A stretch of DNA of 64,000 nucleotides from Kocuria turfanensis (GTDB lineage Bacteria > Actinomycetota > Actinomycetes > Actinomycetales > Micrococcaceae), in assembly GCF_001580365.1 (NCBI RefSeq), contig NZ_CP014480.1, forward strand, positions 1,551,008-1,615,007, read 5' to 3'. The translations under genes were made by a program, and so were the position numbers. Positions 1 through 64,000 of the stretch are shown here, one piece after another; within the stretch, counting starts at the first letter, position 1; every line of letters starts with the position of its first letter. Below the pieces are notes generated by a model that was not told the DNA's origin, ran no database searches, and saw only the letters and a program-made list of their open reading frames with translations.

Positions 1-470
1 AGGTCCTCGGTGAGCTGGGCGAAGTCGTTGGTCACCACCTTCCCGCTCGCGATCTCCACGACGGCGGGCACGGTGATGCCCCGCGGGTAGTCCGGGTAGC
101 GGGCGAAGTACGCCTCCTGGAGCCGCTCGATGCCCAGGACGGGGTCCCGGCCGTCCGGATCGAGGTCGAAGGTCCAGGACCGGGCGTCGTGCACCGGACC
201 GGGCAGCCCCACCGAGAGGGCGTCCTCCAGCCCCAGCAGGCGGCGCACGATCAGGGTGCGGTTGGCCCAGGGACAGGCCCGGGCGGCGACGAGCCGGTAG
301 CGACCGGCCTCCACCGGCCAGGCGCGGGCCCCCTCGCCCAGCCGGGCGCGCTCCGGGTCGCGGACGATCCGGTCCTCGATGTAGGTGGTGTCCCGGGTGA
401 ACTCCTCCCCCGGGTGCACGTAGGCGCCGGCGGTGCTGTGCTGGGACTGACGGGTGGTGCGTGGGGACAT
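1..470 (-). CDS. Glutathionyl-hydroquinone reductase-like protein (partial, C-terminus outside window)
   Basis: Only the first ~156 codons are present; the gene runs off the left edge. The reading frame contains the thioredoxin-fold active-site stretch RACPWANR, the Cys-Pro-Trp-Ala signature of the omega-like S-glutathionyl-hydroquinone reductases (ECM4/YqjG family), followed by a typical region with TVPAVVEIASGKVVTND. These enzymes reduce thiol-conjugated quinones in the cytoplasm; in actinobacteria the thiol partner is probably mycothiol rather than glutathione (inference). The ATG start is supported by GAGGAG 6-7 bases upstream. The gene is divergent from a membrane protein gene, and about 80 bases upstream lies a half-conserved copy of the MarR-type operator that sits in front of the nearby MarR gene, so it is probably a target of that regulator. 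Confidence 0.85.
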   Translation of the reverse strand, partial: MSPRTTRQSQHSTAGAYVHPGEEFTRDTTYIEDRIVRDPERARLGEGARAWPVEAGRYRLVAARACPWANRTLIVRRLLGLEDALSVGLPGPVHDARSWTFDLDPDGRDPVLGIERLQEAYFARYPDYPRGITVPAVVEIASGKVVTNDFAQLTED

Positions 471-551
471 GCTGGCTCCTCGGGGCTGCGCTGCCGGACG
501 GCGGGTCGCCGGCGGGCCGGTGACGGAGCGGCCGCTGGGCCGCTCCCGCTT

Positions 552-566
552 TTGATGATATGTCAA
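552..566 (-). promoter_or_regulatory. Imperfect MarR-type operator upstream of the hydroquinone reductase-like gene
   Basis: Read on the minus strand this is TTGACATATCATCAA, an imperfect inverted repeat. It shares its first seven bases with the perfect palindrome TTGACATGTCAA in the promoter of the MarR gene at 1392. It also supplies a consensus -35 hexamer (TTGACA) for the minus-strand gene. The assignment to the local MarR protein is inference from sequence similarity and proximity. Confidence 0.55.
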
Positions 567-654
567 TAATGCGCTGGAGCACCAGACCGGGTGCCGTCGG
601 GGGTGAGGTCTACAGTAGAGCCGTCCAGCACTCCTCCACCACGGGACCCCGCCC

Positions 655-1332
655 ATGAGCAGCCACGGCCACGAGCCCGAGTACGGGCAGCGCATTCCCC
701 ACCGGGACCTCCCGGCGCCCGCCCCGGCGCCGCGGGCGTCCCCGGCCTCACCGCGAGCGACCCGCCGGATGGCCCGCGGCCTCTCCTTCACACTGGTCCT
801 GCTGGGCGTCCTGCTGGGCGCCGGGCTCGCCGCGCAGGACGTGGTCTGGGGCTGGCTCGTCGGCGCGCTGCTGGCCGCGCCCGGGGCCGCCGGCTTCGTG
901 GCCGTCCAGGCCCAGCTGCACCCCGCCCTGCGGGACCCCGCGGCACCGCCCCTGCGGAGCCGCTCGAGGTGGTGGCTGATCCCCGCGGCCCTGCTGGCGC
1001 TCGGCCTGCTCCCGCTCGCCGGGGCGTTCGCGGTGGAGCCCGCCCTCGAGGGCACCGCGCGCGCCGACCTGGTCGACGAGTACGTCAGCGTGCTGGTCGT
1101 CTCCGGCATGACCCTGGTGGTCTCGGCGGGCCTGGGCTTCGGACTGGTCGCCATGGCGACGTTCACCCCTCCGGACGACGACGACTCCCCGCTGCGCCCC
1201 ACCGGCTACGCCGAGCGCCTGCGGCGGACCGACCCCCGGGAGCACTACGACTCGGACTGGATCCGACGCGGCCGGGGACCCCGGTACGGCCCCGACGGCG
1301 ACCCCTCGCCCGGAGGGCCACCCGGCACTTGA
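655..1332 (+). CDS. Hypothetical four-pass membrane protein
   Basis: The 225-residue product starts with a ~45-residue proline/alanine-rich cytoplasmic stretch. Four hydrophobic segments follow, at about residues 45-65, 67-85, 105-125 and 150-170, and the tail is charged and Pro/Gly/Arg-rich. I recognise no family. The start is the first ATG after the divergent promoter region. The TGA stop overlaps the -35 box (TTGACT) of the downstream MarR promoter, so the two genes are closely packed but the MarR gene has its own promoter. No conserved catalytic motif is visible. Confidence 0.75.
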   Translation: MSSHGHEPEYGQRIPHRDLPAPAPAPRASPASPRATRRMARGLSFTLVLLGVLLGAGLAAQDVVWGWLVGALLAAPGAAGFVAVQAQLHPALRDPAAPPLRSRSRWWLIPAALLALGLLPLAGAFAVEPALEGTARADLVDEYVSVLVVSGMTLVVSAGLGFGLVAMATFTPPDDDDSPLRPTGYAERLRRTDPREHYDSDWIRRGRGPRYGPDGDPSPGGPPGT

Positions 1333-1356
1333 CTTTGGTTGACATGTCAATATAAG
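1329..1356 (+). promoter_or_regulatory. MarR promoter with operator filling the spacer
   Basis: A -35 TTGACT and a -10 TATAAG are separated by 16 bases. Twelve of those, at 1339-1350, are the perfect palindrome TTGACATGTCAA. A dimeric MarR protein bound there would exclude RNA polymerase, so simple autorepression is expected. The palindrome type is typical of MarR-family sites; that the neighbouring MarR protein binds it is inferred. Confidence 0.75.
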
Positions 1357-1391
1357 CTGGGAGGTCCCGCCCCGCACGAGAGGACCCCCGC

Positions 1392-1874
1392 ATGAACACC
1401 CCGGAGCCCGCCGAGGTCAACTGGCTGACCGACGAGGAACAGAGCGCCTGGCGGAGCTTCCTGGCGCTGAGCCGTGGCATGCAGACCGCGATCGACCGCC
1501 AGCTGTCCCGGGACAGCGCGCTGTCCGGCTCGGAGTACGAGGTCCTCGTCCCGCTCTCCGAGAGCAGCACCGGGGTGATCCGGTCCCGGGACCTCATGCA
1601 CGCGCTCGGCTGGGAGCGCAGCCGGCTGTCCCACCTGCTCTCGCGGATGGCCCGCCGCGGCCTGCTCGAGCGCCTGCGGTGCGACAGCGACGCCCGGGGC
1701 CTCGACGTGCGGATCACCCCGGAGGGCCGCCGCGCCATCGAGGCCGCCGCCCCCGGCCATCTCGAGATGGTGCGCGCGGCGTTCGTCGACCACCTGACGC
1801 AGGAGGAGATGGACACCCTGCGCCGCGTCTCCGGCAAGGTCATCCCCCGGCTCGAGGAGCTGGGGCTGTGCTGA
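1392..1874 (+). CDS. MarR family transcriptional regulator
   Basis: A 160-residue winged-helix protein. The recognition region reads RDLMHALGWERSRLSHLLSR, followed by the wing MARRGLLER...SDARGLDVRITPEGRRAIE, the standard MarR core. The ATG follows AGAGGAC. Regulators of this type sense phenolics, quinones, oxidants or drugs and usually repress themselves and a nearby detoxification gene. Here the palindrome in its own promoter and the related site in front of the hydroquinone reductase-like gene suggest a quinone or electrophile sensor (inference). There is a Cys at the very C-terminus (LGLC) and another at the start of the wing; either could be a redox switch, but this is untested. Confidence 0.92.
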   Translation: MNTPEPAEVNWLTDEEQSAWRSFLALSRGMQTAIDRQLSRDSALSGSEYEVLVPLSESSTGVIRSRDLMHALGWERSRLSHLLSRMARRGLLERLRCDSDARGLDVRITPEGRRAIEAAAPGHLEMVRAAFVDHLTQEEMDTLRRVSGKVIPRLEELGLC

Positions 1875-2237
1875 CGCCGGCCGCCTGACCCGCTGGGGTC
1901 CTGCCCGGACCGGCCCGTCCGGGCAGGAGCGCCCGGGGCGCGGTGAGGGCAAGGGACAGGCCCTGCCGCATGGGGGGATCGGCAGGGCCTGTCGGGCATC
2001 CCGATCGGGGGAATGGGACGCCGGTCATCGGCAGGAATCATCCGGGCGCCGATGGGGGGATCGCGCCCGGGCCATCGCCGACGACAGATTCACTTTAGAC
2101 CCAGTGATCTGCATGGGCAAGCCACCTTCGGGGCGCGCGTCCGGAAAACGCACAGGTCGCCGCGGGGCGTCCTTTCGGGTGCCGTCGCGCCCCGGGCGCC
2201 CGGCGCCGGCCGGGGCGCAGCGGCCGCGCCGGGCGGG
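1875..2237. terminator. Intergenic region with two strong hairpins
   Basis: No gene is seen. Two perfect inverted repeats lie between the convergent MarR and LysR genes. One has 11-bp arms at 1900-1910/1917-1927 (CCTGCCCGGAC with a 6-base loop). The other has 14-bp arms at 1955-1968/1980-1993 (GACAGGCCCTGCCG). Neither is followed by a long T tract, as is usual for actinobacterial terminators. They probably end transcription from both sides. Confidence 0.65.
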
Positions 2238-3131
2238 CTACGGAGCCGCGCCGGGCCCGGGCCGGAGATCGGCGACGAGGTCGAGGAATCGGTGCAGCAG
2301 CGCGGACCGGTCCTCGCGCCGCCACGCGACGGCCAGCTCGAGCTCCGGGGCGTGCTCGATCCCGCGGTACACGACGCCCGCCAGCTGCACGGCACGCACA
2401 CCGGCGGGCACCACGGCCACGCCGCCGCCGGCGGCCACGAAGGACAGCAGCGCGGACGTCCCGCCCGCCACGCGGGCGATCCGGGGCTGGAACCCGGCCC
2501 GGCGGCACAGGTCCGTGCCGGCCCGGTAGAGCACCGAGTCCGGCGGGCAGGCGACGAAGTCCTGGTCCTGCAGCTCGTGCGCGGCCACGGGGCCGTCCTC
2601 GTCCAGCGGACCGCCGGAGGGCACCGCGACCACGAGCGGTTCGCGGGCGACGACCCGGTGCTCGAGGCCCGGGGAGGCCACCGGGGGGCGCAGCAGCGCG
2701 GCGTCCAGCGTGTGCCCGCGGAGCCCCTCCTCCATGGCGGGGGTGAGCATCTCCCCCTGCAGCGCCAGGGACAGCCCCGGCAGCAGCTGCGCGGCCCGCC
2801 GGACCAGGCCGGGCATCGTCCCGTAGGTGGCGGAGCCGCAGAAGCCGACCCGCAGCACCCCCGTGGTGCCCTGCCCCACCTGGTGGACGTCGGCCTCGAG
2901 GGCCTCGATCTCCCCGACGATCCGGCGGCCCCGGTCGAGCAGCACCTGACCGGCGGCGGTGAGGTCCACCCGGCGGGTGGTGCGGTCCAGGAGGCGCACC
3001 CCGAGCTGCTCCTCGAGCTGGCGGATCTGCTGGGACAGTGGCGGCTGGGCCATGTGCAGGCGCTTGGCGGCCCGGCCGAAGTGCCGCTCCTCGGCCACGG
3101 CGATGAAGTAGTTGAGCTGCCGGAGCTCCAT
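2238..3131 (-). CDS. LysR family transcriptional regulator
   Basis: A 297-residue LTTR. The N-terminal helix-turn-helix is MELRQLNYFIAVAEERHFGRAAKRLHMAQPPLSQQIRQLEEQLGVRLLDRTTRRV, followed by the effector-binding periplasmic-binding-protein-like domain with GVLRVGF and the C-terminal GGVAVVPAGVR strand. It resembles the CatM/BenM/CatR branch that responds to aromatic catabolites, but the ligand cannot be read from sequence. It is transcribed divergently from a flavin reductase-like gene 180 bp away, the usual LTTR-target arrangement. Confidence 0.92.
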   Translation of the reverse strand: MELRQLNYFIAVAEERHFGRAAKRLHMAQPPLSQQIRQLEEQLGVRLLDRTTRRVDLTAAGQVLLDRGRRIVGEIEALEADVHQVGQGTTGVLRVGFCGSATYGTMPGLVRRAAQLLPGLSLALQGEMLTPAMEEGLRGHTLDAALLRPPVASPGLEHRVVAREPLVVAVPSGGPLDEDGPVAAHELQDQDFVACPPDSVLYRAGTDLCRRAGFQPRIARVAGGTSALLSFVAAGGGVAVVPAGVRAVQLAGVVYRGIEHAPELELAVAWRREDRSALLHRFLDLVADLRPGPGAAP

Positions 3132-3310
3132 CGTGGACGGCCGTCCTTCCGCTCGTTCCGCGGGATCGTCGTCGACCCCCGGACTCCCGTTCTTCCGCAG
3201 ACTACCCGGGGAGGACGCCGCGGTGACAGCACCCTGGGCCGCGCCCGGGCCGCCGGCCCGAGCCCGTCGGTGTCCGTGACCGGGATGGGCCGAGGTGGTG
3301 GAATGGGCAC

Positions 3311-3925
3311 ATGCGCACCGACATCCCCGCCGACCGGCACGGCTCCTTCGCCCGGGCGGTCAAGTCCCTGGTCGTCCCCCGCCCGATCGCGTGGATCAGC
3401 TCGCGGTCCTCGGCGGGCGTGGACAACCTCGCCCCGCACTCGTTCTTCACGGTCGCCTCCAGCACGCCCACGATCGTCCAGTTCGTCTCGGTCGGGGAGA
3501 AGGACAGCCTCCGCAACATCCGGCAGACCGGGGAGTTCGTGGTGAACTTCGCGTCCGCGGAGCTGTTCGAGCAGATCAACGCCACGGGCACCGACTACCC
3601 CCCGGAGGTCAGCGAGTTCGACGCCGTGGGGCTCACCCGCGAGCCGTCCCTCACCGTGGGCGTGCCCCGGGTGGCGGAGTCCCCGGCGGCCATCGAGTGC
3701 CGGCTGCACGCGGAGCCGATGCCGATCGGCGACTGCTTCCTCGTCTTCGGCGCGGTCACGCACGTGGCCGTGGACGAGGCGGCCGTGGACGGGCGGGGCC
3801 CGCTCGTCCAGGCCCTGCAGCCGGTCGCCCGGCTCGGGCGCGACGAGTGGGGAGAGCTCGGCCGGATCCGCTCGATCCGGCGCGTGCCCTACCGGGAGGC
3901 CGCCCCGGAGGCGGACCTGCCCTGA
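3311..3925 (+). CDS. Flavin reductase-like domain protein
   Basis: A 204-residue FMN-binding split-barrel protein of the DIM6/NTAB flavin reductase family. The diagnostic N-terminal part is VKSLVVPRPIAWISSRSSAGVDNLAPHSFF, followed by GEKDSLRNIRQTGEFVVNFAS. Such proteins reduce or carry flavin for partner monooxygenases or act as oxygenase subunits in aromatic metabolism. The divergent LysR gene suggests substrate-induced expression. No partner oxygenase gene is adjacent, so the specific reaction is unknown. Confidence 0.88.
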   Translation: MRTDIPADRHGSFARAVKSLVVPRPIAWISSRSSAGVDNLAPHSFFTVASSTPTIVQFVSVGEKDSLRNIRQTGEFVVNFASAELFEQINATGTDYPPEVSEFDAVGLTREPSLTVGVPRVAESPAAIECRLHAEPMPIGDCFLVFGAVTHVAVDEAAVDGRGPLVQALQPVARLGRDEWGELGRIRSIRRVPYREAAPEADLP

Positions 3926-3935
3926 GCACCCGGGC

Positions 3936-5642
3936 TCAGAGCCGCACGCCCGTGCGCTCCAGCTGCCGGCGGACCTCCCGGCGCTGGACCTTCCCGAGCA
4001 TGGTGCGCGGGAGCTCGTCGACGGCCACGATCCGCCGGGGCACCTTGTAGCGTGTCACCTCGGCGTAGCAGTGCTCGCGCAGGGCGCCCTCGTCGAGCTC
4101 GCGGCCCGGCGCCAGGACCACGGCCGCCACGACGACCTCGGTGCCGCGCGGGTCGGTGAGCCCCACGACGGCGGCGTCCTCGACGTCCTCGTGCCGGCGC
4201 AGCGCGTTCTCGACCTCGGTGGGGGCCACGTTGAACCCGCCGGTGATCACGACCTCCTTGAGCCGGTCGACCACCCGCAGGAAGCCGGCGTCGTCGACCG
4301 TGACGATGTCCCCGGTGCGCAGCCAGCCGTCCGTGCTCAGCGTCCGGGCCGTCTCGTCGGGACGCCCCCAGTACCCCTGGAAGACCTGCGGTCCCCGCAC
4401 CCACAGCTCGCCCTCGTGGCCGCGGGGGACGTCCTCGAGGGTCTCCGGGTCGACGAGCCGGATCTCGGTGGAGGGGAAGGGGACGCCGATGGACCCGGCG
4501 CGGCGGGAGTCGTTGAGCGGGTTGCACGCCACGAGCGGGGAGCACTCGGTGAGCCCGTAGCCCTCGATCAGGATGCCGCCCGTGGCCTGCTCCCACCGCT
4601 CCACGAGCGGGACGGGCAGGCTCATGGCCCCGGAGACGGCCACCGAGATGCCCTGCAGGTCGGTGCGCTGCTCCTGTGCGGCGTCGAGCAGCTTCTCGTA
4701 GACCGGCGGCACGGCGGGCAGCACGGTGGGCCGCGAGCGCTTCATCGCCCCGAGCACGAGGTCGGTCCGGACGGTCGGGAACAGCACGAGCTTCGCCCCC
4801 AGGGACATCGCGAAGGTCACCCCCAGGGTCAGGCCGAAGGCGTGGAAGAGGGGCAGCACGCCGTGCACCACCTCGTGCTCGGTGGAATCGAGCCAGTGCC
4901 GGCCCATGAGGGCGTTGGACTCGAGGTTGCGGTGGGTGAGCATCGCGCCCTTGGGCAGCCCGGTGGTGCCGGAGGTGTACTGCAGCAGGGCGAGGTCGTG
5001 GGCGGTGGGCCGCGGGTGGTCGACGGCGATCGGCCGCGCGTCCAGCAGCTCCCGCCACGGGATCGTGCCCGGGGCCGGCCCGGTGAGCTGGGCGCGGGAG
5101 GCCCGGGCCGCGGGCAGCGGCAGGCGCAGGGCCAGCTGCTGCACCCTCGGCATGGCGGCGGTGATGTCCACGGCCACGACCGTGTCCACCGGCAGGTCGG
5201 CGCCGAGGGACCGGACCCGCTCGGCCGCACGGTCCCACACGATCGCCACGCGCGCGCCGTGGTCCTCGAACTGATGGTGCAGCTCGTGCGCGGTGTAGAG
5301 GGGGTTGTGCTCCACGACGACGGCCCCCAGGCGCAGCACGGCGTAGAATGCCACGATGTGCTGCGGGCAGTTGGGCAGCACGATCGCCACCCGGTCCCCG
5401 TGCCGCACGCCGAGCCGGCGCAGACCCTCGGCCGCCCGCTCGACCTGCCGCCCGAGGTCGGCATAGCTGGTCCGGGCCCCGAAGAACTCGAGCGCGGTCT
5501 TCCGGCCGTGCCGGGCCACCGACCGCTCGAGCATGTGCGCGAGCGAGGTCTCCGGCAGGTCCAGCTCCGCGGGGACCCCGGGGTCGTAGCTGGCGGTCCA
5601 GGGGCGGGCACGCAGGAAGTCGCGGGCGGATTCGGCAGGCAT
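3936..5642 (-). CDS. Long-chain fatty-acid--CoA ligase (AMP-forming)
   Basis: A 568-residue adenylate-forming enzyme. It contains the P-loop-like YTSGTTGLPKGAMLTH, the A5 motif GYGLTE, GWLRTGDI, and the C-terminal catalytic lysine region PRTMLGKVQRR. It activates a carboxylic acid, most likely a medium or long-chain fatty acid, to the acyl-CoA through an acyl-AMP intermediate. I chose the start MPAESARDFL because homologous sequence begins there; the longer open frame upstream would run into the divergent neighbour's promoter. It ends 10 bases from the convergent flavin reductase gene. Chain-length preference is not readable. Confidence 0.93.
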   Translation of the reverse strand: MPAESARDFLRARPWTASYDPGVPAELDLPETSLAHMLERSVARHGRKTALEFFGARTSYADLGRQVERAAEGLRRLGVRHGDRVAIVLPNCPQHIVAFYAVLRLGAVVVEHNPLYTAHELHHQFEDHGARVAIVWDRAAERVRSLGADLPVDTVVAVDITAAMPRVQQLALRLPLPAARASRAQLTGPAPGTIPWRELLDARPIAVDHPRPTAHDLALLQYTSGTTGLPKGAMLTHRNLESNALMGRHWLDSTEHEVVHGVLPLFHAFGLTLGVTFAMSLGAKLVLFPTVRTDLVLGAMKRSRPTVLPAVPPVYEKLLDAAQEQRTDLQGISVAVSGAMSLPVPLVERWEQATGGILIEGYGLTECSPLVACNPLNDSRRAGSIGVPFPSTEIRLVDPETLEDVPRGHEGELWVRGPQVFQGYWGRPDETARTLSTDGWLRTGDIVTVDDAGFLRVVDRLKEVVITGGFNVAPTEVENALRRHEDVEDAAVVGLTDPRGTEVVVAAVVLAPGRELDEGALREHCYAEVTRYKVPRRIVAVDELPRTMLGKVQRREVRRQLERTGVRL

Positions 5643-5716
5643 GGCCCGTACCCTACTCGGCGGTCGGCGCGGACTCCCAGTTCCGGCGGGGGCGCCCGCC
5701 CGTAGACTTCGATGAC

Positions 5717-6754
5717 ATGACTCCCTCCTCGACACCCGGCTCGCCCTCCGCCGACGACCCGATGCCCTGGTCGGACACCGGCCCGCACGACGACGACGCC
5801 ACGCGCCCGCTGCCCCCGGTCAGCCGGTTCCCGGCGACCGGCTCCTCCGGCCACGGCGCCACCCCGCAGGACCGGGCGCCGGGCGCCGGCACCGGTTCCG
5901 GCTCCGCCACCGGTTCCGGCTCCGGGAGCGAGGACGAGGACTGGTCCTGGTACGACGACGACGACACCCAGCACACCCGTCCGCTGCCGGCGGTGAGCGC
6001 CCAGCGCCCGGTGCCGGAGGACCCGCCGCGGGCCCCCGAGCTGGGTCCCCGCACCGATCCGACGCCCACGGTGGGCACCGGCGGGGCCGCGCCCCCGTTC
6101 CCCGGCGGCCCCACCGCGGCGCACCCGACCTCCGCGCACCCGTCCCCCGGGTACCCGCCCTCCGGGTACCCGGCCCCCGCTGCGGGCCCGGCGCCGGCCG
6201 ACCCCGCCACCCGCTACGCCCGGCAGCGGGAGGAGTTCGGCGGCCTGCAGCTCGTCCCCGGCTTCTTCGGCTGGCTCAGTGCGCTGGCCGTGACCTGGCT
6301 GCTGCTGGCGCCGGCGGGGCTGGCCGCGGCCGCCCTGGGGTTCCGGATCGACAGCGGCATGGGCGGGGTCGTCGACGACCTGGCCGCCGGTTCCGCGGCG
6401 GCCTGGACCGGGGCGGCGGTGCTCGGCGTCGTCGAGTTCCTGGCCTTCCTCGCCGGCGGGTACGCCGCCGGCCGGATGGCCCGCTTCTCGGGCGCCCGGC
6501 AGGGCGTGTCCGTGTGGCTGTGGTCCCTGTTCGGCCGGTCCGTGGCGACCGTGGCCGGACTGCTGTGGGCGGACACCGTGGGCCTGGCCCCGGTCGGCGT
6601 CTCGGCCCAGGCGCTCATCGGTGACCTGCTCGTCCCGGGCCTGCTCGCCGTGGCCGCCGTCCTGCTCGTCGACCTGCTCGGGGCGGTGCTCGGCGGGATG
6701 TGGGGCATCCGCTACCACCGCCGGGTCGACCGCTGGGGGGACACGGGGAGGTAA
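5717..6754 (+). CDS. Hypothetical membrane protein with low-complexity N-terminus
   Basis: The 345-residue product has a ~165-residue disordered N-terminal half rich in Pro, Gly, Ser and acidic residues (short repeats such as GTGSGSATGSGSGSED and PGYPPSGYPAPAAGP). The C-terminal half has four hydrophobic segments around residues 185-210, 225-245, 265-285 and 300-325. The start ATG sits 74 bp from the divergent acyl-CoA ligase. I recognise no catalytic motif; proteins of this layout are common in Micrococcaceae as uncharacterised membrane proteins. Confidence 0.75.
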   Translation: MTPSSTPGSPSADDPMPWSDTGPHDDDATRPLPPVSRFPATGSSGHGATPQDRAPGAGTGSGSATGSGSGSEDEDWSWYDDDDTQHTRPLPAVSAQRPVPEDPPRAPELGPRTDPTPTVGTGGAAPPFPGGPTAAHPTSAHPSPGYPPSGYPAPAAGPAPADPATRYARQREEFGGLQLVPGFFGWLSALAVTWLLLAPAGLAAAALGFRIDSGMGGVVDDLAAGSAAAWTGAAVLGVVEFLAFLAGGYAAGRMARFSGARQGVSVWLWSLFGRSVATVAGLLWADTVGLAPVGVSAQALIGDLLVPGLLAVAAVLLVDLLGAVLGGMWGIRYHRRVDRWGDTGR

Positions 6755-6890
6755 CGTTCGCACCCGGAACCGTGTCGGGTTCGCTTCCCCCGAGGCGAAG
6801 GGGGACAATCGGAGCACCTCGGTGAGATCCGTCACCCCCACGCAGAAATCTGCGGACCGGCCCACCGAGCAGCACCCGGAGGAAACACCC

Positions 6891-7607
6891 ATGCCGTCCA
6901 CCCTTGTCGCCGTCGTCGATGACCACGAGGTCGTCCGGGAGGGCGTCCGCCTCGTCTCCATGACCTCCCAGGCGGACGTGAAGCTCGTCGGATCGGCCTC
7001 CAGCGTGCCGGACCTGCTCGACCAGCTGGGCCGGGACCCCGAGAACCCGGCCCTGACGGCGCAGGGCGCGAAGCGGATCGAGTGCGAGGTCGTGCTCCTG
7101 GACCTCTCCCTGAACGACATGTCGCGCCCCGCCGCCAACGTGGAGCTGCTCCGGGCCGCGGGCATGAAGGTGCTGATCTTCAGCATCGGCGAGAACGCCG
7201 CCCTGATCCGCGAGGCGCTGCGGGCGGGCGCACTGGGGCTCGTGCGCAAGTCGGACCCGCTCGAGCACGCCATCGAGGAGGCCCGCAACATCGCCGAGGG
7301 CAAGCCGGTGATCACCAAGGAGCTGGCCGCCGCGATCGACGGCGACGTCGAGTTCTCCCGGGCCAGCCTCTCGCCGCGCGAGCAGGAGACCCTGCGGCTC
7401 TACGCCTCCGGTTTCGCCCAGGTCCAGGTGGCCCGCCGGATGGGGATCAAGCAGAGCGCCGTGAAGACCAACATCGACCGGATCCGCGAGAAGTACGCGC
7501 GTGTCGGCCGCCCGGCCCCCACCAAGATCGACCTGCGCATCCGGGCGATCGAGGACGGTCTCGTGGAGCCGACCGCGGACATCACCACGGCGGAGAAGCG
7601 CCTGTGA
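6891..7607 (+). CDS. NarL/FixJ-type response regulator
   Basis: A 238-residue two-component regulator. The receiver domain carries acidic residues in VVDDHEVVREGV, the likely phospho-acceptor Asp71 in VVLLDLSLND, the conserved Ser in LIFSIGE and Lys in VRKSDP. The C-terminal LuxR-type HTH is LSPREQETLRLYASG...VKTNIDRIREKY. A loop of about 15 extra residues (RDPENPALTAQGAKRI) precedes the beta strand bearing the phospho-acceptor, so the Asp lies later than the usual ~54. The start follows CCGGAGGA. It heads a three-gene unit with two sensor-kinase-like proteins. Confidence 0.92.
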   Translation: MPSTLVAVVDDHEVVREGVRLVSMTSQADVKLVGSASSVPDLLDQLGRDPENPALTAQGAKRIECEVVLLDLSLNDMSRPAANVELLRAAGMKVLIFSIGENAALIREALRAGALGLVRKSDPLEHAIEEARNIAEGKPVITKELAAAIDGDVEFSRASLSPREQETLRLYASGFAQVQVARRMGIKQSAVKTNIDRIREKYARVGRPAPTKIDLRIRAIEDGLVEPTADITTAEKRL

Positions 7608-7640
7608 GCCGTCCCCGGAGCCGCTGAGGACCGCCGCTCC

Positions 7641-8936
7641 GTGAGCCACGTCGCGCCCCGGTCCCCGCTCGCCTACCGGAAGGTCCCGGCCCGGCGGCGC
7701 CGCACCAGCCTGCTGGTGCCGGCCTCGCCGCAGGAGCTGGGGATGAACTCCTACCGGATCCTCCTGCTCGCCAACATCTGCCACGGACTCGTGGCCGTGG
7801 CGCTGTTCCTGGAGTCCCTCACCATCCTCGAGGACCAGCTGCGCTCCTTCGAGCGGTGGCACCTGGTCTTCCTGGTCGTGCTGCTGCTCAACGGGTGCGT
7901 GCTGCTCCTGCAGTCGGCCCGGCAACGGGTCCGCACGTGGCCGATCCTCGTGGCGCCGGTGCTGGTGGCGCTCGCCGTCGTCACGCTGCCGCTCGCCTGG
8001 ACGGGCCAGGCGCCGCCGCAGGACCCGTGGGTGGAGCCGTTCATCCTGCTCGCGGCCTGCGCCACCGTGGTCGTGTGGAGCCTCGAGCTGGCCGTGGCCT
8101 ATCTGACGTCCGTGACGGTCCTCTACGTCCTCGTCATGGTGCGCACCGCGGCCGCCCCCGACATCATGGACGTGCTCTTCGACGCCACGAGCCGGATCGC
8201 GTTCGGCGTGGTGCTCGTGGTGCTGATCAGCTTCGTCCTCCGGGGCGGGAAGAACGCGGACCAGGTCTACGCGGACGCGATCGCCCAGGAGCTGCAGCTC
8301 ACCCGCTCCCGCTCCCAGGCCGAGGAGCAGGAGCGGCTCGACCGCCTGATCCACGACAACGTCATGGCGGCCCTGCTCGATGCCGGCCGCGCCACGGGCC
8401 CGGTCCAGCGCCGCACCCGGGAGCTGGCCCAGCGCGCCCTCGACGTCCTCGTCTTCGAGGAGCGCCGCGCCCAGGGCAAGGGCACCACGATGGTGCACAC
8501 GCTGCTGGACGACCTGCTGGAGTCCCTGTCCCCGTGGCGCAACCGGGTGCGCTTCAACAGCATCACGCCCTACATCCGGCCGCCCGGCGAGCCGCGGCCC
8601 CTCATCCCCGTGGAGACGGCGCAGGCGCTGGTCCAGGCCATCACCGAGGCGGTCTCCAACAGCGCCCGGCACTCGGGCACCGACGTCACGTTCGTGACCA
8701 TGGACGGCGGTGCGTGCCCGCCCACCGCGATCAACCCGGAGGGCTTCTACCTGCGCTTCCAGGTGGTCGACCGGGGCCGGGGCTTCCAGCCGCGCAGCAT
8801 CGACTCCCGGCGGCTCGGGGTCCGCGTGTCCATCCTGGGCAGCGTGCAGCAGGTGGGCGGCGACGTCGAGGTCGACTCCGCACCCGGCCGGGGCGCCAGC
8901 GTGACGATCCTCTGGCCGCGGGACGCCCGCCCGTGA
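7641..8936 (+). CDS. Sensor histidine kinase
   Basis: A 431-residue membrane kinase starting at GTG. Residues ~35-210 form about six hydrophobic segments. The DHp region has the likely phosphorylated His238 in RLIHDNVMAALL, and the ATPase domain has an N box (TEAVSNSARHSG) and G boxes (DRGRGF, APGRGASVTILW). The N-terminal membrane part has no recognisable periplasmic sensor, so it may sense a membrane or intracellular signal. It lies 33 bp after the response regulator gene and overlaps the next gene by four bases, so the three are almost certainly co-transcribed. Confidence 0.9.
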   Translation: MSHVAPRSPLAYRKVPARRRRTSLLVPASPQELGMNSYRILLLANICHGLVAVALFLESLTILEDQLRSFERWHLVFLVVLLLNGCVLLLQSARQRVRTWPILVAPVLVALAVVTLPLAWTGQAPPQDPWVEPFILLAACATVVVWSLELAVAYLTSVTVLYVLVMVRTAAAPDIMDVLFDATSRIAFGVVLVVLISFVLRGGKNADQVYADAIAQELQLTRSRSQAEEQERLDRLIHDNVMAALLDAGRATGPVQRRTRELAQRALDVLVFEERRAQGKGTTMVHTLLDDLLESLSPWRNRVRFNSITPYIRPPGEPRPLIPVETAQALVQAITEAVSNSARHSGTDVTFVTMDGGACPPTAINPEGFYLRFQVVDRGRGFQPRSIDSRRLGVRVSILGSVQQVGGDVEVDSAPGRGASVTILWPRDARP

Positions 8937-9946
8937 TCTCCCGCGCCCTCTTCCACCCGCTGACCCTGGTGGCCGCCGCGGTCTTCTTCCTGATCCCCGT
9001 GGTGCTCGGCGTCCTGCAGACCCAGAGCATGGACAAGCCGGAGCTGATGCAGGCCGCGCTCGTGACCTACGTGATCGCCGTGGCCCTGGCCGTCTACCCG
9101 CACGGGCGGCGGCGGCTGCCGGACCTGCCCACGGCCCTGGCCGTGCTGCTCATGCTGGTCTCCATCCAGCGCTCCTACGACGCCCTGGACCCGCAGGCCG
9201 AGCTGTTCGGCGGGCAGTGGTTCACCCTCGGCTTCGACGGCTTCATCGTGGTCCTGGGCATCCGTCGCCGCGGCGGCTGGGGGTGGGCCACGCTGGTCAT
9301 CGCCGTGGCCATCTCCATGACGTGGGGCGCCCGCTCCGCGATCGGGCTGTGGGACGCCGCGCTGAGCAACGCGGCGACCGCGGCGCTGCTGCTCGCCAGC
9401 CAGCTGATCGCCCGCGAGTACGACCGGGCCTCCATCGCCTTCGCGGAGGCCCGCGACATGGTGATCTCCGCCCGCTCCCACGACGAGGCCGAGAAGGACA
9501 CCGTCAACGCCTCCGTCCAGCGGGTGCACGAGGTGCGCCGGCTGGCGGGAGGACTGCTCGAGCGCATCGCGCACGACCCCTCCCCGGTCTCCGACTACGA
9601 GATCGAGCAGTTCCGGCTCACGGAGGCGCAGCTGCGGGACTCCATCCGGGGCCGCTCCGTGGCGACCCCCTACCTGCTCGAGGTCACCCGGGCGGCGCGG
9701 GCGCGCGGCGTGCAGGTGGACATCCTGGACGAGCGGGGCAAACCCCTGCCCACCGCCGTGCTGCGGTCCGCGACCCGCCGGTCCATGGAGGTGCTCAACG
9801 CCGCGACGTCCGGGTCGGTGACGATCCGGGCGTTCCCCGAGGGGGACCCCACCGCCGTGTTCATCGTCCACGACGGCAACGCGGGGGACGAGGAGCCCGT
9901 GGCCATCGAGATCGCCGACGTGACCGGGGAGGTCTCCCGCTTCTGA
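8933..9946 (+). CDS. Degenerate histidine-kinase-like membrane protein
   Basis: A 337-residue product that begins with the GTG of a GTGA overlap with the kinase gene. It has about six N-terminal membrane segments. The cytoplasmic part is arranged like a kinase core (SVQRVHEVRRLAGGLLERIAHD..., then LRDSIRGRSVATPYLLEVTR, ARGVQVDILDERGKPL). The usual N box and the glycine-rich G1/G2 boxes of HATPase are absent, and the region ends in a short IVHDGNAGDEEPV. I infer a pseudokinase or accessory subunit that pairs with the active kinase. It is not a frameshifted remnant: the frame is intact and codon use matches its neighbours. Confidence 0.75.
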   Translation: MISRALFHPLTLVAAAVFFLIPVVLGVLQTQSMDKPELMQAALVTYVIAVALAVYPHGRRRLPDLPTALAVLLMLVSIQRSYDALDPQAELFGGQWFTLGFDGFIVVLGIRRRGGWGWATLVIAVAISMTWGARSAIGLWDAALSNAATAALLLASQLIAREYDRASIAFAEARDMVISARSHDEAEKDTVNASVQRVHEVRRLAGGLLERIAHDPSPVSDYEIEQFRLTEAQLRDSIRGRSVATPYLLEVTRAARARGVQVDILDERGKPLPTAVLRSATRRSMEVLNAATSGSVTIRAFPEGDPTAVFIVHDGNAGDEEPVAIEIADVTGEVSRF

Positions 9947-9991
9947 CCCGGCCCGCCGTGGGCACCGTGCCGGTTCCACTGCACCGGCCCA

Positions 9992-10009
9992 CCGGTCCGG
10001 GCGGACCGG
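9992..10009 (+). terminator. Hairpin after the two-component unit
   Basis: Inverted repeat CCGGTCC-GGGC-GGACCGG, 46 bp after the last gene of the response regulator/kinase unit. A 7-bp GC stem without a T run; probable terminator. Confidence 0.45.
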
Positions 10010-10074
10010 CACGGACCGTCCACAACCGGCTGCCCGGCGGACGGGACCGGCGCGGCCGCTCCTACGGTGGGCGC

Positions 10075-10893
10075 ATGGACACCGTTTCCGCCGGGCGCGG
10101 CCTCGACCGCGCCGCTGATCTCCCCGACCCCGAGGGCCTCGCGCGCAGCGCCGGACTCCCGCACGCCGCCGGCTCCCCCCGCGCCGCTGATCCCCCCGAC
10201 CCCGCCCGCGCCGCGGACCTGGCCCGCGGCACCGGCTCCCGCGACGACCCCGATCGTGTCCGCGCCGCGGACGTCCCGCACAGCGCCGGCTCCCATCCCG
10301 AGGACGCCTTCCGTGCCGTGCTCTGCGGGGACGGCCTGCGCCGCTGCCCCTGGGCGCCCACGGGACCGGCCGCCCTCGAGGAGCACGACCACCGCTGGGG
10401 AGCCCCGCCCGTGGACTCCCCCGGCTGGTTCGAGGCGCTCAGCCTCGAGATCTTCCAGGCGGGCCTGGCCCGGTGGAGCATCGCCCAGCGCCGGGACGGG
10501 CTCCGCCGGGCGTTCCGCGGCTTCGTCGCCGGGGACGTGGCGGAGCTGACGGAGGACGCCGTCGACGAGCTCCTGCTCGACCCGGCGGTCATCCGCAACC
10601 GCGTCAAGATCGAGGCCGTGGTGCACAACACCCGTGCGTGCGCGGGGCTCGCTCCGGCGGACTGGGCGGAGCTGGCCGGCGAGCCGCCGGCGGGCGCGCA
10701 GCCGCCCGTGACCGTGCTGGAGCTGACCCGCCGGTCCCCGGAGGCGGACCGGCTGGCCGCCCGGTTCAAGCAGCTCGGCCTGGTCTTCGTGGGCCGCACG
10801 ACCGCCCACGGGTTCCTGCTGCGCACCGGGGTGCTCCCCGGTCATCTCGCGCAGTGCTTCAGGACCGGGCCTGGAACCGCAGGATCCGGGTGA
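10075..10893 (+). CDS. DNA-3-methyladenine glycosylase I (Tag family) with N-terminal extension
   Basis: The 272-residue product has its catalytic part at residues ~80-265. It opens with GLRRCPWAP and HDHRWGAPPVDSPGWFEALSLEIFQAGL, continues with PAVIRNRVKIEAVVHNTRA and ends with FVGRTTAHGFLLRTG...HLAQCF. This matches Tag, including the C-terminal His-x3-Cys of the zinc snap. Tag excises 3-methyladenine from alkylated DNA. Unlike the ~190-residue norm it carries ~75 extra N-terminal residues made of imperfect Ala/Pro/Asp/Arg repeats. The last 35 bp overlap the 3' end of the convergent aminotransferase gene. Confidence 0.88.
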   Translation: MDTVSAGRGLDRAADLPDPEGLARSAGLPHAAGSPRAADPPDPARAADLARGTGSRDDPDRVRAADVPHSAGSHPEDAFRAVLCGDGLRRCPWAPTGPAALEEHDHRWGAPPVDSPGWFEALSLEIFQAGLARWSIAQRRDGLRRAFRGFVAGDVAELTEDAVDELLLDPAVIRNRVKIEAVVHNTRACAGLAPADWAELAGEPPAGAQPPVTVLELTRRSPEADRLAARFKQLGLVFVGRTTAHGFLLRTGVLPGHLAQCFRTGPGTAGSG

Positions 10894-12088
10894 CGGCCTC
10901 CTCGACCTGGGCGGGTCCTGCGGCGAAGGACAGCCGGACGGTGCGGTGACCGCGCGCGGCGTCGAAGTCCAGTCCCGGCACGACCGCCACGGCCTCCGCC
11001 TCGAGCAGACGGCGGCACCACTCCAGGGAGCTGCCGTGGCGCTCGAGCTGCTCGCCGAGGTCCGCGTAGAGGTAGAACGCCCCGTCCGCCGGCGCGCTCT
11101 CGCCCCAGCCGAGAGCAGGCAGGGCGTCCAGGAGCAGGCTCCGGGAGCGCGCGAACTGCTCCACCGCCCGGTCGGCCTCGGCGTAGGCCTCCTCCGAGAA
11201 CGCCTCCACGGCGGCGTACTGGGCGGCGGCCGGCGGGCAGAGGCTGAGGTTGCCGGCGAGCGCGTCGACCGGGGCCACGAGGTCCCGGGGCAGCAGGGCC
11301 CAGCCCAGCCGCCACCCGGTCATCCCCCAGTACTTGGAGAAGGAGGAGATGACCACGGCGTCGGGGTCGTGCTCCCAGGCGCTGGTGCCCCGGTACGGTG
11401 CCCCGTTCCGCGGGCCGCTCCCCGTGGGGGCGGCGTGCACGATGCCGTGGTAGATCTCGTCGCTGATGAGCCGCGTCCCGTGCTCGGCGCACCAGCGCGC
11501 CAGCGCCGCCAGCTCGGCGGGCTCGAGCACGGTGCCGGTCGGGTTGGCGGGACCTGCCACGACCAGGCCGTGCAGCGGGCCGTGCGCGGCGACCGCGGCG
11601 TCGAGCATCGCCGGCGTGGGCTGGAAGCGCGTCGCCGCACCGCAGTCGAGCTCGACGACCTCCGCGCCCAGCGCGGCCAGGGTGTTGCGGTAGGCCGGGT
11701 AGCCCGGGCGGCAGACGGCGACCCGGTCCCCGACGTCGAAGGCCGCGAGGAAGGTCAGGACCAGCGCGCCCGAGGCACCCGTGGTGACGGCGACCTGCTC
11801 CGGCGCGACGTCCAGGCCGTACCACCGGGCGTAGTGCCCGGCCACGGCGCGGCGCAGCGGCTCGATGCCCAGGGCGGGGGTGTAGCCGAGCCCCTCGTTG
11901 CGGGCGTGGACGCGCGCGGCCGCGCGGGCCACGGCCTGCGGGGCGCCGCCGGAGGGTTCACCGGCGCAGAGCGAGACGACGTCCCGGCCGGCGGAGCGCA
12001 GCCGCTCGACATCGGCGAGGATCTCCATCACCCGGAAGGGCGGGACCGTGGAGCGTGCGGACGGGCGGGGCGGCGGGTGCGGCAGCAT
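10859..12088 (-). CDS. PLP-dependent class I/II aminotransferase
   Basis: A 409-residue fold-type I aminotransferase. The PLP lysine lies in SSFSKYWGMTGWRLGW; other family features are AGPANPTGTV, SDEIYHGIV, and a C-terminal Arg region GHRTVRLSFA for the substrate carboxylate. It resembles the aspartate/tyrosine aminotransferase-like group (AAT_I), whose amino donor cannot be assigned from sequence. It stands alone, convergent with and overlapping the Tag gene. A single unusual point is the short Pro-rich N-terminus before PPFRVMEI. Confidence 0.9.
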   Translation of the reverse strand: MLPHPPPRPSARSTVPPFRVMEILADVERLRSAGRDVVSLCAGEPSGGAPQAVARAAARVHARNEGLGYTPALGIEPLRRAVAGHYARWYGLDVAPEQVAVTTGASGALVLTFLAAFDVGDRVAVCRPGYPAYRNTLAALGAEVVELDCGAATRFQPTPAMLDAAVAAHGPLHGLVVAGPANPTGTVLEPAELAALARWCAEHGTRLISDEIYHGIVHAAPTGSGPRNGAPYRGTSAWEHDPDAVVISSFSKYWGMTGWRLGWALLPRDLVAPVDALAGNLSLCPPAAAQYAAVEAFSEEAYAEADRAVEQFARSRSLLLDALPALGWGESAPADGAFYLYADLGEQLERHGSSLEWCRRLLEAEAVAVVPGLDFDAARGHRTVRLSFAAGPAQVEEAVTRILRFQARS

Positions 12089-12440
12089 GGCCCCAGCCTA
12101 CGGCCGCGGCCTGCGGCCGGACCGGGAAGGCCCGGCGGGAAGCGCCGGCCCGGACGCCCGTGGTGGAACGGACGCCCGTCCGGACCGTGGCCGGGCCGGG
12201 CGCGCTCCGGGGACAGCCTCTCCTCCGCGCGGCCGCCGGCCACCGGGCCGGGCGCACATCGGGGGACAGACTTTCGTCCAGGCCGGTGGCCATAATGGAC
12301 GCAGTCCTGGACCCCGGGGACCGCGCTGAGGCGGTCCTCCGGGGGCGCGGACCAGGTCGCCGGTGGCAGCACCGGGGACCGATCGGGCAGGTCGTCACCG
12401 CGGCCGGCGTCGCACGAGTGATCCGTCGTGAATGAGATGT

Positions 12441-12469
12441 GTGATTGTGTCTGGGGGGATTTCAATCAC
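12441..12469 (-). ncRNA. Possible 6C-like small RNA stem-loop
   Basis: On the minus strand GTGATTG and CAATCAC form a 7-bp stem around a 15-base loop containing an uninterrupted run of six C. Actinobacterial 6C RNAs are defined by two such stem-loops with six-cytosine loops. A second C-rich loop exists at 12333-12353 (GGTCC/GGACC stem, five C), but it is ~90 bases away and imperfect, and no terminator follows. The call is tentative. Confidence 0.25.
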
Positions 12470-12597
12470 GGGTCCACGAGCGTTGCGGCACCGCGCGGTC
12501 GGCGGCGACCACCCCGTTCCGCGTCCGCGTGACGCCGGGCATCCGCCCGGCGGGGAGAGCCGCAGTCGTGGAGGCGCGCTCGTCGACGACGCAGCAC

Positions 12598-12627
12598 ACG
12601 GCCCCGCACCGATCGGTGCGGGGCCGT
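12598..12627 (-). terminator. Terminator of the hisC-bkdABC operon
   Basis: A perfect 30-bp palindrome, arms ACGGCCCCGCACCGA and its complement, begins 41 bp past the bkdC stop. It is the strongest hairpin of this intergenic region. Confidence 0.75.
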
Positions 12628-12667
12628 TGCCGTGCCGGCCGGTCCGGGGCTGCGGTGGCCGTCGAGT

Positions 12668-14269
12668 TCAGTCCAGCAGCAGCGCGGGTTCCTCGAGGAT
12701 CCGGGCGACGTCCGCGGTGAAGCGGGCGGCGAGGTCGCCGTCGACCACCCGGTGGTCGAAGGAGCCGCCCAGCGTGGTGACCCAGCGGGGCACCACGGCG
12801 CCGTCCACCACCCAGGGCTTCTGCTTGATGCTGCCGAAGGCGACGATCGCGACCTCTCCCGGGTTGATGATCGGCGTGCCGGTGTCCAGGCCGAGGGCAC
12901 CGATGTTGGTGATGGTCAGGGTCCCGTTCTGCATGTCCGCCGGCTGGGTGCGCCCGGCCCGGGCGGTGCGGGAGAGCTCGTCGAGCGCCACGGCCAGCTC
13001 GCGCAGGGACAGGTCCTGGGCGTCCTTGATGTTCGGGACCATGAGCCCGCGCGGCGTCGCGGCGGCGATGCCCAGGTTCACGAAGTGTTTGACGAGGATC
13101 TCCTCGTCCGTCCACGTGGCGTTGACCTGCGGATTGCGGGCCACCGCCCAGATGACGGCCTTGGCCAGCACCAGCAGGGGCGTGATCTTGACCCCCTCGT
13201 AGTCGGGGGCGGCCTTGAGCCGCTGGACGAACTCCATGGTGCGTGTGGCGTCGAGCTCCACGAACACCGAGGCGTGCGGGGCGGTGAAGGCGCTGCGCAC
13301 CATGTTCTGCGCGGTGGCCTTGCGCACGCCCTTGACGGGGATCCGATCGATCCGCTCCTCGGCGGCGGGCGGGCGGCGCCGGGCCCCGGCCTCGCCGAGC
13401 CGGGCGACGTGGGCCAGGAGGTCCTGCTTGGTGATCTGCCCGGCGGCCCCGGTCGCGGGGACCTCGGCGAGGTCGACGCCCAGGTCACGGGCCGCCTTGC
13501 GGACGGGCGGCTTCGCCAGCGCGGGACGGCGCGGGACGGCGGCCGGAACCGCACCGGCCCGGCCCGCGCCCGTCGGGACCGCACCGGCCTGGACCGCGCC
13601 GGCCGAGGCCGTGTCCGGTGTGCCCGCGCCGGCCGAGGCCGTGTTCGGTGTGCCGGCGCCGTCTGGGCGGCCGGGACGGCGCCAGACGCCGCTGTCCTCG
13701 GCGAGCCGGGCGGCGCGATCGGCGATGCCCTGGGCGGCCGTGCCGATCCCCCCGATCCCGCTGCCGATCCCCCCGATCCCGGTGCCCAGCGGACCGCGGC
13801 CGAGCTTCTCCGCCCACCCCGCGGGGCGGGCCGGCTCCGGGGCCGGCCCGGCGGCGGACTGCGGAGCCGGCTCCGGGGCGATCCGGCGGCGCCGCCGCAC
13901 GGGGTCGGCCTTGGGCCCGGAGCCGACGAGGGGGCGGTCGCCGTCGGCGTCGGGCGACGCGGCGGGCACCGGGGTCTCCCCCAGGATCCCCGGTGTCCCC
14001 TCCGGGGCGGGGCCCGTGCCGGAGGCCTCCTCGGGGGAGCCCACGGCGATGATCGGGGTGCCGACCTCCACGGTGCGGCCCTCGGGCACCAGCAGGTCGA
14101 GCACGGTGCCCGCGTACGGGGAGGGCAGCTCCACCACGGACTTGGCGGTCTCGATCTCGACGAGCACCTGGTTGACCGTGACGGTCTCCCCCGGTGCCAC
14201 TCGCCACGCGAGGATCTCCGCCTCGGTCAGGCCTTCGCCGACGTCGGGCAGGTTGAAGATCTGCGGCAT
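12668..14269 (-). CDS. bkdC: Branched-chain 2-oxoacid dehydrogenase E2 (dihydrolipoamide acyltransferase)
   Basis: A 533-residue E2. The lipoyl domain is at residues 1-80 with lipoyl-Lys in [16 protein letters not shown] long flexible linker (~80-255) follows, then the peripheral-subunit-binding domain [18 protein letters not shown] around 260-290, and the acyltransferase core ends with [15 protein letters not shown] and its catalytic His. It transfers the acyl group from E1 to CoA. The linker contains Ala/Gly/Thr repeats ([39 protein letters not shown]) that are also repeats at DNA level. It is the last gene of the operon, 85 bp after bkdB. No E3 gene is present in the window. Confidence 0.93.
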
Positions 14270-14354
14270 GTCAGTACTTCCTCTCTCGCGCGGCCCCTCC
14301 GGGTCGGCGACGGCGCCGCCGGCCCGGAGGGGCCGGCGGCCGGGGTCGGCGGGG

Positions 14355-15338
14355 TCAGTAGGCGAAGGACCGGTCCAGCGCCTCGAGGATCCGGTCCAGG
14401 TCCGGCACGTACTGGTCCTCGACGGCCGCCACGGGGTACGGCAGGTGGAAGGCGCCCACGCGCAGCACGGGCGCCTCGAGGGAGTAGAAGGCCCGTTCGG
14501 TGATGCGGGCGGCGATCTCCCCGCCGAGGCCGCCGAAGGTCGGGGCCTCGTGGGCGACGACCAGGCGACCGGTCCTGCGCACGGAGTCCTCCACGGTGTC
14601 GAAGTCGATCGGCGACAGGGACCGCAGGTCGATGACCTCCACGCTGCGGCCGTCCTCCTCGGCGGCCCGGGCCGCGGCGAGGGCCACCGGCACGAGCGGG
14701 CCGTAGGCCACCACCGTGGCGTCCTCCCCCGGCCGGACCACCTGGGCGGTGAACGGGTCGGCGGCGGGGCGCTGCGTGTCGACCGCGCCCTTGAGCCAGT
14801 ACCGGCGCTTGGGCTCGAAGATGATCACCGGGTCCTCGCAGGTGATCGCCTGCTGGGTCATCCAGTAGGCGTCCTGGGCGTTGGACGGCGTGATGATGCG
14901 CAGTCCCGCGGTGTGGGCGAAGAGGGCCTCCGGGGACTCCGAGTGGTGCTCCACCGAGCCGATGACCCCGCCGTAGGGGATCCGGATGGTGACGGGGACC
15001 GAGACGTCCCCGTTCGTGCGGTTGCGCATCTTCGCGAGCTGCGTGGTGATCTGGTTGAAGGCCGGGAAGGAGAAGCCGTCGAACTGGATCTCGCACACGG
15101 GCCGGTACCCGCGCAGGGCGAGGCCCACGGCGGTGCCCACGATCCCGGCCTCCCCCAGCGGGGTGTCCATCACGCGGTGCCCGCCGAAGTCCTTCTTGAG
15201 CCCCTCGGTGACGCGGTAGACGCCGCCCAGGGAGCCGATGTCCTCGCCCATGAGCAGCACCCGGGGGTTCTCCTCCATGGCCCGGCGCAGGCCGGCGTTG
15301 ACGGCCTTGGCGATCGTCAGGTCGGGAGCGGCGTTCAT
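14355..15338 (-). CDS. bkdB: Branched-chain 2-oxoacid dehydrogenase E1 beta subunit
   Basis: A 327-residue transketolase-like beta subunit with [56 protein letters not shown] and the C-terminal domain [16 protein letters not shown]. With the alpha subunit it binds thiamine diphosphate and decarboxylates branched-chain 2-oxoacids. Its ATG overlaps the alpha-subunit stop (ATGA), the usual translational coupling that gives equal subunit amounts. Confidence 0.94.
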
Positions 15339-16642
15339 GCGAGGTCCTCCTCGGTGCCGGCGGAGCGCTCGTCGGGGGCCCCGGTGACGGGATCGGCGGC
15401 GACGGTGAGGCTCGAGGCCTGCGTGCCGCGATCGGGCCCGGCGGTGCCGTCGCCGCCGGAGCGGCCGTCGTCGCGGCCGTCGTCGTCGAACCCGGCCTGG
15501 TAGGCCGCGTACCAGGCGCGCTCCTCCTCGATCAGGGCGTGACGCTCGGCGTAGGGCTTGTCGAAGAACTCCTCGAAGGAGGGCGGGGCCATGGACAGGA
15601 CGTGCGCGCGGGTCTGGTCGGCGAACTCCTGCGCGGCCGCGGCGACCTCGTCGAAGAAGGCGTCGTCCGTGCCGTGGTGCCGGCGCAGGTGCGTCTCGAG
15701 GCGCAGCAGCGGATCGAGCTCGGCCCAGTGGCTCTCGTCCTCCCGGCGGCGGTACTTCGTCGGGTCGTCGGCGGTGGTGTGGGCGCCCAGCCGGTAGGTC
15801 TCGGCCTCCACGAGCACCGGGCCGCGCCCGGCGCGGGCCTGCTCCATGGCGTACCGGGAGACGGCCAGGACGCCCAGGACGTCGTTGCCGTCCACCCGGA
15901 TCCCCTCGAACCCGTAGCCGGCGGCCCGCTCGGCCAGCGGCAGACGGGACTGGGTGGAGAACGGCACCGAGATGGCCCACTGGTTGTTCTGCACGAAGAA
16001 GACCACCGGGGCGTCGAAGGAGGCGGCGAAGACCATGCCCTCGTGCACCTCCCCCTGGGTCGAGGTGCCGTCCCCGAAGTACGCGATGGTGGCGGCGGGC
16101 TCGACCTCGCGCCCCTCCTCCTCGGCGGCGCGGCGGTCCAGGTTCATGCCCATGGCGTAGCCCACGGCGTGCGGCACCTGGGAGCCGAGCACGATCGAGT
16201 AGACGTTCATGCCGTGCTCCGAGGGCTTCCACCCCCCGGCGGCGTGCCCCCGGAAGACCATGAGCAGCTCGGCGGGGTCCACCCCCCGCTCGATCGCCAC
16301 CGCGTGCTCGCGGTAGGTCGGGAAGATGTGGTCGGCGGGGCGCAGGGCGCGGGCCGAGCCCACCTGAGCGGCCTCCTGGCCGCGCATCGGCGCCCAGAGC
16401 ACCAGCTGGCCCTGCCGCTGCAGGTTGGTGGCCTCCTCGTCGAACCGGCGCGCGAGCGCCATCGACCGGTAGAGGTCCCGCAGCTGCTCGGCGCCGACCT
16501 CGGCGACGTACGGCGAGAAGACCGGGTCCTCGGACCGCACGCCGTCCCGGTCGAGGAGGCGCACCAGCCGGGTGCGTGGCTCCGGGGTCGGCGCGTGGCG
16601 GGCCGGCGCGTGGGCGGCCGGGGTGAACGGGGCGGCATCCAT
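15335..16642 (-). CDS. bkdA: Branched-chain 2-oxoacid dehydrogenase E1 alpha subunit
   Basis: A 435-residue alpha subunit. The ThDP motif is GDGTSTQGEVHEGMVFAASFDAPVVFFVQNNQW, and the phosphorylation-loop-like YRLGAHTTADDPTKYR is typical of branched-chain and 2-oxoisovalerate E1. The ~45 C-terminal residues (Asp/Gly/Ala-rich, FDDDGRDDGRSGGDG...) go beyond the family core and look disordered. The start is taken as MDAAPFTPAAH, 56 bp after the hisC-like gene. Product branched acyl-CoAs prime the iso/anteiso fatty acids that dominate membranes of this group (established for actinobacteria). Confidence 0.94.
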   Translation of the reverse strand: MDAAPFTPAAHAPARHAPTPEPRTRLVRLLDRDGVRSEDPVFSPYVAEVGAEQLRDLYRSMALARRFDEEATNLQRQGQLVLWAPMRGQEAAQVGSARALRPADHIFPTYREHAVAIERGVDPAELLMVFRGHAAGGWKPSEHGMNVYSIVLGSQVPHAVGYAMGMNLDRRAAEEEGREVEPAATIAYFGDGTSTQGEVHEGMVFAASFDAPVVFFVQNNQWAISVPFSTQSRLPLAERAAGYGFEGIRVDGNDVLGVLAVSRYAMEQARAGRGPVLVEAETYRLGAHTTADDPTKYRRREDESHWAELDPLLRLETHLRRHHGTDDAFFDEVAAAAQEFADQTRAHVLSMAPPSFEEFFDKPYAERHALIEEERAWYAAYQAGFDDDGRDDGRSGGDGTAGPDRGTQASSLTVAADPVTGAPDERSAGTEEDLA

Positions 16643-16698
16643 GGTCAGGACGTCCTTTCGGTGTGCTCGGGTGGGAGCGGAGCGCTCGTGCCCGGGGT

Positions 16699-17871
16699 TC
16701 AGAGCACGGGTGCGTGCGGGAACTGCGCGCAGAGCTCGAGGAACCGGGTGTTGGCCTCCGGCTCCCCGACGGTGACGCGGACGCCCTCGTCGCCGAAGCG
16801 GCGCACGGCCAGGGCGTGGGCGTCGCACAGCTCGGCGAAGCGCCCGCTGTGCTCGCCGAGGTTGAGCCACACGAAGTTCGCCTGCGTCTCCGGGTACGGC
16901 CAGCCCAGCGCGTCGAGCCCGGCCAGCACCCGCTCCCGCTCGTCGACGACCCGCTGGACGCGCTCGGCGACCTGGTCGTAGTGGCGCACGGAGGCGATGG
17001 CCGCGCGCTGGGCGAGGTCGGTCACGGAGAACGCGGGGGAGCTCTGGCGCAGGTACGGGGTGATGCCCTGGCCCGCCACGGAGTAGCCGATCCGCAGGCC
17101 GGCCAGCCCGTGGGCCTTGGAGAACGTCCGCAGCACGACGACGTTGGGGTGCCGGCGGTAGACGTCGATGCCGTCGACGAGGTCGTCGCGGCGCTGGAAC
17201 TCCTGGTAGGCCTCGTCGATGACCACGACGACGTCGCGGGGCACCGCGGCGAGGAACTCCTCGACCTGGGCGGTGGTGAGGCTGGGGCCCGTCGGGTTGT
17301 TGGGCGTGCACAGCAGCACGACGCGGGTGCGGTCGGTGACGGCGGCGGCCATGGCCTCGAGGTCGTGCGAGCCGTCGCGGCGGTTCGGGACCGGGACGCT
17401 CAGCCCGCCCGAGAGCCCGATGCTGATGGGGTAGGCCTCGAAGGAGCGCCACGCGTGGACCACCTCGTCCGGGGCGCCGTCCTCTCCGGCGCCCACGAAG
17501 GCGCCCAGCAGCTGGTTGAGGGCGCCGAGGCTGCCGGCGCCGGTGACGACGTCCTCGGCGGGCACGCCGAGGAACTCGCCCAGGACCTCCCGCAGCTCCG
17601 CGGAGGTGGTCTCGGGGTAGCGGTGCACGGCGTCCCAGTCGGCGAGGACCTCGCGGACGGCCGGCACGGGCCCGAACGGGTTCTCGTTGGAGGACAGCTT
17701 GTAGGAGGGCAGCCCCTCGACCACGAGCGGCGGTTTGCCGGCCACGTAGCGGGGAAGCCGGGACAGAGCCGGGCGCGGCCGGACCGCCGGGGTGGTGGCG
17801 GGGGCCGCGTCCTGTGCCGGGGCGTTCCCGGCCAGGGTGCGGGTAGCGTCGCTGGTACTCATGGGGGCCAT
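16699..17871 (-). CDS. hisC: Histidinol-phosphate / aromatic aminotransferase
   Basis: A 390-residue fold-type I aminotransferase. It shows LPRYVAGKPP at the N-terminus, SSNENPFGP, CTPNNPTGP, IDEAYQEF and the PLP Lys in LRTFSKAHGLAGLRIGYS. This branch is annotated as HisC but in actinobacteria often acts as an aromatic aminotransferase (Pat). No other his gene is nearby and it precedes bkdABC, so transamination of amino acids feeding 2-oxoacid metabolism is as likely as histidine synthesis. The start with GGGAGCGGGG upstream is used; an alternative ATG lies three codons in (MSTSDATRTL). It is divergent from purB. Confidence 0.85.
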   Translation of the reverse strand: MAPMSTSDATRTLAGNAPAQDAAPATTPAVRPRPALSRLPRYVAGKPPLVVEGLPSYKLSSNENPFGPVPAVREVLADWDAVHRYPETTSAELREVLGEFLGVPAEDVVTGAGSLGALNQLLGAFVGAGEDGAPDEVVHAWRSFEAYPISIGLSGGLSVPVPNRRDGSHDLEAMAAAVTDRTRVVLLCTPNNPTGPSLTTAQVEEFLAAVPRDVVVVIDEAYQEFQRRDDLVDGIDVYRRHPNVVVLRTFSKAHGLAGLRIGYSVAGQGITPYLRQSSPAFSVTDLAQRAAIASVRHYDQVAERVQRVVDERERVLAGLDALGWPYPETQANFVWLNLGEHSGRFAELCDAHALAVRRFGDEGVRVTVGEPEANTRFLELCAQFPHAPVL

Positions 17872-18028
17872 GCTATCCCCGCTCCCCCGGGGTTCCCGGG
17901 TGGATGACGCCCCTCCGGACGACCCGGCATTTTTCGGCGCGAAAGCTACAACCGGGTCCCGCGAAAGTTGGTGGCCGACGACAATTCGTCCGCCCGGGGC
18001 GGCCCGGGCGCCGTGGGAGAATGTGCCC

Positions 18029-19456
18029 ATGCCCCACACCGATCGCATCCTGTCCTCCGGGCGCGCCTCGCTCGCCGCCGCTGTTCCGCCTGTCGCGCTG
18101 GGCCCGCTCGACGGCCGGTACCAGCCGGCCGTGGCCCCGCTCGTCGACCACCTCTCCGAGGCCGCCCTCAACCGCAACCGCGTGCACGTGGAGGTCGAGT
18201 GGTTCATCCACCTGGCCGAGCACGCGGTGCTGCCGGGCCTGGCGCCCCTGGGCGACGAGCAGAAGGCCGGGCTGCGCCGGATCGTCACGGACTTCGACAC
18301 CGACGCGGTCGCGGAGCTGGCGGAGATCGAGGCCGTGACGGTGCACGACGTGAAGGCCGTGGAGTACTACATCGGCCGCCGCCTGCCCGCCCTGGGCCTG
18401 GGGCACCTGGTGCCGCTCGTGCACTTCGGCTGCACCTCCGAGGACATCAACAACCTCGCCTGGGCCCTGGGCGTCAAGGACGCCACGACCGACGTGTGGC
18501 TGCCGGCCGCCCGGGCGCTCGTGGCCGACGTCGCGGGCCTCGCCGAGTCCGCCGCGGGCACGCCGATGCTCTCCCGCACCCACGGCCAGCCCGCCACGCC
18601 CACCACGCTGGGCAAGGAGATGGCGGTGGTCGCCCACCGTCTGGGCCGCCAGCTCTCCCGGATCGAGCGCACGGAGTACCTCGGCAAGATCAACGGCGCC
18701 ACGGGCACCTACGCGGCGCACTACGCCTCCGTCCCGGACGCGGACTGGACCGAGGTCTCCCGCGGTTTCGTGGAGGCCCTGGGCCTGACCTGGAACCCGC
18801 TGACCACCCAGATCGAGTCGCACGACTGGCAGGCGGAGCTCTACGCCGACGTCGCCCGGTTCAACCGGGTCCTGCACAACTTCTGCACGGACGTGTGGTC
18901 CTACATCTCGATCGGCTACTTCCAGCAGATCCCGGTGGAGGGGGCCACCGGCTCCTCGACCATGCCGCACAAGGTCAACCCCATCCGGTTCGAGAACGCC
19001 GAGGCGAACCTGGAGCTCTCCAACGCCCTGCTCGACGTCCTGGGCGCGACCCTGGTGACGTCGCGGTGGCAGCGCGACCTCACGGACTCCTCGTCCCAGC
19101 GCAACATCGGCGTGGCCTTCGGCCACTCCCTCCTCGCGGTCTCCAACGTGCGCAAGGGCCTGGCCCGCCTGGACGTCGCGGAGGACGTGCTGGCCGCCGA
19201 TCTCGACCAGAACTGGGAGGTCCTGGCGGAGGCCGTCCAGATGGTCATGCGCGCCGAGGCGATCGCCGGGGTCGAGGGCATGGACAACCCCTACGAACGG
19301 CTCAAGGAGCTGACCCGCGGGCGGCGGGTGGACGCGGACCGGCTCCAGGAGTTCGTGGCGGGCCTGGGGCTCTCCCCGGAGGCCGCCCAGCGGCTCTCCG
19401 CGCTGACCCCGGCCACCTACACGGGCATCGCCACCGAGCTCGTGCGCTACCTCTGA
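18029..19456 (+). CDS. purB: Adenylosuccinate lyase
   Basis: A 475-residue fumarase/aspartase superfamily enzyme. It contains the signature GSSTMPHKVNP, the catalytic region LSRTHGQPATPTTLGKE, and LGPLDGRYQ near the N-terminus. It cleaves SAICAR and adenylosuccinate to release fumarate in purine synthesis. The ATG follows GGGAGA by about 8 bases. Length and motifs are those of the E. coli-like PurB subgroup. It stands alone, divergent from hisC, and is followed by a strong terminator. Confidence 0.96.
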   Translation: MPHTDRILSSGRASLAAAVPPVALGPLDGRYQPAVAPLVDHLSEAALNRNRVHVEVEWFIHLAEHAVLPGLAPLGDEQKAGLRRIVTDFDTDAVAELAEIEAVTVHDVKAVEYYIGRRLPALGLGHLVPLVHFGCTSEDINNLAWALGVKDATTDVWLPAARALVADVAGLAESAAGTPMLSRTHGQPATPTTLGKEMAVVAHRLGRQLSRIERTEYLGKINGATGTYAAHYASVPDADWTEVSRGFVEALGLTWNPLTTQIESHDWQAELYADVARFNRVLHNFCTDVWSYISIGYFQQIPVEGATGSSTMPHKVNPIRFENAEANLELSNALLDVLGATLVTSRWQRDLTDSSSQRNIGVAFGHSLLAVSNVRKGLARLDVAEDVLAADLDQNWEVLAEAVQMVMRAEAIAGVEGMDNPYERLKELTRGRRVDADRLQEFVAGLGLSPEAAQRLSALTPATYTGIATELVRYL

Positions 19457-19468
19457 CCCCCGGCGGGC

Positions 19469-19505
19469 GGCGGGCCGCCCGGGCGCACGACCCGGGCGGC
19501 CCGCC
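19469..19505 (+). terminator. Terminator after purB
   Basis: Perfect 15-bp inverted repeat (GGCGGGCCGCCCGGG and its complement) with the 7-base loop CGCACGA, starting 13 bp after the purB stop and lying between convergent genes, so it probably works in both directions. Confidence 0.8.
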
Positions 19506-19547
19506 GCGGGCGCCCTCCCCGCGGAAGGGGTCCGGGGCGCAGGGGGC

Positions 19548-19811
19548 TCAGACGGAGGGCAGGTCGTGCAGGTTGTTGCAGACGGTGTCCTCCGGAGCGG
19601 CCCACAGGCGCTTTCCGCACCCCGCCGACACCACGCGGACGCGGAGCCGGCCGGTCGTGCCGGGGACGTAGTAGTCGTGCACGCCGCACTCGATGTCCCG
19701 GATGACCCGGGGCGTGGAGCGGGGCGACCACACCTCCGCGGGGTTGCACAGGGCGACGATGTTGCCGAGGGGGTCCGTACGGACCCCTGTGACGGGTCGA
19801 TGGTCGGTCAT
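19548..19811 (-). CDS. DUF3892 domain-containing protein
   Basis: An 87-residue protein with the characteristic core VTGVRTDPLGNIVALCNP, WSPRSTPRVIRDIECGVHDYYV, RVRVVS...GKRLW, NNLHDLP. DUF3892 proteins are small, common in actinobacteria and of unknown function. The ATG follows AGGAG (CAGGAGTTCATCCG). A longer frame upstream exists but lacks homologous sequence. It is convergent with purB and divergent from the SARP-type regulator. Confidence 0.85.
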   Translation of the reverse strand: MTDHRPVTGVRTDPLGNIVALCNPAEVWSPRSTPRVIRDIECGVHDYYVPGTTGRLRVRVVSAGCGKRLWAAPEDTVCNNLHDLPSV

Positions 19812-20126
19812 CGGATGAACTCCTGAGTACGTGCCCGGACCGGCGACGCCGGCCCGGGGATCAGCCATGTAACACGGTGCGGGGTGCAGCACAAACCTCG
19901 CGCCGGTTTGCGCACGTCAACCCGTGTCGATCGTTTGCTTTCGACGACATCCGGCCGTTCGCTTTTGACTCACAGCACGTCTGCCGGGATCATCGGTGCT
20001 GACCCCTCTCTTCCTGCGGCACCCGATCCGGCGCCGCAGGACCAGGGGGAGGACGTCCCGCCCACGGTCTTCGGGGGAAGACCGGCAGGGAGCACCGGGG
20101 CACTCGGCTCATGACAGTGGGGGATC
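19812..20126. promoter_or_regulatory. Divergent promoter region with direct repeats
   Basis: This 315-bp stretch is visibly less GC-rich than its surroundings. It contains two 14-base direct repeats, CGTTTGCTTTCGAC at 19932-19945 and CGTTCGCTTTTGAC at 19956-19969, 24 bp apart start to start. A small inverted repeat CAAACC...GGTTTG lies near 19892-19910. SARP regulators bind direct repeats, so these could be an autoregulatory site of the gene at 20127; the 24-bp spacing is not the classical 11 or 22. Confidence 0.4.
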
Positions 20127-20840
20127 ATGGCAATGGATGGGGAACACTCGATCACGCTGCGGCTGCTGGGCAACGTCGAGGTCGAACTCGACGGCTCGGT
20201 GCTGGCCCTCGGCCAGCGGCAGCAGCGGCTGCTGGCGGCCCTGGCCGTCCTCGGCCCCAAGCCGCGGCGCTTCCTCGGCGAGCTGCTGTGGCCGGACCGC
20301 ACGGCCGAGCGCGCCATGGGCAGCCTGCGCACCACCGTCTTCAACCTCTCCCGCCAGGTCCCCGGGGCCGTGGGCACCCGCGGCAACAACATCGCCCTGG
20401 CGGACCAGGTCGTGGTGGACCTGCACGAGCTGCGCGAGTCGCTGCACGAGGCGGCCGCCGCGACCGCGCCCCCCACGGAGGACCCGTGGTTCCTCGACCC
20501 GGCCGGCGCGCAGCTGCTGCCCGGCTGGTACGACGGCTGGGTGATGGCCGAGCAGGACCGGCTCCGGACGCTCTACGTCAACGCCGTGGAGCACCTGGCG
20601 CGGCTGTCCCTCGAGCACGGGGACTTCTACCGGGCGCACCTGCTGGCCTCCAACGTCCGGGCCCTGGACCCCCTGCGGGAGAGCGCGGTCCGCGTCCTGA
20701 TCGAGGCGGATCTCGGCCTCGGCAACAACGCCCCGGCCCTGCAGACCTTCCGCAGCTTCTGCAGCACGATGGCCGACGAGCTCGGCGCCCCGCCCTCCCC
20801 GCAGATCACCCAGCTGATGGGCTACATGCGCAGCGCCTGA
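20127..20840 (+). CDS. SARP/BTAD-type transcriptional regulator
   Basis: A 237-residue protein with an OmpR-like N-terminal DNA-binding domain (LRLLGNVEVELDGSVLALGQRQQRLLAALAVL...RFLGELLWPD, SLRTTVFNLSR, GNNIALADQVVVDLHEL). A bacterial transcriptional activation domain of TPR-like helices follows (PGWYDGWVMAEQDRLRTLYVNAVEHLARL...). It lacks the extra ATPase or sensor domains of large SARPs. These proteins often activate secondary metabolite genes. Here it converges on a Pls/PosA-like NRPS gene 76 bp away, so regulation of that gene is plausible but not shown. A second ATG (MDGEHS) is two codons in. Confidence 0.88.
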   Translation: MAMDGEHSITLRLLGNVEVELDGSVLALGQRQQRLLAALAVLGPKPRRFLGELLWPDRTAERAMGSLRTTVFNLSRQVPGAVGTRGNNIALADQVVVDLHELRESLHEAAAATAPPTEDPWFLDPAGAQLLPGWYDGWVMAEQDRLRTLYVNAVEHLARLSLEHGDFYRAHLLASNVRALDPLRESAVRVLIEADLGLGNNAPALQTFRSFCSTMADELGAPPSPQITQLMGYMRSA

Positions 20841-20863
20841 GACCTCCTCGCCCCGGTGGGCAC

Positions 20864-20895
20864 GGTGTCCCCGCGACCAGCGTCGCGGGGACACC
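20864..20895. terminator. Bidirectional terminator between the SARP and NRPS genes
   Basis: 14-bp perfect stem (GGTGTCCCCGCGAC and complement) with the 4-base loop CAGC, lying 23 bp past the regulator stop and 21 bp past the NRPS stop. Confidence 0.8.
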
Positions 20896-20916
20896 CGTGT
20901 GCCGTCCATGGCCGGC

Positions 20917-23900
20917 TCAGCGGCCCGTGGTGAGCGCCGCGGAGGCGGAGCGCACCGGGATGCCGCGCCAGTTCGTCCGGGGCAGCAGCTGCTCGCCCTT
21001 CATCACCAGCGACAGCCCGTCGACCGTGGCGCCGGCACCGACCGTCGTGTCGTAGAGCACGATGGAGCGCGCCCCGACGCTGGCGCCCTCGCCGATCTCG
21101 ACGTAGGACATCTTCATGACCCGGTCCTCGAACAGGTGCGTCTGCAGGGACACGTCCGTCGAGACGGCGGCGTCGTCGCCGATGTGCACGAGGTCGAACT
21201 CCGTCAGGTAGGTCGTGCCGATGTAGGTCCGCCGGCCGATCTGGGCGCCGAACAGGCGGAGCACCGGACCGATCAGCGGGGTGCCGACCAGGCCGCCGAC
21301 GAGCGCGGGGACCGCGGCGGACTCGTAGACGCCGGTGACGAACTCGCTGCGCCGCACGAAGTTGTCCCACAGGGGCTCGATCCGCTGCCGGTACCGGCCC
21401 ACGATCGCCCACTTGAGGACGACGACGGCGAGCACCACGGTGAACCCGGTGGCGAGCGCGATGAGCGGCAGCACCGCGACGAAGCCGAGCAGGCTCAGCT
21501 GCGGCACGAGGCTCACCGAGGCCAGCAGGCCGAGGTAGCCGATCAGGCCGATCAGGGCCGGGGGCACCGTGATGCGCAGCGCCTCGATGATCAGGCGGGC
21601 GGCCACCTTCCCGCGGGACGGCCGGAAGGTGAGGCTCTCGTCGTAGTTGCCGCTGTCCTGCCGGCGGGGCAGGAACATGGCCGGCGAGCCCAGCCACGAG
21701 GTCCCCTCCGGCACGTCGGCCGGGGGCACCGAGGCGACGCCCACGAGGGAGCCGTCGCCCATCCGGGTGCCGGACGGGACGAACGCGGCGTTGCCCACGA
21801 ACGAGCGGTCGCCGACGACGGTGCGCTCCATGTGCAGGTGCCCGTGGTGGTACACGGCGCTGCCCACGCTGGCCATGTCCGCGACGAAGCTGCCCTCCCC
21901 GAGGGTGAGGAGGTCGGGGTCGATGTGGCCCACCGTGGACACCTCGGAGCGGGGACCGACCTCGGCGCCGAGAACGCGCAGCCAGGGCACGGTGTACAGC
22001 GTGGCGTACAGGGCGTTGGTGCTCTCCAGGCTGGTGCTCAGCAGCTGGTCGGCCATCCACTTGCGCACGCCGAGGCCGCTGCGGACCGGGTGGATGCCCG
22101 TGGGGGTCCGGCGCAGGACGATCGCCCGTCCCACGGCCACCACGGTGCACACCGTGAGGACGTAGACCACGCCGACGGCCGGGGTGAGCGCCAGGCCCAC
22201 CGGCAGACCGAACTCGATGGCCGCGATCCAGATCATCAGGAAGGACGGGAGCACCAGGACGAAGGGCAGCACCTCGAGGGTGGCCCAGCCCAGCAGCAGA
22301 GCGGCCACGAGCGGCGCCGGCCAGCGGCCGCCCGGCAGGGGACGGCGCTCCATCCGCTCGAGCAGCTCGTCGTCGCCGTCGGCGGGCCGGGAGGGCGAGC
22401 CCAGCCAGTGCTCCCCGGCGGGGATCACCTGGTTGCGCGCGGCCAGGGACTGCTCCGCCAGCCGGGCGCCGTCCTCGACCCGACAACCGGGCTGCAGCAG
22501 GGCGTTGGCGCCCACGAACGCGTCGTCGCCGACCCGCACCGGGGCGATGCTCACCCAGCCCTCCTCGACCTGCGCGGTCTGCACGGAGGAGCCGTAGCCG
22601 ATGCTGGCGCGGGAGCCGATGCTCACCAGGGAGGGCAGGCCCACGGCCGCGGTGCCCACGTGGGCGCCGGCACCGACCTCGGCGCCGAGCAGGCGCAGGT
22701 AGCCGGCGGCCATCGGCGTGCCGGTCAGGAGGCTGAGCGGCGAGAGCCGGGTCAGGCCGTCGATGCACCACAGCAGGAAGTACTGCCTCCCCCAGAGCGG
22801 GTGGTGCCCCGGCCGGACGAACCGGCCCAGCACCCGCGAGCCCAGCAGCGGCAGGAAGAAGCGGGCCAGCACGGAGACCAGCACGCCCACGAGCAGGAGG
22901 TCCCACATGAGCGAGTAGCTGAACTGCCCGCCGTAGGAGTACAGGACCGCGGCGAGCGGGGAGCCCACGACCATGGCCGCCAGGACCATGGTCGTCACCT
23001 GGGCCGTCCCGCAGAGGGCCACCCGCCCGCTCGTGTGGTGCAGGGCCGTGGGCCGGTCGTCCGGGTCGGCCACCGCCGGGACGACCGCCGGGGCGGCGTC
23101 GAGGTGGCGCGCCAGGTCCCGGACGGTCGGGTAGGTGTAGATGTCCGCGATGGAGATGTCCTGGTCGGGGAGCTCCCGGCGCAGCTCGGAGGTGGCGGTC
23201 GCGGCGAGCAGCGAGTGCCCGCCGAGCTCCAGGAAGAAGTCCGCCTCCGCGGAGAGCTGGTCGACGGGGATCCGGAAGACCCGGGACCAGACCTCCGTGA
23301 GCTGCCACTCCGACTCGGTCTGCGGCGGGACCAGGCCCACCGTGGTCACGAAGCGGGGCGAGGCGGGGTCGGGCAGGTTCTTCCGGTCCACCTTGCCGCT
23401 GACCATCATGGGCATGGCGGGCAGGATCTCGTAGAAGGACGGCACCATGTACGGCGGCAGGGCCGCGGTCACGGAGTCGTGGAGCAGCTCGAACAGGGCG
23501 CGCTCGTCGCGGACCTCCCCGCGCAGGGTGAGGAACGCGGCGACGTCCTCGCCGCCGGAGACCAGCTTCACGGCGGCGTCCGCCACCGCGTCGTCGCGCC
23601 GGAGCACGTTCTCGATCTCCTGCAGGTCGGCGCGGTGGCCGCGGATCTTCACCTCGCTGTCGGCGCGGCCGAGGTACTCGATCTCGCCGTCGGGCAGCAT
23701 CCGGCCCAGGTCGCCGGTGCGGTAGATCCGCCCGGCCCGGGGCCCGTCCGGGTGCGGCCGGAAGCGCTCCTCGGTCACGTGCGGGAGGTTGACGTAGCCG
23801 CGGGCCACGCCCGGGCCGGCGATGCAGATCTCCCCGGGCTCCCCCTCGGGCACCTCGTTCATCGACTCGTCGAGGATGCGCACCTCGTAGGTGGGCAGGG

Positions 23901-24984
23901 GCTTGCCGATGGTCACGGGCCGCCCGGGGGTCAGCTCGCCCCACGTGGCGGTCACGGTCCCCTCGGTGGGCCCGTAGGTGTTGAGCATCCGGCGCCCGGG
24001 CGTGGACCAGCGCTCCACGAGGTCCGCCGGGCAGGCCTCCCCGCCCACGAGGATGCTGCGGATGCCGGGCAGGTCGTGCTCGAGGGTGGCCAGGACGGTC
24101 GGCACGCAGTACAGCACGGAGATCTCCGTGCGCTGCAGGAACTCGGCCAGGCCCTGGCCCAGCCGGGCGTCGTCCGTGGGGCCGGCCACCAGGGCGGCGC
24201 CGACGGCCCAGGTGGGCCAGATCTCCTCGATGGAGAAGTCGAAGGCGATGGTCATGCCCTGGTAGACCCGGTCCTCGGGACGGACGTCGTAGACCTCGGG
24301 CACGATCTCGATGAAGTTGCAGATGCTCGAGTGCGCGACCTCCACACCCTTGGGGCGCCCGGTCGAGCCCGAGGTGTAGATGATGTAGCAGGTGGGGTCG
24401 CCCTCGTGGCGGACCTCCGGCCGGTGGGCGGGCGCCGCGTCGAGCTCATGGTCGATCCGCCCGACGTCGACGACGTCGGCAGCGGCGTCCTCGACCAGGG
24501 GCACGAGCTCCGCCGAGGTGAGCAGCAGGGCCAGGTCCGAGTCCTCGGCGATGAACTGCACGCGGTCGGCGGGCAGGTTCGGGTCGATCGGGACGAACGT
24601 GGCGCCCGTCTTGAGGACGGCCAGCAGCGACGCGTACAGCATCGTGGAGCGCTGGAGGAGGATGCCCACGCGGTCCCCGGCGGCGAGACCGTAGCTCGCG
24701 ATCAGGTGGGCCATGCGGTTGGCCAGCTCGTCCAGCTCCGCGTACGTGTAGGTCTGGCCGTCGGCGTGCAGGGCCTGGGCGTGGGGCGTGCGGTCGCAGC
24801 TGCGCTCGAAGAAGTGGTGGAGCCGGCTCGGCCTCGTCCCGGCGCCCCGGGCCTCCCGTGCCGGGGAGTCCGGCCTCGGCCGCGCTCCGGCGGCGCCCCC
24901 CTTCACCGCAGCCTCGCCCCACAGCACTCGCTCTGCCGACGACCCCCCGTCGCGGCGGTGTGAGCGTTGTGGTGCTGAGGTCAT
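20917..24984 (-). CDS. Pls/PosA family single-module non-ribosomal peptide synthetase
   Basis: A 1355-residue membrane NRPS. The adenylation domain spans about residues 50-540 (YIIYTSGSTGRPKG, NTYGPTEGTV, YRTGDLGRMLPDGEIEYLGR, and GKVDRK). A carrier domain near 560-630 has the phosphopantetheine serine in LGGHSLLA. About six membrane segments follow, interleaved with three beta-helix-like soluble repeats (GYLRLLGAEVGAGAHVG..., WLRVLGAEVGPRSEVST..., VLRLFGAQIGRRTYIG...). This A-T-6TM-tandem layout is that of epsilon-poly-lysine synthetase Pls and its PosA relatives, which polymerise one amino acid without a thioesterase. The substrate cannot be read here. The start ATG has AAAGGAG 8-9 bases upstream. 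No tailoring or export genes flank it. Confidence 0.88.
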   Translation of the reverse strand: MTSAPQRSHRRDGGSSAERVLWGEAAVKGGAAGARPRPDSPAREARGAGTRPSRLHHFFERSCDRTPHAQALHADGQTYTYAELDELANRMAHLIASYGLAAGDRVGILLQRSTMLYASLLAVLKTGATFVPIDPNLPADRVQFIAEDSDLALLLTSAELVPLVEDAAADVVDVGRIDHELDAAPAHRPEVRHEGDPTCYIIYTSGSTGRPKGVEVAHSSICNFIEIVPEVYDVRPEDRVYQGMTIAFDFSIEEIWPTWAVGAALVAGPTDDARLGQGLAEFLQRTEISVLYCVPTVLATLEHDLPGIRSILVGGEACPADLVERWSTPGRRMLNTYGPTEGTVTATWGELTPGRPVTIGKPLPTYEVRILDESMNEVPEGEPGEICIAGPGVARGYVNLPHVTEERFRPHPDGPRAGRIYRTGDLGRMLPDGEIEYLGRADSEVKIRGHRADLQEIENVLRRDDAVADAAVKLVSGGEDVAAFLTLRGEVRDERALFELLHDSVTAALPPYMVPSFYEILPAMPMMVSGKVDRKNLPDPASPRFVTTVGLVPPQTESEWQLTEVWSRVFRIPVDQLSAEADFFLELGGHSLLAATATSELRRELPDQDISIADIYTYPTVRDLARHLDAAPAVVPAVADPDDRPTALHHTSGRVALCGTAQVTTMVLAAMVVGSPLAAVLYSYGGQFSYSLMWDLLLVGVLVSVLARFFLPLLGSRVLGRFVRPGHHPLWGRQYFLLWCIDGLTRLSPLSLLTGTPMAAGYLRLLGAEVGAGAHVGTAAVGLPSLVSIGSRASIGYGSSVQTAQVEEGWVSIAPVRVGDDAFVGANALLQPGCRVEDGARLAEQSLAARNQVIPAGEHWLGSPSRPADGDDELLERMERRPLPGGRWPAPLVAALLLGWATLEVLPFVLVLPSFLMIWIAAIEFGLPVGLALTPAVGVVYVLTVCTVVAVGRAIVLRRTPTGIHPVRSGLGVRKWMADQLLSTSLESTNALYATLYTVPWLRVLGAEVGPRSEVSTVGHIDPDLLTLGEGSFVADMASVGSAVYHHGHLHMERTVVGDRSFVGNAAFVPSGTRMGDGSLVGVASVPPADVPEGTSWLGSPAMFLPRRQDSGNYDESLTFRPSRGKVAARLIIEALRITVPPALIGLIGYLGLLASVSLVPQLSLLGFVAVLPLIALATGFTVVLAVVVLKWAIVGRYRQRIEPLWDNFVRRSEFVTGVYESAAVPALVGGLVGTPLIGPVLRLFGAQIGRRTYIGTTYLTEFDLVHIGDDAAVSTDVSLQTHLFEDRVMKMSYVEIGEGASVGARSIVLYDTTVGAGATVDGLSLVMKGEQLLPRTNWRGIPVRSASAALTTGR

Positions 24985-25418
24985 GTCCAACTCCTTTCGA
25001 TGCGCGGACACCGGTGTTACCGGCAGGTCCGTTCTACGCAGGGGGTTGTTATGCCTTCCTCACGCCGCCGTCACCGCGGCGTTATCGGTGCGTCATCGCC
25101 GAGTCGATCCCGGGCGCCGGCGGGGCGCACCGGGCAGGGGCGCGGGCCAGACGTGGGCGAGATCACAGGGCGTGGCCCCGTCCGGAGGGTCGTTTTCGAC
25201 TGCAATCGCGCGGTTCCCGGACCGGGGAGCGCCGGCGGGAGCGCGTCGCGGCGCGCGCCGAGCCCGGCGCGCGCGTCATCGGGCCTCCCCGGCGGGCACG
25301 GCCCCCGGGGGAGAAAAAGGCCCACCGTGTTACCTTTCGTGAATGCTCGGGCGGTCGCGCGGGCACGCGGCGGTCCCGTCCGGGGCGGGGCCCGTCCGGC
25401 CCTGTCCCCCTCGCCGGA

Positions 25419-25473
25419 GCCGTGCGGTGGGCCGTGCGGTGAGCCGTGCGGTGGGCCGTGCGGTGGGCCGTGG
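25419..25473. repeat. 12-bp tandem repeat, about 4.5 copies
   Basis: Units of GCCGTGCGGTGG (one copy ends TGA instead of TGG) repeated head to tail, outside any gene. Confidence 0.85.
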
Positions 25474-25508
25474 TCAGCCGGCCGGGGAGCGGGGAGCGGG
25501 CCGGCTGA
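25474..25508 (-). terminator. Hairpin after the ApbE-like gene
   Basis: 10-bp inverted repeat TCAGCCGGCC / GGCCGGCTGA with a 15-base G-rich loop, 71 bp beyond the stop of the ApbE-like gene on the minus strand. Probable terminator. Confidence 0.5.
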
Positions 25509-25579
25509 GCTCGGCGAGGTCGGCCACCGCGGTCGCGCCCACGACGGGGATCCTCGTGGGCCCGCGCTGGCGGCGCCGG

Positions 25580-26470
25580 TCAGGCGGCCGCGCGGCCCGT
25601 CCGGCCGGGCCAGCCCGGCGTCCGGAGCCGGCGCCGGAGCGTGCTGCCGGGCCGTGAGCCGGTGAACTCGCCCTCCGCGCCGCACGCCGCGACCCAGCCG
25701 GGGGCGTCCCCGCCGAGCACGTGGGCGGCGCGGGCGTAGGCCTGGGCCTCCACCGCGCTGCGCGCGGCCACCACGACACGGTCCCACGGGCTCTCCGCGG
25801 CGGCACCGGTGACCGGGTTGACCAGGGCGCTCCCCGGCCGGGGAAGCACGGCGAGACCGCGGTGGCCCGCCGCCAGGAGGCCGGCCCAGGCGGCGGCGTC
25901 CAGGGCCGGGTCCGGACCGGGCCCCGGGGCCGCGGCCAGGGCGGCGGCCCCGGCGGGAGGGCCGGCCACGGCCAGCACCCCGCCGGCGCGGGCGACGAGC
26001 CCGTGGCCGGGGAAGGCCTCGGCGAAGAGCTGGGCCGTGCGGTCCGCGGCCCAGGCGTCGGCGACCTCGGCGAGGTCCAGGACGGTGCCCCGCCGCATCC
26101 GCAGGCGGCGGGCGGGCAGGTCGAGGTCCAGGTGGGCGATCCCCGGGGCCGGGCGGGCCGGCAGGCCGTCCTGGGCACGCCAGGCGGCGTCGCCGGTGGT
26201 GGGGTCGACCAGCCCGCTGGTGAGGCGGGTGGCCTGCAGCGCGGCGGCGAGGACCTGTGCGAGCACGGGACCGACGACCACGTCGACGTCCTCGTGCTCG
26301 GCGAAGCGGTTCAGCAGGGACAGCTCCGAGTCGATGCGCTCGGGCGCCACGGCCGCGGAGACCTCGCGGTGGACGCGCTCGGCCAGCCGCCGGGCCTCCT
26401 CCTGGAGGTCCGGGGCCGGGGCGCGGACGGTGTCCGGGCTCGGCGCCCCGGGCGGGGTGGGGGTGGACAT
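25580..26470 (-). CDS. ApbE-like (FAD:protein FMN transferase) protein, degenerate
   Basis: The 296-residue product resembles the ApbE flavin transferase fold: RIDSELSLLNRF, TSGLVDPTTGDA, LDLAEVADAWAADRTAQLF, VARAGGVLAVAG and SAVEAQAYARAAHVLGG. Functional ApbE has a Lys-Gly in the segment that here reads EVADAW and a GGD where this reads AGGV. The typical C-terminal Ser/Thr of the metal site is not evident. I infer a divergent or catalytically altered family member. No clear lipoprotein or signal sequence is seen. AGGAGA precedes the ATG. It is the last gene of a minus-strand series. Confidence 0.7.
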   Translation of the reverse strand: MSTPTPPGAPSPDTVRAPAPDLQEEARRLAERVHREVSAAVAPERIDSELSLLNRFAEHEDVDVVVGPVLAQVLAAALQATRLTSGLVDPTTGDAAWRAQDGLPARPAPGIAHLDLDLPARRLRMRRGTVLDLAEVADAWAADRTAQLFAEAFPGHGLVARAGGVLAVAGPPAGAAALAAAPGPGPDPALDAAAWAGLLAAGHRGLAVLPRPGSALVNPVTGAAAESPWDRVVVAARSAVEAQAYARAAHVLGGDAPGWVAACGAEGEFTGSRPGSTLRRRLRTPGWPGRTGRAAA

Positions 26471-26595
26471 GGCCGTCTCCTGGCGGTCTCGTGTCGGCGC
26501 GTGTCGGAGGACGCGCAAGGCCCTGCGGGACAACGGGCAGGTGGTGCCGAGCATACGCGCGACGGGGACCCTCCGGACGGTGACGTGACCGCTCG

Positions 26596-27549
26596 TTACC
26601 TGACCGTCATCGCGGCGGGCCGGGGCCGCCGCGGCCCGGCCCCCGGCACCGGCGCGCCGTCGGGGATCCCGGCGCCACCGTCCCGCCCGCCGGCCGCCGC
26701 GGTCCAGCGCAGCACGTCGGCCGGGCGGTTGGAGGTCAGCTGCTGGACGCCCAGGGCGCGGCACAGGTCCACGTCCCGCGCCGTGTCGATCGTCCAGGCC
26801 CGCAGCACGCGTCCGTCGGCGGCCCACCGGCGCACCAGGTCCGGCCGGGCGCGGACGAAGTCGATGCCGGGCCCCACGATGTCCACGAGCCCGGCCGCGA
26901 TGACGGGCAGCGCCGGGGGCACCACGAGCCGCATCCCGGCGTGCAGCACGGCGGCGGCGGTGCGGTTCACGCGCAGGCTCTCCCGGACCGTGCGGCGGGT
27001 GGTGGTCTCCACCAGCTGGCACACGTGCCGGGCGGGCACCGTCTCGAGGAGGTGGCGGACGGCGTCGGGGTGGAAGCTCATCAGCGAGATCGTGACCTGG
27101 CCCAGTCGGCCGGTCTCGGGGTCCCACCCCTCGCGCATCAGCACGTTCAGGACCTCCTCCTCGAGCTGGTGGCCGTACGGGCTGGGGTGCTTGGTCTCCA
27201 CGGCCAGGCCCACGGGCCGGCCGGCCCCGCGCAGCAGGTCCAGCAGCTCCGGCAGGGTCAGCAGCTGGCGGTCGCGGGACCCGTGGCCCGGCGGGATCGG
27301 CACGCCCTTCCAGGACACCCAGTCGAGGCGGCGCAGCTCGGCGAGCGTGCGCGCCGAGACGGGTCCGCGGCCGTCGCTCGTGCGCCCGAGCTGGGCGTCG
27401 TGGTGGAGGACGAGGTGGCGGTCCCGGGTCAGGTGGACGTCGCACTCCACGCCGTCCGCCCCGTCCAGCAGCGCCTGGACGTAGGCGGCCCGGGTGTGCT
27501 CCGGATAGGCGGCGCTGGATCCCCGGTGGGCGTAGACGATCGGTCGCAC
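26596..27549 (-). CDS. Glycerophosphodiester phosphodiesterase
   Basis: A 317-residue GDPD-family TIM barrel with the opening YAHRGSSAAYPEHT, the metal-binding GVECDVHLTRDRHLVLHHD, VETKHPSP, and the C-terminal RAWTIDTARDVDLCRALGVQQLTSNRP. It hydrolyses glycerophosphodiesters to an alcohol and glycerol-3-phosphate. It has no signal peptide, so it acts in the cytoplasm. The tail after the barrel (residues ~285-317) is Pro/Arg-rich and unique. Start ATG at the conserved motif leaves no doubt about the N-terminus. Confidence 0.93.
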   Translation of the reverse strand: MRPIVYAHRGSSAAYPEHTRAAYVQALLDGADGVECDVHLTRDRHLVLHHDAQLGRTSDGRGPVSARTLAELRRLDWVSWKGVPIPPGHGSRDRQLLTLPELLDLLRGAGRPVGLAVETKHPSPYGHQLEEEVLNVLMREGWDPETGRLGQVTISLMSFHPDAVRHLLETVPARHVCQLVETTTRRTVRESLRVNRTAAAVLHAGMRLVVPPALPVIAAGLVDIVGPGIDFVRARPDLVRRWAADGRVLRAWTIDTARDVDLCRALGVQQLTSNRPADVLRWTAAAGGRDGGAGIPDGAPVPGAGPRRPRPAAMTVR

Positions 27550-27653
27550 GGCGCTCCCTCGGCTCCTGGCGGGGCGGTGGCCCCGCTCCCGGCGCCAGAG
27601 TAGGGAGGCGCGGTGAACGGGTCACCACGTCCGGGCGGATGCGTCGTGAACGA

Positions 27654-27687
27654 CGACGACGCCCCGCCGGAGGGCGGGGCGTCGTCG
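27654..27687. terminator. Strong hairpin between the GDPD and EcsC-like genes
   Basis: Perfect 15-bp stem (CGACGACGCCCCGCC and complement) with a GGAG loop, 22 bp past the stop of the EcsC-like gene. It separates that gene from the downstream GDPD gene. Confidence 0.8.
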
Positions 27688-27708
27688 GAGCGGGGACCGG
27701 TGCGGCGG

Positions 27709-28500
27709 CTACTTCCCGCCGGAGATCTCGCCGTGGGCGGCCGTGTCCGGGGTGCCGTCCTCGCCGCCGAACCGGGGGGCCCGCTCGGAGAGGGCGAGCT
27801 CGGCCGGGAAGGTGGCGGGCAGCGGCCCGAACGCCTCGTGGGTCGCGGTGATGACCTGCTTGGACATGGCCAGGTTCGCGCCCCCGCCGACGATCGCGCC
27901 GACGCCGAACGGCAGGGCCCGGCCGAACACGGCTCCGGTCTGCCGGAGCAGGAAGCGCTTGACGAACATGTTGCGGATGACCCGGCTGACGTCGAAGGTC
28001 TTCGAGTCGTCCTTGCCCATCATCAGGCCCCAGGACGACACCATGCCCTTGCCCTTGGTGCCGCTGGCCAGGATCTGGTTCATGACCTGCCGGCCGTCCT
28101 CGCCGAGCATGAGGGCCATGACCATGGTGCGGGTCTTCTCGGGGTCCTCGGTGTGCACCCCGTGCAGCTCGGCGATGGCCTGGGCGTAGAGGGCGGTGGC
28201 CTCGAGGTAGCCGACCACCGCGAAGGAGGACAGCCCCAGGGAGGCGACGGTGCCGACGCCGGGGACCACCGCGGTGGCGCCGACCGCGCCGCCCTCGACG
28301 GTGACGGAGCGGACGTAGATCTTCTCCAGGCGCCGGGCCAGCTGCTCGGGCGTCTCGTCGGGGTACTTGGCGCGCACCTTCTTCACGAACGCGAGCACGA
28401 CCGGGCGCTGGGCGCGCAGGACGGTGTCCAGGAACTTGTTCATGGCCGGCTTGGGCTTGCCGTGCTCGTCGAAGGCCGAGCTCAGGGGGTTCAGGTCCAT
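27709..28500 (-). CDS. EcsC-like hypothetical protein
   Basis: A 263-residue protein with a central small-residue-rich hydrophobic region (VEGGAVGATAVVPGVGTVASLGLSSFAVVG) followed by YLEATALYAQAIAELHGV...EKTRTMVMALMLGEDG. A second glycine-rich segment is ALPFGVGAIVGGGANLAM. The pattern recalls EcsC-family proteins, whose function is poorly known. The N-terminal MDLNPLSSAFDEHGKPKPAMNKFLDTVLRAQ region is predicted helical and soluble. It could be a membrane-associated protein; the family assignment is moderate. GAGGAG precedes the ATG. Confidence 0.7.
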   Translation of the reverse strand: MDLNPLSSAFDEHGKPKPAMNKFLDTVLRAQRPVVLAFVKKVRAKYPDETPEQLARRLEKIYVRSVTVEGGAVGATAVVPGVGTVASLGLSSFAVVGYLEATALYAQAIAELHGVHTEDPEKTRTMVMALMLGEDGRQVMNQILASGTKGKGMVSSWGLMMGKDDSKTFDVSRVIRNMFVKRFLLRQTGAVFGRALPFGVGAIVGGGANLAMSKQVITATHEAFGPLPATFPAELALSERAPRFGGEDGTPDTAAHGEISGGK

Positions 28501-28604
28501 GGGGTGCTCTCCTCGTGGAATGCCGGGACGGTGGTCTGCGGCCCACTATATGCACAGCCCACTGAGCAGGAGCCGGGATTCGCCGACGGCGGAGGTGCGG
28601 ACCC

Positions 28605-29579
28605 TCAGTCCCCCGGCAGCAGGGAGACCGAGGGGTCGACCCGCTGGAAGGAGTCCGGGAACTCGGCGCGCAGCCGGACGAGCTCGCGGGCGAAGGCGTC
28701 CAGGTCCCGGTCCTCCTGGCTCACCGGGTGCCACTGCCGGGCGGGCAGGGCGTGGCCGGCGTCGTCGAGGGCGACCATGACCATGAGGCAGTTGGTCGTC
28801 AGCTGGAGCTCGCCGGTGGCGGGGTCCCCGGACCAGCAGTTGACGGAGATGTGCAGGCCGCGGGCCGCGGTGTGGATCAGCCGCGCCCGGACCTCCACGA
28901 GGTGGCCGATGTGCATGGGCCGGTAGAAGCGGACCCCGCCCGCGTACACGGCGATGACCGGGCGCCCGGCCCACCGGGACCCGCACACGAACGCGGCCTC
29001 GTCGATCCAGCGCATGGCCGTGCCGCCGTGCACCTTCCCGCCCCAGTTGATGTCCGTGGGGGCGGCGAGGAAGCGCAGCACCGTCTCCTCGGCCGTGCCC
29101 TCGTCGGTGTACTTCTGCTCCGCCATCAGCGCCTCGATGCTGTTGCGCAGCTCGATCCGCCGCTTCGTCACCGCCTGCTGCCGGCGCTCGTGCTCGGTCT
29201 CGGGCGTCCACTGCGGGACCGGGGTGGGGCGGCCGTCCCCGTCGACGGCCACCATGATGATCAGGCAGGTGTCCCGCAGGGTGACCCCCTGCTCGCGCGG
29301 GTCCGCGGAGGCCACCTCGACCCGGATGTGCATCGAGGAGCGGCCGGTGTGCACGATCTTCGCGGCGACCTCGACCATGTCCCCCACGCTGACCGGGCGG
29401 TCGAAGTGGATGTTGCCCACGTAGGCGGTGACGCAGTAGGCCCGCGACCAGCCGACGGCGCACGCGTACGCGGCCTTGTCGATCCACTCCAGCACGCGCC
29501 CGCCGTCCACGGTGCCGGTGCGCCCGGCGTCGGTCGGGGCGGCGAGGAAGCGGAGCACAGCGGTGTCACGGGCGGCCAT
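28605..29579 (-). CDS. Tandem hotdog acyl-CoA thioesterase
   Basis: A 324-residue protein with two hotdog domains. Domain 1 (about residues 5-125) has FLAAPTDAGRTGTVDGGRVLEWIDKAAY. Domain 2 (about 165-290) has FLAAPTDINWGGKVHGGTAMRWIDEAAF, the complete acyl-CoA hydrolase signature. In domain 1 the NWGGKVHGG is eroded (GRTGTVDGG), so the two domains may not contribute equally; this matches the alternate active-site pattern of double-hotdog thioesterases such as BACH. It hydrolyses acyl-CoAs to free acids. It lies 35 bp downstream of the pyruvate kinase-like gene. Confidence 0.88.
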   Translation of the reverse strand: MAARDTAVLRFLAAPTDAGRTGTVDGGRVLEWIDKAAYACAVGWSRAYCVTAYVGNIHFDRPVSVGDMVEVAAKIVHTGRSSMHIRVEVASADPREQGVTLRDTCLIIMVAVDGDGRPTPVPQWTPETEHERRQQAVTKRRIELRNSIEALMAEQKYTDEGTAEETVLRFLAAPTDINWGGKVHGGTAMRWIDEAAFVCGSRWAGRPVIAVYAGGVRFYRPMHIGHLVEVRARLIHTAARGLHISVNCWSGDPATGELQLTTNCLMVMVALDDAGHALPARQWHPVSQEDRDLDAFARELVRLRAEFPDSFQRVDPSVSLLPGD

Positions 29580-29614
29580 GGCACCAGTGTGGCACGGCCG
29601 CCCCGGGCCGGGGC

Positions 29615-31444
29615 TCACCGGGTGAACGGCGCCCAGGCGTTGAGCCGGCGGAGCATGTCCGACTTCTTGTGCGCGTGCCCCTCCATGCGCACCAGGATGT
29701 CGTCGAGCGCCTCGATCGCGTCCACCACGAACGGCCCCTTGTTGAGCATCACGCACTCGGCGCGCTGGCCCATCGCCGCGTCGGTGACCTCGGCCCGGGA
29801 GGGCAGGCCCTTCTTGGCCAGCGACTCGAGCACCTGGGTGGCCCACACGACCGGGACGTGCCCGGCCTCGCACAGCCACAGGATCTCCTCCTGCACCTCG
29901 GCGAGCCGTTCGAAGCCGGCCTCGACCGCGAGGTCCCCGCGGGCGATCATCACGCCCACGTCCTGCCAGCGCATCGCCTCCAGGAGCATCAGCGGCAGCG
30001 CCTGGAAGCCGCCCACCGTCTCGATCTTGAGGGTGATGTCCAGCTCGCGGCGGCCGACGGCCTCCAGCTCCTCCAGCAGGTTGGTCACGTCCTGGCGCGA
30101 GCGCACGAAGGACATGTTGACGGCGTCGGCGTGCTCGGCCACGAAGGGCAGGTGCGCGCGGTCCTCGTCGGTGAGCGCCGAGATCCGCAGGTCGGTCTCG
30201 GGCAGGTTGATGCCCTTCCGCGCCCGCAGCTTCGCGCCGCCGGGAGCGGCCTGCAGCACCGCGAGCTCGATCTCCTCGGGGGACACGGCGGTGATCCGGC
30301 ACCGGATCTTCCCGTCGTCGAGCCACACGGGCTGCCCCTCCCGGGCGTCGGTGAAGGCCTCGGGCAGCGAGCAGCCGATCCGGTGCGGCCCCTGCGCCCG
30401 GACCGGGGCGGGGGCCATGTCACGGGTCAGCACGAGCACGTCACCGGTGCGCACGCGCAGGAACTGCTCGACCGCGGGCAGCTCGCCGAGCACGCCCTCG
30501 GTGCCGTCCTCCGCCTCGACGGCCAGGCCCGTGGCGAAGTACACGGTCTTGGAGCACTCCACCAGCACGCCCGGACCGGTCGCCTCCAGCACCCGCAGCG
30601 TCCGCCCGGAGCCGCGCGCGTCCTTCAGCCGCAGCCTCTCCCCCGGCACGCGCGCCGCGGTCCAGGCGGGGTCGGCCACGGGAACGGCCGGGGCGTCGTC
30701 GTCCACCCCCGGGTCCGGGTCCCCCAGCCAGAGGCGGGCCGGTGCGGTGACCCGGCCGCGGCTGTCCCGGACCGGCTTGATCTTCTCGACCTGCGGGCCC
30801 GGCTCGACCGGCCCGGTGCGCAGCTTGGGCCCGGCGAGGTCCATCGCCACGCGCACCTCGTGCCCGGTCGCGCGCTCGGCCGCCCGCACGTGCCCGATCA
30901 TGGCCTCCCACTGCTCGGGGCCGTCGTGCGCGCAGTTGATCCGGGCCACGTCCATCCCGGCGCGGACCATGGACTCGACGAGACGACGGTCCCCGGCCGC
31001 CTCCGAGGGCAGGGTCACCATGATGCGGGTGCGCCGGTCCTCGCGGCCCGGTCCCAGCAGGGCGGCGGTGTTGCGGCGCAGGACCTCGGTCCCGGGCAGC
31101 TCGGGCTCCTCGAGGGGGACCCCGGGGTCGGGGGCGGCGAAGGCCTCGTCGGTGCGGGCCGCGAGCACCTGCAGGGTCTCCACCACGGCGGTCAGGTGCG
31201 TCATGACGCCCGCCTCCATCCGCCCGAGCGAGGACACGCCCAGACGGCTGAGGTCCCGCTGCAGGTCCCGGACGTCCTGGCTGCGCACGGCCACGTAGTC
31301 CACGAGGTTCAGGGCGGAGCGGCGGTGGCGGGGGGTCACCCGCTCCAGCTCCGGCACCGCGGCGCGGCGGGCCGCGGCGACCACCTCGACGAGGGCGAGG
31401 AGGCGGTCGAGCAGCTCCGCGGCGCGCTCCTGCCGGGCGGTCAT
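29615..31444 (-). CDS. Atypical pyruvate kinase-like protein
   Basis: A 609-residue protein. Residues 1-135 are a helical extension without recognised domain. The pyruvate kinase barrel follows: RIMVTLPSEA, MDVARINCAHD, VAMDLAGPKLRTG, LKIETVGGFQALP, VGVMIARGDLAVEAG and WATQVLESLAKKGLPSRAEVTDAA, so the catalytic Arg, the Lys-Ile-Glu and the RGDL region are kept. The B domain region (~residues 205-375) is about twice the normal size, and the chain stops after the barrel, so the usual ~120-residue C-terminal allosteric domain is missing. Its ATG overlaps the stop of the EEP gene (ATGA). Confidence 0.85.
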   Translation of the reverse strand: MTARQERAAELLDRLLALVEVVAAARRAAVPELERVTPRHRRSALNLVDYVAVRSQDVRDLQRDLSRLGVSSLGRMEAGVMTHLTAVVETLQVLAARTDEAFAAPDPGVPLEEPELPGTEVLRRNTAALLGPGREDRRTRIMVTLPSEAAGDRRLVESMVRAGMDVARINCAHDGPEQWEAMIGHVRAAERATGHEVRVAMDLAGPKLRTGPVEPGPQVEKIKPVRDSRGRVTAPARLWLGDPDPGVDDDAPAVPVADPAWTAARVPGERLRLKDARGSGRTLRVLEATGPGVLVECSKTVYFATGLAVEAEDGTEGVLGELPAVEQFLRVRTGDVLVLTRDMAPAPVRAQGPHRIGCSLPEAFTDAREGQPVWLDDGKIRCRITAVSPEEIELAVLQAAPGGAKLRARKGINLPETDLRISALTDEDRAHLPFVAEHADAVNMSFVRSRQDVTNLLEELEAVGRRELDITLKIETVGGFQALPLMLLEAMRWQDVGVMIARGDLAVEAGFERLAEVQEEILWLCEAGHVPVVWATQVLESLAKKGLPSRAEVTDAAMGQRAECVMLNKGPFVVDAIEALDDILVRMEGHAHKKSDMLRRLNAWAPFTR

Positions 31445-32703
31445 CGCCGGCCCCCGGGGACCACGTCGACCCACACGGGGCGGTGGTCGGAGGTCGGGAA
31501 CGGGTGCTCGCCGGTCAGCTCGGCGCCGGGCTCGCCGGGGACGGGCCAGAACACCCCGGCGCCGGTGACCCGCAGGTTCCGCGAGGGCAGCACGTAGTCG
31601 GCGCGCAGGTTGCCGGGGGCGGGGTCGTCGGCGAAGTCCGCGGTGTCGTGGGCGGGGTCGGAGCGGTGGGCGAGGTTCGCCCCGCCCTGCCGGGCGGCGG
31701 CCTCGGGGCCGCCGGCGGAGGCGGGCAGGGGGTCCTGCACGCGCGGGTGCTCCAGGAGCTGCTGGATCGCCCCGGGCCACGAGTCGCCGTCGAGGGGGTC
31801 CGCGTTCTGGTCGCCCATCACCACGAAGCGCTCCCCCGGCCGCAGCCCGCCGCGCACCCCCTCGTCGTCGTAGACGTACGACGACGCGGCGGGGCCGCGC
31901 ACGTAGTCGGCCCAGAACCGGATCTCGTCGGCGTTGCGCCGGCCGTTGCGGTCCTCGGGCCCGTCGAAGGTCGGCGGGGTCGGGTGGGACGCCAGCACGT
32001 GCACCGTCGTGCTCCCGATGCGCACCGGAACGTCCCAGTGGGACTTGCTGGACAGCCGCAGCTGCTCCGCGTGCCCGGGGGCGTAGTGCTCCGCGGGCAG
32101 GCGGCTGCCGGGCATGTCCGCCCACCGGAAGTCCCGGAAGGTGCGGATCCCGTCGGTGTCGAGCGGGTGCTTCGAGTAGAGGACCATGCCGTACTGGCCG
32201 GGGAAGAGCCCGAAGCCCCACGCGTCGTCGGGCCCGCCCACGACCCCGTCCCGGTTCAGGTCCAGCCCCGAGGGCTCCCCCGTGTTCACCGGGGCGGTGT
32301 AGACGTACGGGTAGTGCACGGGGTCCTGGCCGCGCTGCGGGACCTCCAGGTAGTTCGTGCGGAACAGCTCCGCCGAGCGGCCCGCCGCGTCGTGGTCGAA
32401 CTCGTTGAGGAGCAGCACGTCCGGGGCGGTCCGCTGGACCACCTCGGCCACCGCCCGCGCCTGGGCGTCGCCCGGGGTGGCGAGGTCCTGCTGCAGCTGC
32501 CCCGGGGACGCGCGGTTGAGGGACGCGTTGTACGTCATGAAGCGCACCGGGTCCTGTGCCGCCACGGCCTGCTCCCTCCCGTGCCCGGGGGCCCGGTCGT
32601 GGCCCTGCGCCCGGGCCGGGCCCTCTCCGGCGGCGGCCGGGAGGCCGGCGCCCATCAGGAGCGCCGCGAGCCCCACCGCCGCCGTCGATCTGCTCGGTCC
32701 CAA
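31441..32703 (-). CDS. Secreted endonuclease/exonuclease/phosphatase family protein
   Basis: A 420-residue EEP-fold protein with an N-terminal signal peptide (TAAVGLAALLMGAGLPAAAG). The fold is marked by VRFMTYNASLNRA, LLLNEFDHD, VHVLASHPTPP, FVVMGDQNADPLDG and the C-terminal PTSDHRPVWVDV with the catalytic Asp-His pair. A calcium-loop-like DLNRDGVVGGPDDAWG is inserted early. It should hydrolyse phosphodiesters or phosphomonoesters outside the cell; the substrate is unknown. The start is TTG, supported by GAGGAGG 5-6 bases upstream and by giving a complete signal peptide. Confidence 0.87.
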   Translation of the reverse strand: MGPSRSTAAVGLAALLMGAGLPAAAGEGPARAQGHDRAPGHGREQAVAAQDPVRFMTYNASLNRASPGQLQQDLATPGDAQARAVAEVVQRTAPDVLLLNEFDHDAAGRSAELFRTNYLEVPQRGQDPVHYPYVYTAPVNTGEPSGLDLNRDGVVGGPDDAWGFGLFPGQYGMVLYSKHPLDTDGIRTFRDFRWADMPGSRLPAEHYAPGHAEQLRLSSKSHWDVPVRIGSTTVHVLASHPTPPTFDGPEDRNGRRNADEIRFWADYVRGPAASSYVYDDEGVRGGLRPGERFVVMGDQNADPLDGDSWPGAIQQLLEHPRVQDPLPASAGGPEAAARQGGANLAHRSDPAHDTADFADDPAPGNLRADYVLPSRNLRVTGAGVFWPVPGEPGAELTGEHPFPTSDHRPVWVDVVPGGRR

Positions 32704-32779
32704 TGATCCTCCTCGTCCGCCCGGCTGTCAGCGACGACCGTAGCGGGTCCGGGCGAACAGCGGTTGAACGGAGGTCGGC

Positions 32780-33208
32780 TCAGGCGGCGCGGGCGACGGG
32801 TGACCGGCGCAGGCGGTAGCCGTGGACCGGGACGAGCCGGCGGGCGCCGGTCCCCGCCTCCAGGATCCAGAGCAGGCCCAGGTGCGGGGCGGACTGGCCC
32901 ACGGTGCCCACGTGGCAGCGGGTGCCCTGCTCCCACACCTCGATCCGGTCACCGGGCCGGATCAGGGCCGGGTCCCGGACCCAGGTCTCGTCGGCCGGGT
33001 TCGCGCCGACCGGGTTCGCGCCGACCGGGTTCGCGCCGACCGGGTTCGCGCCGACCGGGTTCGCCTCGGCCGGGTTGGCGTCGGCCGGGTTGGCGTCGGC
33101 CGGAGACGCGACGGGGACGGCGCCGACGGGGACGGTGCCGGCGGGGGCGGTGTCGAGGGTGGAGCCGGCGGGGATGGTGTGGCCGGCGGGGGCGGGAAGA
33201 GCGGTCAT
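32780..33208 (-). CDS. Hypothetical protein with ANPVG pentapeptide tandem repeats
   Basis: The 142-residue product has an Ala/Pro/Val-rich N-terminus, a stretch of five-residue repeats at about residues 33-72 (ANPAD/ANPAE/ANPVG), and a compact C-terminal part (WVRDPALIRPGDRIEVWEQGTRCHVGTVG...LGLLWILEAGTGARRLVPVHGYRLRRSP) that looks like a small beta-rich domain. I recognise no family. A GAGAGGACG Shine-Dalgarno-like sequence supports the ATG used here; an upstream ATG in frame would add 52 low-complexity residues. The repeat DNA is nearly identical from unit to unit, so copy number may vary between strains. Confidence 0.65.
   Translation of the reverse strand: MTALPAPAGHTIPAGSTLDTAPAGTVPVGAVPVASPADANPADANPAEANPVGANPVGANPVGANPVGANPADETWVRDPALIRPGDRIEVWEQGTRCHVGTVGQSAPHLGLLWILEAGTGARRLVPVHGYRLRRSPVARAA
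32991..33110. repeat. 15-bp tandem repeat, eight units
   Basis: Eight consecutive 15-bp units inside the hypothetical gene. Four successive units are CCGACCGGGTTCGCG (the last ends GCC), and the flanking ones start TCGGCCGG. Each unit keeps the reading frame and encodes a pentapeptide. Confidence 0.92.
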
Positions 33209-33431
33209 GGGGCACGTCCTCTCGGGGCCCGGCCCTGTGGGAGCCGGGGCCGTCGACTGCGGTTTCGTCGGACGTCCCCAGGATCGTCCGCCGATGTGGC
33301 CGGGACGTTTCGGTCCGGTTGACGGGCCGTGCCGCCACGCCGGGAGGCCTGTGAGATCGGCCACGGGCCGTTAGGCTCGTGCGGACACCGCGCCCGTCCC
33401 CGGCGCCGGCCCGCCACCGGAAGGACCCACC

Positions 33432-34112
33432 GTGAGCAGCTCGCAGAACACCGGTCCCGAGAGGACCAGCTCGGAGAGGACCAGCTCGGAGAGGACCGAC
33501 CCGCAGAGGATCAACTCGGAGAACATCAGGACCTACGTGGAGCGCATGGCCTCGGACGCGCCCGCCCCCGGCGGCGGCGCCGCCGGGGCGCTGCAGGCGG
33601 CGCTGGGCGCGGCCCTGCTCGCGATGTCCGCGCGGTACTCCACCGGCTCGGAGCACGCGGCGGACGCGGCCGCCCGCGCCGAGGAGCTGATCCCGGCCGC
33701 GCTGCGGCTCGCCGACGCGGACGCGGAGGCCTTCGGGGAGCTCTCCGCGGCGTTCGGGCTGCCCCGGGACACCGACGAGCAGCGGGCCGCCCGGTCGCGG
33801 GCGGTGCAGGAGGCCACCGCGGGTGCGGCCCGGCCGCCGCAGGAGCTGATCGGCGTGGGCGCGGACGTCCTGGGCCTGGCCCGGGAGCTGAACGGCTGGT
33901 GCAACCCCAACGTGCTCAGCGACGTCGCGGCGGCCGTGGAGGCCGCCCGCGCCGCCGTCGCGACCGCGCTGGTCACCCTGGAGATCAACGTCCGGTCGCT
34001 GAAGGACGAGGCCGTGGTGGAGCAGCTGCGGGCGGAGGTGGCCCGCGGCGAGCGGGCCGTCGAGGACGCCGCGGAGCTCAGCCGGCGGATCCGGGAGCGG
34101 GTTCAGGACTGA
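33432..34112 (+). CDS. Cyclodeaminase/cyclohydrolase (FTCD C-terminal-like) family protein
   Basis: A 226-residue, mostly helical protein with the family signature MASDAPAPGGGAAGALQAALGAALLAMSARYS near residues 40-70. A second conserved part reads EATAGAARPPQELIGVGADVLGLARELNGWCNPNVLSDVAAAVEAARAA. Members act on folates (formiminotetrahydrofolate cyclodeaminase or methenyltetrahydrofolate cyclohydrolase). The GTG start follows GGAAGGA. The first ~28 residues are Ser/Glu/Arg/Thr repeats (ERTSS, ERTSS, ERTDP) encoded by a 15-bp tandem repeat. The 3' end overlaps the convergent MFS gene by 35 bp. Confidence 0.86.
   Translation: MSSSQNTGPERTSSERTSSERTDPQRINSENIRTYVERMASDAPAPGGGAAGALQAALGAALLAMSARYSTGSEHAADAAARAEELIPAALRLADADAEAFGELSAAFGLPRDTDEQRAARSRAVQEATAGAARPPQELIGVGADVLGLARELNGWCNPNVLSDVAAAVEAARAAVATALVTLEINVRSLKDEAVVEQLRAEVARGERAVEDAAELSRRIRERVQD
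33459..33503. repeat. 15-bp in-frame tandem repeat, three units
   Basis: GAGAGGACCAGCTCG twice followed by a diverged third copy, at the 5' end of the cyclodeaminase-like gene. It lengthens only the disordered N-terminus. Confidence 0.85.
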
Positions 34113-35595
34113 GCGCGGGCCGGCGCACCCCGAAGGACCCGGCCACCGCCAGCAGCGAGATGATCCCGCCGCACAGGAAGGCGCTGCGCACGCCGGCCTC
34201 GGTGGCCTCGGGCCCCGAGGCCCCGGCGGCCGCGGCGCCGGCGGCTCCCAGGGTCAGGACGGTGACGAACAGGGCCGTGCCCGCGGCCCCCGCCACCTGC
34301 TGCAGGGTGCCCACCATGGCGGAGCCGTGCGAGTACAGCCGCTCCGGCAGGGAGCCCAGGCCCGCGGTGAACAGCGGGGTGAACATCAGGGCCAGGCCCG
34401 TGCTGAGCACCACGTGGGCGAGCAGCACCATCGGCACCGGCGTGGCCGCCGAGGTGGACGCCAGGTACCACAGGGACCCGCTCAGCAGGACCGAGCCCGG
34501 CACCAGCAGCACGGTGGGGCCCGAGCGGTCGTAGACCCGCCCGACGACGGGCGCGAGCAGGCCCATGACGAGCCCGCCGGGCAGCAGCAGCAGGCCCGTG
34601 CCCAGGGGGTCGAGGCCGTGCACGGTCTGCAGGTAGATGGGCAGCACGATCAGCGTGCCGAAGAGGGCCATCATGCTGACGGAGAGCACCGCCGTGGACG
34701 CGGTGAACACCCGGGACCGGAACGTCCGCAGGTCCAGCAGGGCCCGGTCCGCGCGCTGCAGCCGGGTCTGGCGCCGCACGAACACGGCCAGTGCCGCCAG
34801 CCCCGCGGCCAGGGGGGCCCACGCCGGGACGGCGGCCTCCCCGCCCTCGCCGAGCGTGCTCAGGCCGTAGACCAGCCCGCCGAAGCCCAGCGCCGAGAGC
34901 GCCACGGAGACCACGTCCAGCGGCGCCGGGCGGGGCTCGGTGACGTTCTGCATCCGCCACGCGCCCAGCAGCAGGGAGCCCACCGCGATGGGCAGCACCA
35001 GGATGAACATCCACCGCCACTCGAGCACGCTGAGGATGACGCCCGAGATGGTCGGTCCCACGGCGGGGGCCACCGAGATGACGATGGAGATGTTGCCCAT
35101 GACCCGCCCGCGACCGGCCGGCGGCACCAGGGTCAGGACCGTGGTCATCAGCAGCGGCATCATGATGGCGGTGCCGCAGGCCTGCACCACCCGACCGGCG
35201 AGCAGGGTCCCGAACCCGGGCGCGGCCGCGCAGACGAGCGTGCCGAGGCTGAACAGGGTCATGGCGGTCAGGAACACGGGGCGGGTGTGCAGGCGCTGGA
35301 GCAGGAACCCCGTCACCGGGATGACCACGGCCATGGTGAGCATGAAGGCGGTGGTCAGCCACTGGCCGGCGACCGCCGTGACGGAGAGGTCGGCCATGAG
35401 GCGGGGCAGGGCCACGCCCATGATCGTCTCGTTGAGGATCACCACGAACGTGGAGACGAGCAGCAGCCCGATGACCAGGCGGTTGCGGGCGGAGTGGTCG
35501 GTGCCCGCGGCGGCGGCACCGGTGTCCGGGACGCCGGCGGTGGGGGCGGGGGCGGGGGCCGGCGTGGTCTCGGACACGGGGACGTCGGGGCTCAT
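34078..35595 (-). CDS. MFS multidrug exporter, DHA2 (EmrB/QacA-like) family
   Basis: A 505-residue transporter with a Pro/Ala-rich cytoplasmic N-terminus (~45 residues) and about 14 membrane helices. Family markers include LNETIMGVALPRLMADL (motif D1-like), LLAGRVVQACGTAIMMPLL and the motif-C-like GNISIVISVAPAVGPTISGV. It exports lipophilic drugs or metabolites using the proton gradient. No regulator is adjacent. The start at MSPDVPVSE is preferred over an upstream in-frame ATG at 35631 (36 bp upstream). Confidence 0.9.
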   Translation of the reverse strand: MSPDVPVSETTPAPAPAPTAGVPDTGAAAAGTDHSARNRLVIGLLLVSTFVVILNETIMGVALPRLMADLSVTAVAGQWLTTAFMLTMAVVIPVTGFLLQRLHTRPVFLTAMTLFSLGTLVCAAAPGFGTLLAGRVVQACGTAIMMPLLMTTVLTLVPPAGRGRVMGNISIVISVAPAVGPTISGVILSVLEWRWMFILVLPIAVGSLLLGAWRMQNVTEPRPAPLDVVSVALSALGFGGLVYGLSTLGEGGEAAVPAWAPLAAGLAALAVFVRRQTRLQRADRALLDLRTFRSRVFTASTAVLSVSMMALFGTLIVLPIYLQTVHGLDPLGTGLLLLPGGLVMGLLAPVVGRVYDRSGPTVLLVPGSVLLSGSLWYLASTSAATPVPMVLLAHVVLSTGLALMFTPLFTAGLGSLPERLYSHGSAMVGTLQQVAGAAGTALFVTVLTLGAAGAAAAGASGPEATEAGVRSAFLCGGIISLLAVAGSFGVRRPALSPEPAPGSAG

Positions 35596-35687
35596 GGGCG
35601 GGGGATCCTTCGGGACGCAGCAGGGGTACACCGGTGCAGCCGCCCCACGCCCCGGTTCATTCCCGCCGGGGACGTGACAATGGGCTC

Positions 35688-36458
35688 ATGCGCAGATATC
35701 TCAAGGACGCCGGCGTGCACGCCGAGATCATCCCGGACGGCTTCACCGAGGGCGGGTTCGTCCTGTCCATCGGCGGGGCCGAGCAGTCCCACGTGAACCT
35801 CGCCCACCCGGAGGAGATCTTCTACGAGTACCTGCGGCGGATCGCCAACGTCGTCGACGTCGTGGCGGCGCCGGGCGCGCCGGTCACCGCGGTGCACCTG
35901 GGCGCCGGGGCGCTGACCCTGGCCCGGTACGTGGCGGCGACCCGGCCCGGATCGCCGCAGGCGGCCGTGGAGCTGGAGCGGGAGCTGCCCGCGTTCGTGC
36001 TCGAGGCGCTGCCCCTGCCCGCGGGGGCGGAGGTGCGCGTGGTCGTCGACGACGCCCGGGCCGCGCTGCCGCAGGTCGTGGCCCCCGGGACCGCCGACCT
36101 GGTGGTCCTCGACGTCTTCTCGGGCCGGGACGCCCCCGGGCACCTCACGCAGCCGTCCTTCTACGCCGAGGCCGCCGGGCTGCTGGCGCCGGGCGGCGTG
36201 CTCGTCGTGAACGTGGGCGACGACCCCGGGCTGGGCTTCTTCGCCGGCCAGGCCCGGGCCGTGCGCTCGGCGTTCGCGGACGTGTGGTGCCTGGCCGAGG
36301 AGCGGCTGCTCACCGGCCGCTACCCGGGCAACCTGGTCCTCGTGGCCGGCCGCCGCCCGCTGCCCCGGGAGTGGGCGGACGCCTTCGCGGCGGCCGGGCC
36401 GCACCCGGCGGGGGTGCTGGACGGGCTGGGCCTGGAGGAACTGCTCGCCCGCCTGTAG
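35688..36458 (+). CDS. Spermidine synthase-like methyltransferase-fold protein
   Basis: A 256-residue Rossmann-fold protein of the spermidine synthase family: AEQSHVNLAHPEEIFYEYLRRI, the SAM-binding-like VTAVHLGAGALTLARYVAA, AAVELERELPAFV, VVVDDARAAL, TADLVVLDVFSGRDAPGHL. Actinobacterial members rarely have proven polyamine activity and are often stand-alone or fused to transporters. Here it is stand-alone and divergent from an MFS exporter, so the substrate is open. The start is MRRYLKDAG. Confidence 0.85.
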   Translation: MRRYLKDAGVHAEIIPDGFTEGGFVLSIGGAEQSHVNLAHPEEIFYEYLRRIANVVDVVAAPGAPVTAVHLGAGALTLARYVAATRPGSPQAAVELERELPAFVLEALPLPAGAEVRVVVDDARAALPQVVAPGTADLVVLDVFSGRDAPGHLTQPSFYAEAAGLLAPGGVLVVNVGDDPGLGFFAGQARAVRSAFADVWCLAEERLLTGRYPGNLVLVAGRRPLPREWADAFAAAGPHPAGVLDGLGLEELLARL

Positions 36459-36491
36459 CCTGGCTCACACCGCCGAGCCGAGGAGCGCGCC

Positions 36492-36965
36492 GTGAGCAGC
36501 ACCGACCACACCGTGCAGGGCCCCGCCGGGGGCGGCACCGCGGGCAGCGCCGCGGACAGCGCCGTCCTGGAGTCCTCCCCCGCCGTCGAGGGCGAGACCT
36601 TCTCCCGTGTGGCCCTGACCCCGGCCGCCGTGGAGCTGCTCGGGACGCTGCGGGAGCGGCACGGGCGGCTGATGTTCCACCAGTCCGGCGGGTGCTGCGA
36701 CGGGTCGGCGCCCATGTGCTATCCGGCCGGGGACTTCCTCACCGGTCCGGCGGACGTGCTCCTGGGCGTGTTCCGGCTGCCCGGCGACCCGGCCACGGCC
36801 GAGCTGGAGTTCTGGATGTCCCAGGAGCAGTTCGAGTACTGGAAGCACACCCTGCTCACGGTGGACGTGGTGGTGGGCCGGGGCTCGGGCTTCTCGGTGG
36901 AGGCCCCGGAGGGCAAGCGGTTCCTCATCCGCTCCGCGCTCATGCCGGACCCGGTCGCCCCCTGA
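36492..36965 (+). CDS. DUF779 domain-containing protein
   Basis: A 157-residue protein with the DUF779 hallmark LMFHQSGGCCDGSAPMCYP and a C-terminal FLIRSALM. Paired cysteines and a histidine suggest metal or redox chemistry. In many actinobacteria DUF779 genes lie beside an aldehyde dehydrogenase gene (established co-occurrence), but none is present here. The first ~35 residues are low-complexity. GTG start, 33 bp after the spermidine synthase-like gene; it overlaps the convergent YqfO-like gene by 26 bp. Confidence 0.85.
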   Translation: MSSTDHTVQGPAGGGTAGSAADSAVLESSPAVEGETFSRVALTPAAVELLGTLRERHGRLMFHQSGGCCDGSAPMCYPAGDFLTGPADVLLGVFRLPGDPATAELEFWMSQEQFEYWKHTLLTVDVVVGRGSGFSVEAPEGKRFLIRSALMPDPVAP

Positions 36966-37329
36966 GCCGGCCCTGCTCGTCGAAGGACGGGCCCCGGTCG
37001 TGGACCGGGAAGGTGGCGAAGGCCGGGACCTCGTAGGGGTGGGCCCCGGCCATCGCCCGCAGCACGCGCTCGCGCTCGGCCGCCGGGTAGAGGGTCTCGA
37101 TCCGGACCTCGTCGACCTGCTCCGGCCTCCCGACCTCCCCGATCGCGGGCTCGGCCCCGGGCAGCGGCGTGAAGCGGCCGGTCCCGGGGCTGACGAAGGC
37201 CACGTGGGAGTAGTGACCGGCGCGGCCGGCCCCGGCGTCGCCGAGGGCCTGCAGGACCTGCTCCGCGTGCGTGGCGGGGACGTAGACGACCAGGCAGTGC
37301 TGCTCGGCGCTCGGGGGCTCAGGAGTCAT
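36940..37329 (-). CDS. YqfO/CutA-like (NIF3-insertion domain) protein
   Basis: A 129-residue protein with the pattern LVVYVPATHAEQVLQALGDAGAGRAGHYSHVAFVSPGTGRFTPLPGAEPAIGEVGRPEQVDEVRIET...AHPYEVPAF. This is the PII/CutA-like domain found inside bacterial NIF3 (YqfO) proteins, occurring here alone. The His-Pro-Tyr-Glu near the end is the conserved feature. It may bind metal or a small effector; function is unknown. Its start overlaps the end of the cation efflux gene by 11 bp, so the two are probably translated together. Confidence 0.82.
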   Translation of the reverse strand: MTPEPPSAEQHCLVVYVPATHAEQVLQALGDAGAGRAGHYSHVAFVSPGTGRFTPLPGAEPAIGEVGRPEQVDEVRIETLYPAAERERVLRAMAGAHPYEVPAFATFPVHDRGPSFDEQGRLRGRPGPA

Positions 37330-38290
37330 GGGGCGCGCACACCTCCGGCTCGACGTGGTCGGCGGGCTCCAGCTGGATGGTGGAGTGCTGGACGGAGACG
37401 GGGAAGTGCTCGGCCACGCAGCGCTGGATCCGGCCCAGGGCCTCGGCCGATCCGCCCGCGTAGAAGTACTCCTCCTCGAGCACCACGTGGGCGGTGAGCA
37501 CGGGCAGGTCCGAGGAGATCCGGGAGGCGTGCAGGTCGTGGACCTCCACCACGTGGGGCAGGCCGAGGATGTGCCCGCGGACGTCGGCGAGGTCGAGGCC
37601 GGGGGGCGCGCTCTCCAGCAGCACGGACAGGGACTCCGTGAGCAGCCGGATGGTGCGGGGCACGATGAGCAGCCCGATGAGCAGGGCCACGACGGCGTCC
37701 GCCTGCACCCAGCCGGTGAGCGTGATGACCACGGCCGACACGATCACCGCCACGGATCCCAGCGCGTCGTTGAGCACCTCGAGCATCGCCGCCCGCAGGT
37801 TGAGGTTGGAGCGGCGGCCCCCGAAGAGCACGACCATCGCCACGAGGTTGCCCAGCAGCCCCAGCACGCCGAAGACGACCAGCTCGGCGGAGGCCACCGG
37901 CTGCGGCTCGACGAAGCGGCGCACCCCCTCCACCAGCACGAACAGCCCCACGGCCAGCAGCACCCCCGCCTGCAGGGCCGCGGCCACGATCTCCGCGCGC
38001 CGCCAGCCCCACGTGCGCCGGGCGGTCGGCGGGCGCAGGCTCAGCTGCGCGGCGACCAGCGCCAGCAGCAGCCCCCCGGCGTCGGTGAGCACGTGCGCGG
38101 TGTCGAGGAGCAGGGCCAGGGACCCGGTCCACAGCGCACCGGCGAGCTGCACGACGAACAGGGCGGCCGTGATGCCGAACGCGGTGGCGATCCGCCACCG
38201 GTCGGTGCCGGGCCCGGCGTGCGAGTGCCCGGGCCCGTGGTCGTGCCCGTCCGCCGCGCGCCCGCGGACTCCGGTGTGTTCGTGCGCCAT
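37319..38290 (-). CDS. Cation diffusion facilitator (CzcD/ZitB-like)
   Basis: A 323-residue CDF transporter. It has a His-rich N-terminus (DGHDHGPGHSHAGPG), six membrane helices with the metal site LLLDTAHVLTDAGGLLLAL in TM2 and EVLNDALGSVAVIVSAV in TM5, and a cytoplasmic domain with VVEVHDLHASRISS. The His/Asp pairs are those of zinc and cobalt exporters. It is followed by the overlapping YqfO-like gene, suggesting that the latter modulates or senses metal (inference). Confidence 0.93.
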   Translation of the reverse strand: MAHEHTGVRGRAADGHDHGPGHSHAGPGTDRWRIATAFGITAALFVVQLAGALWTGSLALLLDTAHVLTDAGGLLLALVAAQLSLRPPTARRTWGWRRAEIVAAALQAGVLLAVGLFVLVEGVRRFVEPQPVASAELVVFGVLGLLGNLVAMVVLFGGRRSNLNLRAAMLEVLNDALGSVAVIVSAVVITLTGWVQADAVVALLIGLLIVPRTIRLLTESLSVLLESAPPGLDLADVRGHILGLPHVVEVHDLHASRISSDLPVLTAHVVLEEEYFYAGGSAEALGRIQRCVAEHFPVSVQHSTIQLEPADHVEPEVCAPHDS

Positions 38291-38357
38291 GCCTCCATCG
38301 TAGAACGGCGGGGACGTGCCTTCGCCGCGCCGCGGCGGGGCCGGCGGACGGGCGGGC

Positions 38358-38696
38358 TCAGCCCGTGACGAAGGCGCTGAACTCGCCGGTGGCCGGGCCG
38401 TAGTGCGAGTCCACCTTCATGACCGCGCCGGGCGCCTCGCGGCCGTGCAGGGCCTGCAGCAGGTCCCGCACCGCCCGCCGGGGGCCCTCGGCGATGATGC
38501 CCACGGTGCCGTCGGTGTTGTTGACGGCCGAGCCGACCAGATCCAGCTCCTCGGCCCGCTGCGCGGTCCACCAGCGGAAGCCGACGCCCTGCACGGCGCC
38601 GTGCACCACCGCGGTGAGCCGCAGCGGCTCGTCGAGGTCCAGCTCGTCCGGGTCCCGGTCCGCGGAGGCGCCCTGGTGGATCGGCGGCAGGCTCAC
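38358..38696 (-). CDS. Acylphosphatase
   Basis: A 112-residue protein with the active-site loop VVHGAVQGVGFRWWTAQRA (catalytic Arg) and VGSAVNNTDGTVGIIAEG with the catalytic Asn. It hydrolyses carboxyl-phosphate bonds such as acetyl phosphate or carbamoyl phosphate. The GTG start is within the stop of the preceding gene (GTGA overlap), indicating coupling. An N-terminal tail of about 25 residues precedes the fold. Confidence 0.93.
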   Translation of the reverse strand: MSLPPIHQGASADRDPDELDLDEPLRLTAVVHGAVQGVGFRWWTAQRAEELDLVGSAVNNTDGTVGIIAEGPRRAVRDLLQALHGREAPGAVMKVDSHYGPATGEFSAFVTG

Positions 38697-39175
38697 AGGT
38701 CCACCACCGTGGACTCGCCGGGGTCGATCTGCTCGCCGGTGGCCCGGGCCTTCGCCCAGCGCAGGGCGGTGGCCACCGTTCCCGGACCGCGCCAGTGCTC
38801 GGCGGTCTCGGTGCGCACGCGCAGCACGACCAGACCGGGGGTCGAGGGCCCGTCCGGGTAGTAGGCCCTCAGCGCGTCCGACCACAGCCCCTCGATCACC
38901 GCCGGGTCCTCGACCACCTCGGCGGCGCCGGAGATCGACACCCACTCGTGGTCGCCCACGAAGGCGACGTTGACGGCGTCGTTGGCCCGCACGTCCCGGA
39001 CGGCGGAGGTGTCCCGGCTCGTGAAGAAGTCCAGGTCCTCCCCGGGGGCGACGTCGACCACGGTCATGGGCCGGCTGACGAGCTTGCCGGTGGGCTCCCG
39101 GGTGCCGAGCATGCCCACGCGGGTGCGGTTCACGAACTCGACGATGTGCTGGATGTCATCCTGGTGCGTGCTCAT
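38693..39175 (-). CDS. Pyridoxamine 5'-phosphate oxidase family (general stress protein 26-like)
   Basis: A 160-residue split-barrel flavin or F420-binding protein with IVEFVNRTRVGMLGTREPTGKLVSRPMTVVDV, LDFFTSRDTSAVRDVRANDAVNVAFV and EHWRGPGT. This is the stress protein 26-like subgroup. The function is probably redox or flavin storage rather than vitamin B6 synthesis. The start is the conserved MSTHQDDIQ. Confidence 0.85.
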   Translation of the reverse strand: MSTHQDDIQHIVEFVNRTRVGMLGTREPTGKLVSRPMTVVDVAPGEDLDFFTSRDTSAVRDVRANDAVNVAFVGDHEWVSISGAAEVVEDPAVIEGLWSDALRAYYPDGPSTPGLVVLRVRTETAEHWRGPGTVATALRWAKARATGEQIDPGESTVVDL

Positions 39176-39335
39176 GAGCTCAGCGTAGGGAACGACCGCG
39201 CTCCGGGGCACGGCCGGGCGCGGGAGTTCTTCGTGGGCGGAACCGTGTGTCGGCCGCCGGACGGCCCGGGCGGCCGGCGCACGGTGCCGACGGCCCGGTG
39301 CGCGCCCCGGGGTGCCGTCCCGGGGTGCCCGCGCG

Positions 39336-39383
39336 ACGAGGGGCGGCGCCGGGACCCGCACGGGTCCCGGCGCCGCCCCTCGT
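39336..39383 (-). terminator. Very long perfect terminator hairpin
   Basis: 22-bp perfect arms (39336-39357 and 39362-39383) around a 4-base loop GCAC, starting 18 bp after the stop of the NAD(P)-binding protein gene. It is the longest stem in the window. Confidence 0.85.
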
Positions 39384-39401
39384 CCGGACGGGCTCAGCCG
39401 C

Positions 39402-40061
39402 TCAGGCCACCACCTCGAGGGCGTCGGAGATCAGCGTGTCCCCGTCGGAGAAGTCGATCTTCTTGCCCACGGTGGAGGGGTCGTCCAGCACGGCTCCGAC
39501 CACCAGGGCCACGTTGGCGCGGGAGGTCTTGCGCTCGCCGTCGCGCTCGCCCGTGGAGACGTCGATCTTGCCGCTGGCCTCGTCCTCGGTGAGGGCGCCG
39601 GGGCCCACGATGGTCCAGTCCAGCGCGGAGGCGCGCAGGTGGTCGTCGGCGTCGGCCTTGGCCTGGGCGTAGGCGTGGAAGGGGTCGTCCTCGGGGATGC
39701 CGTGGTCCTGGCCGGCCCCGAAGTAGGAGACCATCACGAAGCGCTTGGCGCCCGCCACCTCGGCGGCGTCCATCGCGCGGATCGCCGCGTCGCGGTCCAC
39801 CGCGTAGGTGCGCTCGGGGCTGCCGCCGCCGGCGCCGGCGGTCCACACCACGGCGTCGTGGCCCTCGAGCAGGTCGGCGATCTGCGCGACCGACAGCTGC
39901 TCCACGTCGGCGACCACGGGGGTCGCCCCGGTGTTCTCGACGTCGTCCGTGTGGTCCGGGTTGCGGAAGATGCTCGTGACGTCGTTGCCGCCGGTCTTGA
40001 GCAGCTGGGAGAGGATGAGTGCGACCTTGCCGTGGCCGCCGATGATGGCTACGTGGGACAT
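39402..40061 (-). CDS. NAD(P)H-binding SDR-type protein
   Basis: A 219-residue atypical short-chain dehydrogenase with the nucleotide-binding MSHVAIIGGHGKVALILSQLL, VVWTAGAGGGSPERTYAVDRDAAI and AYAQAKADADDHLRASALDWTIVGPGALTEDE. It lacks a classical Tyr-x3-Lys, as is usual for the NmrA/BVR-B-like group of sensors and reductases. AAGGAG precedes the ATG. Function is not assignable beyond redox sensing or reduction. Confidence 0.88.
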   Translation of the reverse strand: MSHVAIIGGHGKVALILSQLLKTGGNDVTSIFRNPDHTDDVENTGATPVVADVEQLSVAQIADLLEGHDAVVWTAGAGGGSPERTYAVDRDAAIRAMDAAEVAGAKRFVMVSYFGAGQDHGIPEDDPFHAYAQAKADADDHLRASALDWTIVGPGALTEDEASGKIDVSTGERDGERKTSRANVALVVGAVLDDPSTVGKKIDFSDGDTLISDALEVVA

Positions 40062-40241
40062 GGGGGTGCTCCTTACGGTGGGGAGGGAGTGCGTCGTCCT
40101 CCCCGACGCTAGCCGCGTCCGGGCCGCAGGGACACGGCTCACGCGCAGGGCGAAACCGGGAATGCGCGCAGGCCCCGCCGCCGCGGGGTTCCCGGCTCGG
40201 GTAGCCTCGGTGCGGCCCCCGTTCCCGACCGAAGGCTCCCC

Positions 40242-40409
40242 GTGCTGATCTTCCAGGTCCTGCTGTCCACGATCGCCCTGGTCCTGCTGGTCGCCGCGCT
40301 GCTCGACGGCGCGGCGACCCTCGCGCTCATCGCGGCGATGATGCTGATGATCGCGCTGTCCGGCGTGTTCATCGCCTACCGCCGGGAGAAGCACCTGGGC
40401 CGCCGCTGA
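40242..40409 (+). CDS. Small two-pass membrane protein (55 aa)
   Basis: A short gene starting at GTG with GAAGG five bases upstream. The product has two hydrophobic segments, LIFQVLLSTIALVLLVAALL and ATLALIAAMMLMIALSGVFI, and a basic C-terminal tail YRREKHLGRR. Third codon positions are strongly G/C like neighbouring genes, and there is a clear stop. No family recognised. It lies divergent from the SDR-type gene and convergent with the cupin gene. Confidence 0.65.
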   Translation: MLIFQVLLSTIALVLLVAALLDGAATLALIAAMMLMIALSGVFIAYRREKHLGRR

Positions 40410-40461
40410 GCCGGCCCGGGCGCGCCCCGGACGCCGGGCCGTGCCGGCGGGCCGGCCGCGG

Positions 40462-40794
40462 CTACTCGGCGGCGTCCTCGATGCCCGTCACCGCGGTGAG
40501 CAGGAGCACCGCGTCCTCCAGGGCCTCGACCGAGTGCCGCTCCACGGGCAGCACGTGCAGCTGCCCGGCCTCGAGCACCAGGTCCTCGCCGGAGGTGACG
40601 CGGATCCGTCCGTGCAGGATCTGGAGGCTGCCGGCGTACGGCGCGTTGTGCTCGGCCAGCACCGTGCCCTCCTTCAGGGCCACCAGCGTCTGGCGGAGCA
40701 CCCTCTGGTGCAGCAGGCGCTCCGAGCTGCGGCCGTGGCCGTTGTGGCGGGCCTCGTTGAGGTGCTGCAGGGCGATCTCGTTCAGGTGCCGCAT
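40462..40794 (-). CDS. Cupin domain protein
   Basis: A 110-residue single-cupin protein: LVALKEGTVLAEHNAPYAGSLQILHGRIRVTSGEDLVLEAGQLHVLPVERHSVEALEDAVLLLT. The first cupin motif keeps only a His in AEHN, and the second motif keeps LPVERHSV, so metal binding may be partial. It overlaps the end of the DUF488 gene by 13 bp. Similar small cupins are annotated as LuxR-associated or stress proteins; the real role is unknown. Confidence 0.82.
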   Translation of the reverse strand: MRHLNEIALQHLNEARHNGHGRSSERLLHQRVLRQTLVALKEGTVLAEHNAPYAGSLQILHGRIRVTSGEDLVLEAGQLHVLPVERHSVEALEDAVLLLTAVTGIEDAAE

Positions 40795-41321
40795 GGTTCT
40801 CCTCCTGGGTAGGTGATCCGGTCGCCGTCGACCACGGCGAAGTCCCGCAGCGTCGCGGGGGTCAGCGCGCCGGGGCCCATGATGTGCTGCACGTCGTGCC
40901 CGCGCACCAGCAGGGCCTCGGCCACGAGCGAGCGGTGGCAGCGCCACCACACGGCCTCCGCGCACATGATCGCGACGACACGGTCCTCGGCCAGCCGCTC
41001 CAGCTCCGCCAGCGCCGCCCGGAACTCCTCGGTCTGCATGTGGTCGGCGTAGCCGCGGAACGAGGCGTTGCGCCAGGCGGTGTTGACCGAGTCCTTCGAC
41101 GGGCGGCGCAGCCCGCCCAGCCCCCGGCAGTGGGTGTGGCCGATCCCGGCGTGCGCCAGTGTGGCAGGCAGCCGGTCGAGGTCGAACTGCGGATTGGTCC
41201 GCGAGCGCGGCACCGTGCGGATGTCGACGACGTGCTGCACGCCGAACTCCTGCAGCAGCTCCACGAACTCCTCGGCGGAGCGGGTCGAGTGCCCCACGGT
41301 GTGGACGGTGTGCGCTGCCAT
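40782..41321 (-). CDS. DUF488 domain-containing protein
   Basis: A 179-residue protein with HTVGHSTRSAEEFVELLQEFGVQHVVDIRTVPRSRTNPQFD, RGLGGLRRPS, FRGYADHMQTEEFRAAL and IMCAEAVWWRCHRSLVAEAL. The conserved Cys-Ala-Glu and Cys-His residues are typical of DUF488. The fold is known structurally but no biochemical role is established. It is translated just ahead of the cupin gene and overlaps it. Confidence 0.9.
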   Translation of the reverse strand: MAAHTVHTVGHSTRSAEEFVELLQEFGVQHVVDIRTVPRSRTNPQFDLDRLPATLAHAGIGHTHCRGLGGLRRPSKDSVNTAWRNASFRGYADHMQTEEFRAALAELERLAEDRVVAIMCAEAVWWRCHRSLVAEALLVRGHDVQHIMGPGALTPATLRDFAVVDGDRITYPGGEPCGT

Positions 41322-41442
41322 GTCCCCACCCTACTGACCGCGCCCCGGGAGCCCTCCGAGGCCGACACGGCCGGTTCCGCGGCCGGTGGGCCGTGCGGCT
41401 CACGCCGCCGGTGGGGCGTGCGGCTCCGGCCGCCGCGGGGTC

Positions 41443-41943
41443 TCACGGCTCGCCGGGCCCGGCCTCGGTCCAGCGGGCCGAGCCGCCCGGGGTCCGCCGG
41501 CCCACGGCCGCCGGGGAGTTCCACGCGGCCGGGTCCACCACCGGGAAGCGGCGCCCCGTCACGGCGGCCGGGACGATCCGCACGAACCGGTCCTTGACCC
41601 CGGCCTGCCACGGGAACAGCGGCAGCTCCAGCGCGGCCATGAGCGCGTGGCCCCGCTCCACCTCCTCGGCGGGGCCCTTGAGGACCACGCTCCACGCCGT
41701 GGAGGTCGCCGGGTCGTGCCCGTCGACCTCGAAGGCCACCGGGGCGGCGGCCATCGCGGCGGCCGTCTTCGTGCCCGCCGCGGAGCGCAGGACCACCGAC
41801 TCCCCGTCCACGGCGTAGTTGACGGGGAAGATCTCGGGCGCCCCGTCCACCACCGCGGCCAGCCGGCCGATCCCGGCCGTGCTGAGCAGCTGCCAGCAGG
41901 TCTCGGCCGGCAGCTCCTCCACGTCCTTGCGGTACCACTCCAT
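41443..41943 (-). CDS. Pyridoxamine 5'-phosphate oxidase-like protein (flavin/F420 split barrel)
   Basis: A 166-residue protein: LPAETCWQLLSTAGIGRLAAVVDGAPEIFPVNYAVDGESVVLRSAAGTKTAAA, then VAFEVDGHDP, WSVVLKGPAEEV. This is the common actinobacterial PPOX subgroup (Rv1155-like in general layout), which includes F420-dependent reductases and flavin stress proteins. The start MEWYRKDVEE is conserved in this subgroup. The C-terminal ~25 residues are variable. Confidence 0.85.
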   Translation of the reverse strand: MEWYRKDVEELPAETCWQLLSTAGIGRLAAVVDGAPEIFPVNYAVDGESVVLRSAAGTKTAAAMAAAPVAFEVDGHDPATSTAWSVVLKGPAEEVERGHALMAALELPLFPWQAGVKDRFVRIVPAAVTGRRFPVVDPAAWNSPAAVGRRTPGGSARWTEAGPGEP

Positions 41944-42116
41944 CGCCGGCTCCTGACTCTCGCGTCCCTGCACGGCGCCCGTTCAGCGGCGCCTGCCCGC
42001 GGCCCTGCCCCGCGGTGCGTGCCTGTCCCCAACCTATGCCCGGGCGGGCGCGGAGGGAACGGCGTGGCGCACCGGCGGGGCGGAACGGGCAGGCGGAACG
42101 GGCGGGGAGTGCGAGA

Positions 42117-42968
42117 ATGGCCGGCATGAGCGTGGTGATCGCGGGATGCGGAGACCTGGGCACGGAGATCGGGCTGCGGCTGGCCGAGCAGGGGCACGAG
42201 GTGCTGGGCCTGCGCCGCCGGGCGGAGCTGGTGCCCCCGCCCCTGGTGGGGGTGCCCGTGGACCTGAGCGCGGAGGTGCCCGAGCTGCCGGGCGACGTGG
42301 AGCTGCTGGTCGTGGCCACGGCCGCGGACGGGCGCACCCCGGAGGCCTACCGGGCCGCCTACCTCGACGGGCTGCGCCACCTGTTCGACGGGCTGCGCGC
42401 CGCGGGGGCGCTGCCCCGCCGCGCGCTGCTGGTCTCCTCGACCGCCGTGTGCGGGGACGCCGACGGCGCCGAGGTGACCGAGGACGATCCCCCGGCGCCC
42501 GCGACCCCCACCGCGCAGATCCTGCTGGAGGCCGAGGAGCTGTTCCACGAGCAGTTCCCGCACGGCACGGTCCTGCGGCTGTCGGGGATCTACGGGCCGG
42601 GCCGGACCCGGCTGATCGACAAGGTGCGCTCCGGGGACACGGCGGCCGGGGCCGCGTGGACCAACCGGATCCACCGCGACGACGCCGCCGCGGCCGCCGT
42701 GCACCTGCTGACCATGGAGGCCCAGCCGCTGACGCTGTACCTGGGCACGGACGACGAGCCCGTGCCCGAGCGGGAGGTCCTGGAGTTCCTGGCCCAGGAG
42801 CTCGGTGCCCCGCTGCCCGAGGACGTGCCGGAGGCCGACGCGCCGCGGCGGGGCTCGAAGCGGCTGTCCAACGCCCGGCTGCGGGCGTCCGGGGTGCAGC
42901 TGCGCTACCCCACCTACCGGGAGGGCTACCGGGCGGTGCTCGCCGGGGAGGGTTCGCGCCATCCCTGA
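42117..42968 (+). CDS. NAD-dependent epimerase/dehydratase family protein (YeeZ-like)
   Basis: A 283-residue extended-SDR-like protein: VVIAGCGDLGTEIGLRLAEQGHEVLGLRR (dinucleotide fold), ALLVSSTAVCGDADG, and VLRLSGIYGPGR. It lacks a clear catalytic Tyr-x3-Lys and resembles E. coli YeeZ, whose substrate is unknown. GGGGAG lies seven bases before the ATG used; MSVV, three codons in, is an alternative. The 3' end overlaps the convergent P450 gene by 43 bp. Confidence 0.86.
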   Translation: MAGMSVVIAGCGDLGTEIGLRLAEQGHEVLGLRRRAELVPPPLVGVPVDLSAEVPELPGDVELLVVATAADGRTPEAYRAAYLDGLRHLFDGLRAAGALPRRALLVSSTAVCGDADGAEVTEDDPPAPATPTAQILLEAEELFHEQFPHGTVLRLSGIYGPGRTRLIDKVRSGDTAAGAAWTNRIHRDDAAAAAVHLLTMEAQPLTLYLGTDDEPVPEREVLEFLAQELGAPLPEDVPEADAPRRGSKRLSNARLRASGVQLRYPTYREGYRAVLAGEGSRHP

Positions 42969-44224
42969 CCGGCGCCCACCCGCAGCACCACGTCCCGCAC
43001 CTCGTAGGCGGCGATGAGCTCCACCCAGGAGACCCGGGGCGGGTGCGCGAACTCCAGCGGCAGCCGCAGCAGCCGCTGCAGGAAGATGTCGGTCTCCTGG
43101 ATCGCGATGAACCCGCCCGGGCAGCGGTGGGCGCCGTCGCCGAAGGACATCACCTCGGGGCGCACGCCCTTCGGCCGGGGTCGCTCCGGGCACAGCCGCC
43201 GGGCGTCCTCCCCCAGCTCCTGCGGGTCCGCGTTGGCCTGCCGGACGTAGAGGTCCAGCAGCGCCCCCGCCGGCACCTCGTGGCGCTCCTCGCCGTCCTC
43301 CAGGACCAGGTCCTGGGTGGTACGGCGGTAGAGGTGGCCCACCACCGGCTCCAGGCGCAGGATCTCGTGCAGGATCCCGTGCCGGGCCGGTTCCTCGGCG
43401 GCGAGGTACTCCGCGCGGAGCGCGTCGTCCTCCAGCAGGTGCCAGGCCGCCACCGCGATGAACTCCCGGGTGGTGGCCATGCCCGCGGCGGCGTAGGTGA
43501 GGCACTCCACGAGGATCTCCCGGTCCGTGTACCCCTGCTGGAGCAGGTGCGAGATCACGTCCTCCCGCGGCTGCCTCCGCCGCGCCCGGACGGCCGGGCG
43601 CACGTCCCGGAACCGGAAGGCGCTCATCGCCCACAGCGGCCGCACGGAGCCGACGACGGCGCCCAGCCGCCCCGGGAGCCGGCGCTGCGGGGCACCGGAG
43701 GAGCCGGTGACGGGGCCGCTGAAGAAGCGCTCCAGGCGCCGGGACATCCCGTCGACGTCCGAGTTCGTCAGCCCCACCACCTGGGCGGCGACCTCCACCG
43801 AGTAGCGCAGCGTGACGGCGGAGAGCTCCGCCCCGCCGTCCTGCCGGATCCGTTCGACGAGCTCGTCGGCCCGCTCCTCCATCAGGTCCCGGTAGCGGCG
43901 GCGCACGGTGGCCGGGGTGAAGAACCTGGCGGTGGCGCTGCGCTGGCGCCGGTGCTCCGGGCCGTCCGCGTAGAGCACGGGCGGGTGGTCGCCGGTCAGG
44001 CCCTGCCGGGCGGTCTCGGCGCTGAACCCGGCCTGCACCGTGGCGTCGGCCTCCCGCAGCACCTGGCGCACCAGCGGCAGGGCACGGACGTGCCAGACGC
44101 CGTCGCGCACCTCCACCCGGGGCGTGGTCCGCTCCCCGGGCGGTGCGGTCCGGCGCCGGTCACCGTGCGGATCGCCGTGCGGATCTCCGTGCGGGACGGG
44201 GCAGCGGGCGTCGTGGTCGCTCAT
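42926..44224 (-). CDS. Cytochrome P450
   Basis: A 432-residue soluble P450. It has the I-helix AAAGMATTREF (acid of the acid-alcohol pair replaced by Ala), the K-helix EILRLEPVVGHLYRR (Glu-x2-Arg), and the heme loop FGDGAHRCPGGFIA with the Cys ligand. Substrate is unknown. No ferredoxin or reductase gene is adjacent, so redox partners come from elsewhere. The N-terminus carries a repeat GDPHGDPHGD encoded by a 12-bp repeat. Loss of the acidic residue before the Thr pair may mean altered oxygen activation. Confidence 0.92.
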   Translation of the reverse strand: MSDHDARCPVPHGDPHGDPHGDRRRTAPPGERTTPRVEVRDGVWHVRALPLVRQVLREADATVQAGFSAETARQGLTGDHPPVLYADGPEHRRQRSATARFFTPATVRRRYRDLMEERADELVERIRQDGGAELSAVTLRYSVEVAAQVVGLTNSDVDGMSRRLERFFSGPVTGSSGAPQRRLPGRLGAVVGSVRPLWAMSAFRFRDVRPAVRARRRQPREDVISHLLQQGYTDREILVECLTYAAAGMATTREFIAVAAWHLLEDDALRAEYLAAEEPARHGILHEILRLEPVVGHLYRRTTQDLVLEDGEERHEVPAGALLDLYVRQANADPQELGEDARRLCPERPRPKGVRPEVMSFGDGAHRCPGGFIAIQETDIFLQRLLRLPLEFAHPPRVSWVELIAAYEVRDVVLRVGAGQGWREPSPASTAR

Positions 44225-44422
44225 GGAGCCATGCTACCGGCGGGTGTGACGCCGCACACGGAAACAGCGGCCCGTCACATCCTGCGACCGAAGAGCCGGT
44301 CCGGGACGCCCTCCCTAGACTGGAGTGACCTGTCCCACACGCGACGTGCCGTCGAGGAGAGCACGGCCCACGCGCTCCGGACGCGCCGCGCCCAACCGCC
44401 CGGACCGGCCCAGGAGACGACC

Positions 44423-44656
44423 ATGGCGACCTGTGACACCTGCGGCAACGACTACGACAAGGCCTTCACCGTCACCCAGGGCGAGCGCACCGGCACGTTC
44501 GACAGCTTCGAGTGCGCCGTCCACGCGATGGCCCCGGCCTGCGCCCACTGCGGCTGCCGCATCCTGGGCCACGGGGTCGAGGCCGGCGGCACGGTGTACT
44601 GCTGCGCGCACTGTGCGGAGCACTCCGGCGTCACGGGTCTCTCCGACCGGGTCTAG
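44423..44656 (+). CDS. Small Cys-rich zinc-ribbon/metallothionein-like protein
   Basis: A 77-residue protein with CDTCGNDYDKAF, FDSFECAVHAM, CAHCGCRILGHGVEAGGTVYCCAHCAEHSG. Nine cysteines and several histidines in Cys-x2-Cys arrangements should bind zinc. Homologues are widespread in actinobacteria and uncharacterised; the last third resembles bacterial metallothioneins. Strong AGGAGA upstream of the ATG. Confidence 0.85.
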   Translation: MATCDTCGNDYDKAFTVTQGERTGTFDSFECAVHAMAPACAHCGCRILGHGVEAGGTVYCCAHCAEHSGVTGLSDRV

Positions 44657-44730
44657 CGGGCCGGGGCCGCGCAGCACGCCCTCACCGGGTCCTCGCGGAC
44701 CGCGCCACGGGCCTCGGCCGGGGACGCGGC

Positions 44731-45151
44731 GGGCACAGGCACCTGTTCGACCCCGCCGTCCACTTCTCCTGCTCCGGCGTCATCGCCGAGGGCTACTCCC
44801 CCGGCGCTCGGTGCCGCGTTCGCGTTCCGGCACCGCGGGACCGACGCGGTCGCCGTCGCGGTCGCCGTCGCGGTCACCGGCGCGGTCACCGGCGAAGGGG
44901 CCGCCAACCAGGGCGCGTTCCACGAGTCCCTCAACCTCGCCGCGCCGTGAAGGCTGCCGGTGGTCTTCGTGGTCGAGGACAACGAGTGGGGCATCCCCGT
45001 GGCCCGGATCGCCGCGGAGGCTACCGGGACGGTGGAGGCGGCCGTCGCGTTCGCCAAGGAGAGCCCGACCCCCGATACCGCCGATGTGCTGCAGCACGTC
45101 TGCGCCGAGGAGGACCGGATCGAGGCCGCGGTGCGGACGGTGCTGGGATGA
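44731..45151 (+). pseudogene. Remnant of a ThDP-dependent 2-oxoacid/acetoin dehydrogenase E1 alpha gene
   Basis: In one frame GHRHLFDPAVHFSCSGVIAE, continuing GYSPG, matches the E1 alpha core. The next part, LGAAFAFRHRGTDAVAVAVA, is in another frame, and then comes TGEGAANQGAFHESLNLAAP (the ThDP-binding region). A TGA follows where homologues have Trp, after which LPVVFVVEDNEWGIPVA continues in the same frame to a natural stop. So there is one frameshift, one nonsense codon and no N-terminal third. The segment AVAVAVAVTGAVTG also looks like an expanded duplication of AVAVTG. Unlike the intact bkdA at 15335, this copy is dead. Confidence 0.82.
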
Positions 45152-45380
45152 CCGACGTGCTCTTCCCGTCGCTGCACGAGAGCGACCCGGAGACCGAGGG
45201 CGTGCTCGCCACCTGGTTCGTCGCCGACGGCGACACCGTCGCGGCGGGGCAGCTGCTCGGCGAGGTGCAGGTGGACAGGTCGACGCAGAGGTCACCGCCC
45301 CGGCCGCCGGCACGATCGAGCTGCTGGTCGCCGAGGACGAGGCCGTCCGGCAGGGAGCCCCCGTCGCGCGGATCACCTGA
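45148..45380 (+). pseudogene. Remnant of the matching E2 lipoyl domain, frameshifted at the lipoyl-lysine codon
   Basis: The ATG overlaps the stop of the E1 remnant. MTDVLFPSLHESDPETEGV and GDTVAAGQLLGEVQVD are a lipoyl domain. One base is missing exactly where the lipoyl-lysine codon should be (GAC-AG-GTCGAC instead of GAC-AAG-GTCGAC). The rest, VDAEVTAPAAGTIELLVAED, continues in another frame and ends ARIT-stop. No acyltransferase domain follows. Confidence 0.8.
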
Positions 45381-45434
45381 GCACCGGGACGCGGCGGGCG
45401 GCTTCACGCGGAGCCACCCGCCCGGGAGGGCGCC

Positions 45435-46925
45435 TCAGATGTCGTCGTGAGAGGCGCGGACGACGACTTTGTGCATGGCCAGCCAGTGGAGCAGTCCGCC
45501 GAGGGCGGCGCCGGAGAGCCAGGCGAAGCCGCTGTACTGGGCCAACTGCGGCAGCCACACGGTGAGGACCGAGAACACGGCGGCGACGGCGAAGGCCACC
45601 ACGGCGCGACGGTTCCAGCCACGGGTGAACCAGTAGCAGCCGCCGGGATCGGCCGAGTACAGGTCCTGCAGATTCAAGCGCTGCTTACGGACCAGGTAGT
45701 AGTCGGCGATGATGATGCCGTAGAGCGGGGCGAGGACGGCGCCGAGAGTGTCGACGAACTTGGGCAGACCGATGGTGGAGATCACGGCCACCCACAGGGC
45801 GCCGATGACGAACCCCGTGATCGCGGTGATCACCCCGGCGCGGCGGAAGGAGATTCTGGCCGGATCGATGTTCGACAGGGAGTAGGACGGCGGGATGAAG
45901 TTCGCGACGACGTTGATGCCGAGGGTGGCCACGAGGAAGGTGACCGCGGCCAGAACCGTCAGCGGCACGTTGTCGACCGCGGCGACGATGTCGGTGGGGT
46001 TGGTCAACGGCTCCCCCCGGCCGTCCTGGTAGAGCAGGTACGCACCGGCCGTGATGAAGACGGACAGGAACGTGAACAGCGCGAGGCTCAGCGGCAGGCC
46101 GGTGAAGTTCCCGAAGCGCATGGCGCGCTCGGTGCGGACGTTGCGGGCGAAGTCGCCGAAATTGATCACCACGGCCGCGAAGTAGGCGATCATCGTGCCC
46201 GTCACGCCCGCGAAGGCGGACACGGCGGCCCACCCGGTGACCTCCGAGCGGGAGAAGACCGTGGCGACGGCGCCCGGCAGCTCCGAGCCCAGCTGCGCCC
46301 AGATCGCCACGAGCAGGGCGATCATCACCAGGTAGACCGCCGGGCCTGCGATGTTGAGGAAATTGGCGATCCGCTCGATGCCGCCCAGGAACAGCGCGAT
46401 CTGCAGGCCCGAGGCGACGACGTAGGAGATCCACGAGATCGCGTCCATGCCCAGGAACTGCGGGCCGCCGGGATTGCCGAGAACAGCGTTCAGGGCGAGC
46501 GCGATCGCCGTCGAGGCGAAGTACGTCTGCGCCCCGTACCAGAAGATGGCGACGACCGCGCGGACGATGGCCGGGAACTGGGCCCCACGCACTCCCATCG
46601 AGGCGCGGGCGAGCACGGGATAGGGGAAGCCGTACTTCACGCTGGGCCGGCCGCTGAGATCCACGAGGGTCTTCACGATGAAGCCAGCCAGGAGGATCGC
46701 GGCGAACACGAACCATCCGTTGATGCCGGCCGTGATGAACAAGCTCGCGGCCAAGGTGTAGCCGGCAAGGCTCTGGATGTCGTTGGACCAGACGTTGAAG
46801 ATGGCGAACCAGCCCCACGTGCGGCGAGAGGCCGGCAACGGTGCCAGGTCCTCGTTGTACAGGGACGGGTCGGCCGTGTGGACGGCGAGAGCGGCATCCG
46901 AGAGGTCGTTGTTCCGGACAGTCAT
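45435..46925 (-). CDS. NCS1 family nucleobase/allantoin permease
   Basis: A 496-residue transporter with the family N-terminus NEDLAPLPASRRTWGWFAIFNVWSNDIQSLAGYTLAASLF, then GARGAQFPA-like VRGAQFPAIVRAVVAIFWYGAQ, twelve predicted membrane helices, and FIPPSYSLSNIDP. It imports a purine, pyrimidine, allantoin or hydantoin with Na+ or H+. No catabolic genes adjoin it. The region upstream has a 16-bp inverted repeat that may be its operator. It lies between the dehydrogenase remnants and the large helicase gene, in what looks like a transferred or decaying segment. Confidence 0.9.
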   Translation of the reverse strand: MTVRNNDLSDAALAVHTADPSLYNEDLAPLPASRRTWGWFAIFNVWSNDIQSLAGYTLAASLFITAGINGWFVFAAILLAGFIVKTLVDLSGRPSVKYGFPYPVLARASMGVRGAQFPAIVRAVVAIFWYGAQTYFASTAIALALNAVLGNPGGPQFLGMDAISWISYVVASGLQIALFLGGIERIANFLNIAGPAVYLVMIALLVAIWAQLGSELPGAVATVFSRSEVTGWAAVSAFAGVTGTMIAYFAAVVINFGDFARNVRTERAMRFGNFTGLPLSLALFTFLSVFITAGAYLLYQDGRGEPLTNPTDIVAAVDNVPLTVLAAVTFLVATLGINVVANFIPPSYSLSNIDPARISFRRAGVITAITGFVIGALWVAVISTIGLPKFVDTLGAVLAPLYGIIIADYYLVRKQRLNLQDLYSADPGGCYWFTRGWNRRAVVAFAVAAVFSVLTVWLPQLAQYSGFAWLSGAALGGLLHWLAMHKVVVRASHDDI

Positions 46926-47303
46926 GGCTGCGTCACTTCCCCACACCGGGATTCGGCATAACTTTCGTATCACGGAAGAATCCTTCCGCCTCCAACGGTA
47001 TGGTGCGCGTCACACCCCGTCAACGACGTACGGAACATTTCGGCAGCTCGTCCCGTGGCGACGCCTGACAGCCCCTTGGCAACGACATGCCGAGGGCGAG
47101 TGCGCCAGCGCCTGCATCGCGGGCCCCGGGGCCGACATGGGCGCGTTCCCCGGCACGGTTTTGATTACGCTCCGCCGACGGCTTCACCGGCGGCTGTGGG
47201 CCGACTCGCCCACAGGCCCAACGGCAGAGGCCGGGACGGCATCGACCGCCCCTCATACACTTGCAACGATCTGCTTTTGCACACGCCCCCGAGGAGCCGG
47301 ACC
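46926..47303. promoter_or_regulatory. Divergent promoter region between the NCS1 permease and the helicase
   Basis: 378 bp, lower in GC than average. At 46973-46988 lies CGGAAG-AATC-CTTCCG, a plausible operator for the permease gene. At 47194-47215 lies the 8-bp hairpin CTGTGGGC/GCCCACAG with a 6-base loop. A CATACACT at 47254 could be the -10 of the helicase gene. No coding sequence is supported; the frame open upstream of the helicase start lacks a start with ribosome binding site. Confidence 0.5.
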
Positions 47304-50300
47304 GTGCCCGAAACCCTTCCGTCCGAAGCGATCCAGCGCGCCGCTCTGGCCATGGCCCGCACCCTCGGCCCCTGGGTCGGGAGCCACGCCCCCGAGCCGG
47401 GCGACCCCCAGTCATGGGTGGCGCAGGCACAGCGGGAGGACAGGCTCAACGGCCGGCCGGCTCGCAGGTACAGCCTGCACGACCCGCGCTTCCTGCTTCG
47501 CCTGCTGATCCAGGAGTGGCGGCAGTTCGACCACCAGGTCACCCCGCTGCACAGCAGCTACGCCCGGGAGCTGACGCACTGCCTGAACGTGTGCGCCCAC
47601 GAGCCGCTGACTCTCACGGCGGCGGACGCCGAGCGGGCCGTCGACACCATGCGCCTGCTGCTGGAGAGCCTCGGCCTGGCCGAGTCGGGGGCACCGGCAC
47701 GGCCGGCAGCCGTCGAGGCCGCCGACGAGCCCGAGGAGGCGGCCGAAGCCCCGGGCCCCCGGGCACCGTGGCCTCCTGCCGTGAACGTCCCGGAGCCCGT
47801 GGACGAGTCGGGGGCCGCGCACGAGGGGGTCCCCGCGGACCGGGACGACCTGCCGCCGGGCACCCGCGCGGCGACCGTGGCCGCCGGCCCGCTCACCGTC
47901 ACGGTCCTGTTCCGGGAGGCGGTGAACTACGCGCTGGTCAACAACGGGGTCAGCCCGCTGCTGGAGATCCGCGTCCGCAACAGCGACCCGGCGGTGCCGC
48001 ACGCGCTCGAGCAGCTGGTCCTCGTGCTCGACGACGCCGACGCCGAGGCGTCGATGGGCACTCCGCGCCGCTTCGACCGTCTGCTGGTCGCTCCGGCCGA
48101 CGAGGTCCTGCTCGACGGCGCGGACCTCGCCTGGCCCCTGAGCCACACGGCCTTCGCGGCTCTCGACGAAGCCCGCACGGTCTCGCTGCGCATCAACGCG
48201 ACCGTGGACGGCGAGGTGGCCACCGGGACCACGAGCGTGCGGCTGCTGGCGCGGGACGAGTGGTACGCCCGCTCGATCCCGGAGCTGCTCGCGGCGTTCA
48301 TCACACCCAACGCGCCGGCGGTCCGGCAGATCCTCGACGGGGCCTCCGACCTGCTCGCAGAGCGCACCGGCAGCCCGTCCCTGGACGGGTACCAGAGCGG
48401 CCCCGAACGTGCGGTGGAGATCGGCCGGGCCCTCTACGACGCCCTGGCCGCCTTCGAGATCCGCTACATCGAGCCCCCGGCCTCCTTCGAGGCCACCGGG
48501 CAGAAGGTCCGGCCCGTGGAGCAGGTGCTCTCCGAGCGGTGGGGCACGTGCCTGGACCTCACGGTCGCCTACGCCGCTGCGCTGGAGCAGGCGGGTCTGC
48601 ACCCGGTCGTCGTGCGCGTTCCCGGACATGCTTTCGCCGGGTTCCTCACGGCCGAGGCGCAGCTGCCGGAGCTCGCGCTCGCCGACCGCGGTGTCCTCCA
48701 GAACTTCGTCCGCGGCGGCCTGCTGCTGCCCGTGGAGACCACGGCGCTGGTGGCCGGCCAGGACATCGGTTTCGACGACGCCCGCCAGGCGACCGCCCGG
48801 CACTGGGGTCCCGACGGGGAGGTGCTGCACGTGCTCGACGTCGCGGCGGCCCACCGCCGCATCCGGCCGCTGCCGCGGGTGCGGGTCGAGGGCGGCACCG
48901 TCGTCGTCGAGGTCGAGAAGACGCCCGAGGCTCCCCTGCCGGGGCACGGCTCCGGGCGCCGGGCGGCCGGCGCGACCGGCGCGGCCGTGGATCGCACCGC
49001 CCACCCGGCCAGGGTGGCCCGGTGGCGCTCCGCGCTGCTGGACCTGAGCCTGCGCAACCCGCTGCTGAAGCTGAAGAGGACCGGCTCCGTGTCCCTCAGC
49101 GTCCCCGAACGGGCGCTCCCCGACTTCGAGGACCAGCTCGCCAGCGGCGAGAGACTGCGGCTTCGTCCCGCGGACGACCTGTCCGAGATCCACGTCGCCC
49201 AGGGCCGGCACTCCGCCGCCCAGTTGCCGGAGGAGGTCCTCCAGGAGGTGCTGCGCACCGAACGGGCGGTGCACACCGACCACACGGTCGCCCGGCACGA
49301 GCGGACCCTGGACGGTCTGCGGCGCAAGGCCAAGGTCGTGATCGAGGAGACCGGTGCGAACAACCTCTTCGTGACCATCGGCGCCCTGTCCTGGAAGGAC
49401 CGGGCGGGCAAGGAGGGCCTCGCCCCGCTGTTCCTGCTGCCCGTCACGCTCACCGGCCGGAAGAACCAGACGTTCCACGTTCAGGTCGAGGACGGCGCCG
49501 AGGCCCGGCCCAACTACTGCCTCGTCGAGAAGCTCAAGCAGGACTACGGGCTGGAGATCCCCGTGCTGTCCGAACCTCCGGCCGACGAGAACGGCATGGA
49601 TGTCGCCCAGGTCTTCGAGGAGCTCCGGCGGTCCCTGGCCCTGAGCGGTCTGCCGTTCACCGTGGAGCCGGACGTCCGGCTGGCGATGCTGCAGTTCTCG
49701 ACGCTCGAGATGTGGCGGGATCTGTCGGAGAACTGGGAGTCCTTCCTGGAGAACCCCCTGGTCGGGCACCTGGTGCGGACCCCCACGGCACCGTTCGACG
49801 ACCCGGTCGAGGCCCCGGAGACCGACGAGCTGGACGAGTCGCGCCGGTATCTGCCCGTCCCCACCGACGGCTCACAGCTGAGAGCGGTCACCTGGGCCAC
49901 GGCCGGACGAACCTTCGTGCTCGAGGGCCCTCCCGGCACCGGCAAGTCCCAGACGATCACCAACATGATCGCGGACAGCCTCGCCGCCGGGCGCAAGGTG
50001 CTGTTCGTCGCGGAGAAGCAGGCCGCGCTGCAGGTCGTGCGGGAGCGGCTCGAGAAGGTCGGCCTCGGTCCCCTGACCCTCGAGCTGCACGGGAGGCAGC
50101 AGAGCATCAAGAGCGTCCGGAGTCAGCTCGTGGACTCGTGGGACGCCCGGGTCCGCCGTCCTGCGTCGGCGTTCGGCGTCCTCCGGGACCAGCACGCCGC
50201 CGCTGTCGCGGACCTCGCCCGCTACCCGCACGCCCTCCACCGCCCGACGCGCGGTCGCAGCGTCTGGGAGGCCCACCAGAACGTCCTGGCCCTCACCGGC

Positions 50301-53300
50301 TCGTCGGCGGAACCCGCCGCGGAGGACGGCATCGTCGTCCCCGGCACGCTCGTGGCCGAGCCGGAGCGCGCCGAGACGGTGTTCCGCACCGCGAGCGCCC
50401 TGGAACAGCTGCTGCCGGACCTCGGCCACGCCCCCGACGACGACGAGTGGTCGCTGGCGGGCCCGGAGGCACCCTCGGCCGAAGAGCCCGGTGGCCCGGT
50501 CCTGCAGCCGGTCCGGACGCTCCTCGCCGCACTCGACGGCCTCGACGAGCGCGTGACCGCGCTGCTGCGCACGACCGACGACGTCGCGCGCTGGCGGACG
50601 CTGGCCGCCTGGCTGCCGTTCCTCGACCAGGGCCGCGCCATGCCGCCCGCGCACTACCGCGAGATCATCACCGTGACGTGGCACCAGGAGATGCGACAGG
50701 CCCTCGACGACATCCGGCAGGTGCTCGACCAGCACGGACCGCTCCTGCAGTCACTGCACCCGGCCGCCTTCGCCGCTGACCTCACCCCCCACCGCCAGGC
50801 CCTGGCCGAGGCCCAGGGCAAGCTCTTCGGGAAGAAGAAGGCCGTGCAGTCCGTGGTCGACGGCCTGCGGCCCCTCGTGGTGTCGGCCGACACGAGCGCC
50901 CTCCACGATCCTTCGGGATTCCTCGACGCCCTCCACGCCGTCCAGTGGGCCGAGCAGGACCTGGGCGCACGCGTGCGGGCGCTGCTGCCCTCCGGGCTCC
51001 GCTGGTCCCTGACCGACCCGGACCCGCTCACGGTCCCCGGCTCGGTCCTGGCCTTCGCCGAGGCCCTGGAACCGGTCCTCGCCGCGTTCCCGGGCCAGGA
51101 CGGGGCCCTGGGCGCCCTGTTCACCGGGGCGGCCGGACCCACCGCGGGACGAGGCTCCTCCCGGACCGAGCTGGCGCCGGGCACTGCCTCCTTCGTCGAG
51201 GCCTGGACGGCGGCGCTCGACTTCCTGGGCGCCACGGACGCCTCCGTGCGACGGTGGCAGGAGGACAGCCCCGTCCCCGACCGGCTCGCCGAGACGGCGG
51301 CCGTCTGGCAGGACCAGGTGGACCGGCAGCGCGACCGACGACTGCGCAGCTACCGCGCGGTGGACGCCCAGCTCCGGGAGATCGAGGATGCGGGCTTCGG
51401 TCGGCTCGCCGGGGATCTGCGGGCCGGCACGGTCCCGGTCAGCGGCCTGGCCGAGCGGCTCCAGCGCGCGGTGGCGTACGAGGTGCGGGCGGACACGCTC
51501 GAGGAGGCGAACCTGACCTCCTTCGACGCCGCGGTGCGCGACCGCCAGGTGGAGAGCTACCTCGAGCTCTCCGCGCAGGTGCGCCGGAGGATGCGGGCGG
51601 ACCTGCCGGCCCAGGTGCTCGCCGCGACCGGCATCAACCGGGAGAAGCTGACGAAGCAGCAGGTGGAGTTCAACCGGCTCATCCACCAGAAGCGCGGCGG
51701 ATCCATCCGGGAGATCATGGAGAAGACCGGCTCCGTCCTCCTGGACCTGACCCCGTGCCTGCTCATGAGCCCGCACTCGGTCTCCAAGTACCTGCCCGTC
51801 GGATCGGTGGACTTCGACGTCGTGGTCTTCGACGAGGCCTCCCAGATCCGGGTGGCCGACGCCATCGGGGCCATGGGCCGGTCGAAGGCGGTCGTCGTGG
51901 TGGGTGACTCCCAGCAGATGCCGCCCAGCTCGATGTTCGCCGCCGCCGCCGGCGAGGACGAGCTGGACGGCGCCGAGGAGGACGGGCTGACCGTCGCGGA
52001 CCAGGACTCCATCCTCACCGAGGCCGTCGACTCCAACGTGCAGAGCCTCGGCCTCACCTGGCACTACCGCAGCCAGGACGAGTCCCTCATCGCCTTCTCC
52101 AACCGCCGGTACTACCGCGGAGAGCTCTCCAGCTTCCCCGCCCCGCCCGAGCCCCGCCCGGGTCTCGGCGTCCGCTGGGAGCGCGTGGACGGCGAGTTCG
52201 ACGGCGGCGCCGGCGGGACCCGCACCAACGAGGTCGAGGCGCAACGGATCGTGGACGAGGTCATCGGGCTGCTGCGCGAGGACCCGGAGGCGTCGATCGG
52301 CGTGGTCACCTTCAACACCCAGCAGCGGGACCTCGTCCTCGACAAGCTCGAGCAGTCCACGGTGCGCGCCGTGCAGGCCGCGCTGGTGCGTGCCGAGGAC
52401 CCGCTCTTCGTGAAGAACCTCGAGAACGTGCAGGGCGACGAGCGCGACGTCATCCTCTTCTCCCTGGCCTTCTCGCGGAACCGGGAGAGCGGGACGCTCC
52501 GCCTGAACTTCGGTCCGCTCACCACCGCCGGCGGACAACGGCGGCTCAACGTGGCGATCACTCGCGCCCGCCGGGCCATCACGATCTTCAGTTCCTTCGG
52601 CCCCGAGGACATCGACCTGGCCCGCACCTCGTCCGAGGGCCTGCGGCACCTGCGGGAGTACCTGGTGTTCGCGCGCGAACAGGGGCACGACGACGCCCAC
52701 GTGCCCACGGGCGAGTCCTGGGACCTGCACCGGCAGGACGTCGCCGCCGCGCTGCGCTCCGCCGGGCTGGAGGTGGCGGAGGACATCGGCATGTCGAACT
52801 TCCGCGTCGACCTGGCCGCCCGGACGTCCCCGGAGCACGCGTGGGTCGGCATCCTGCTCGACGGGCCCGCCTGGGCCCGGCGGTCGATCGTCTCCGACCG
52901 GGACGCCCTCCCGACCCAGGTGCTGACCGGCGCCATGGGATGGCGATATCTCGAACGGGTGTGGCTGCCCGCCTGGATCCGCTCCCGGGGCACCGTGGTG
53001 CAGGAGATCTCGGACACCGCGCAACGAGCGACCAAGGCGTCGGAAGAGCCCCCCGTGGAGGACGGCGTCGTCGACGGGCTGGACACCGCGGCTCCGTCGA
53101 CCGGGTCGGGCTCCTCCGCCGACCCCGAGCTCGAGCGCGACCAGGAGCTCGTTCCCGTCGGCGCACCGCCCACCGCGCCGGGACCCGACGAGGAGCACGT
53201 CCTCGTCGCCGGCCACGGGGGAACGACCACGGTACGTCCGCAGGCACCTGTCGGCCCGGCCGACGCCGCCGCTGTCATCGACGACCGAGGTGACGACCGG

Positions 53301-53918
53301 GGTGACGACCTCGACCCCGTCAACCCGGGCCCGTCCACGGGCACAGGACCGACGGACGACCTCTACCAGCCTGCTCCGCACCGCGTCGCCGGCGAACGGG
53401 CCGTGCTCGACGCCCTCACCGCTCCGGGCAACAAGCGACTGGTCCGAGGCCACCTCGAGGAGATCGTCGCGGCCGAGGGACCGGTCGAGGCCCAGCGCCT
53501 GGCGCGCCTGCTCGCCAACCGGTTCGGCCTGCAGCGGGTCCAGGCCCAGCGGCAGGAGGCCATCCTGGGCTGCCTGCCGACGGCGCGGCGGAGCAGGAGC
53601 GTCCTCGGCACCTTCTACTGGCCCGAGGACACGGCCCCGGAGGAGTACACGGGCTACCGCCGCACCCCGGCCGATGGGGAGAAGCGGCGCGTCACCGAGA
53701 TCGCCCCGCAGGAGATCGGCAACGCGGTGCTCGACGTGCTGGGCTCCGAAGGCCCGTCCCCGGCGCCCGACGTGATGCAGTTCCTCAACGACGTCTTCGG
53801 CTTCAACCGGACCGGCCGCGAGATCCGCGAGCGCTACCAGCAGGTGCTCGACCTGCTGGAACGGGACGGCAGGCTCGTGCGGCAGGACGAGGTGCTCGCC
53901 GTGTCCGCGGCGGGATAG
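47304..53918 (+). CDS. Giant DUF4011 helicase-nuclease (transglutaminase-like + SF1 helicase + MTES_1575 nuclease + DUF3320)
   Basis: A 2204-residue protein starting at GTG with GAGGAG upstream. Domains, with rough positions, are as follows. An N-terminal region is followed by a transglutaminase-like domain (Cys416 in SERWGTCLDLTVAYAAALEQ, His442 in VPGHAFAGFL). DUF4011 is at ~570-600 (WRSALLDLSLRNPLLKLK). The superfamily 1 helicase has Walker A GPPGTGKS at 875-882, motif II FDEAS with D1510-E1511, QGDERDVILFS at ~1710 and RRLNVAITRARR at ~1745. A Vsr-like MTES_1575 nuclease at ~1806-1905 has FRVDLAAR (D1836) and ILLDGPAW (D1853). A low-complexity acidic linker and a DUF3320 domain at ~2050-2200 end the chain. 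About 600 residues of helical insert separate Walker A and B. Such COG1112-type proteins are suspected to act against foreign nucleic acid. Confidence 0.9.
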   Translation: MPETLPSEAIQRAALAMARTLGPWVGSHAPEPGDPQSWVAQAQREDRLNGRPARRYSLHDPRFLLRLLIQEWRQFDHQVTPLHSSYARELTHCLNVCAHEPLTLTAADAERAVDTMRLLLESLGLAESGAPARPAAVEAADEPEEAAEAPGPRAPWPPAVNVPEPVDESGAAHEGVPADRDDLPPGTRAATVAAGPLTVTVLFREAVNYALVNNGVSPLLEIRVRNSDPAVPHALEQLVLVLDDADAEASMGTPRRFDRLLVAPADEVLLDGADLAWPLSHTAFAALDEARTVSLRINATVDGEVATGTTSVRLLARDEWYARSIPELLAAFITPNAPAVRQILDGASDLLAERTGSPSLDGYQSGPERAVEIGRALYDALAAFEIRYIEPPASFEATGQKVRPVEQVLSERWGTCLDLTVAYAAALEQAGLHPVVVRVPGHAFAGFLTAEAQLPELALADRGVLQNFVRGGLLLPVETTALVAGQDIGFDDARQATARHWGPDGEVLHVLDVAAAHRRIRPLPRVRVEGGTVVVEVEKTPEAPLPGHGSGRRAAGATGAAVDRTAHPARVARWRSALLDLSLRNPLLKLKRTGSVSLSVPERALPDFEDQLASGERLRLRPADDLSEIHVAQGRHSAAQLPEEVLQEVLRTERAVHTDHTVARHERTLDGLRRKAKVVIEETGANNLFVTIGALSWKDRAGKEGLAPLFLLPVTLTGRKNQTFHVQVEDGAEARPNYCLVEKLKQDYGLEIPVLSEPPADENGMDVAQVFEELRRSLALSGLPFTVEPDVRLAMLQFSTLEMWRDLSENWESFLENPLVGHLVRTPTAPFDDPVEAPETDELDESRRYLPVPTDGSQLRAVTWATAGRTFVLEGPPGTGKSQTITNMIADSLAAGRKVLFVAEKQAALQVVRERLEKVGLGPLTLELHGRQQSIKSVRSQLVDSWDARVRRPASAFGVLRDQHAAAVADLARYPHALHRPTRGRSVWEAHQNVLALTGSSAEPAAEDGIVVPGTLVAEPERAETVFRTASALEQLLPDLGHAPDDDEWSLAGPEAPSAEEPGGPVLQPVRTLLAALDGLDERVTALLRTTDDVARWRTLAAWLPFLDQGRAMPPAHYREIITVTWHQEMRQALDDIRQVLDQHGPLLQSLHPAAFAADLTPHRQALAEAQGKLFGKKKAVQSVVDGLRPLVVSADTSALHDPSGFLDALHAVQWAEQDLGARVRALLPSGLRWSLTDPDPLTVPGSVLAFAEALEPVLAAFPGQDGALGALFTGAAGPTAGRGSSRTELAPGTASFVEAWTAALDFLGATDASVRRWQEDSPVPDRLAETAAVWQDQVDRQRDRRLRSYRAVDAQLREIEDAGFGRLAGDLRAGTVPVSGLAERLQRAVAYEVRADTLEEANLTSFDAAVRDRQVESYLELSAQVRRRMRADLPAQVLAATGINREKLTKQQVEFNRLIHQKRGGSIREIMEKTGSVLLDLTPCLLMSPHSVSKYLPVGSVDFDVVVFDEASQIRVADAIGAMGRSKAVVVVGDSQQMPPSSMFAAAAGEDELDGAEEDGLTVADQDSILTEAVDSNVQSLGLTWHYRSQDESLIAFSNRRYYRGELSSFPAPPEPRPGLGVRWERVDGEFDGGAGGTRTNEVEAQRIVDEVIGLLREDPEASIGVVTFNTQQRDLVLDKLEQSTVRAVQAALVRAEDPLFVKNLENVQGDERDVILFSLAFSRNRESGTLRLNFGPLTTAGGQRRLNVAITRARRAITIFSSFGPEDIDLARTSSEGLRHLREYLVFAREQGHDDAHVPTGESWDLHRQDVAAALRSAGLEVAEDIGMSNFRVDLAARTSPEHAWVGILLDGPAWARRSIVSDRDALPTQVLTGAMGWRYLERVWLPAWIRSRGTVVQEISDTAQRATKASEEPPVEDGVVDGLDTAAPSTGSGSSADPELERDQELVPVGAPPTAPGPDEEHVLVAGHGGTTTVRPQAPVGPADAAAVIDDRGDDRGDDLDPVNPGPSTGTGPTDDLYQPAPHRVAGERAVLDALTAPGNKRLVRGHLEEIVAAEGPVEAQRLARLLANRFGLQRVQAQRQEAILGCLPTARRSRSVLGTFYWPEDTAPEEYTGYRRTPADGEKRRVTEIAPQEIGNAVLDVLGSEGPSPAPDVMQFLNDVFGFNRTGREIRERYQQVLDLLERDGRLVRQDEVLAVSAAG

Positions 53919-53938
53919 ACGCTTCCCGCCGCGGACAC
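53901..53938. terminator. Bidirectional terminator overlapping the helicase stop
   Basis: Perfect 15-bp arms (GTGTCCGCGGCGGGA and complement), loop TAGACGCT. The left arm is the last five codons of the helicase gene and the loop contains its TAG; the right arm ends 5 bp before the next gene's stop on the other strand. Confidence 0.85.
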
Positions 53939-53942
53939 CGCC

Positions 53943-54428
53943 TCAGATCCGGTCGGCCCGGTCGTTCTCCACCTGGGCCAGACCCGGCAGGATCAGGGAG
54001 GAGGCCGGTCCGGCGAGCACCACCAGCAGCACCCGCAGCTCCGCCTCGGCGCGGTAGGCCCCCACGATGCGGTGGTTCGAGTCCAGGACCACGAGGTTGT
54101 CGTCCGCCCGGTAGACGGGCAGGGTCAGCACCACGGGCTCGTCGTTGTCCGCGAGCTCCTCGCGGATCCCGTCGAGCTTCGCCTGCCGGTCCTCCGGCCA
54201 GCTGGTCCCGGCCGCCTGCGCGATGGTCAGCGGCCGGTGCTGGGGGTGCGACCACTCGCCGGGGTTGCCCTCGGGGTCCACGTGCCACACCGTGTAGAGC
54301 GTGCCGATGTCCTCCCGGGACGAGAGCACCAGGTCCTCGACCCGCGCGTTGTCGTCGTCGAGCGCGTCCCAGTCGAGCCAGGTGCGGATGCTGTCCCCGA
54401 AGAGGGTCTTGAAGTCCGAAACGTCCAT
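53943..54428 (-). CDS. Hypothetical protein, ParB/Srx-like fold suspected
   Basis: A 161-residue acidic protein. The segment EPVVLTLPVYRADDNLVVLDSNHRIVGAYRAEAELRVLLVVLAG resembles the ParB/sulfiredoxin core (strand, then D-x-N-H-R helix). There is an N-terminal helical region with DWDALDDDNARVEDLVLSSREDIGTLYTVWHV. Function is unknown. It is convergent with the giant helicase and shares its terminator, so it could belong to the same accessory segment, though independent promoters are needed. No ribosome binding site is obvious before the ATG. Confidence 0.7.
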   Translation of the reverse strand: MDVSDFKTLFGDSIRTWLDWDALDDDNARVEDLVLSSREDIGTLYTVWHVDPEGNPGEWSHPQHRPLTIAQAAGTSWPEDRQAKLDGIREELADNDEPVVLTLPVYRADDNLVVLDSNHRIVGAYRAEAELRVLLVVLAGPASSLILPGLAQVENDRADRI

Positions 54429-54512
54429 GCCGCCATCTCAGCAGACTTACGGTCCTGTCGCCACAGGCCGCGGCGTTCCGGGGACGGTCCCGTCGGGCGT
54501 GCGCGGGAGGCG

Positions 54513-55502
54513 TCAGGAGCCGTCGGCGCTGCGGCCGTTGCGCGGCACGTGCTCGGTCCGGACGTTGAACGCCGAGGCCGAGCGGTCGCCGGGCTCGAGC
54601 GGGAAGACCATGTGCCCCTCGGTCCAGTGGTGCCGGGCGTAGTCGTGCAGCCGCTCCGCGAAGGGCCCCTCCCGCCACTCCAGGTAGGGCATGTCCTGGC
54701 TCGCGTCGAGGAGGTAGTAGCTGGTGAAGGCCCGCACGACCTCCGGCCTGGCCGGGACCTGCTCCGGGGCCGCGCCGGCCTCCGCCGCGGGGCCCTCCGC
54801 CGGGGCGGACTCCCCGAGGACCAGGAACAGCGGCGCCCCCGGCAGGCCGTCGTGGACCCGCACCGCCAGTCGCTCGGCGACCACGGGGTCGGTCTCCCCC
54901 AGCGCCCGGAGCTGGTGGACCAGGGTGTCGAAGCTGCGGCGCAGGTCCATCGGCGAGAGCCCGTAGTGGTGGCGGATCTCCCGCAGCCGGGCCGCGAGCG
55001 CCGGCGACCGGGGGTCCAGGACCAGCAGCCGCACCCGGACCCCGGCGCGGAGCGCACGGTGGATGGCGTCGAGATCACCGGCCAGGGTCAGCGGGAAGGT
55101 GTCCATCCACCACAGCTCCTGGCCGGGGCGCACGCTCCGGAGCACGTCGACGACGTCGAGCTCCTCGCGGACCCCCACGAGGCCCAGCTGGTCGCCGCGG
55201 GGCACGGCCGGCTCGGCAGCCGGACGGGCCGGTGCCTCGGCGGGCACGGCGGTGGACCGGCGCGCCGGCGCGGCGACGAGCAGCAGACCCACCCCGCCCA
55301 CGGTGAGCAGCACGACGCCGGCGTCCCGCAGGACCCCGGACCACGTCGGCCCGCCGAGCGAGGCGGCCAGGACGAGCGCCGCGCCGAGCACGACCAGCGC
55401 CACCGGCACCGCGACGGCGGACCGTTCCCGGGCCACCGGCTCGGTGGATCGACGGGGCTCGGCCGTGGCCCGGTTCTGGGCGGCGCCTCGGATCTCCAGC
55501 AC
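54513..55502 (-). CDS. Membrane-anchored PLD/DUF5919-like protein
   Basis: The 329-residue product has an N-terminal basic stretch and two membrane helices (VAVPVALVVLGAALVLAASL and GVVLLTVGGVGLLLVA), then a cytoplasmic domain at ~100-325. That domain reads QELWWMDTFPLTLAGDLDAIHRALRAGVRVRLLVLDPRSPALAARLREI...FTSYYLLDA, a layout like DUF5919/phospholipase-D-like N-terminal halves. HxKxxxxD catalytic motifs are absent, so it is not an active PLD as it stands. GTG start after GAGGAAGGGG. Function unknown. Confidence 0.72.
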   Translation of the reverse strand: MLEIRGAAQNRATAEPRRSTEPVARERSAVAVPVALVVLGAALVLAASLGGPTWSGVLRDAGVVLLTVGGVGLLLVAAPARRSTAVPAEAPARPAAEPAVPRGDQLGLVGVREELDVVDVLRSVRPGQELWWMDTFPLTLAGDLDAIHRALRAGVRVRLLVLDPRSPALAARLREIRHHYGLSPMDLRRSFDTLVHQLRALGETDPVVAERLAVRVHDGLPGAPLFLVLGESAPAEGPAAEAGAAPEQVPARPEVVRAFTSYYLLDASQDMPYLEWREGPFAERLHDYARHHWTEGHMVFPLEPGDRSASAFNVRTEHVPRNGRSADGS

Positions 55503-55691
55503 GGGGTTCCCCTTCCTCGAGCGGATCTGCTGACAGGTTCGCACGCGTCCTGACCAGCGCGTTAGCCTCACCGCCTCCCGGGACGTTTGTGACAGCCGGC
55601 GGCCCGGGCGGCACGCCCCTTGTCCGCCGCCCGGCCCGTGCCTAGCGTGGGAGCGAGCCCGTCGCCGGCACCGAATCCGTCAGGAGACCCC

Positions 55692-56612
55692 ATGGACACC
55701 CCGGTCATCGAGGCCCGCGGGCTCGTCAAGACCTTCGGCAGCACCACGGCCCTGGACGGCTTCGACCTGACCGTGGACGCGGGGCAGGTCGCCGGCTTCC
55801 TGGGACCCAACGGCTCCGGCAAGTCCACCGCGATCCGGGTGCTGCTGGGGCTGCTCCGGGCGGACGCCGGGACGGCGCGGGTGCTGGGCCAGGACGCCTG
55901 GGCCGACGCCGTGCAGATCCACCGCCGCACCGCCTACGTCCCCGGGGACACGAGCCTGTGGCCGAGCCTCACCGGCGGCGAGATCATCGACCTGCTCACC
56001 GGCATCCGCGGCGGCCGTCGACGCCGGCGCCGCCGCGACGAGCTGATCGAGCGCTTCGAGCTCGACCCCACGAAGAGGGCCCGCAGCTACTCCAAGGGCA
56101 ACCGGCAGAAGGTGGCGCTCGTGGCGGCCCTGAGCGCCGAGGCGGAGCTCTACGTCCTGGACGAGCCGACCTCCGGGCTGGACCCGCTGATGGAGGCCGT
56201 GTTCACGGACGAGGTCCGCCGGCTCAGCGAGCAGGGCAGCACGGTGCTGCTCTCCAGCCACATCCTGGCCGAGGTGGAGAAGCTCTGCGACACCGTGACG
56301 ATCATCCGGGCGGGCCGGGACGTGCAGAGCGGGACGCTGGCCCGGCTGCGCCATCTGACCCGCTCCTCCGTCACCGCGACCACGGCCGCGGACCCCGCCG
56401 GGCTGGCGGCGGTGGCCGGGGTGCACCACCTCGTGCACGAGGACGGCCGGCTGTCCTTCGACGTCGACGACGCGCGGGTCGGCGAGGCCCTCCGGGCACT
56501 GGCCGACCTGGGCGTGCAGAACCTCACCGTGGCCCCGCCCTCTCTGGAGGAGCTGTTCCTGCGGCACTACGGGGACCGGCTCGACGAGCACGGGGCGGGG
56601 GCGCCGCGATGA
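55692..56612 (+). CDS. ABC transporter ATP-binding protein (exporter)
   Basis: A 306-residue nucleotide-binding protein with Walker A LGPNGSGKST, a signature-like SYSKGNRQKVALVAAL (canonical LSGGQ changed to YSKGN, as in the antibiotic/ABC-2 exporter subgroup), Walker B LYVLDEPTSGLDP and the switch His in LLSSHILAEVE. It powers the membrane protein encoded next. CAGGAG precedes the ATG. The next gene starts within its stop codon (ATGA). Confidence 0.93.
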   Translation: MDTPVIEARGLVKTFGSTTALDGFDLTVDAGQVAGFLGPNGSGKSTAIRVLLGLLRADAGTARVLGQDAWADAVQIHRRTAYVPGDTSLWPSLTGGEIIDLLTGIRGGRRRRRRRDELIERFELDPTKRARSYSKGNRQKVALVAALSAEAELYVLDEPTSGLDPLMEAVFTDEVRRLSEQGSTVLLSSHILAEVEKLCDTVTIIRAGRDVQSGTLARLRHLTRSSVTATTAADPAGLAAVAGVHHLVHEDGRLSFDVDDARVGEALRALADLGVQNLTVAPPSLEELFLRHYGDRLDEHGAGAPR

Positions 56613-58213
56613 GGACCGCCGAGCCGTGGGCGGCCACCGGCCGGCTGCTCCGACTGAACCTGCGGCTGGACCGGGTGCGGACCCTCGTGTGGGTGCTGGC
56701 TCTGGCCGGGACCGTCTGGGGGACCGTGCTCACGCTGGAGACGACCTTCCCGGACGACCAGGCCCGTCAGGCCAGAGCGGCGCTGCTGGAGAGCCCCGCG
56801 GCGATCATGATGACCGGCCCGGCCTTCGGCGCCGACGACTACACGCTGGGCGCCATGACGGTCAACGAGCTGAGCCTGTCGGTGCTCGTGGCGACCGCCG
56901 TGATGAGCATCCTGCTCGCGAGCCGGCACGTGCGCGCGGAGGAGGAGTCCGGGCGCCTGGAGACCGTCCGCGCCCTGCCCGTGGGCCGGTTCGCCCCGCC
57001 CGCGGCCGCCCTCGGGGCGGTCGCCGTGGCGGACGCGGCGGTCGGCGCCGCGGTCGTGCTGGCGCTGACCGCCGCGGGGCTCGGCGGCCCCGACGCCGTG
57101 GCCTGGGGGCTGGCGACGGCGCTGACCGGCCTGGTCTTCGGCGCGGTGGCCGCCGTGACCGCCCAGCTGACGGAGCACGCCCGGGCGGCGTCCGGCACGG
57201 CCCTGGCCGTGCTCGGGGCCGCCTTCCTGGTGCGCGGGACCGGGGACGTGATCGAGCCGACCGGCTCCTGGCTGTCCTGGTTCTCCCCGCTCGCCTGGGC
57301 GCAGCAGACCCGGATGTACGTGGACCTGCGCTGGTGGCCGCTGGCGCTGTCCGCGGCGCTGACCCTGGTCCTGCTCGCGGCGGCCGTCGTGCTCGCCCAG
57401 CACCGGGACCTGGGTGCCGGCCTGCGGGCGGCCCGGCCCGGTCCCGCGGCGGCCCGCGGCTCCCTGCTCTCGGTGACGGGGCTGGCCCACCGCCTGCTCC
57501 GCGGCGCGTTCCTCGGCTGGGCGGCCGGGCTGGTGCTGTTCGGCCTGGCCTTCGGCACCCTGGCCGACTCCCTGGAGGACAGCATCGCGGACATCCCGGC
57601 GATCACCGACATGCTCGTGGTGGACCTCGACGCCCTCACCGAGTCCTTCGCCGCGGCGATGCTGTCCTACCTGGCACTGGGCGTGGTCGCGTTCGTCGTC
57701 TCGGCCGTGCTCCGGCTGCGCGGCGAGGAGGAGGCCGGGCGCACCGGGCTGGTCCTCGCCGCCGGGGTGCCGCGGCTGCGCTGGTGGCTGGGCTGGCTGG
57801 CCGTCGTCGGGGTGCAGGCGCTCCTGGCGCTGCTGCTCTCGGGGGTCGCACTGGGTGCGGGGGTCACCGCGACCACCGGCGAGACCTCCTGGACCGGCGA
57901 CCTGGCCCTCGGTGCGCTCGCCTACGCCCCGGCGGTCCTGGCCGTGGGCGGGCTCACGGCCGCCCTGGTGGGGGTCGCGCCCCGGGTCGCCGGGCTGAGC
58001 TGGGCCGTGGTCGCGTACGTGGTGTTCGTGGCCTGGTTCGGCATGCTCCTGGACCTGCCCGAGTGGGCGATGAACCTCTCCCCGGTGCAGCTGACGCCGC
58101 TGCTGCCCTCCGAGGACTGGGCGGCCGCTCCCCTGCTGGGGCTGACCACGGCCGGGCTCGCACTCGTGGCGGCCGCCGCCGCGGGCTTCCGGCGCCGGGA
58201 CCTGATCGGCTGA
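56609..58213 (+). CDS. ABC-2 type exporter permease (fused two-half protein)
   Basis: A 534-residue membrane protein with about twelve helices arranged as two homologous halves. Each has a large outside loop after the first helix (TLETTFPDDQARQARAALLESPAAIMMTGPAFG; FGTLADSLEDSIADIPAITDMLVVDLDALTESFAAAM) and an ...EEESGRLETVRALPV / EEEAGRTGLVLAAGV cytoplasmic motif. This layout is typical of actinobacterial antibiotic or multidrug ABC exporters. It forms one transporter with the preceding ATPase. Substrate unknown; no regulator adjacent. Confidence 0.9.
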   Translation: MRTAEPWAATGRLLRLNLRLDRVRTLVWVLALAGTVWGTVLTLETTFPDDQARQARAALLESPAAIMMTGPAFGADDYTLGAMTVNELSLSVLVATAVMSILLASRHVRAEEESGRLETVRALPVGRFAPPAAALGAVAVADAAVGAAVVLALTAAGLGGPDAVAWGLATALTGLVFGAVAAVTAQLTEHARAASGTALAVLGAAFLVRGTGDVIEPTGSWLSWFSPLAWAQQTRMYVDLRWWPLALSAALTLVLLAAAVVLAQHRDLGAGLRAARPGPAAARGSLLSVTGLAHRLLRGAFLGWAAGLVLFGLAFGTLADSLEDSIADIPAITDMLVVDLDALTESFAAAMLSYLALGVVAFVVSAVLRLRGEEEAGRTGLVLAAGVPRLRWWLGWLAVVGVQALLALLLSGVALGAGVTATTGETSWTGDLALGALAYAPAVLAVGGLTAALVGVAPRVAGLSWAVVAYVVFVAWFGMLLDLPEWAMNLSPVQLTPLLPSEDWAAAPLLGLTTAGLALVAAAAAGFRRRDLIG

Positions 58214-58434
58214 CTCGGGCGCGCTCGCCCGCGGCCCGCCGGTGCCGGGCGCGGGGAGACGGTCGGGAACGTGGCCCCCGCCCGGTCGCGCGGACGCCTC
58301 CGCGGCCGGGTCCGAGGGGCCGGCCGCCGGCCCCGGGTGGCGCACGCCACCGAGTTCCGTAGACTGAGCACCTGGTGAGCCGGGAAGTCTGGTCGGCATG
58401 AGCACATTCAGCGAGCCCAGACGAAGGAGCCACC

Positions 58435-59844
58435 ATGTCCAGTCACGATCCCACGGTCCGCCCCGAGGACCACCCCGAGCACCGCGCGCAGAACCACGGC
58501 AACGACACGCTGCGCCGGGGCAGCTACCGGGAGGCACTGCGCGTCGGGGAGATCCTGCGCAAGGAGACCGTCGGCGGTCTGCTCCTCGTGGCGGCCGCCC
58601 TCGTCGCGATCGTCTGGGCGAACTCCCCGTTCGCGGACAGCTACTTCGCCCTGCGCGACCTCGAGGTCGGCTACGAGCCCTGGCACCTGAAGCTCAGCCT
58701 CGGCACGTGGGCGGCCGACGGCCTGCTGGCGATCTTCTTCTTCCTGGTGGGCCTGGAGCTCAAGCGCGAGTTCGTGGCCGGTGACCTGCGCGAGTTCCGC
58801 AAGTCCGTCGTGCCGATCACGGCGGCGATCGGCGGTGTCGTGGTGCCGGCCGCGATCTACGCCGCGATCAACCTCTCCGACCCCGAGACCTCCGGCGGCT
58901 GGGCCATTCCCACCGCCACCGACATCGCCTTCGCCGTGGCGGTGCTGGCCATCATCGGCTCGCACCTGCCCACCGCGCTGCGGCTGTTCCTGCTGACGCT
59001 CGCGGTGGTCGACGATCTGCTGGCCATCACCATCATCGCCGTCTTCTACTCGGAGGGCGTCTCGGTCCAGCCGCTGCTGCTGGCCCTGATCCCGTTCGCG
59101 CTGTACCTGTTCCTGGCGCAGAAGTACCGGCGGTTCTTCGGTCTCAAGGCCCCGGCCGCCTGGCTGATCCTGCTGCCCCTCGGCGTCGTCGTCTGGGCGC
59201 TCGTGCACGAGGCAGGCATCCACGCCACCGTGGCCGGCGTCCTGCTGGGCTTCGCCGTGCCGGTGATCCGCAGCCGGGCCAGCGGCGGTCCCTCGGCCGG
59301 GCCTGGCCTGGCCGAGGTCTTCGAGCACCGCTTCCGCCCGCTCTCCGCCGGGTTCGCCGTGCCGGTGTTCGCCTTCTTCTCCGCCGGCGTGGCCGTGGGC
59401 GGCTGGGAGGGCCTGACCTCCGCGCTCTCCGCGCCGGTGACGCTGGGCATCGTGGGCGGCCTGGTGCTGGGCAAGCCGATCGGCATCGTGGGCGCCACGT
59501 GGCTGGTCACCAAGCTCACGCGCGCCCGGCTCGACCCCGCCTTCCAGTGGATCGACCTCGTGGGCGTCGCCCTCCTGGCCGGCATCGGCTTCACCGTCTC
59601 CCTGCTGATCGCGGAGCTGAGCTTCGTCCCGGGCAGCCTGCCCGGCGACCAGGCCAAGGTGGCGATCCTCACCGCGTCCGTGCTGGCGGCCACGCTGGCC
59701 TCGGTGCTGCTGCGGGCGCGCAACAGGCGCTACCGCGAGATCGAGCGGCTGGAGTCGGTCGACGCCGACCACGACGGCATCCCCGACGTCTACGAGGAGG
59801 ACGAGGTGCGGGAGGACGAGGTCCGGCCGGACGGCCGCCGCTGA
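58435..59844 (+). CDS. nhaA: Na+/H+ antiporter NhaA
   Basis: A 469-residue antiporter with the family markers [41 protein letters not shown] and [19 protein letters not shown]. These carry the ion-binding Asp-Asp pair and the preceding essential Asp in TATDIAF. It exports Na+ in exchange for H+. A strong AAGGAG precedes the ATG. The C-terminal tail is acidic and charged ([26 protein letters not shown]), possibly a cytoplasmic sensor. It stands alone with a promoter region of ~220 bp. Confidence 0.96.
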
Positions 59845-59878
59845 GCCGCCGGGCCGCCGCGCCCGGCCTCCGCACGCG

Positions 59879-59912
59879 CAGACCCCCGCCCGGGATGCCG
59901 GACGGGGGTCTG
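59879..59912. terminator. Bidirectional terminator between nhaA and the DJ-1/PfpI gene
   Basis: 10-bp arms CAGACCCCCG / CGGGGGTCTG with a 14-base loop; both genes converge on it. Confidence 0.7.
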
Positions 59913-59929
59913 TCGCGTGTGCGGTGCCG

Positions 59930-60472
59930 TCAGCCCGCGAACAGCTTCAGGGCCTCCCGGTTGAACGCCTCGAGGTCACCGGGGTTGCGGGAGGTCACGA
60001 GCCGGCCGTCGACGACGACCTCCTCGTCGACCCAGTCCGCGCCGGCGTTCTTGAGGTCCGTGGCCAGGGAGTTGTAGGACGTGAGCCGCCGGCCCTGGGC
60101 GAGCCCCGCCTCGATGAGGATCCAGGGGGCGTGGCAGATGGCCGCGATCGGCTTGCCCGCGGCGTCGAACTCCTTGACCAGGCGCAGGGCGTCCTGGTCG
60201 ACGCGCACGTTGTCGGCGTTGAGGGTGCCGCCGGGCAGGACCAGGGCGTCGAAGTCATCGGCCGTGGCGTCGGCCAGCGTGGCGTCGACGTCGTAGCTGC
60301 CGGCGCGGTCCCAGTCGCCCTGCATGGCGGTGATGCTGCCCTGCTCCGGGGACAGCAGCACGGGAGTGCCGCCGGCCTCCTGCACGGCCTTCCAGGGCTC
60401 GGTGAGCTCGGGCTCCTCGACGCCGTTCGTGGCGATGAACGCGATCTTCTTGCCGGTGATGTCGGTGGTCAT
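59930..60472 (-). CDS. DJ-1/PfpI family protein (general stress protein 18-like)
   Basis: A 180-residue class I glutamine-amidotransferase-like protein: KIAFIATNGVEEPELTEPWKAVQEAGG, FDALVLPGG, and the nucleophile elbow AAICHAPWILIEAG with Cys and His, ending VTSRNPGDLEAFNREAL. The family includes deglycase/protease-like stress proteins such as YfkM. The start is the ATG seven bases after AGGAGG; a second ATG two codons upstream is too close to that site. Upstream lies the long divergent region shared with the sulfur operon. Confidence 0.93.
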   Translation of the reverse strand: MTTDITGKKIAFIATNGVEEPELTEPWKAVQEAGGTPVLLSPEQGSITAMQGDWDRAGSYDVDATLADATADDFDALVLPGGTLNADNVRVDQDALRLVKEFDAAGKPIAAICHAPWILIEAGLAQGRRLTSYNSLATDLKNAGADWVDEEVVVDGRLVTSRNPGDLEAFNREALKLFAG

Positions 60473-60882
60473 GCGCATACCTCCTGCTGGGTGGACGGAC
60501 ATGGACGGGCGGACGCGGACGGGTGGACGCGGGCGGGCGGTCACAGGGAGCCGCGGGACCGGGACGTCCGCCCCCGGTGCGGCAGCGGCTGCCGTGCCGG
60601 TCCCGCCGTGGCCTGTCGCAGGACTGCTTCTCGCCGGTGCGTCGCGGGTGCTGCGTCTCGCCGGGTCGTACCCGTCCACTCTGGCCGCAACGGCCCGGTT
60701 CGGGAAGCCTGCAGGCGGTCCGTTCTCGCACGGCGATCAGCCGGGCACAGTTGATACCCCCCGGGGTACTTGCATACCCCGGGGGGTATCTGCCAGACTG
60801 GCGTCGACCCACTGCACGGCACCCGGGCCCCCGGGTGCGCCGCACGACCCGCGCCGGACGCGGAGGCAAAGGACTTCGACCC
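60473..60882. other. 410-bp divergent region upstream of the sulfur operon
   Basis: No gene is supported. It contains the DJ-1 gene promoter side (with 12-base imperfect repeats GGACGGGCGGACGC... just beyond its start), and the two CsoR/CstR-type palindromes listed separately. The transporter ATG has the purine-rich GGAGGCAAAGGAC ahead of it. Confidence 0.6.
60754..60789 (+). promoter_or_regulatory. Two tandem CsoR/CstR-type operators
   Basis: TACCCCCCGGGGTA at 60755-60768 and the perfect ATACCCCGGGGGGTAT at 60774-60789, centres 20 bp apart, i.e. about two turns of the helix. The pattern TACCCC-N-GGGGTA is that of the CsoR/RcnR family. In the CstR branch such sites control persulfide genes. 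A TTGATA at 60751-60756 could be a -35 box overlapped by the first site. No CsoR/CstR gene occurs in the window. Confidence 0.8.
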
Positions 60883-61746
60883 ATGACTCTCACCCTCGTG
60901 CTGACCCTGCTGCTGGCGGTGCTGATCGGGCTCTCGCTCGGACTGCTCGGCGGCGGCGGGTCCATCCTCACCGTGCCGATCCTCACCTACGTCACCGGCC
61001 TGGACCCCAAGGAGGCCATCGCGGCCTCGCTCTTCGTGGTCGGGGTGACCTCGGCCGTCAGCGCCGTCAACCACGCCCGCAACGGCCGCGTGAAGTGGCG
61101 CACCGGCCTGGTCTTCGGCGCCGCCGGCATGGCCGGGGCCTTCGCCGGCGGCCTCCTCGGCGGCCGCATCCCCGGCACCGTGCTGATGATCGCCTTCGCC
61201 CTGATGATGGTCGCCACCTCCCTGGCCATGATCCGCGGCCGCAGGAACGGGCCCGCCAGGGCCCACGACGGCGAACTGCCCGTCCTGAAGGTCGTCGCCG
61301 AGGGCCTGGTCGTGGGCCTGGTCACCGGACTGGTGGGGGCCGGCGGCGGCTTCCTCGTCGTCCCGGCCCTGGCCCTGCTCGGCGGGCTGTCCATGCCCGT
61401 GGCCGTCGGCACCTCCCTGGTGGTCATCGCCATGAAGTCCTTCGCCGGCCTCGGCGGCTACCTCACCACGGTCTCCCTGGACTGGGTCCTGGTCGGGGCC
61501 GTGACCGTCGCCGCGGTCCTGGGCTCGTTCGCCGGCGCCCGGCTCGCCGGCCGGATCCCGGAGGCCGCCCTGCGCAAGGGCTTCGGCGTCTTCGTCCTGG
61601 TCATGGGCGTCTTCGTCCTGGTCCAGGAACTGCCCGGCACCGCCGGGGCCGTCGTCGGGATCACCGCCGCAGCGGCCGGTCTGGCCGCCGCAGTGTGCTG
61701 GTTCGCCGTGCCCCGGTGCCCGCTGCGCACCCCCCTCACCGCCTGA
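60883..61746 (+). CDS. TauE/SafE family sulfite exporter-like membrane protein
   Basis: A 287-residue protein with two homologous halves of about four helices each, marked by LGLLGGGGSILTVPILTYVTGLDPKEAIAASLFVVG and GLVTGLVGAGGGFLVVPALALLGGLSMPVAVGTSLVVIAMKSFAG. TauE/SafE proteins move sulfite, thiosulfate or organosulfonates. In persulfide operons they remove the sulfite formed by persulfide dioxygenase. It is first in an operon with thioredoxin and an MBL-rhodanese protein and sits behind the CstR-like operators. The ATG shown gives the standard N-terminus. Confidence 0.92.
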   Translation: MTLTLVLTLLLAVLIGLSLGLLGGGGSILTVPILTYVTGLDPKEAIAASLFVVGVTSAVSAVNHARNGRVKWRTGLVFGAAGMAGAFAGGLLGGRIPGTVLMIAFALMMVATSLAMIRGRRNGPARAHDGELPVLKVVAEGLVVGLVTGLVGAGGGFLVVPALALLGGLSMPVAVGTSLVVIAMKSFAGLGGYLTTVSLDWVLVGAVTVAAVLGSFAGARLAGRIPEAALRKGFGVFVLVMGVFVLVQELPGTAGAVVGITAAAAGLAAAVCWFAVPRCPLRTPLTA

Positions 61747-61885
61747 CCCGCACCGCACCGGGCCGCGGCGCCCGGCCGGCCCTGCCGCCTCGATGCCCTC
61801 CGGCATCCCCGCGCCCCCGCATCACATCGACATCCCCGAGCACCGACAACCACTCACAACCCCGAGCACCGACGAGGAGAACCCC

Positions 61886-62284
61886 ATGGCCACCATCGAC
61901 CTCACCGAAGCCGACTTCGCCCCCACCGTCGAGCACCACGACATCGTCCTCGTGGACTTCTGGGCGTCCTGGTGCGGCCCCTGCCGCATGTTCGCCCCCA
62001 CCTACGAGGCCGCCTCGGCCAAGCACCCGGACGTGGTGTTCGCCAAGGTGGACACCGAGGCCGAGCAGCGGCTGTCCGCCGCCGCCGGCATCAGCTCCAT
62101 CCCGACCCTGATGGCCTTCCGCGAGGGCGTGCTCGTCTTCTCCCAGTCCGGCGCGCTGCCGGCCGCCGGACTCGAGCAGGTCATCACCGCGGTGCGGGAC
62201 CTGGACATGACCCAGGTCCGCGCCCAGCTCGCCGCCCAGCGGTCCGCCGCCGGGACCACCGGCCGGCAGTCCGCGCAGGCCTGA
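61886..62284 (+). CDS. Thioredoxin
   Basis: A 132-residue thioredoxin with the active site VDFWASWCGPCRMFAPTYE and the cis-proline in SSIPTLMAF. The strong RBS GAGGAG precedes the ATG. The C-terminal ~20 residues (AQRSAAGTTGRQSAQA) exceed the core and look flexible. Placed between the TauE/SafE and MBL-rhodanese genes, it probably reduces persulfides or the sulfurtransferase rather than serving as the housekeeping thioredoxin (inference). The gap to the transporter is 139 bp. Confidence 0.93.
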   Translation: MATIDLTEADFAPTVEHHDIVLVDFWASWCGPCRMFAPTYEAASAKHPDVVFAKVDTEAEQRLSAAAGISSIPTLMAFREGVLVFSQSGALPAAGLEQVITAVRDLDMTQVRAQLAAQRSAAGTTGRQSAQA

Positions 62285-62317
62285 GCCGGACCGCACCGCG
62301 ACCGGACCGACCCGGAC

Positions 62318-62400
62318 CGCCATCCGGGCCGTCATCCGGGCCGTCATCCGGGCCGACCCCGACCGCCGTCCAGGCCGTCATCGGGGCCGTCATCCGGGCC
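62318..62400. repeat. Short 12-bp repeats between thioredoxin and the MBL-rhodanese gene
   Basis: Several copies of GCCGTCATCCGG (62328-62339, 62340-62351, 62374-62385 with one change, 62386-62397) and a related partial unit in front. Non-coding; the operon spacer. Confidence 0.75.
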
Positions 62401-62482
62401 GGCACCCATACCGAGGCCGCGGCCCGCGCCGATACCGTGGAGGTGTCGGGGCCCGCGCCGCACGACACCAGGAGGAACCACC

Positions 62483-63835
62483 ATGGACATCACCGTCATC
62501 GACACCCCCCAGCTCGGCGACCGCAGCTACCTCGTGCACGACGGCACGGTCGCTCTCGTGGTCGACGCCCAGCGCGACATCGACCGCGTCGAGGCCGAGG
62601 CCGAGAAGGCCGGGGTGCGGGTCACCCACGTGGCCGAGACGCACATCCACAACGACTACATCACCGGCGGCTACGTCTACGCCCGGAAGCACGGAGCCGC
62701 CTACCTCGTGAACGCCGCCGACGACGTCTCCTTCGAGCGCACCCCGATCACCGACGGCGAGACCGTCCGGGTCGGGGAGATGACTGTCAAGGCCGTGGCC
62801 ACCCCCGGGCACACCCACCACCACCTCTCCTTCGTGGTGGAGCACGGGGACGAGCAGGCCGTGTTCTCCGGCGGCAGCGTCCTCTACGGCTCCGTGGGCC
62901 GCACGGACCTGCTCGGCCGGGAGCACATGGTGGGCCTCACCCACGACCAGTACGCCTCGGCCCGGCGCCTGGCGCAGGAGGCCGAGGCCAAGGCCGCCCT
63001 GTACCCGACCCACGGTTTCGGCTCCTTCTGCTCCTCCGGGCCGGCCACCGGGGCCTCCGGGTCCACGATGGGCGAGCAGCTCGAGACGAACCACGTGTAC
63101 ACCGATCCCGACGAGGAGCACTTCGTCACGGAGCTGATCGCCAACCTCACCGCGTACCCGAACTACTACGTGCACATGGGCCCCGCCAACGCCGCCGGAC
63201 CGTCCGCCCCCGACCTGTCCGTGCCGGAGTCCCTGGCGCCGGAGGAGCTCCGGGCGCGCCTGGAGGCCGGCGAGTGGGTCGTGGACCTGCGCCACCGCGT
63301 GGCGTACTCCGCCGGCCACCTCAAAGGCACGATCAGCTTCGAGTACGGCGACGGCTCCAGCTTCACCACCTTCCTGGGCTGGGTGTTCCCCTACGACCGG
63401 CAGCTGACCCTGGTGGGCTCCCGCGAGGACGTCGAGGACGCGATCCGCGACCTGTCCCGGATCGGCATCGACTCCCCCGACGCGGCGCTGGGCGAGGACC
63501 CGCGGCAGCTCGCCCCCGGGGCGACCGTGTCCTCCTACCCGCGGGTGGGCTGGAAGGACGTGCTCGCCGACCGCCCGGCCGACGAGCCGATCCTGGACGT
63601 GCGCCGCGCGGACGAGTACGAGGACTCGCACATCCCGGGCGCGGTCAACATCCCGCTGCACGAGCTGCTGACACGCATGGACGAGCTGCCCGCGGGGAGG
63701 CTGTGGGTGCACTGCGGCTCCGGCTACCGCTCCGGGGTGGCCGCCTCCCTGCTGGAGCGCGCCGGCAGGGACGCCGTGCACATCGACGCGATGTTCGCCG
63801 AGGCCGAGGAGTCCGGCGTCCCGCTCGAGCGCTGA
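62483..63835 (+). CDS. MBL-fold/rhodanese fusion (persulfide dioxygenase-sulfurtransferase, CstB-like)
   Basis: A 450-residue protein. The metallo-beta-lactamase domain (~1-245) has ETHIHNDYITGGYVYARKHG (H54-x-H56-x-D58, Tyr59 where most persulfide dioxygenases have His), ATPGHTHHHLSFVV, VFSGGSVLYG and YPTHGFG. Two rhodanese domains follow. The first (~255-345) lacks a catalytic Cys (TLVGSRED). The second (~350-445) has WVHCGSGYRSGVAA with Cys411. Such BCGRD/CstB-type enzymes oxidise thiol persulfides to thiosulfate or sulfite. GAGGAA precedes the ATG. Confidence 0.92.
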   Translation: MDITVIDTPQLGDRSYLVHDGTVALVVDAQRDIDRVEAEAEKAGVRVTHVAETHIHNDYITGGYVYARKHGAAYLVNAADDVSFERTPITDGETVRVGEMTVKAVATPGHTHHHLSFVVEHGDEQAVFSGGSVLYGSVGRTDLLGREHMVGLTHDQYASARRLAQEAEAKAALYPTHGFGSFCSSGPATGASGSTMGEQLETNHVYTDPDEEHFVTELIANLTAYPNYYVHMGPANAAGPSAPDLSVPESLAPEELRARLEAGEWVVDLRHRVAYSAGHLKGTISFEYGDGSSFTTFLGWVFPYDRQLTLVGSREDVEDAIRDLSRIGIDSPDAALGEDPRQLAPGATVSSYPRVGWKDVLADRPADEPILDVRRADEYEDSHIPGAVNIPLHELLTRMDELPAGRLWVHCGSGYRSGVAASLLERAGRDAVHIDAMFAEAEESGVPLER

Positions 63836-63837
63836 CC

Positions 63838-63875
63838 GGGCCGGGGACCGGGGGTGCGCGCCCGGTCCCCGGCCC
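63838..63875 (+). terminator. Terminator of the sulfur operon
   Basis: Perfect 15-bp arms GGGCCGGGGACCGGG and complement with an 8-base loop, 2 bp after the stop codon of the last gene. The remaining 125 bases to the window edge show short imperfect repeats (CTGTCTGAACTCGG, CTGTCTGAATCCGG) and no gene. Confidence 0.85.
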
Positions 63876-64000
63876 GGCCCACCGTCGCCGGTCATCCGCC
63901 GCCTGCACTCCGCTGTCTGAACTCGGCTGTCTGAATCCGGACGCCTGTACTCGGCCGCCGGATCTCCGCAGCCTGCCTTCCAGCAGCGCCCCTCCGCCAC

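Follow-up and report, generated by a model that had tools for sequence, protein, structure and literature searches.

The stretch of Kocuria turfanensis DNA analysed here (64,000 nt, below called the window) contains a real defence-type gene of a known, named kind. Its 2204-residue product is the actinobacterial form of the ProA / PDC-S37 / MTES_1575 kind of protein, with a HEPN domain at its N terminus. What is new is the state of that HEPN domain, degenerate yet constrained, and this is the part that deserves specialist attention. More generally, the pattern of conservation asks which of the catalytic domains works: a transglutaminase-like (TG) domain has invariant residues, the residue set of a nuclease is variable, and the HEPN domain is without its arginine yet constrained. 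The best explanation, to which we assign a probability of roughly 0.6, is a ProA-type anti-phage protein in which the helicase would sense foreign DNA, the nuclease and a cysteine protease would be coupled to it, and the HEPN domain would be non-catalytic.

Domain layout and family membership

The reading frame opens at 47055, but close homologs such as P0004, P0008, and P0009 start at a methionine matching 47304, which is taken as the start. The features of the gene and its locus are as follows, with the evidence for each in parentheses.

47304..53918, + strand: proA-like gene, 2204 aa (open reading frame; homolog starts; uninterrupted orthologs in genomes G003 and G013)
47355..47672, + strand: Swt1-like HEPN domain, residues 18-123 (Pfam HEPN_Swt1 PF18731, 47.5 bits, cut-off 27.5)
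47853..48257, + strand: beta-sandwich domain, residues 184-318, arrestin/VPS26-like arrangement (predicted structure, fold comparison)
48270..48863, + strand: TG cysteine-peptidase fold, residues 323-520 (conservation; predicted fold, modest Z)
49035..49535, + strand: DUF4011, residues 578-744 (Pfam, 107.5 bits)
49866..50120, + strand: first RecA part of SF1 helicase, residues 855-939 (Pfam AAA_11; Walker A GPPGTGKS)
52008..52592, + strand: second RecA part of SF1 helicase, residues 1569-1763 (Pfam AAA_12; sequence matches to SMUBP-2, DNA2, and UPF1)
52734..53012, + strand: Vsr-like MTES_1575 nuclease, residues 1811-1903 (Pfam, 50.6 bits, cut-off 38.2; predicted fold)
53064..53345, + strand: fast-evolving linker, residues about 1921-2014 (pLDDT below 50 over most of it; dN/dS)
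53412..53549, + strand: DUF3320, residues 2037-2082, within the first C-terminal winged helix (Pfam; predicted structure)
53706..53903, + strand: second C-terminal winged helix, residues about 2135-2200 (predicted structure, fold comparison)
53898..53941, strand not applicable: 18-nt inverted repeat at the gene end, possibly a terminator between two convergent genes (sequence repeat)
44263..53929, strand not applicable: permease region plus proA-like gene, missing at the same locus in genome G019 (locus comparison)

The first-pass annotation had described a 2204-residue chain joining TG-like, DUF4011, SF1 helicase, Vsr-like nuclease, and DUF3320 domains; the reading frame is in place, and Pfam and the predicted folds bear out each of these domains, but the N-terminal HEPN_Swt1 domain was missing from its list. 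The motifs it had picked out (C416, H442, GPPGTGKS, FDEAS, D1836, and D1853) are invariant in a 20-sequence alignment that includes the Kocuria protein. The TG domain, with key residues Q400, C416, D418, H442, and E478, has no Pfam match at E 0.1. Residues 323-520 of its predicted structure, part of a model of residues 1-559 with a pLDDT of 87, resemble TG-fold proteins, with modest Z scores of 8.4-9.7; Foldseek on the predicted structures gave no match at E 0.001 or better. Structure prediction had been proposed as a check on this domain and on the nuclease, and both folds were matched, at modest Z: the TG-like cysteine peptidase has the fold and the Cys/His catalytic residues, and the Vsr-like nuclease, which carries D1836 and D1853, has the fold and the family profile.

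To judge by profile matches, membership of a single-gene anti-phage type, of the ProA / PDC-S37 / MTES_1575 kind, is well supported. With the NCBIfam equivalog NF058533 (antiphage_ProA) the protein reaches 1638.6 bits, above the cut-off of 1500, and its residues 208-2169 align to the full model (1-1903). That model begins after the HEPN domain, which in the Kocuria protein is an addition relative to it. The PADLOC candidate system PDC-S37 matches residues 570-2199 (906.5 bits, E 1e-272); this model, of 1550 positions, starts near residue 560 and is without the HEPN and TG parts. A partial match to Hhe (NF042953; Hhe also in PADLOC), best over residues 1358-1904, reaches 586.5 bits, below the cut-off of 2000, and membership in that family was rejected.

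Giant proteins with the order HEPN-TG-SF1-Vsr-wHTH, namely MTES_1575 and a Brachybacterium protein, were presented in 2013 together with a proposal of a defence function (PMC3710099). The Kocuria protein has the same domains in the same order as described there, with two winged helices, in one chain. Since both are in that paper, neither the architecture nor the defence idea is new, and the suggestion of an undescribed machine does not hold for a protein named ProA in NCBIfam and PDC-S37 in PADLOC. The family is widespread and already has an anti-phage name; searches of an open-access library turned up neither its mechanism in print nor the experiment from which ProA takes its name.

The analysis took the best 80 of 580 ProA-like loci confirmed in a profile-led scan of genome contigs. 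By title these come from Actinobacteria, Proteobacteria, Bacteroidales, Firmicutes, Lentisphaeria, and others, and in most of them the match starts near profile position 190. The HEPN part is reached in at least five of these best 80, all five actinobacterial by title; this count is a floor, as some of the 80 loci end at contig ends.

A conserved locus and a sporadically carried gene

In the genus, six of 25 genomes have the gene: five copies exceed the ProA cut-off, and the sixth, in G018, is broken between the ends of two contigs. Across the family, the cut-off is exceeded in 15 of 197 genomes, and G238 (1463 bits) and G102 (1437 bits) narrowly miss it. Weaker matches occur in nearly every genome (39 of 39 in the search covering the genus, 196 of 197 in the family search); those in the genus come from a shorter frame, described below. 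These counts agree with the earlier placing of a defence-type protein with helicase, nuclease, and TG-like domains in accessory DNA.

A comparison of the same locus across relatives had been set beforehand as a possible refutation of that idea; it found the locus conserved and the gene not. The gene is present at the locus of the window in G003 and G013. The flanks lie 13 bp apart in G019 and 45 bp apart in G008, as empty sites. In G016 the locus consists of 636 bp, including a SnoaL-like match under the Pfam cut-off and a remnant of 47 bp that matches the 3′ end of the gene; tblastn alone is weak here (E 0.41), but the blastn alignment continues from the flank through the remnant. G014 and G021 are without the proA-like gene, while G005, G009, and G018 carry it at sites matching none of the flanks in the window. 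The gene is thus accessory and sporadically carried, and the close relatives with and without it at one locus are natural test pairs. A search for a mobile-element boundary came up empty, with no repeat pair at the ends of the variable segment, no tRNA in the 64-kb window, and no Rfam match at 44000-54500.

Of the immediate neighbours, the upstream one, called a decayed dehydrogenase in the first-pass annotation, is a full-length NCS1-type permease (45435-46973, - strand; PF02133, 250.6 bits; under the NCBIfam subfamily cut-off), and Pfam matched none of the frames examined from 44325 to 47508 to a dehydrogenase. This permease is 85% identical to a copy elsewhere in G014 and is missing from the interval between the gene and its flank in G003 and G013, which suggests that it is a second, separate insertion. 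Further upstream, at 44325-45450, are frames with weak biotin/lipoyl matches under the Pfam cut-off, inside the segment absent from G019. Downstream there is indeed a gene where a ParB-like one had been noted (53943-54428, 161 aa), but its product has no Pfam or PDB sequence match. It is found at this locus in carriers and also in the non-carriers G016, G019, and G008, and was for that reason rejected as a partner; it is missing from the locus in G014 and G021, and G014 has a stretch similar to it elsewhere.

One alternative is that the protein is a helicase-nuclease for chromosome maintenance and has no part in defence. Related helicases do have non-accessory roles, since each of the 25 genus genomes searched has a shorter relative of about 1300 aa, the copy of the Kocuria strain itself being locus L144 (G000:C1:1170570-1173962, a 1298-aa frame). 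The two helicase halves of this copy match the ProA-like protein (E 4e-13 and 4e-15). Its match to DUF4011 is weak and partial (27% over 107 positions, E 1e-4), the DUF4011 signature motif is absent, and no HEPN, TG, or Vsr match was obtained by BLASTP (best E 0.9 or worse); the label "DUF4011 helicase" was accordingly dropped for it. The identified neighbours in the window, mostly transporters and metabolic genes, would also suit a maintenance role. It is set back, however, by the gene's sporadic presence at a conserved locus, which in close relatives is empty or retains a remnant, and by the company that the family keeps (see below), and is considered very improbable.

A side observation concerns G125, from another genus of the family, in which locus L143 (G125:C1:909500-923900) has two adjacent ProA-like genes on one strand, with frames of 2228 and 2206 aa. 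The two are diverged (37.6% identical). A single fused double protein of 4490 aa was considered for this locus and rejected, the genes being two and adjacent.

Defence-gene company of the family

No defence island is apparent around the copy in the window: among ten window proteins searched against PADLOC (one of them more than 20 kb away), one matched, a DUF488 protein at 40782-41321 (PDC-M45B). At related loci in the genus, six of ten proteins scanned had PADLOC matches, and four, from G005, G009, G036, and the non-carrier G021, had none. Beside the gene in G005 are a PDC-S02 gene, a UvrD-type helicase, and a 2233-aa DruE-like gene; beside that in G018 are ZacA, ZacB, and ZacC.

For the family as a whole, 36 of the best 80 of 580 loci were used, those with a closed frame and at least 7.5 kb on each side; the other 44 were left out. 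One of the 36, L074, is without the TG part. Genes were called with a simple gene caller of our own. A near set comprised the two closest predicted genes of at least 100 aa per side (144 genes), and a far set up to four genes per locus beyond 5.5 kb (138 genes, 5.5-10 kb away). As a control, a single 12-kb stretch was taken from another part of each of 14 of these contigs (149 genes); this set is smaller in residues than the near set (47,189 vs. 56,897). At E 1e-10, the two halves of the near set, of 72 genes each, matched 140 and 137 PADLOC families, and the far set 133; the control matched 10. These are counts of families rather than genes, one gene may match many related families, and the near halves may share some. 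Matches in the near set include ZorA, JetA, JetD, DpdF, SIR2/HerA, reverse transcriptases, and type IV restriction. Distance does not discriminate up to 10 kb, since near and far sets both carry defence families; the outside control does. ProA-family loci therefore keep far more defence company than the control genes. When the 144 nearest genes were all compared with one another, one similarity cluster extended over six of the 36 loci and two others over two each; even the widest was not taken as a fixed partner, and a fixed partner gene was rejected.

Catalytic residues and candidate mechanisms

Conservation was assessed in 120 listed homologs of 1198 found, the Kocuria protein included. In the TG domain, Q400, C416, D418, and H442 are invariant (120/120), and at position 478 there are 113 E and seven D. 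Among those of the best 80 of 580 loci with letters at these positions, C416 is found in 70 of 76 and H442 in 73 of 76. Helicase residues K881, D1510, E1511, D1535, R1589, and R1754 are likewise invariant in the 120 listed homologs. In the nuclease, D1836 is present in 119 and D1853 in all 120, but position 1851 is E in none and position 1858 is H in three, the Kocuria protein having L and A there. These two belong to the form ECDGxxYH, which occurs mainly in proteobacterial loci; they are missing from the clade of the Kocuria protein and also from the Firmicutes and Bacteroidales loci. Over all of the best 80 of 580 loci, among the 75 counted, 34 have the E and 28 the H.

In PMC3710099 a restriction-type machine was proposed for this architecture, with TG-domain protein cleavage as a further line of defence. 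In this reading, degradation of DNA by the helicase and the Vsr-like nuclease would be the effector, and the HEPN domain would be an RNase that kills the cell as a backup if cutting fails. The near-invariance of D1836 and D1853 fits this, as does the low pairwise dN/dS of the Vsr-like domain (0.09-0.11, NG86, among G000, G003, and G013). The variable E and H positions, set against the invariant TG residues, do not, and the arginine expected of a HEPN RNase is absent here and in most HEPN-bearing homologs listed (counts below); we regard this reading as rather unlikely. Because the E and H of the mainly proteobacterial form are missing, DNA cutting by the nuclease is itself uncertain. For the TG domain, the first-pass annotation had suggested that it could be a sensor or activator; its invariant catalytic residues speak more for an active enzyme than for a sensor alone.

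The Kocuria HEPN domain has LNVCAH in place of RNxxxH: Leu94 occupies the position of the catalytic arginine, while Asn95 and His99 are kept. It thus lacks the intact Rx4-6H motif of the MTES_1575 architecture as given in PMC3710099, where the HEPN domain of MTES_1575, compared here by its published description, is tabled as active. Among the 120 listed homologs of 1198, 66 bear a HEPN domain; the arginine is absent in 55 and present in 11 of these, and the histidine is kept in 59. With five HEPN-bearing loci added (some of which repeat proteins), 13 of 71 have the arginine. A FastTree tree requires at least two changes for the arginine pattern and at least four for the histidine pattern. Pairwise dN/dS for the domain is 0.12-0.13 (NG86; G000, G003, and G013, thus three genomes and 125 HEPN codons), compared with 0.07-0.13 for the TG domain and 0.34-1.35 for two linkers. 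On these ratios the HEPN domain is constrained as strongly as the enzymatic domains; with the arginine absent and dN/dS low, it has lost its canonical catalytic pair and yet is not decaying.

Such constraint, the retained Asn95 and His99, and the tabled activity of the MTES_1575 domain could also point to a HEPN domain that is still an active RNase through other residues, and acts in abortive infection by cleaving RNA. The loss of the arginine of RX4-6H in the Kocuria protein, the loss of the histidine, too, in some relatives (at least four changes on the tree), and the small share of loci in which the HEPN part is reached (five of the best 80 of 580, some cut by contig ends) make this improbable.

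The combination of a missing arginine and strong purifying selection suggests instead that the HEPN domain is probably a module for binding, dimerisation, or switching, and not a canonical RNase, as in the anti-phage reading preferred here. In that reading the winged helices and the SF1 helicase would engage foreign DNA and translocate on it, and the Vsr-like domain, from its fold and its two conserved aspartates, could cut that DNA. The TG-like domain, with Gln, Cys, and His intact, would act as a cysteine protease after the helicase has engaged its target, and appears the best preserved of the helicase-triggered effectors; its substrate may be the ProA-like protein itself or else some protein of the host or the phage.

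A more speculative version, which we put forward tentatively, applies to the branch including Kocuria, Cellulomonas, Promicromonospora, Demequina, and others. There the HEPN domain may have ceased to be an RNase and become a conserved sensor of nucleic acid, or a dimer switch, that has no catalytic role and licenses the TG-like cysteine protease; the protein would then in effect be a protease triggered by the helicase, with DNA cutting secondary. The HEPN domains that do bear the arginine fall in one clade of the tree, with the named Mycobacterium and Mycolicibacterium proteins in it, plus P0066 and P0067.
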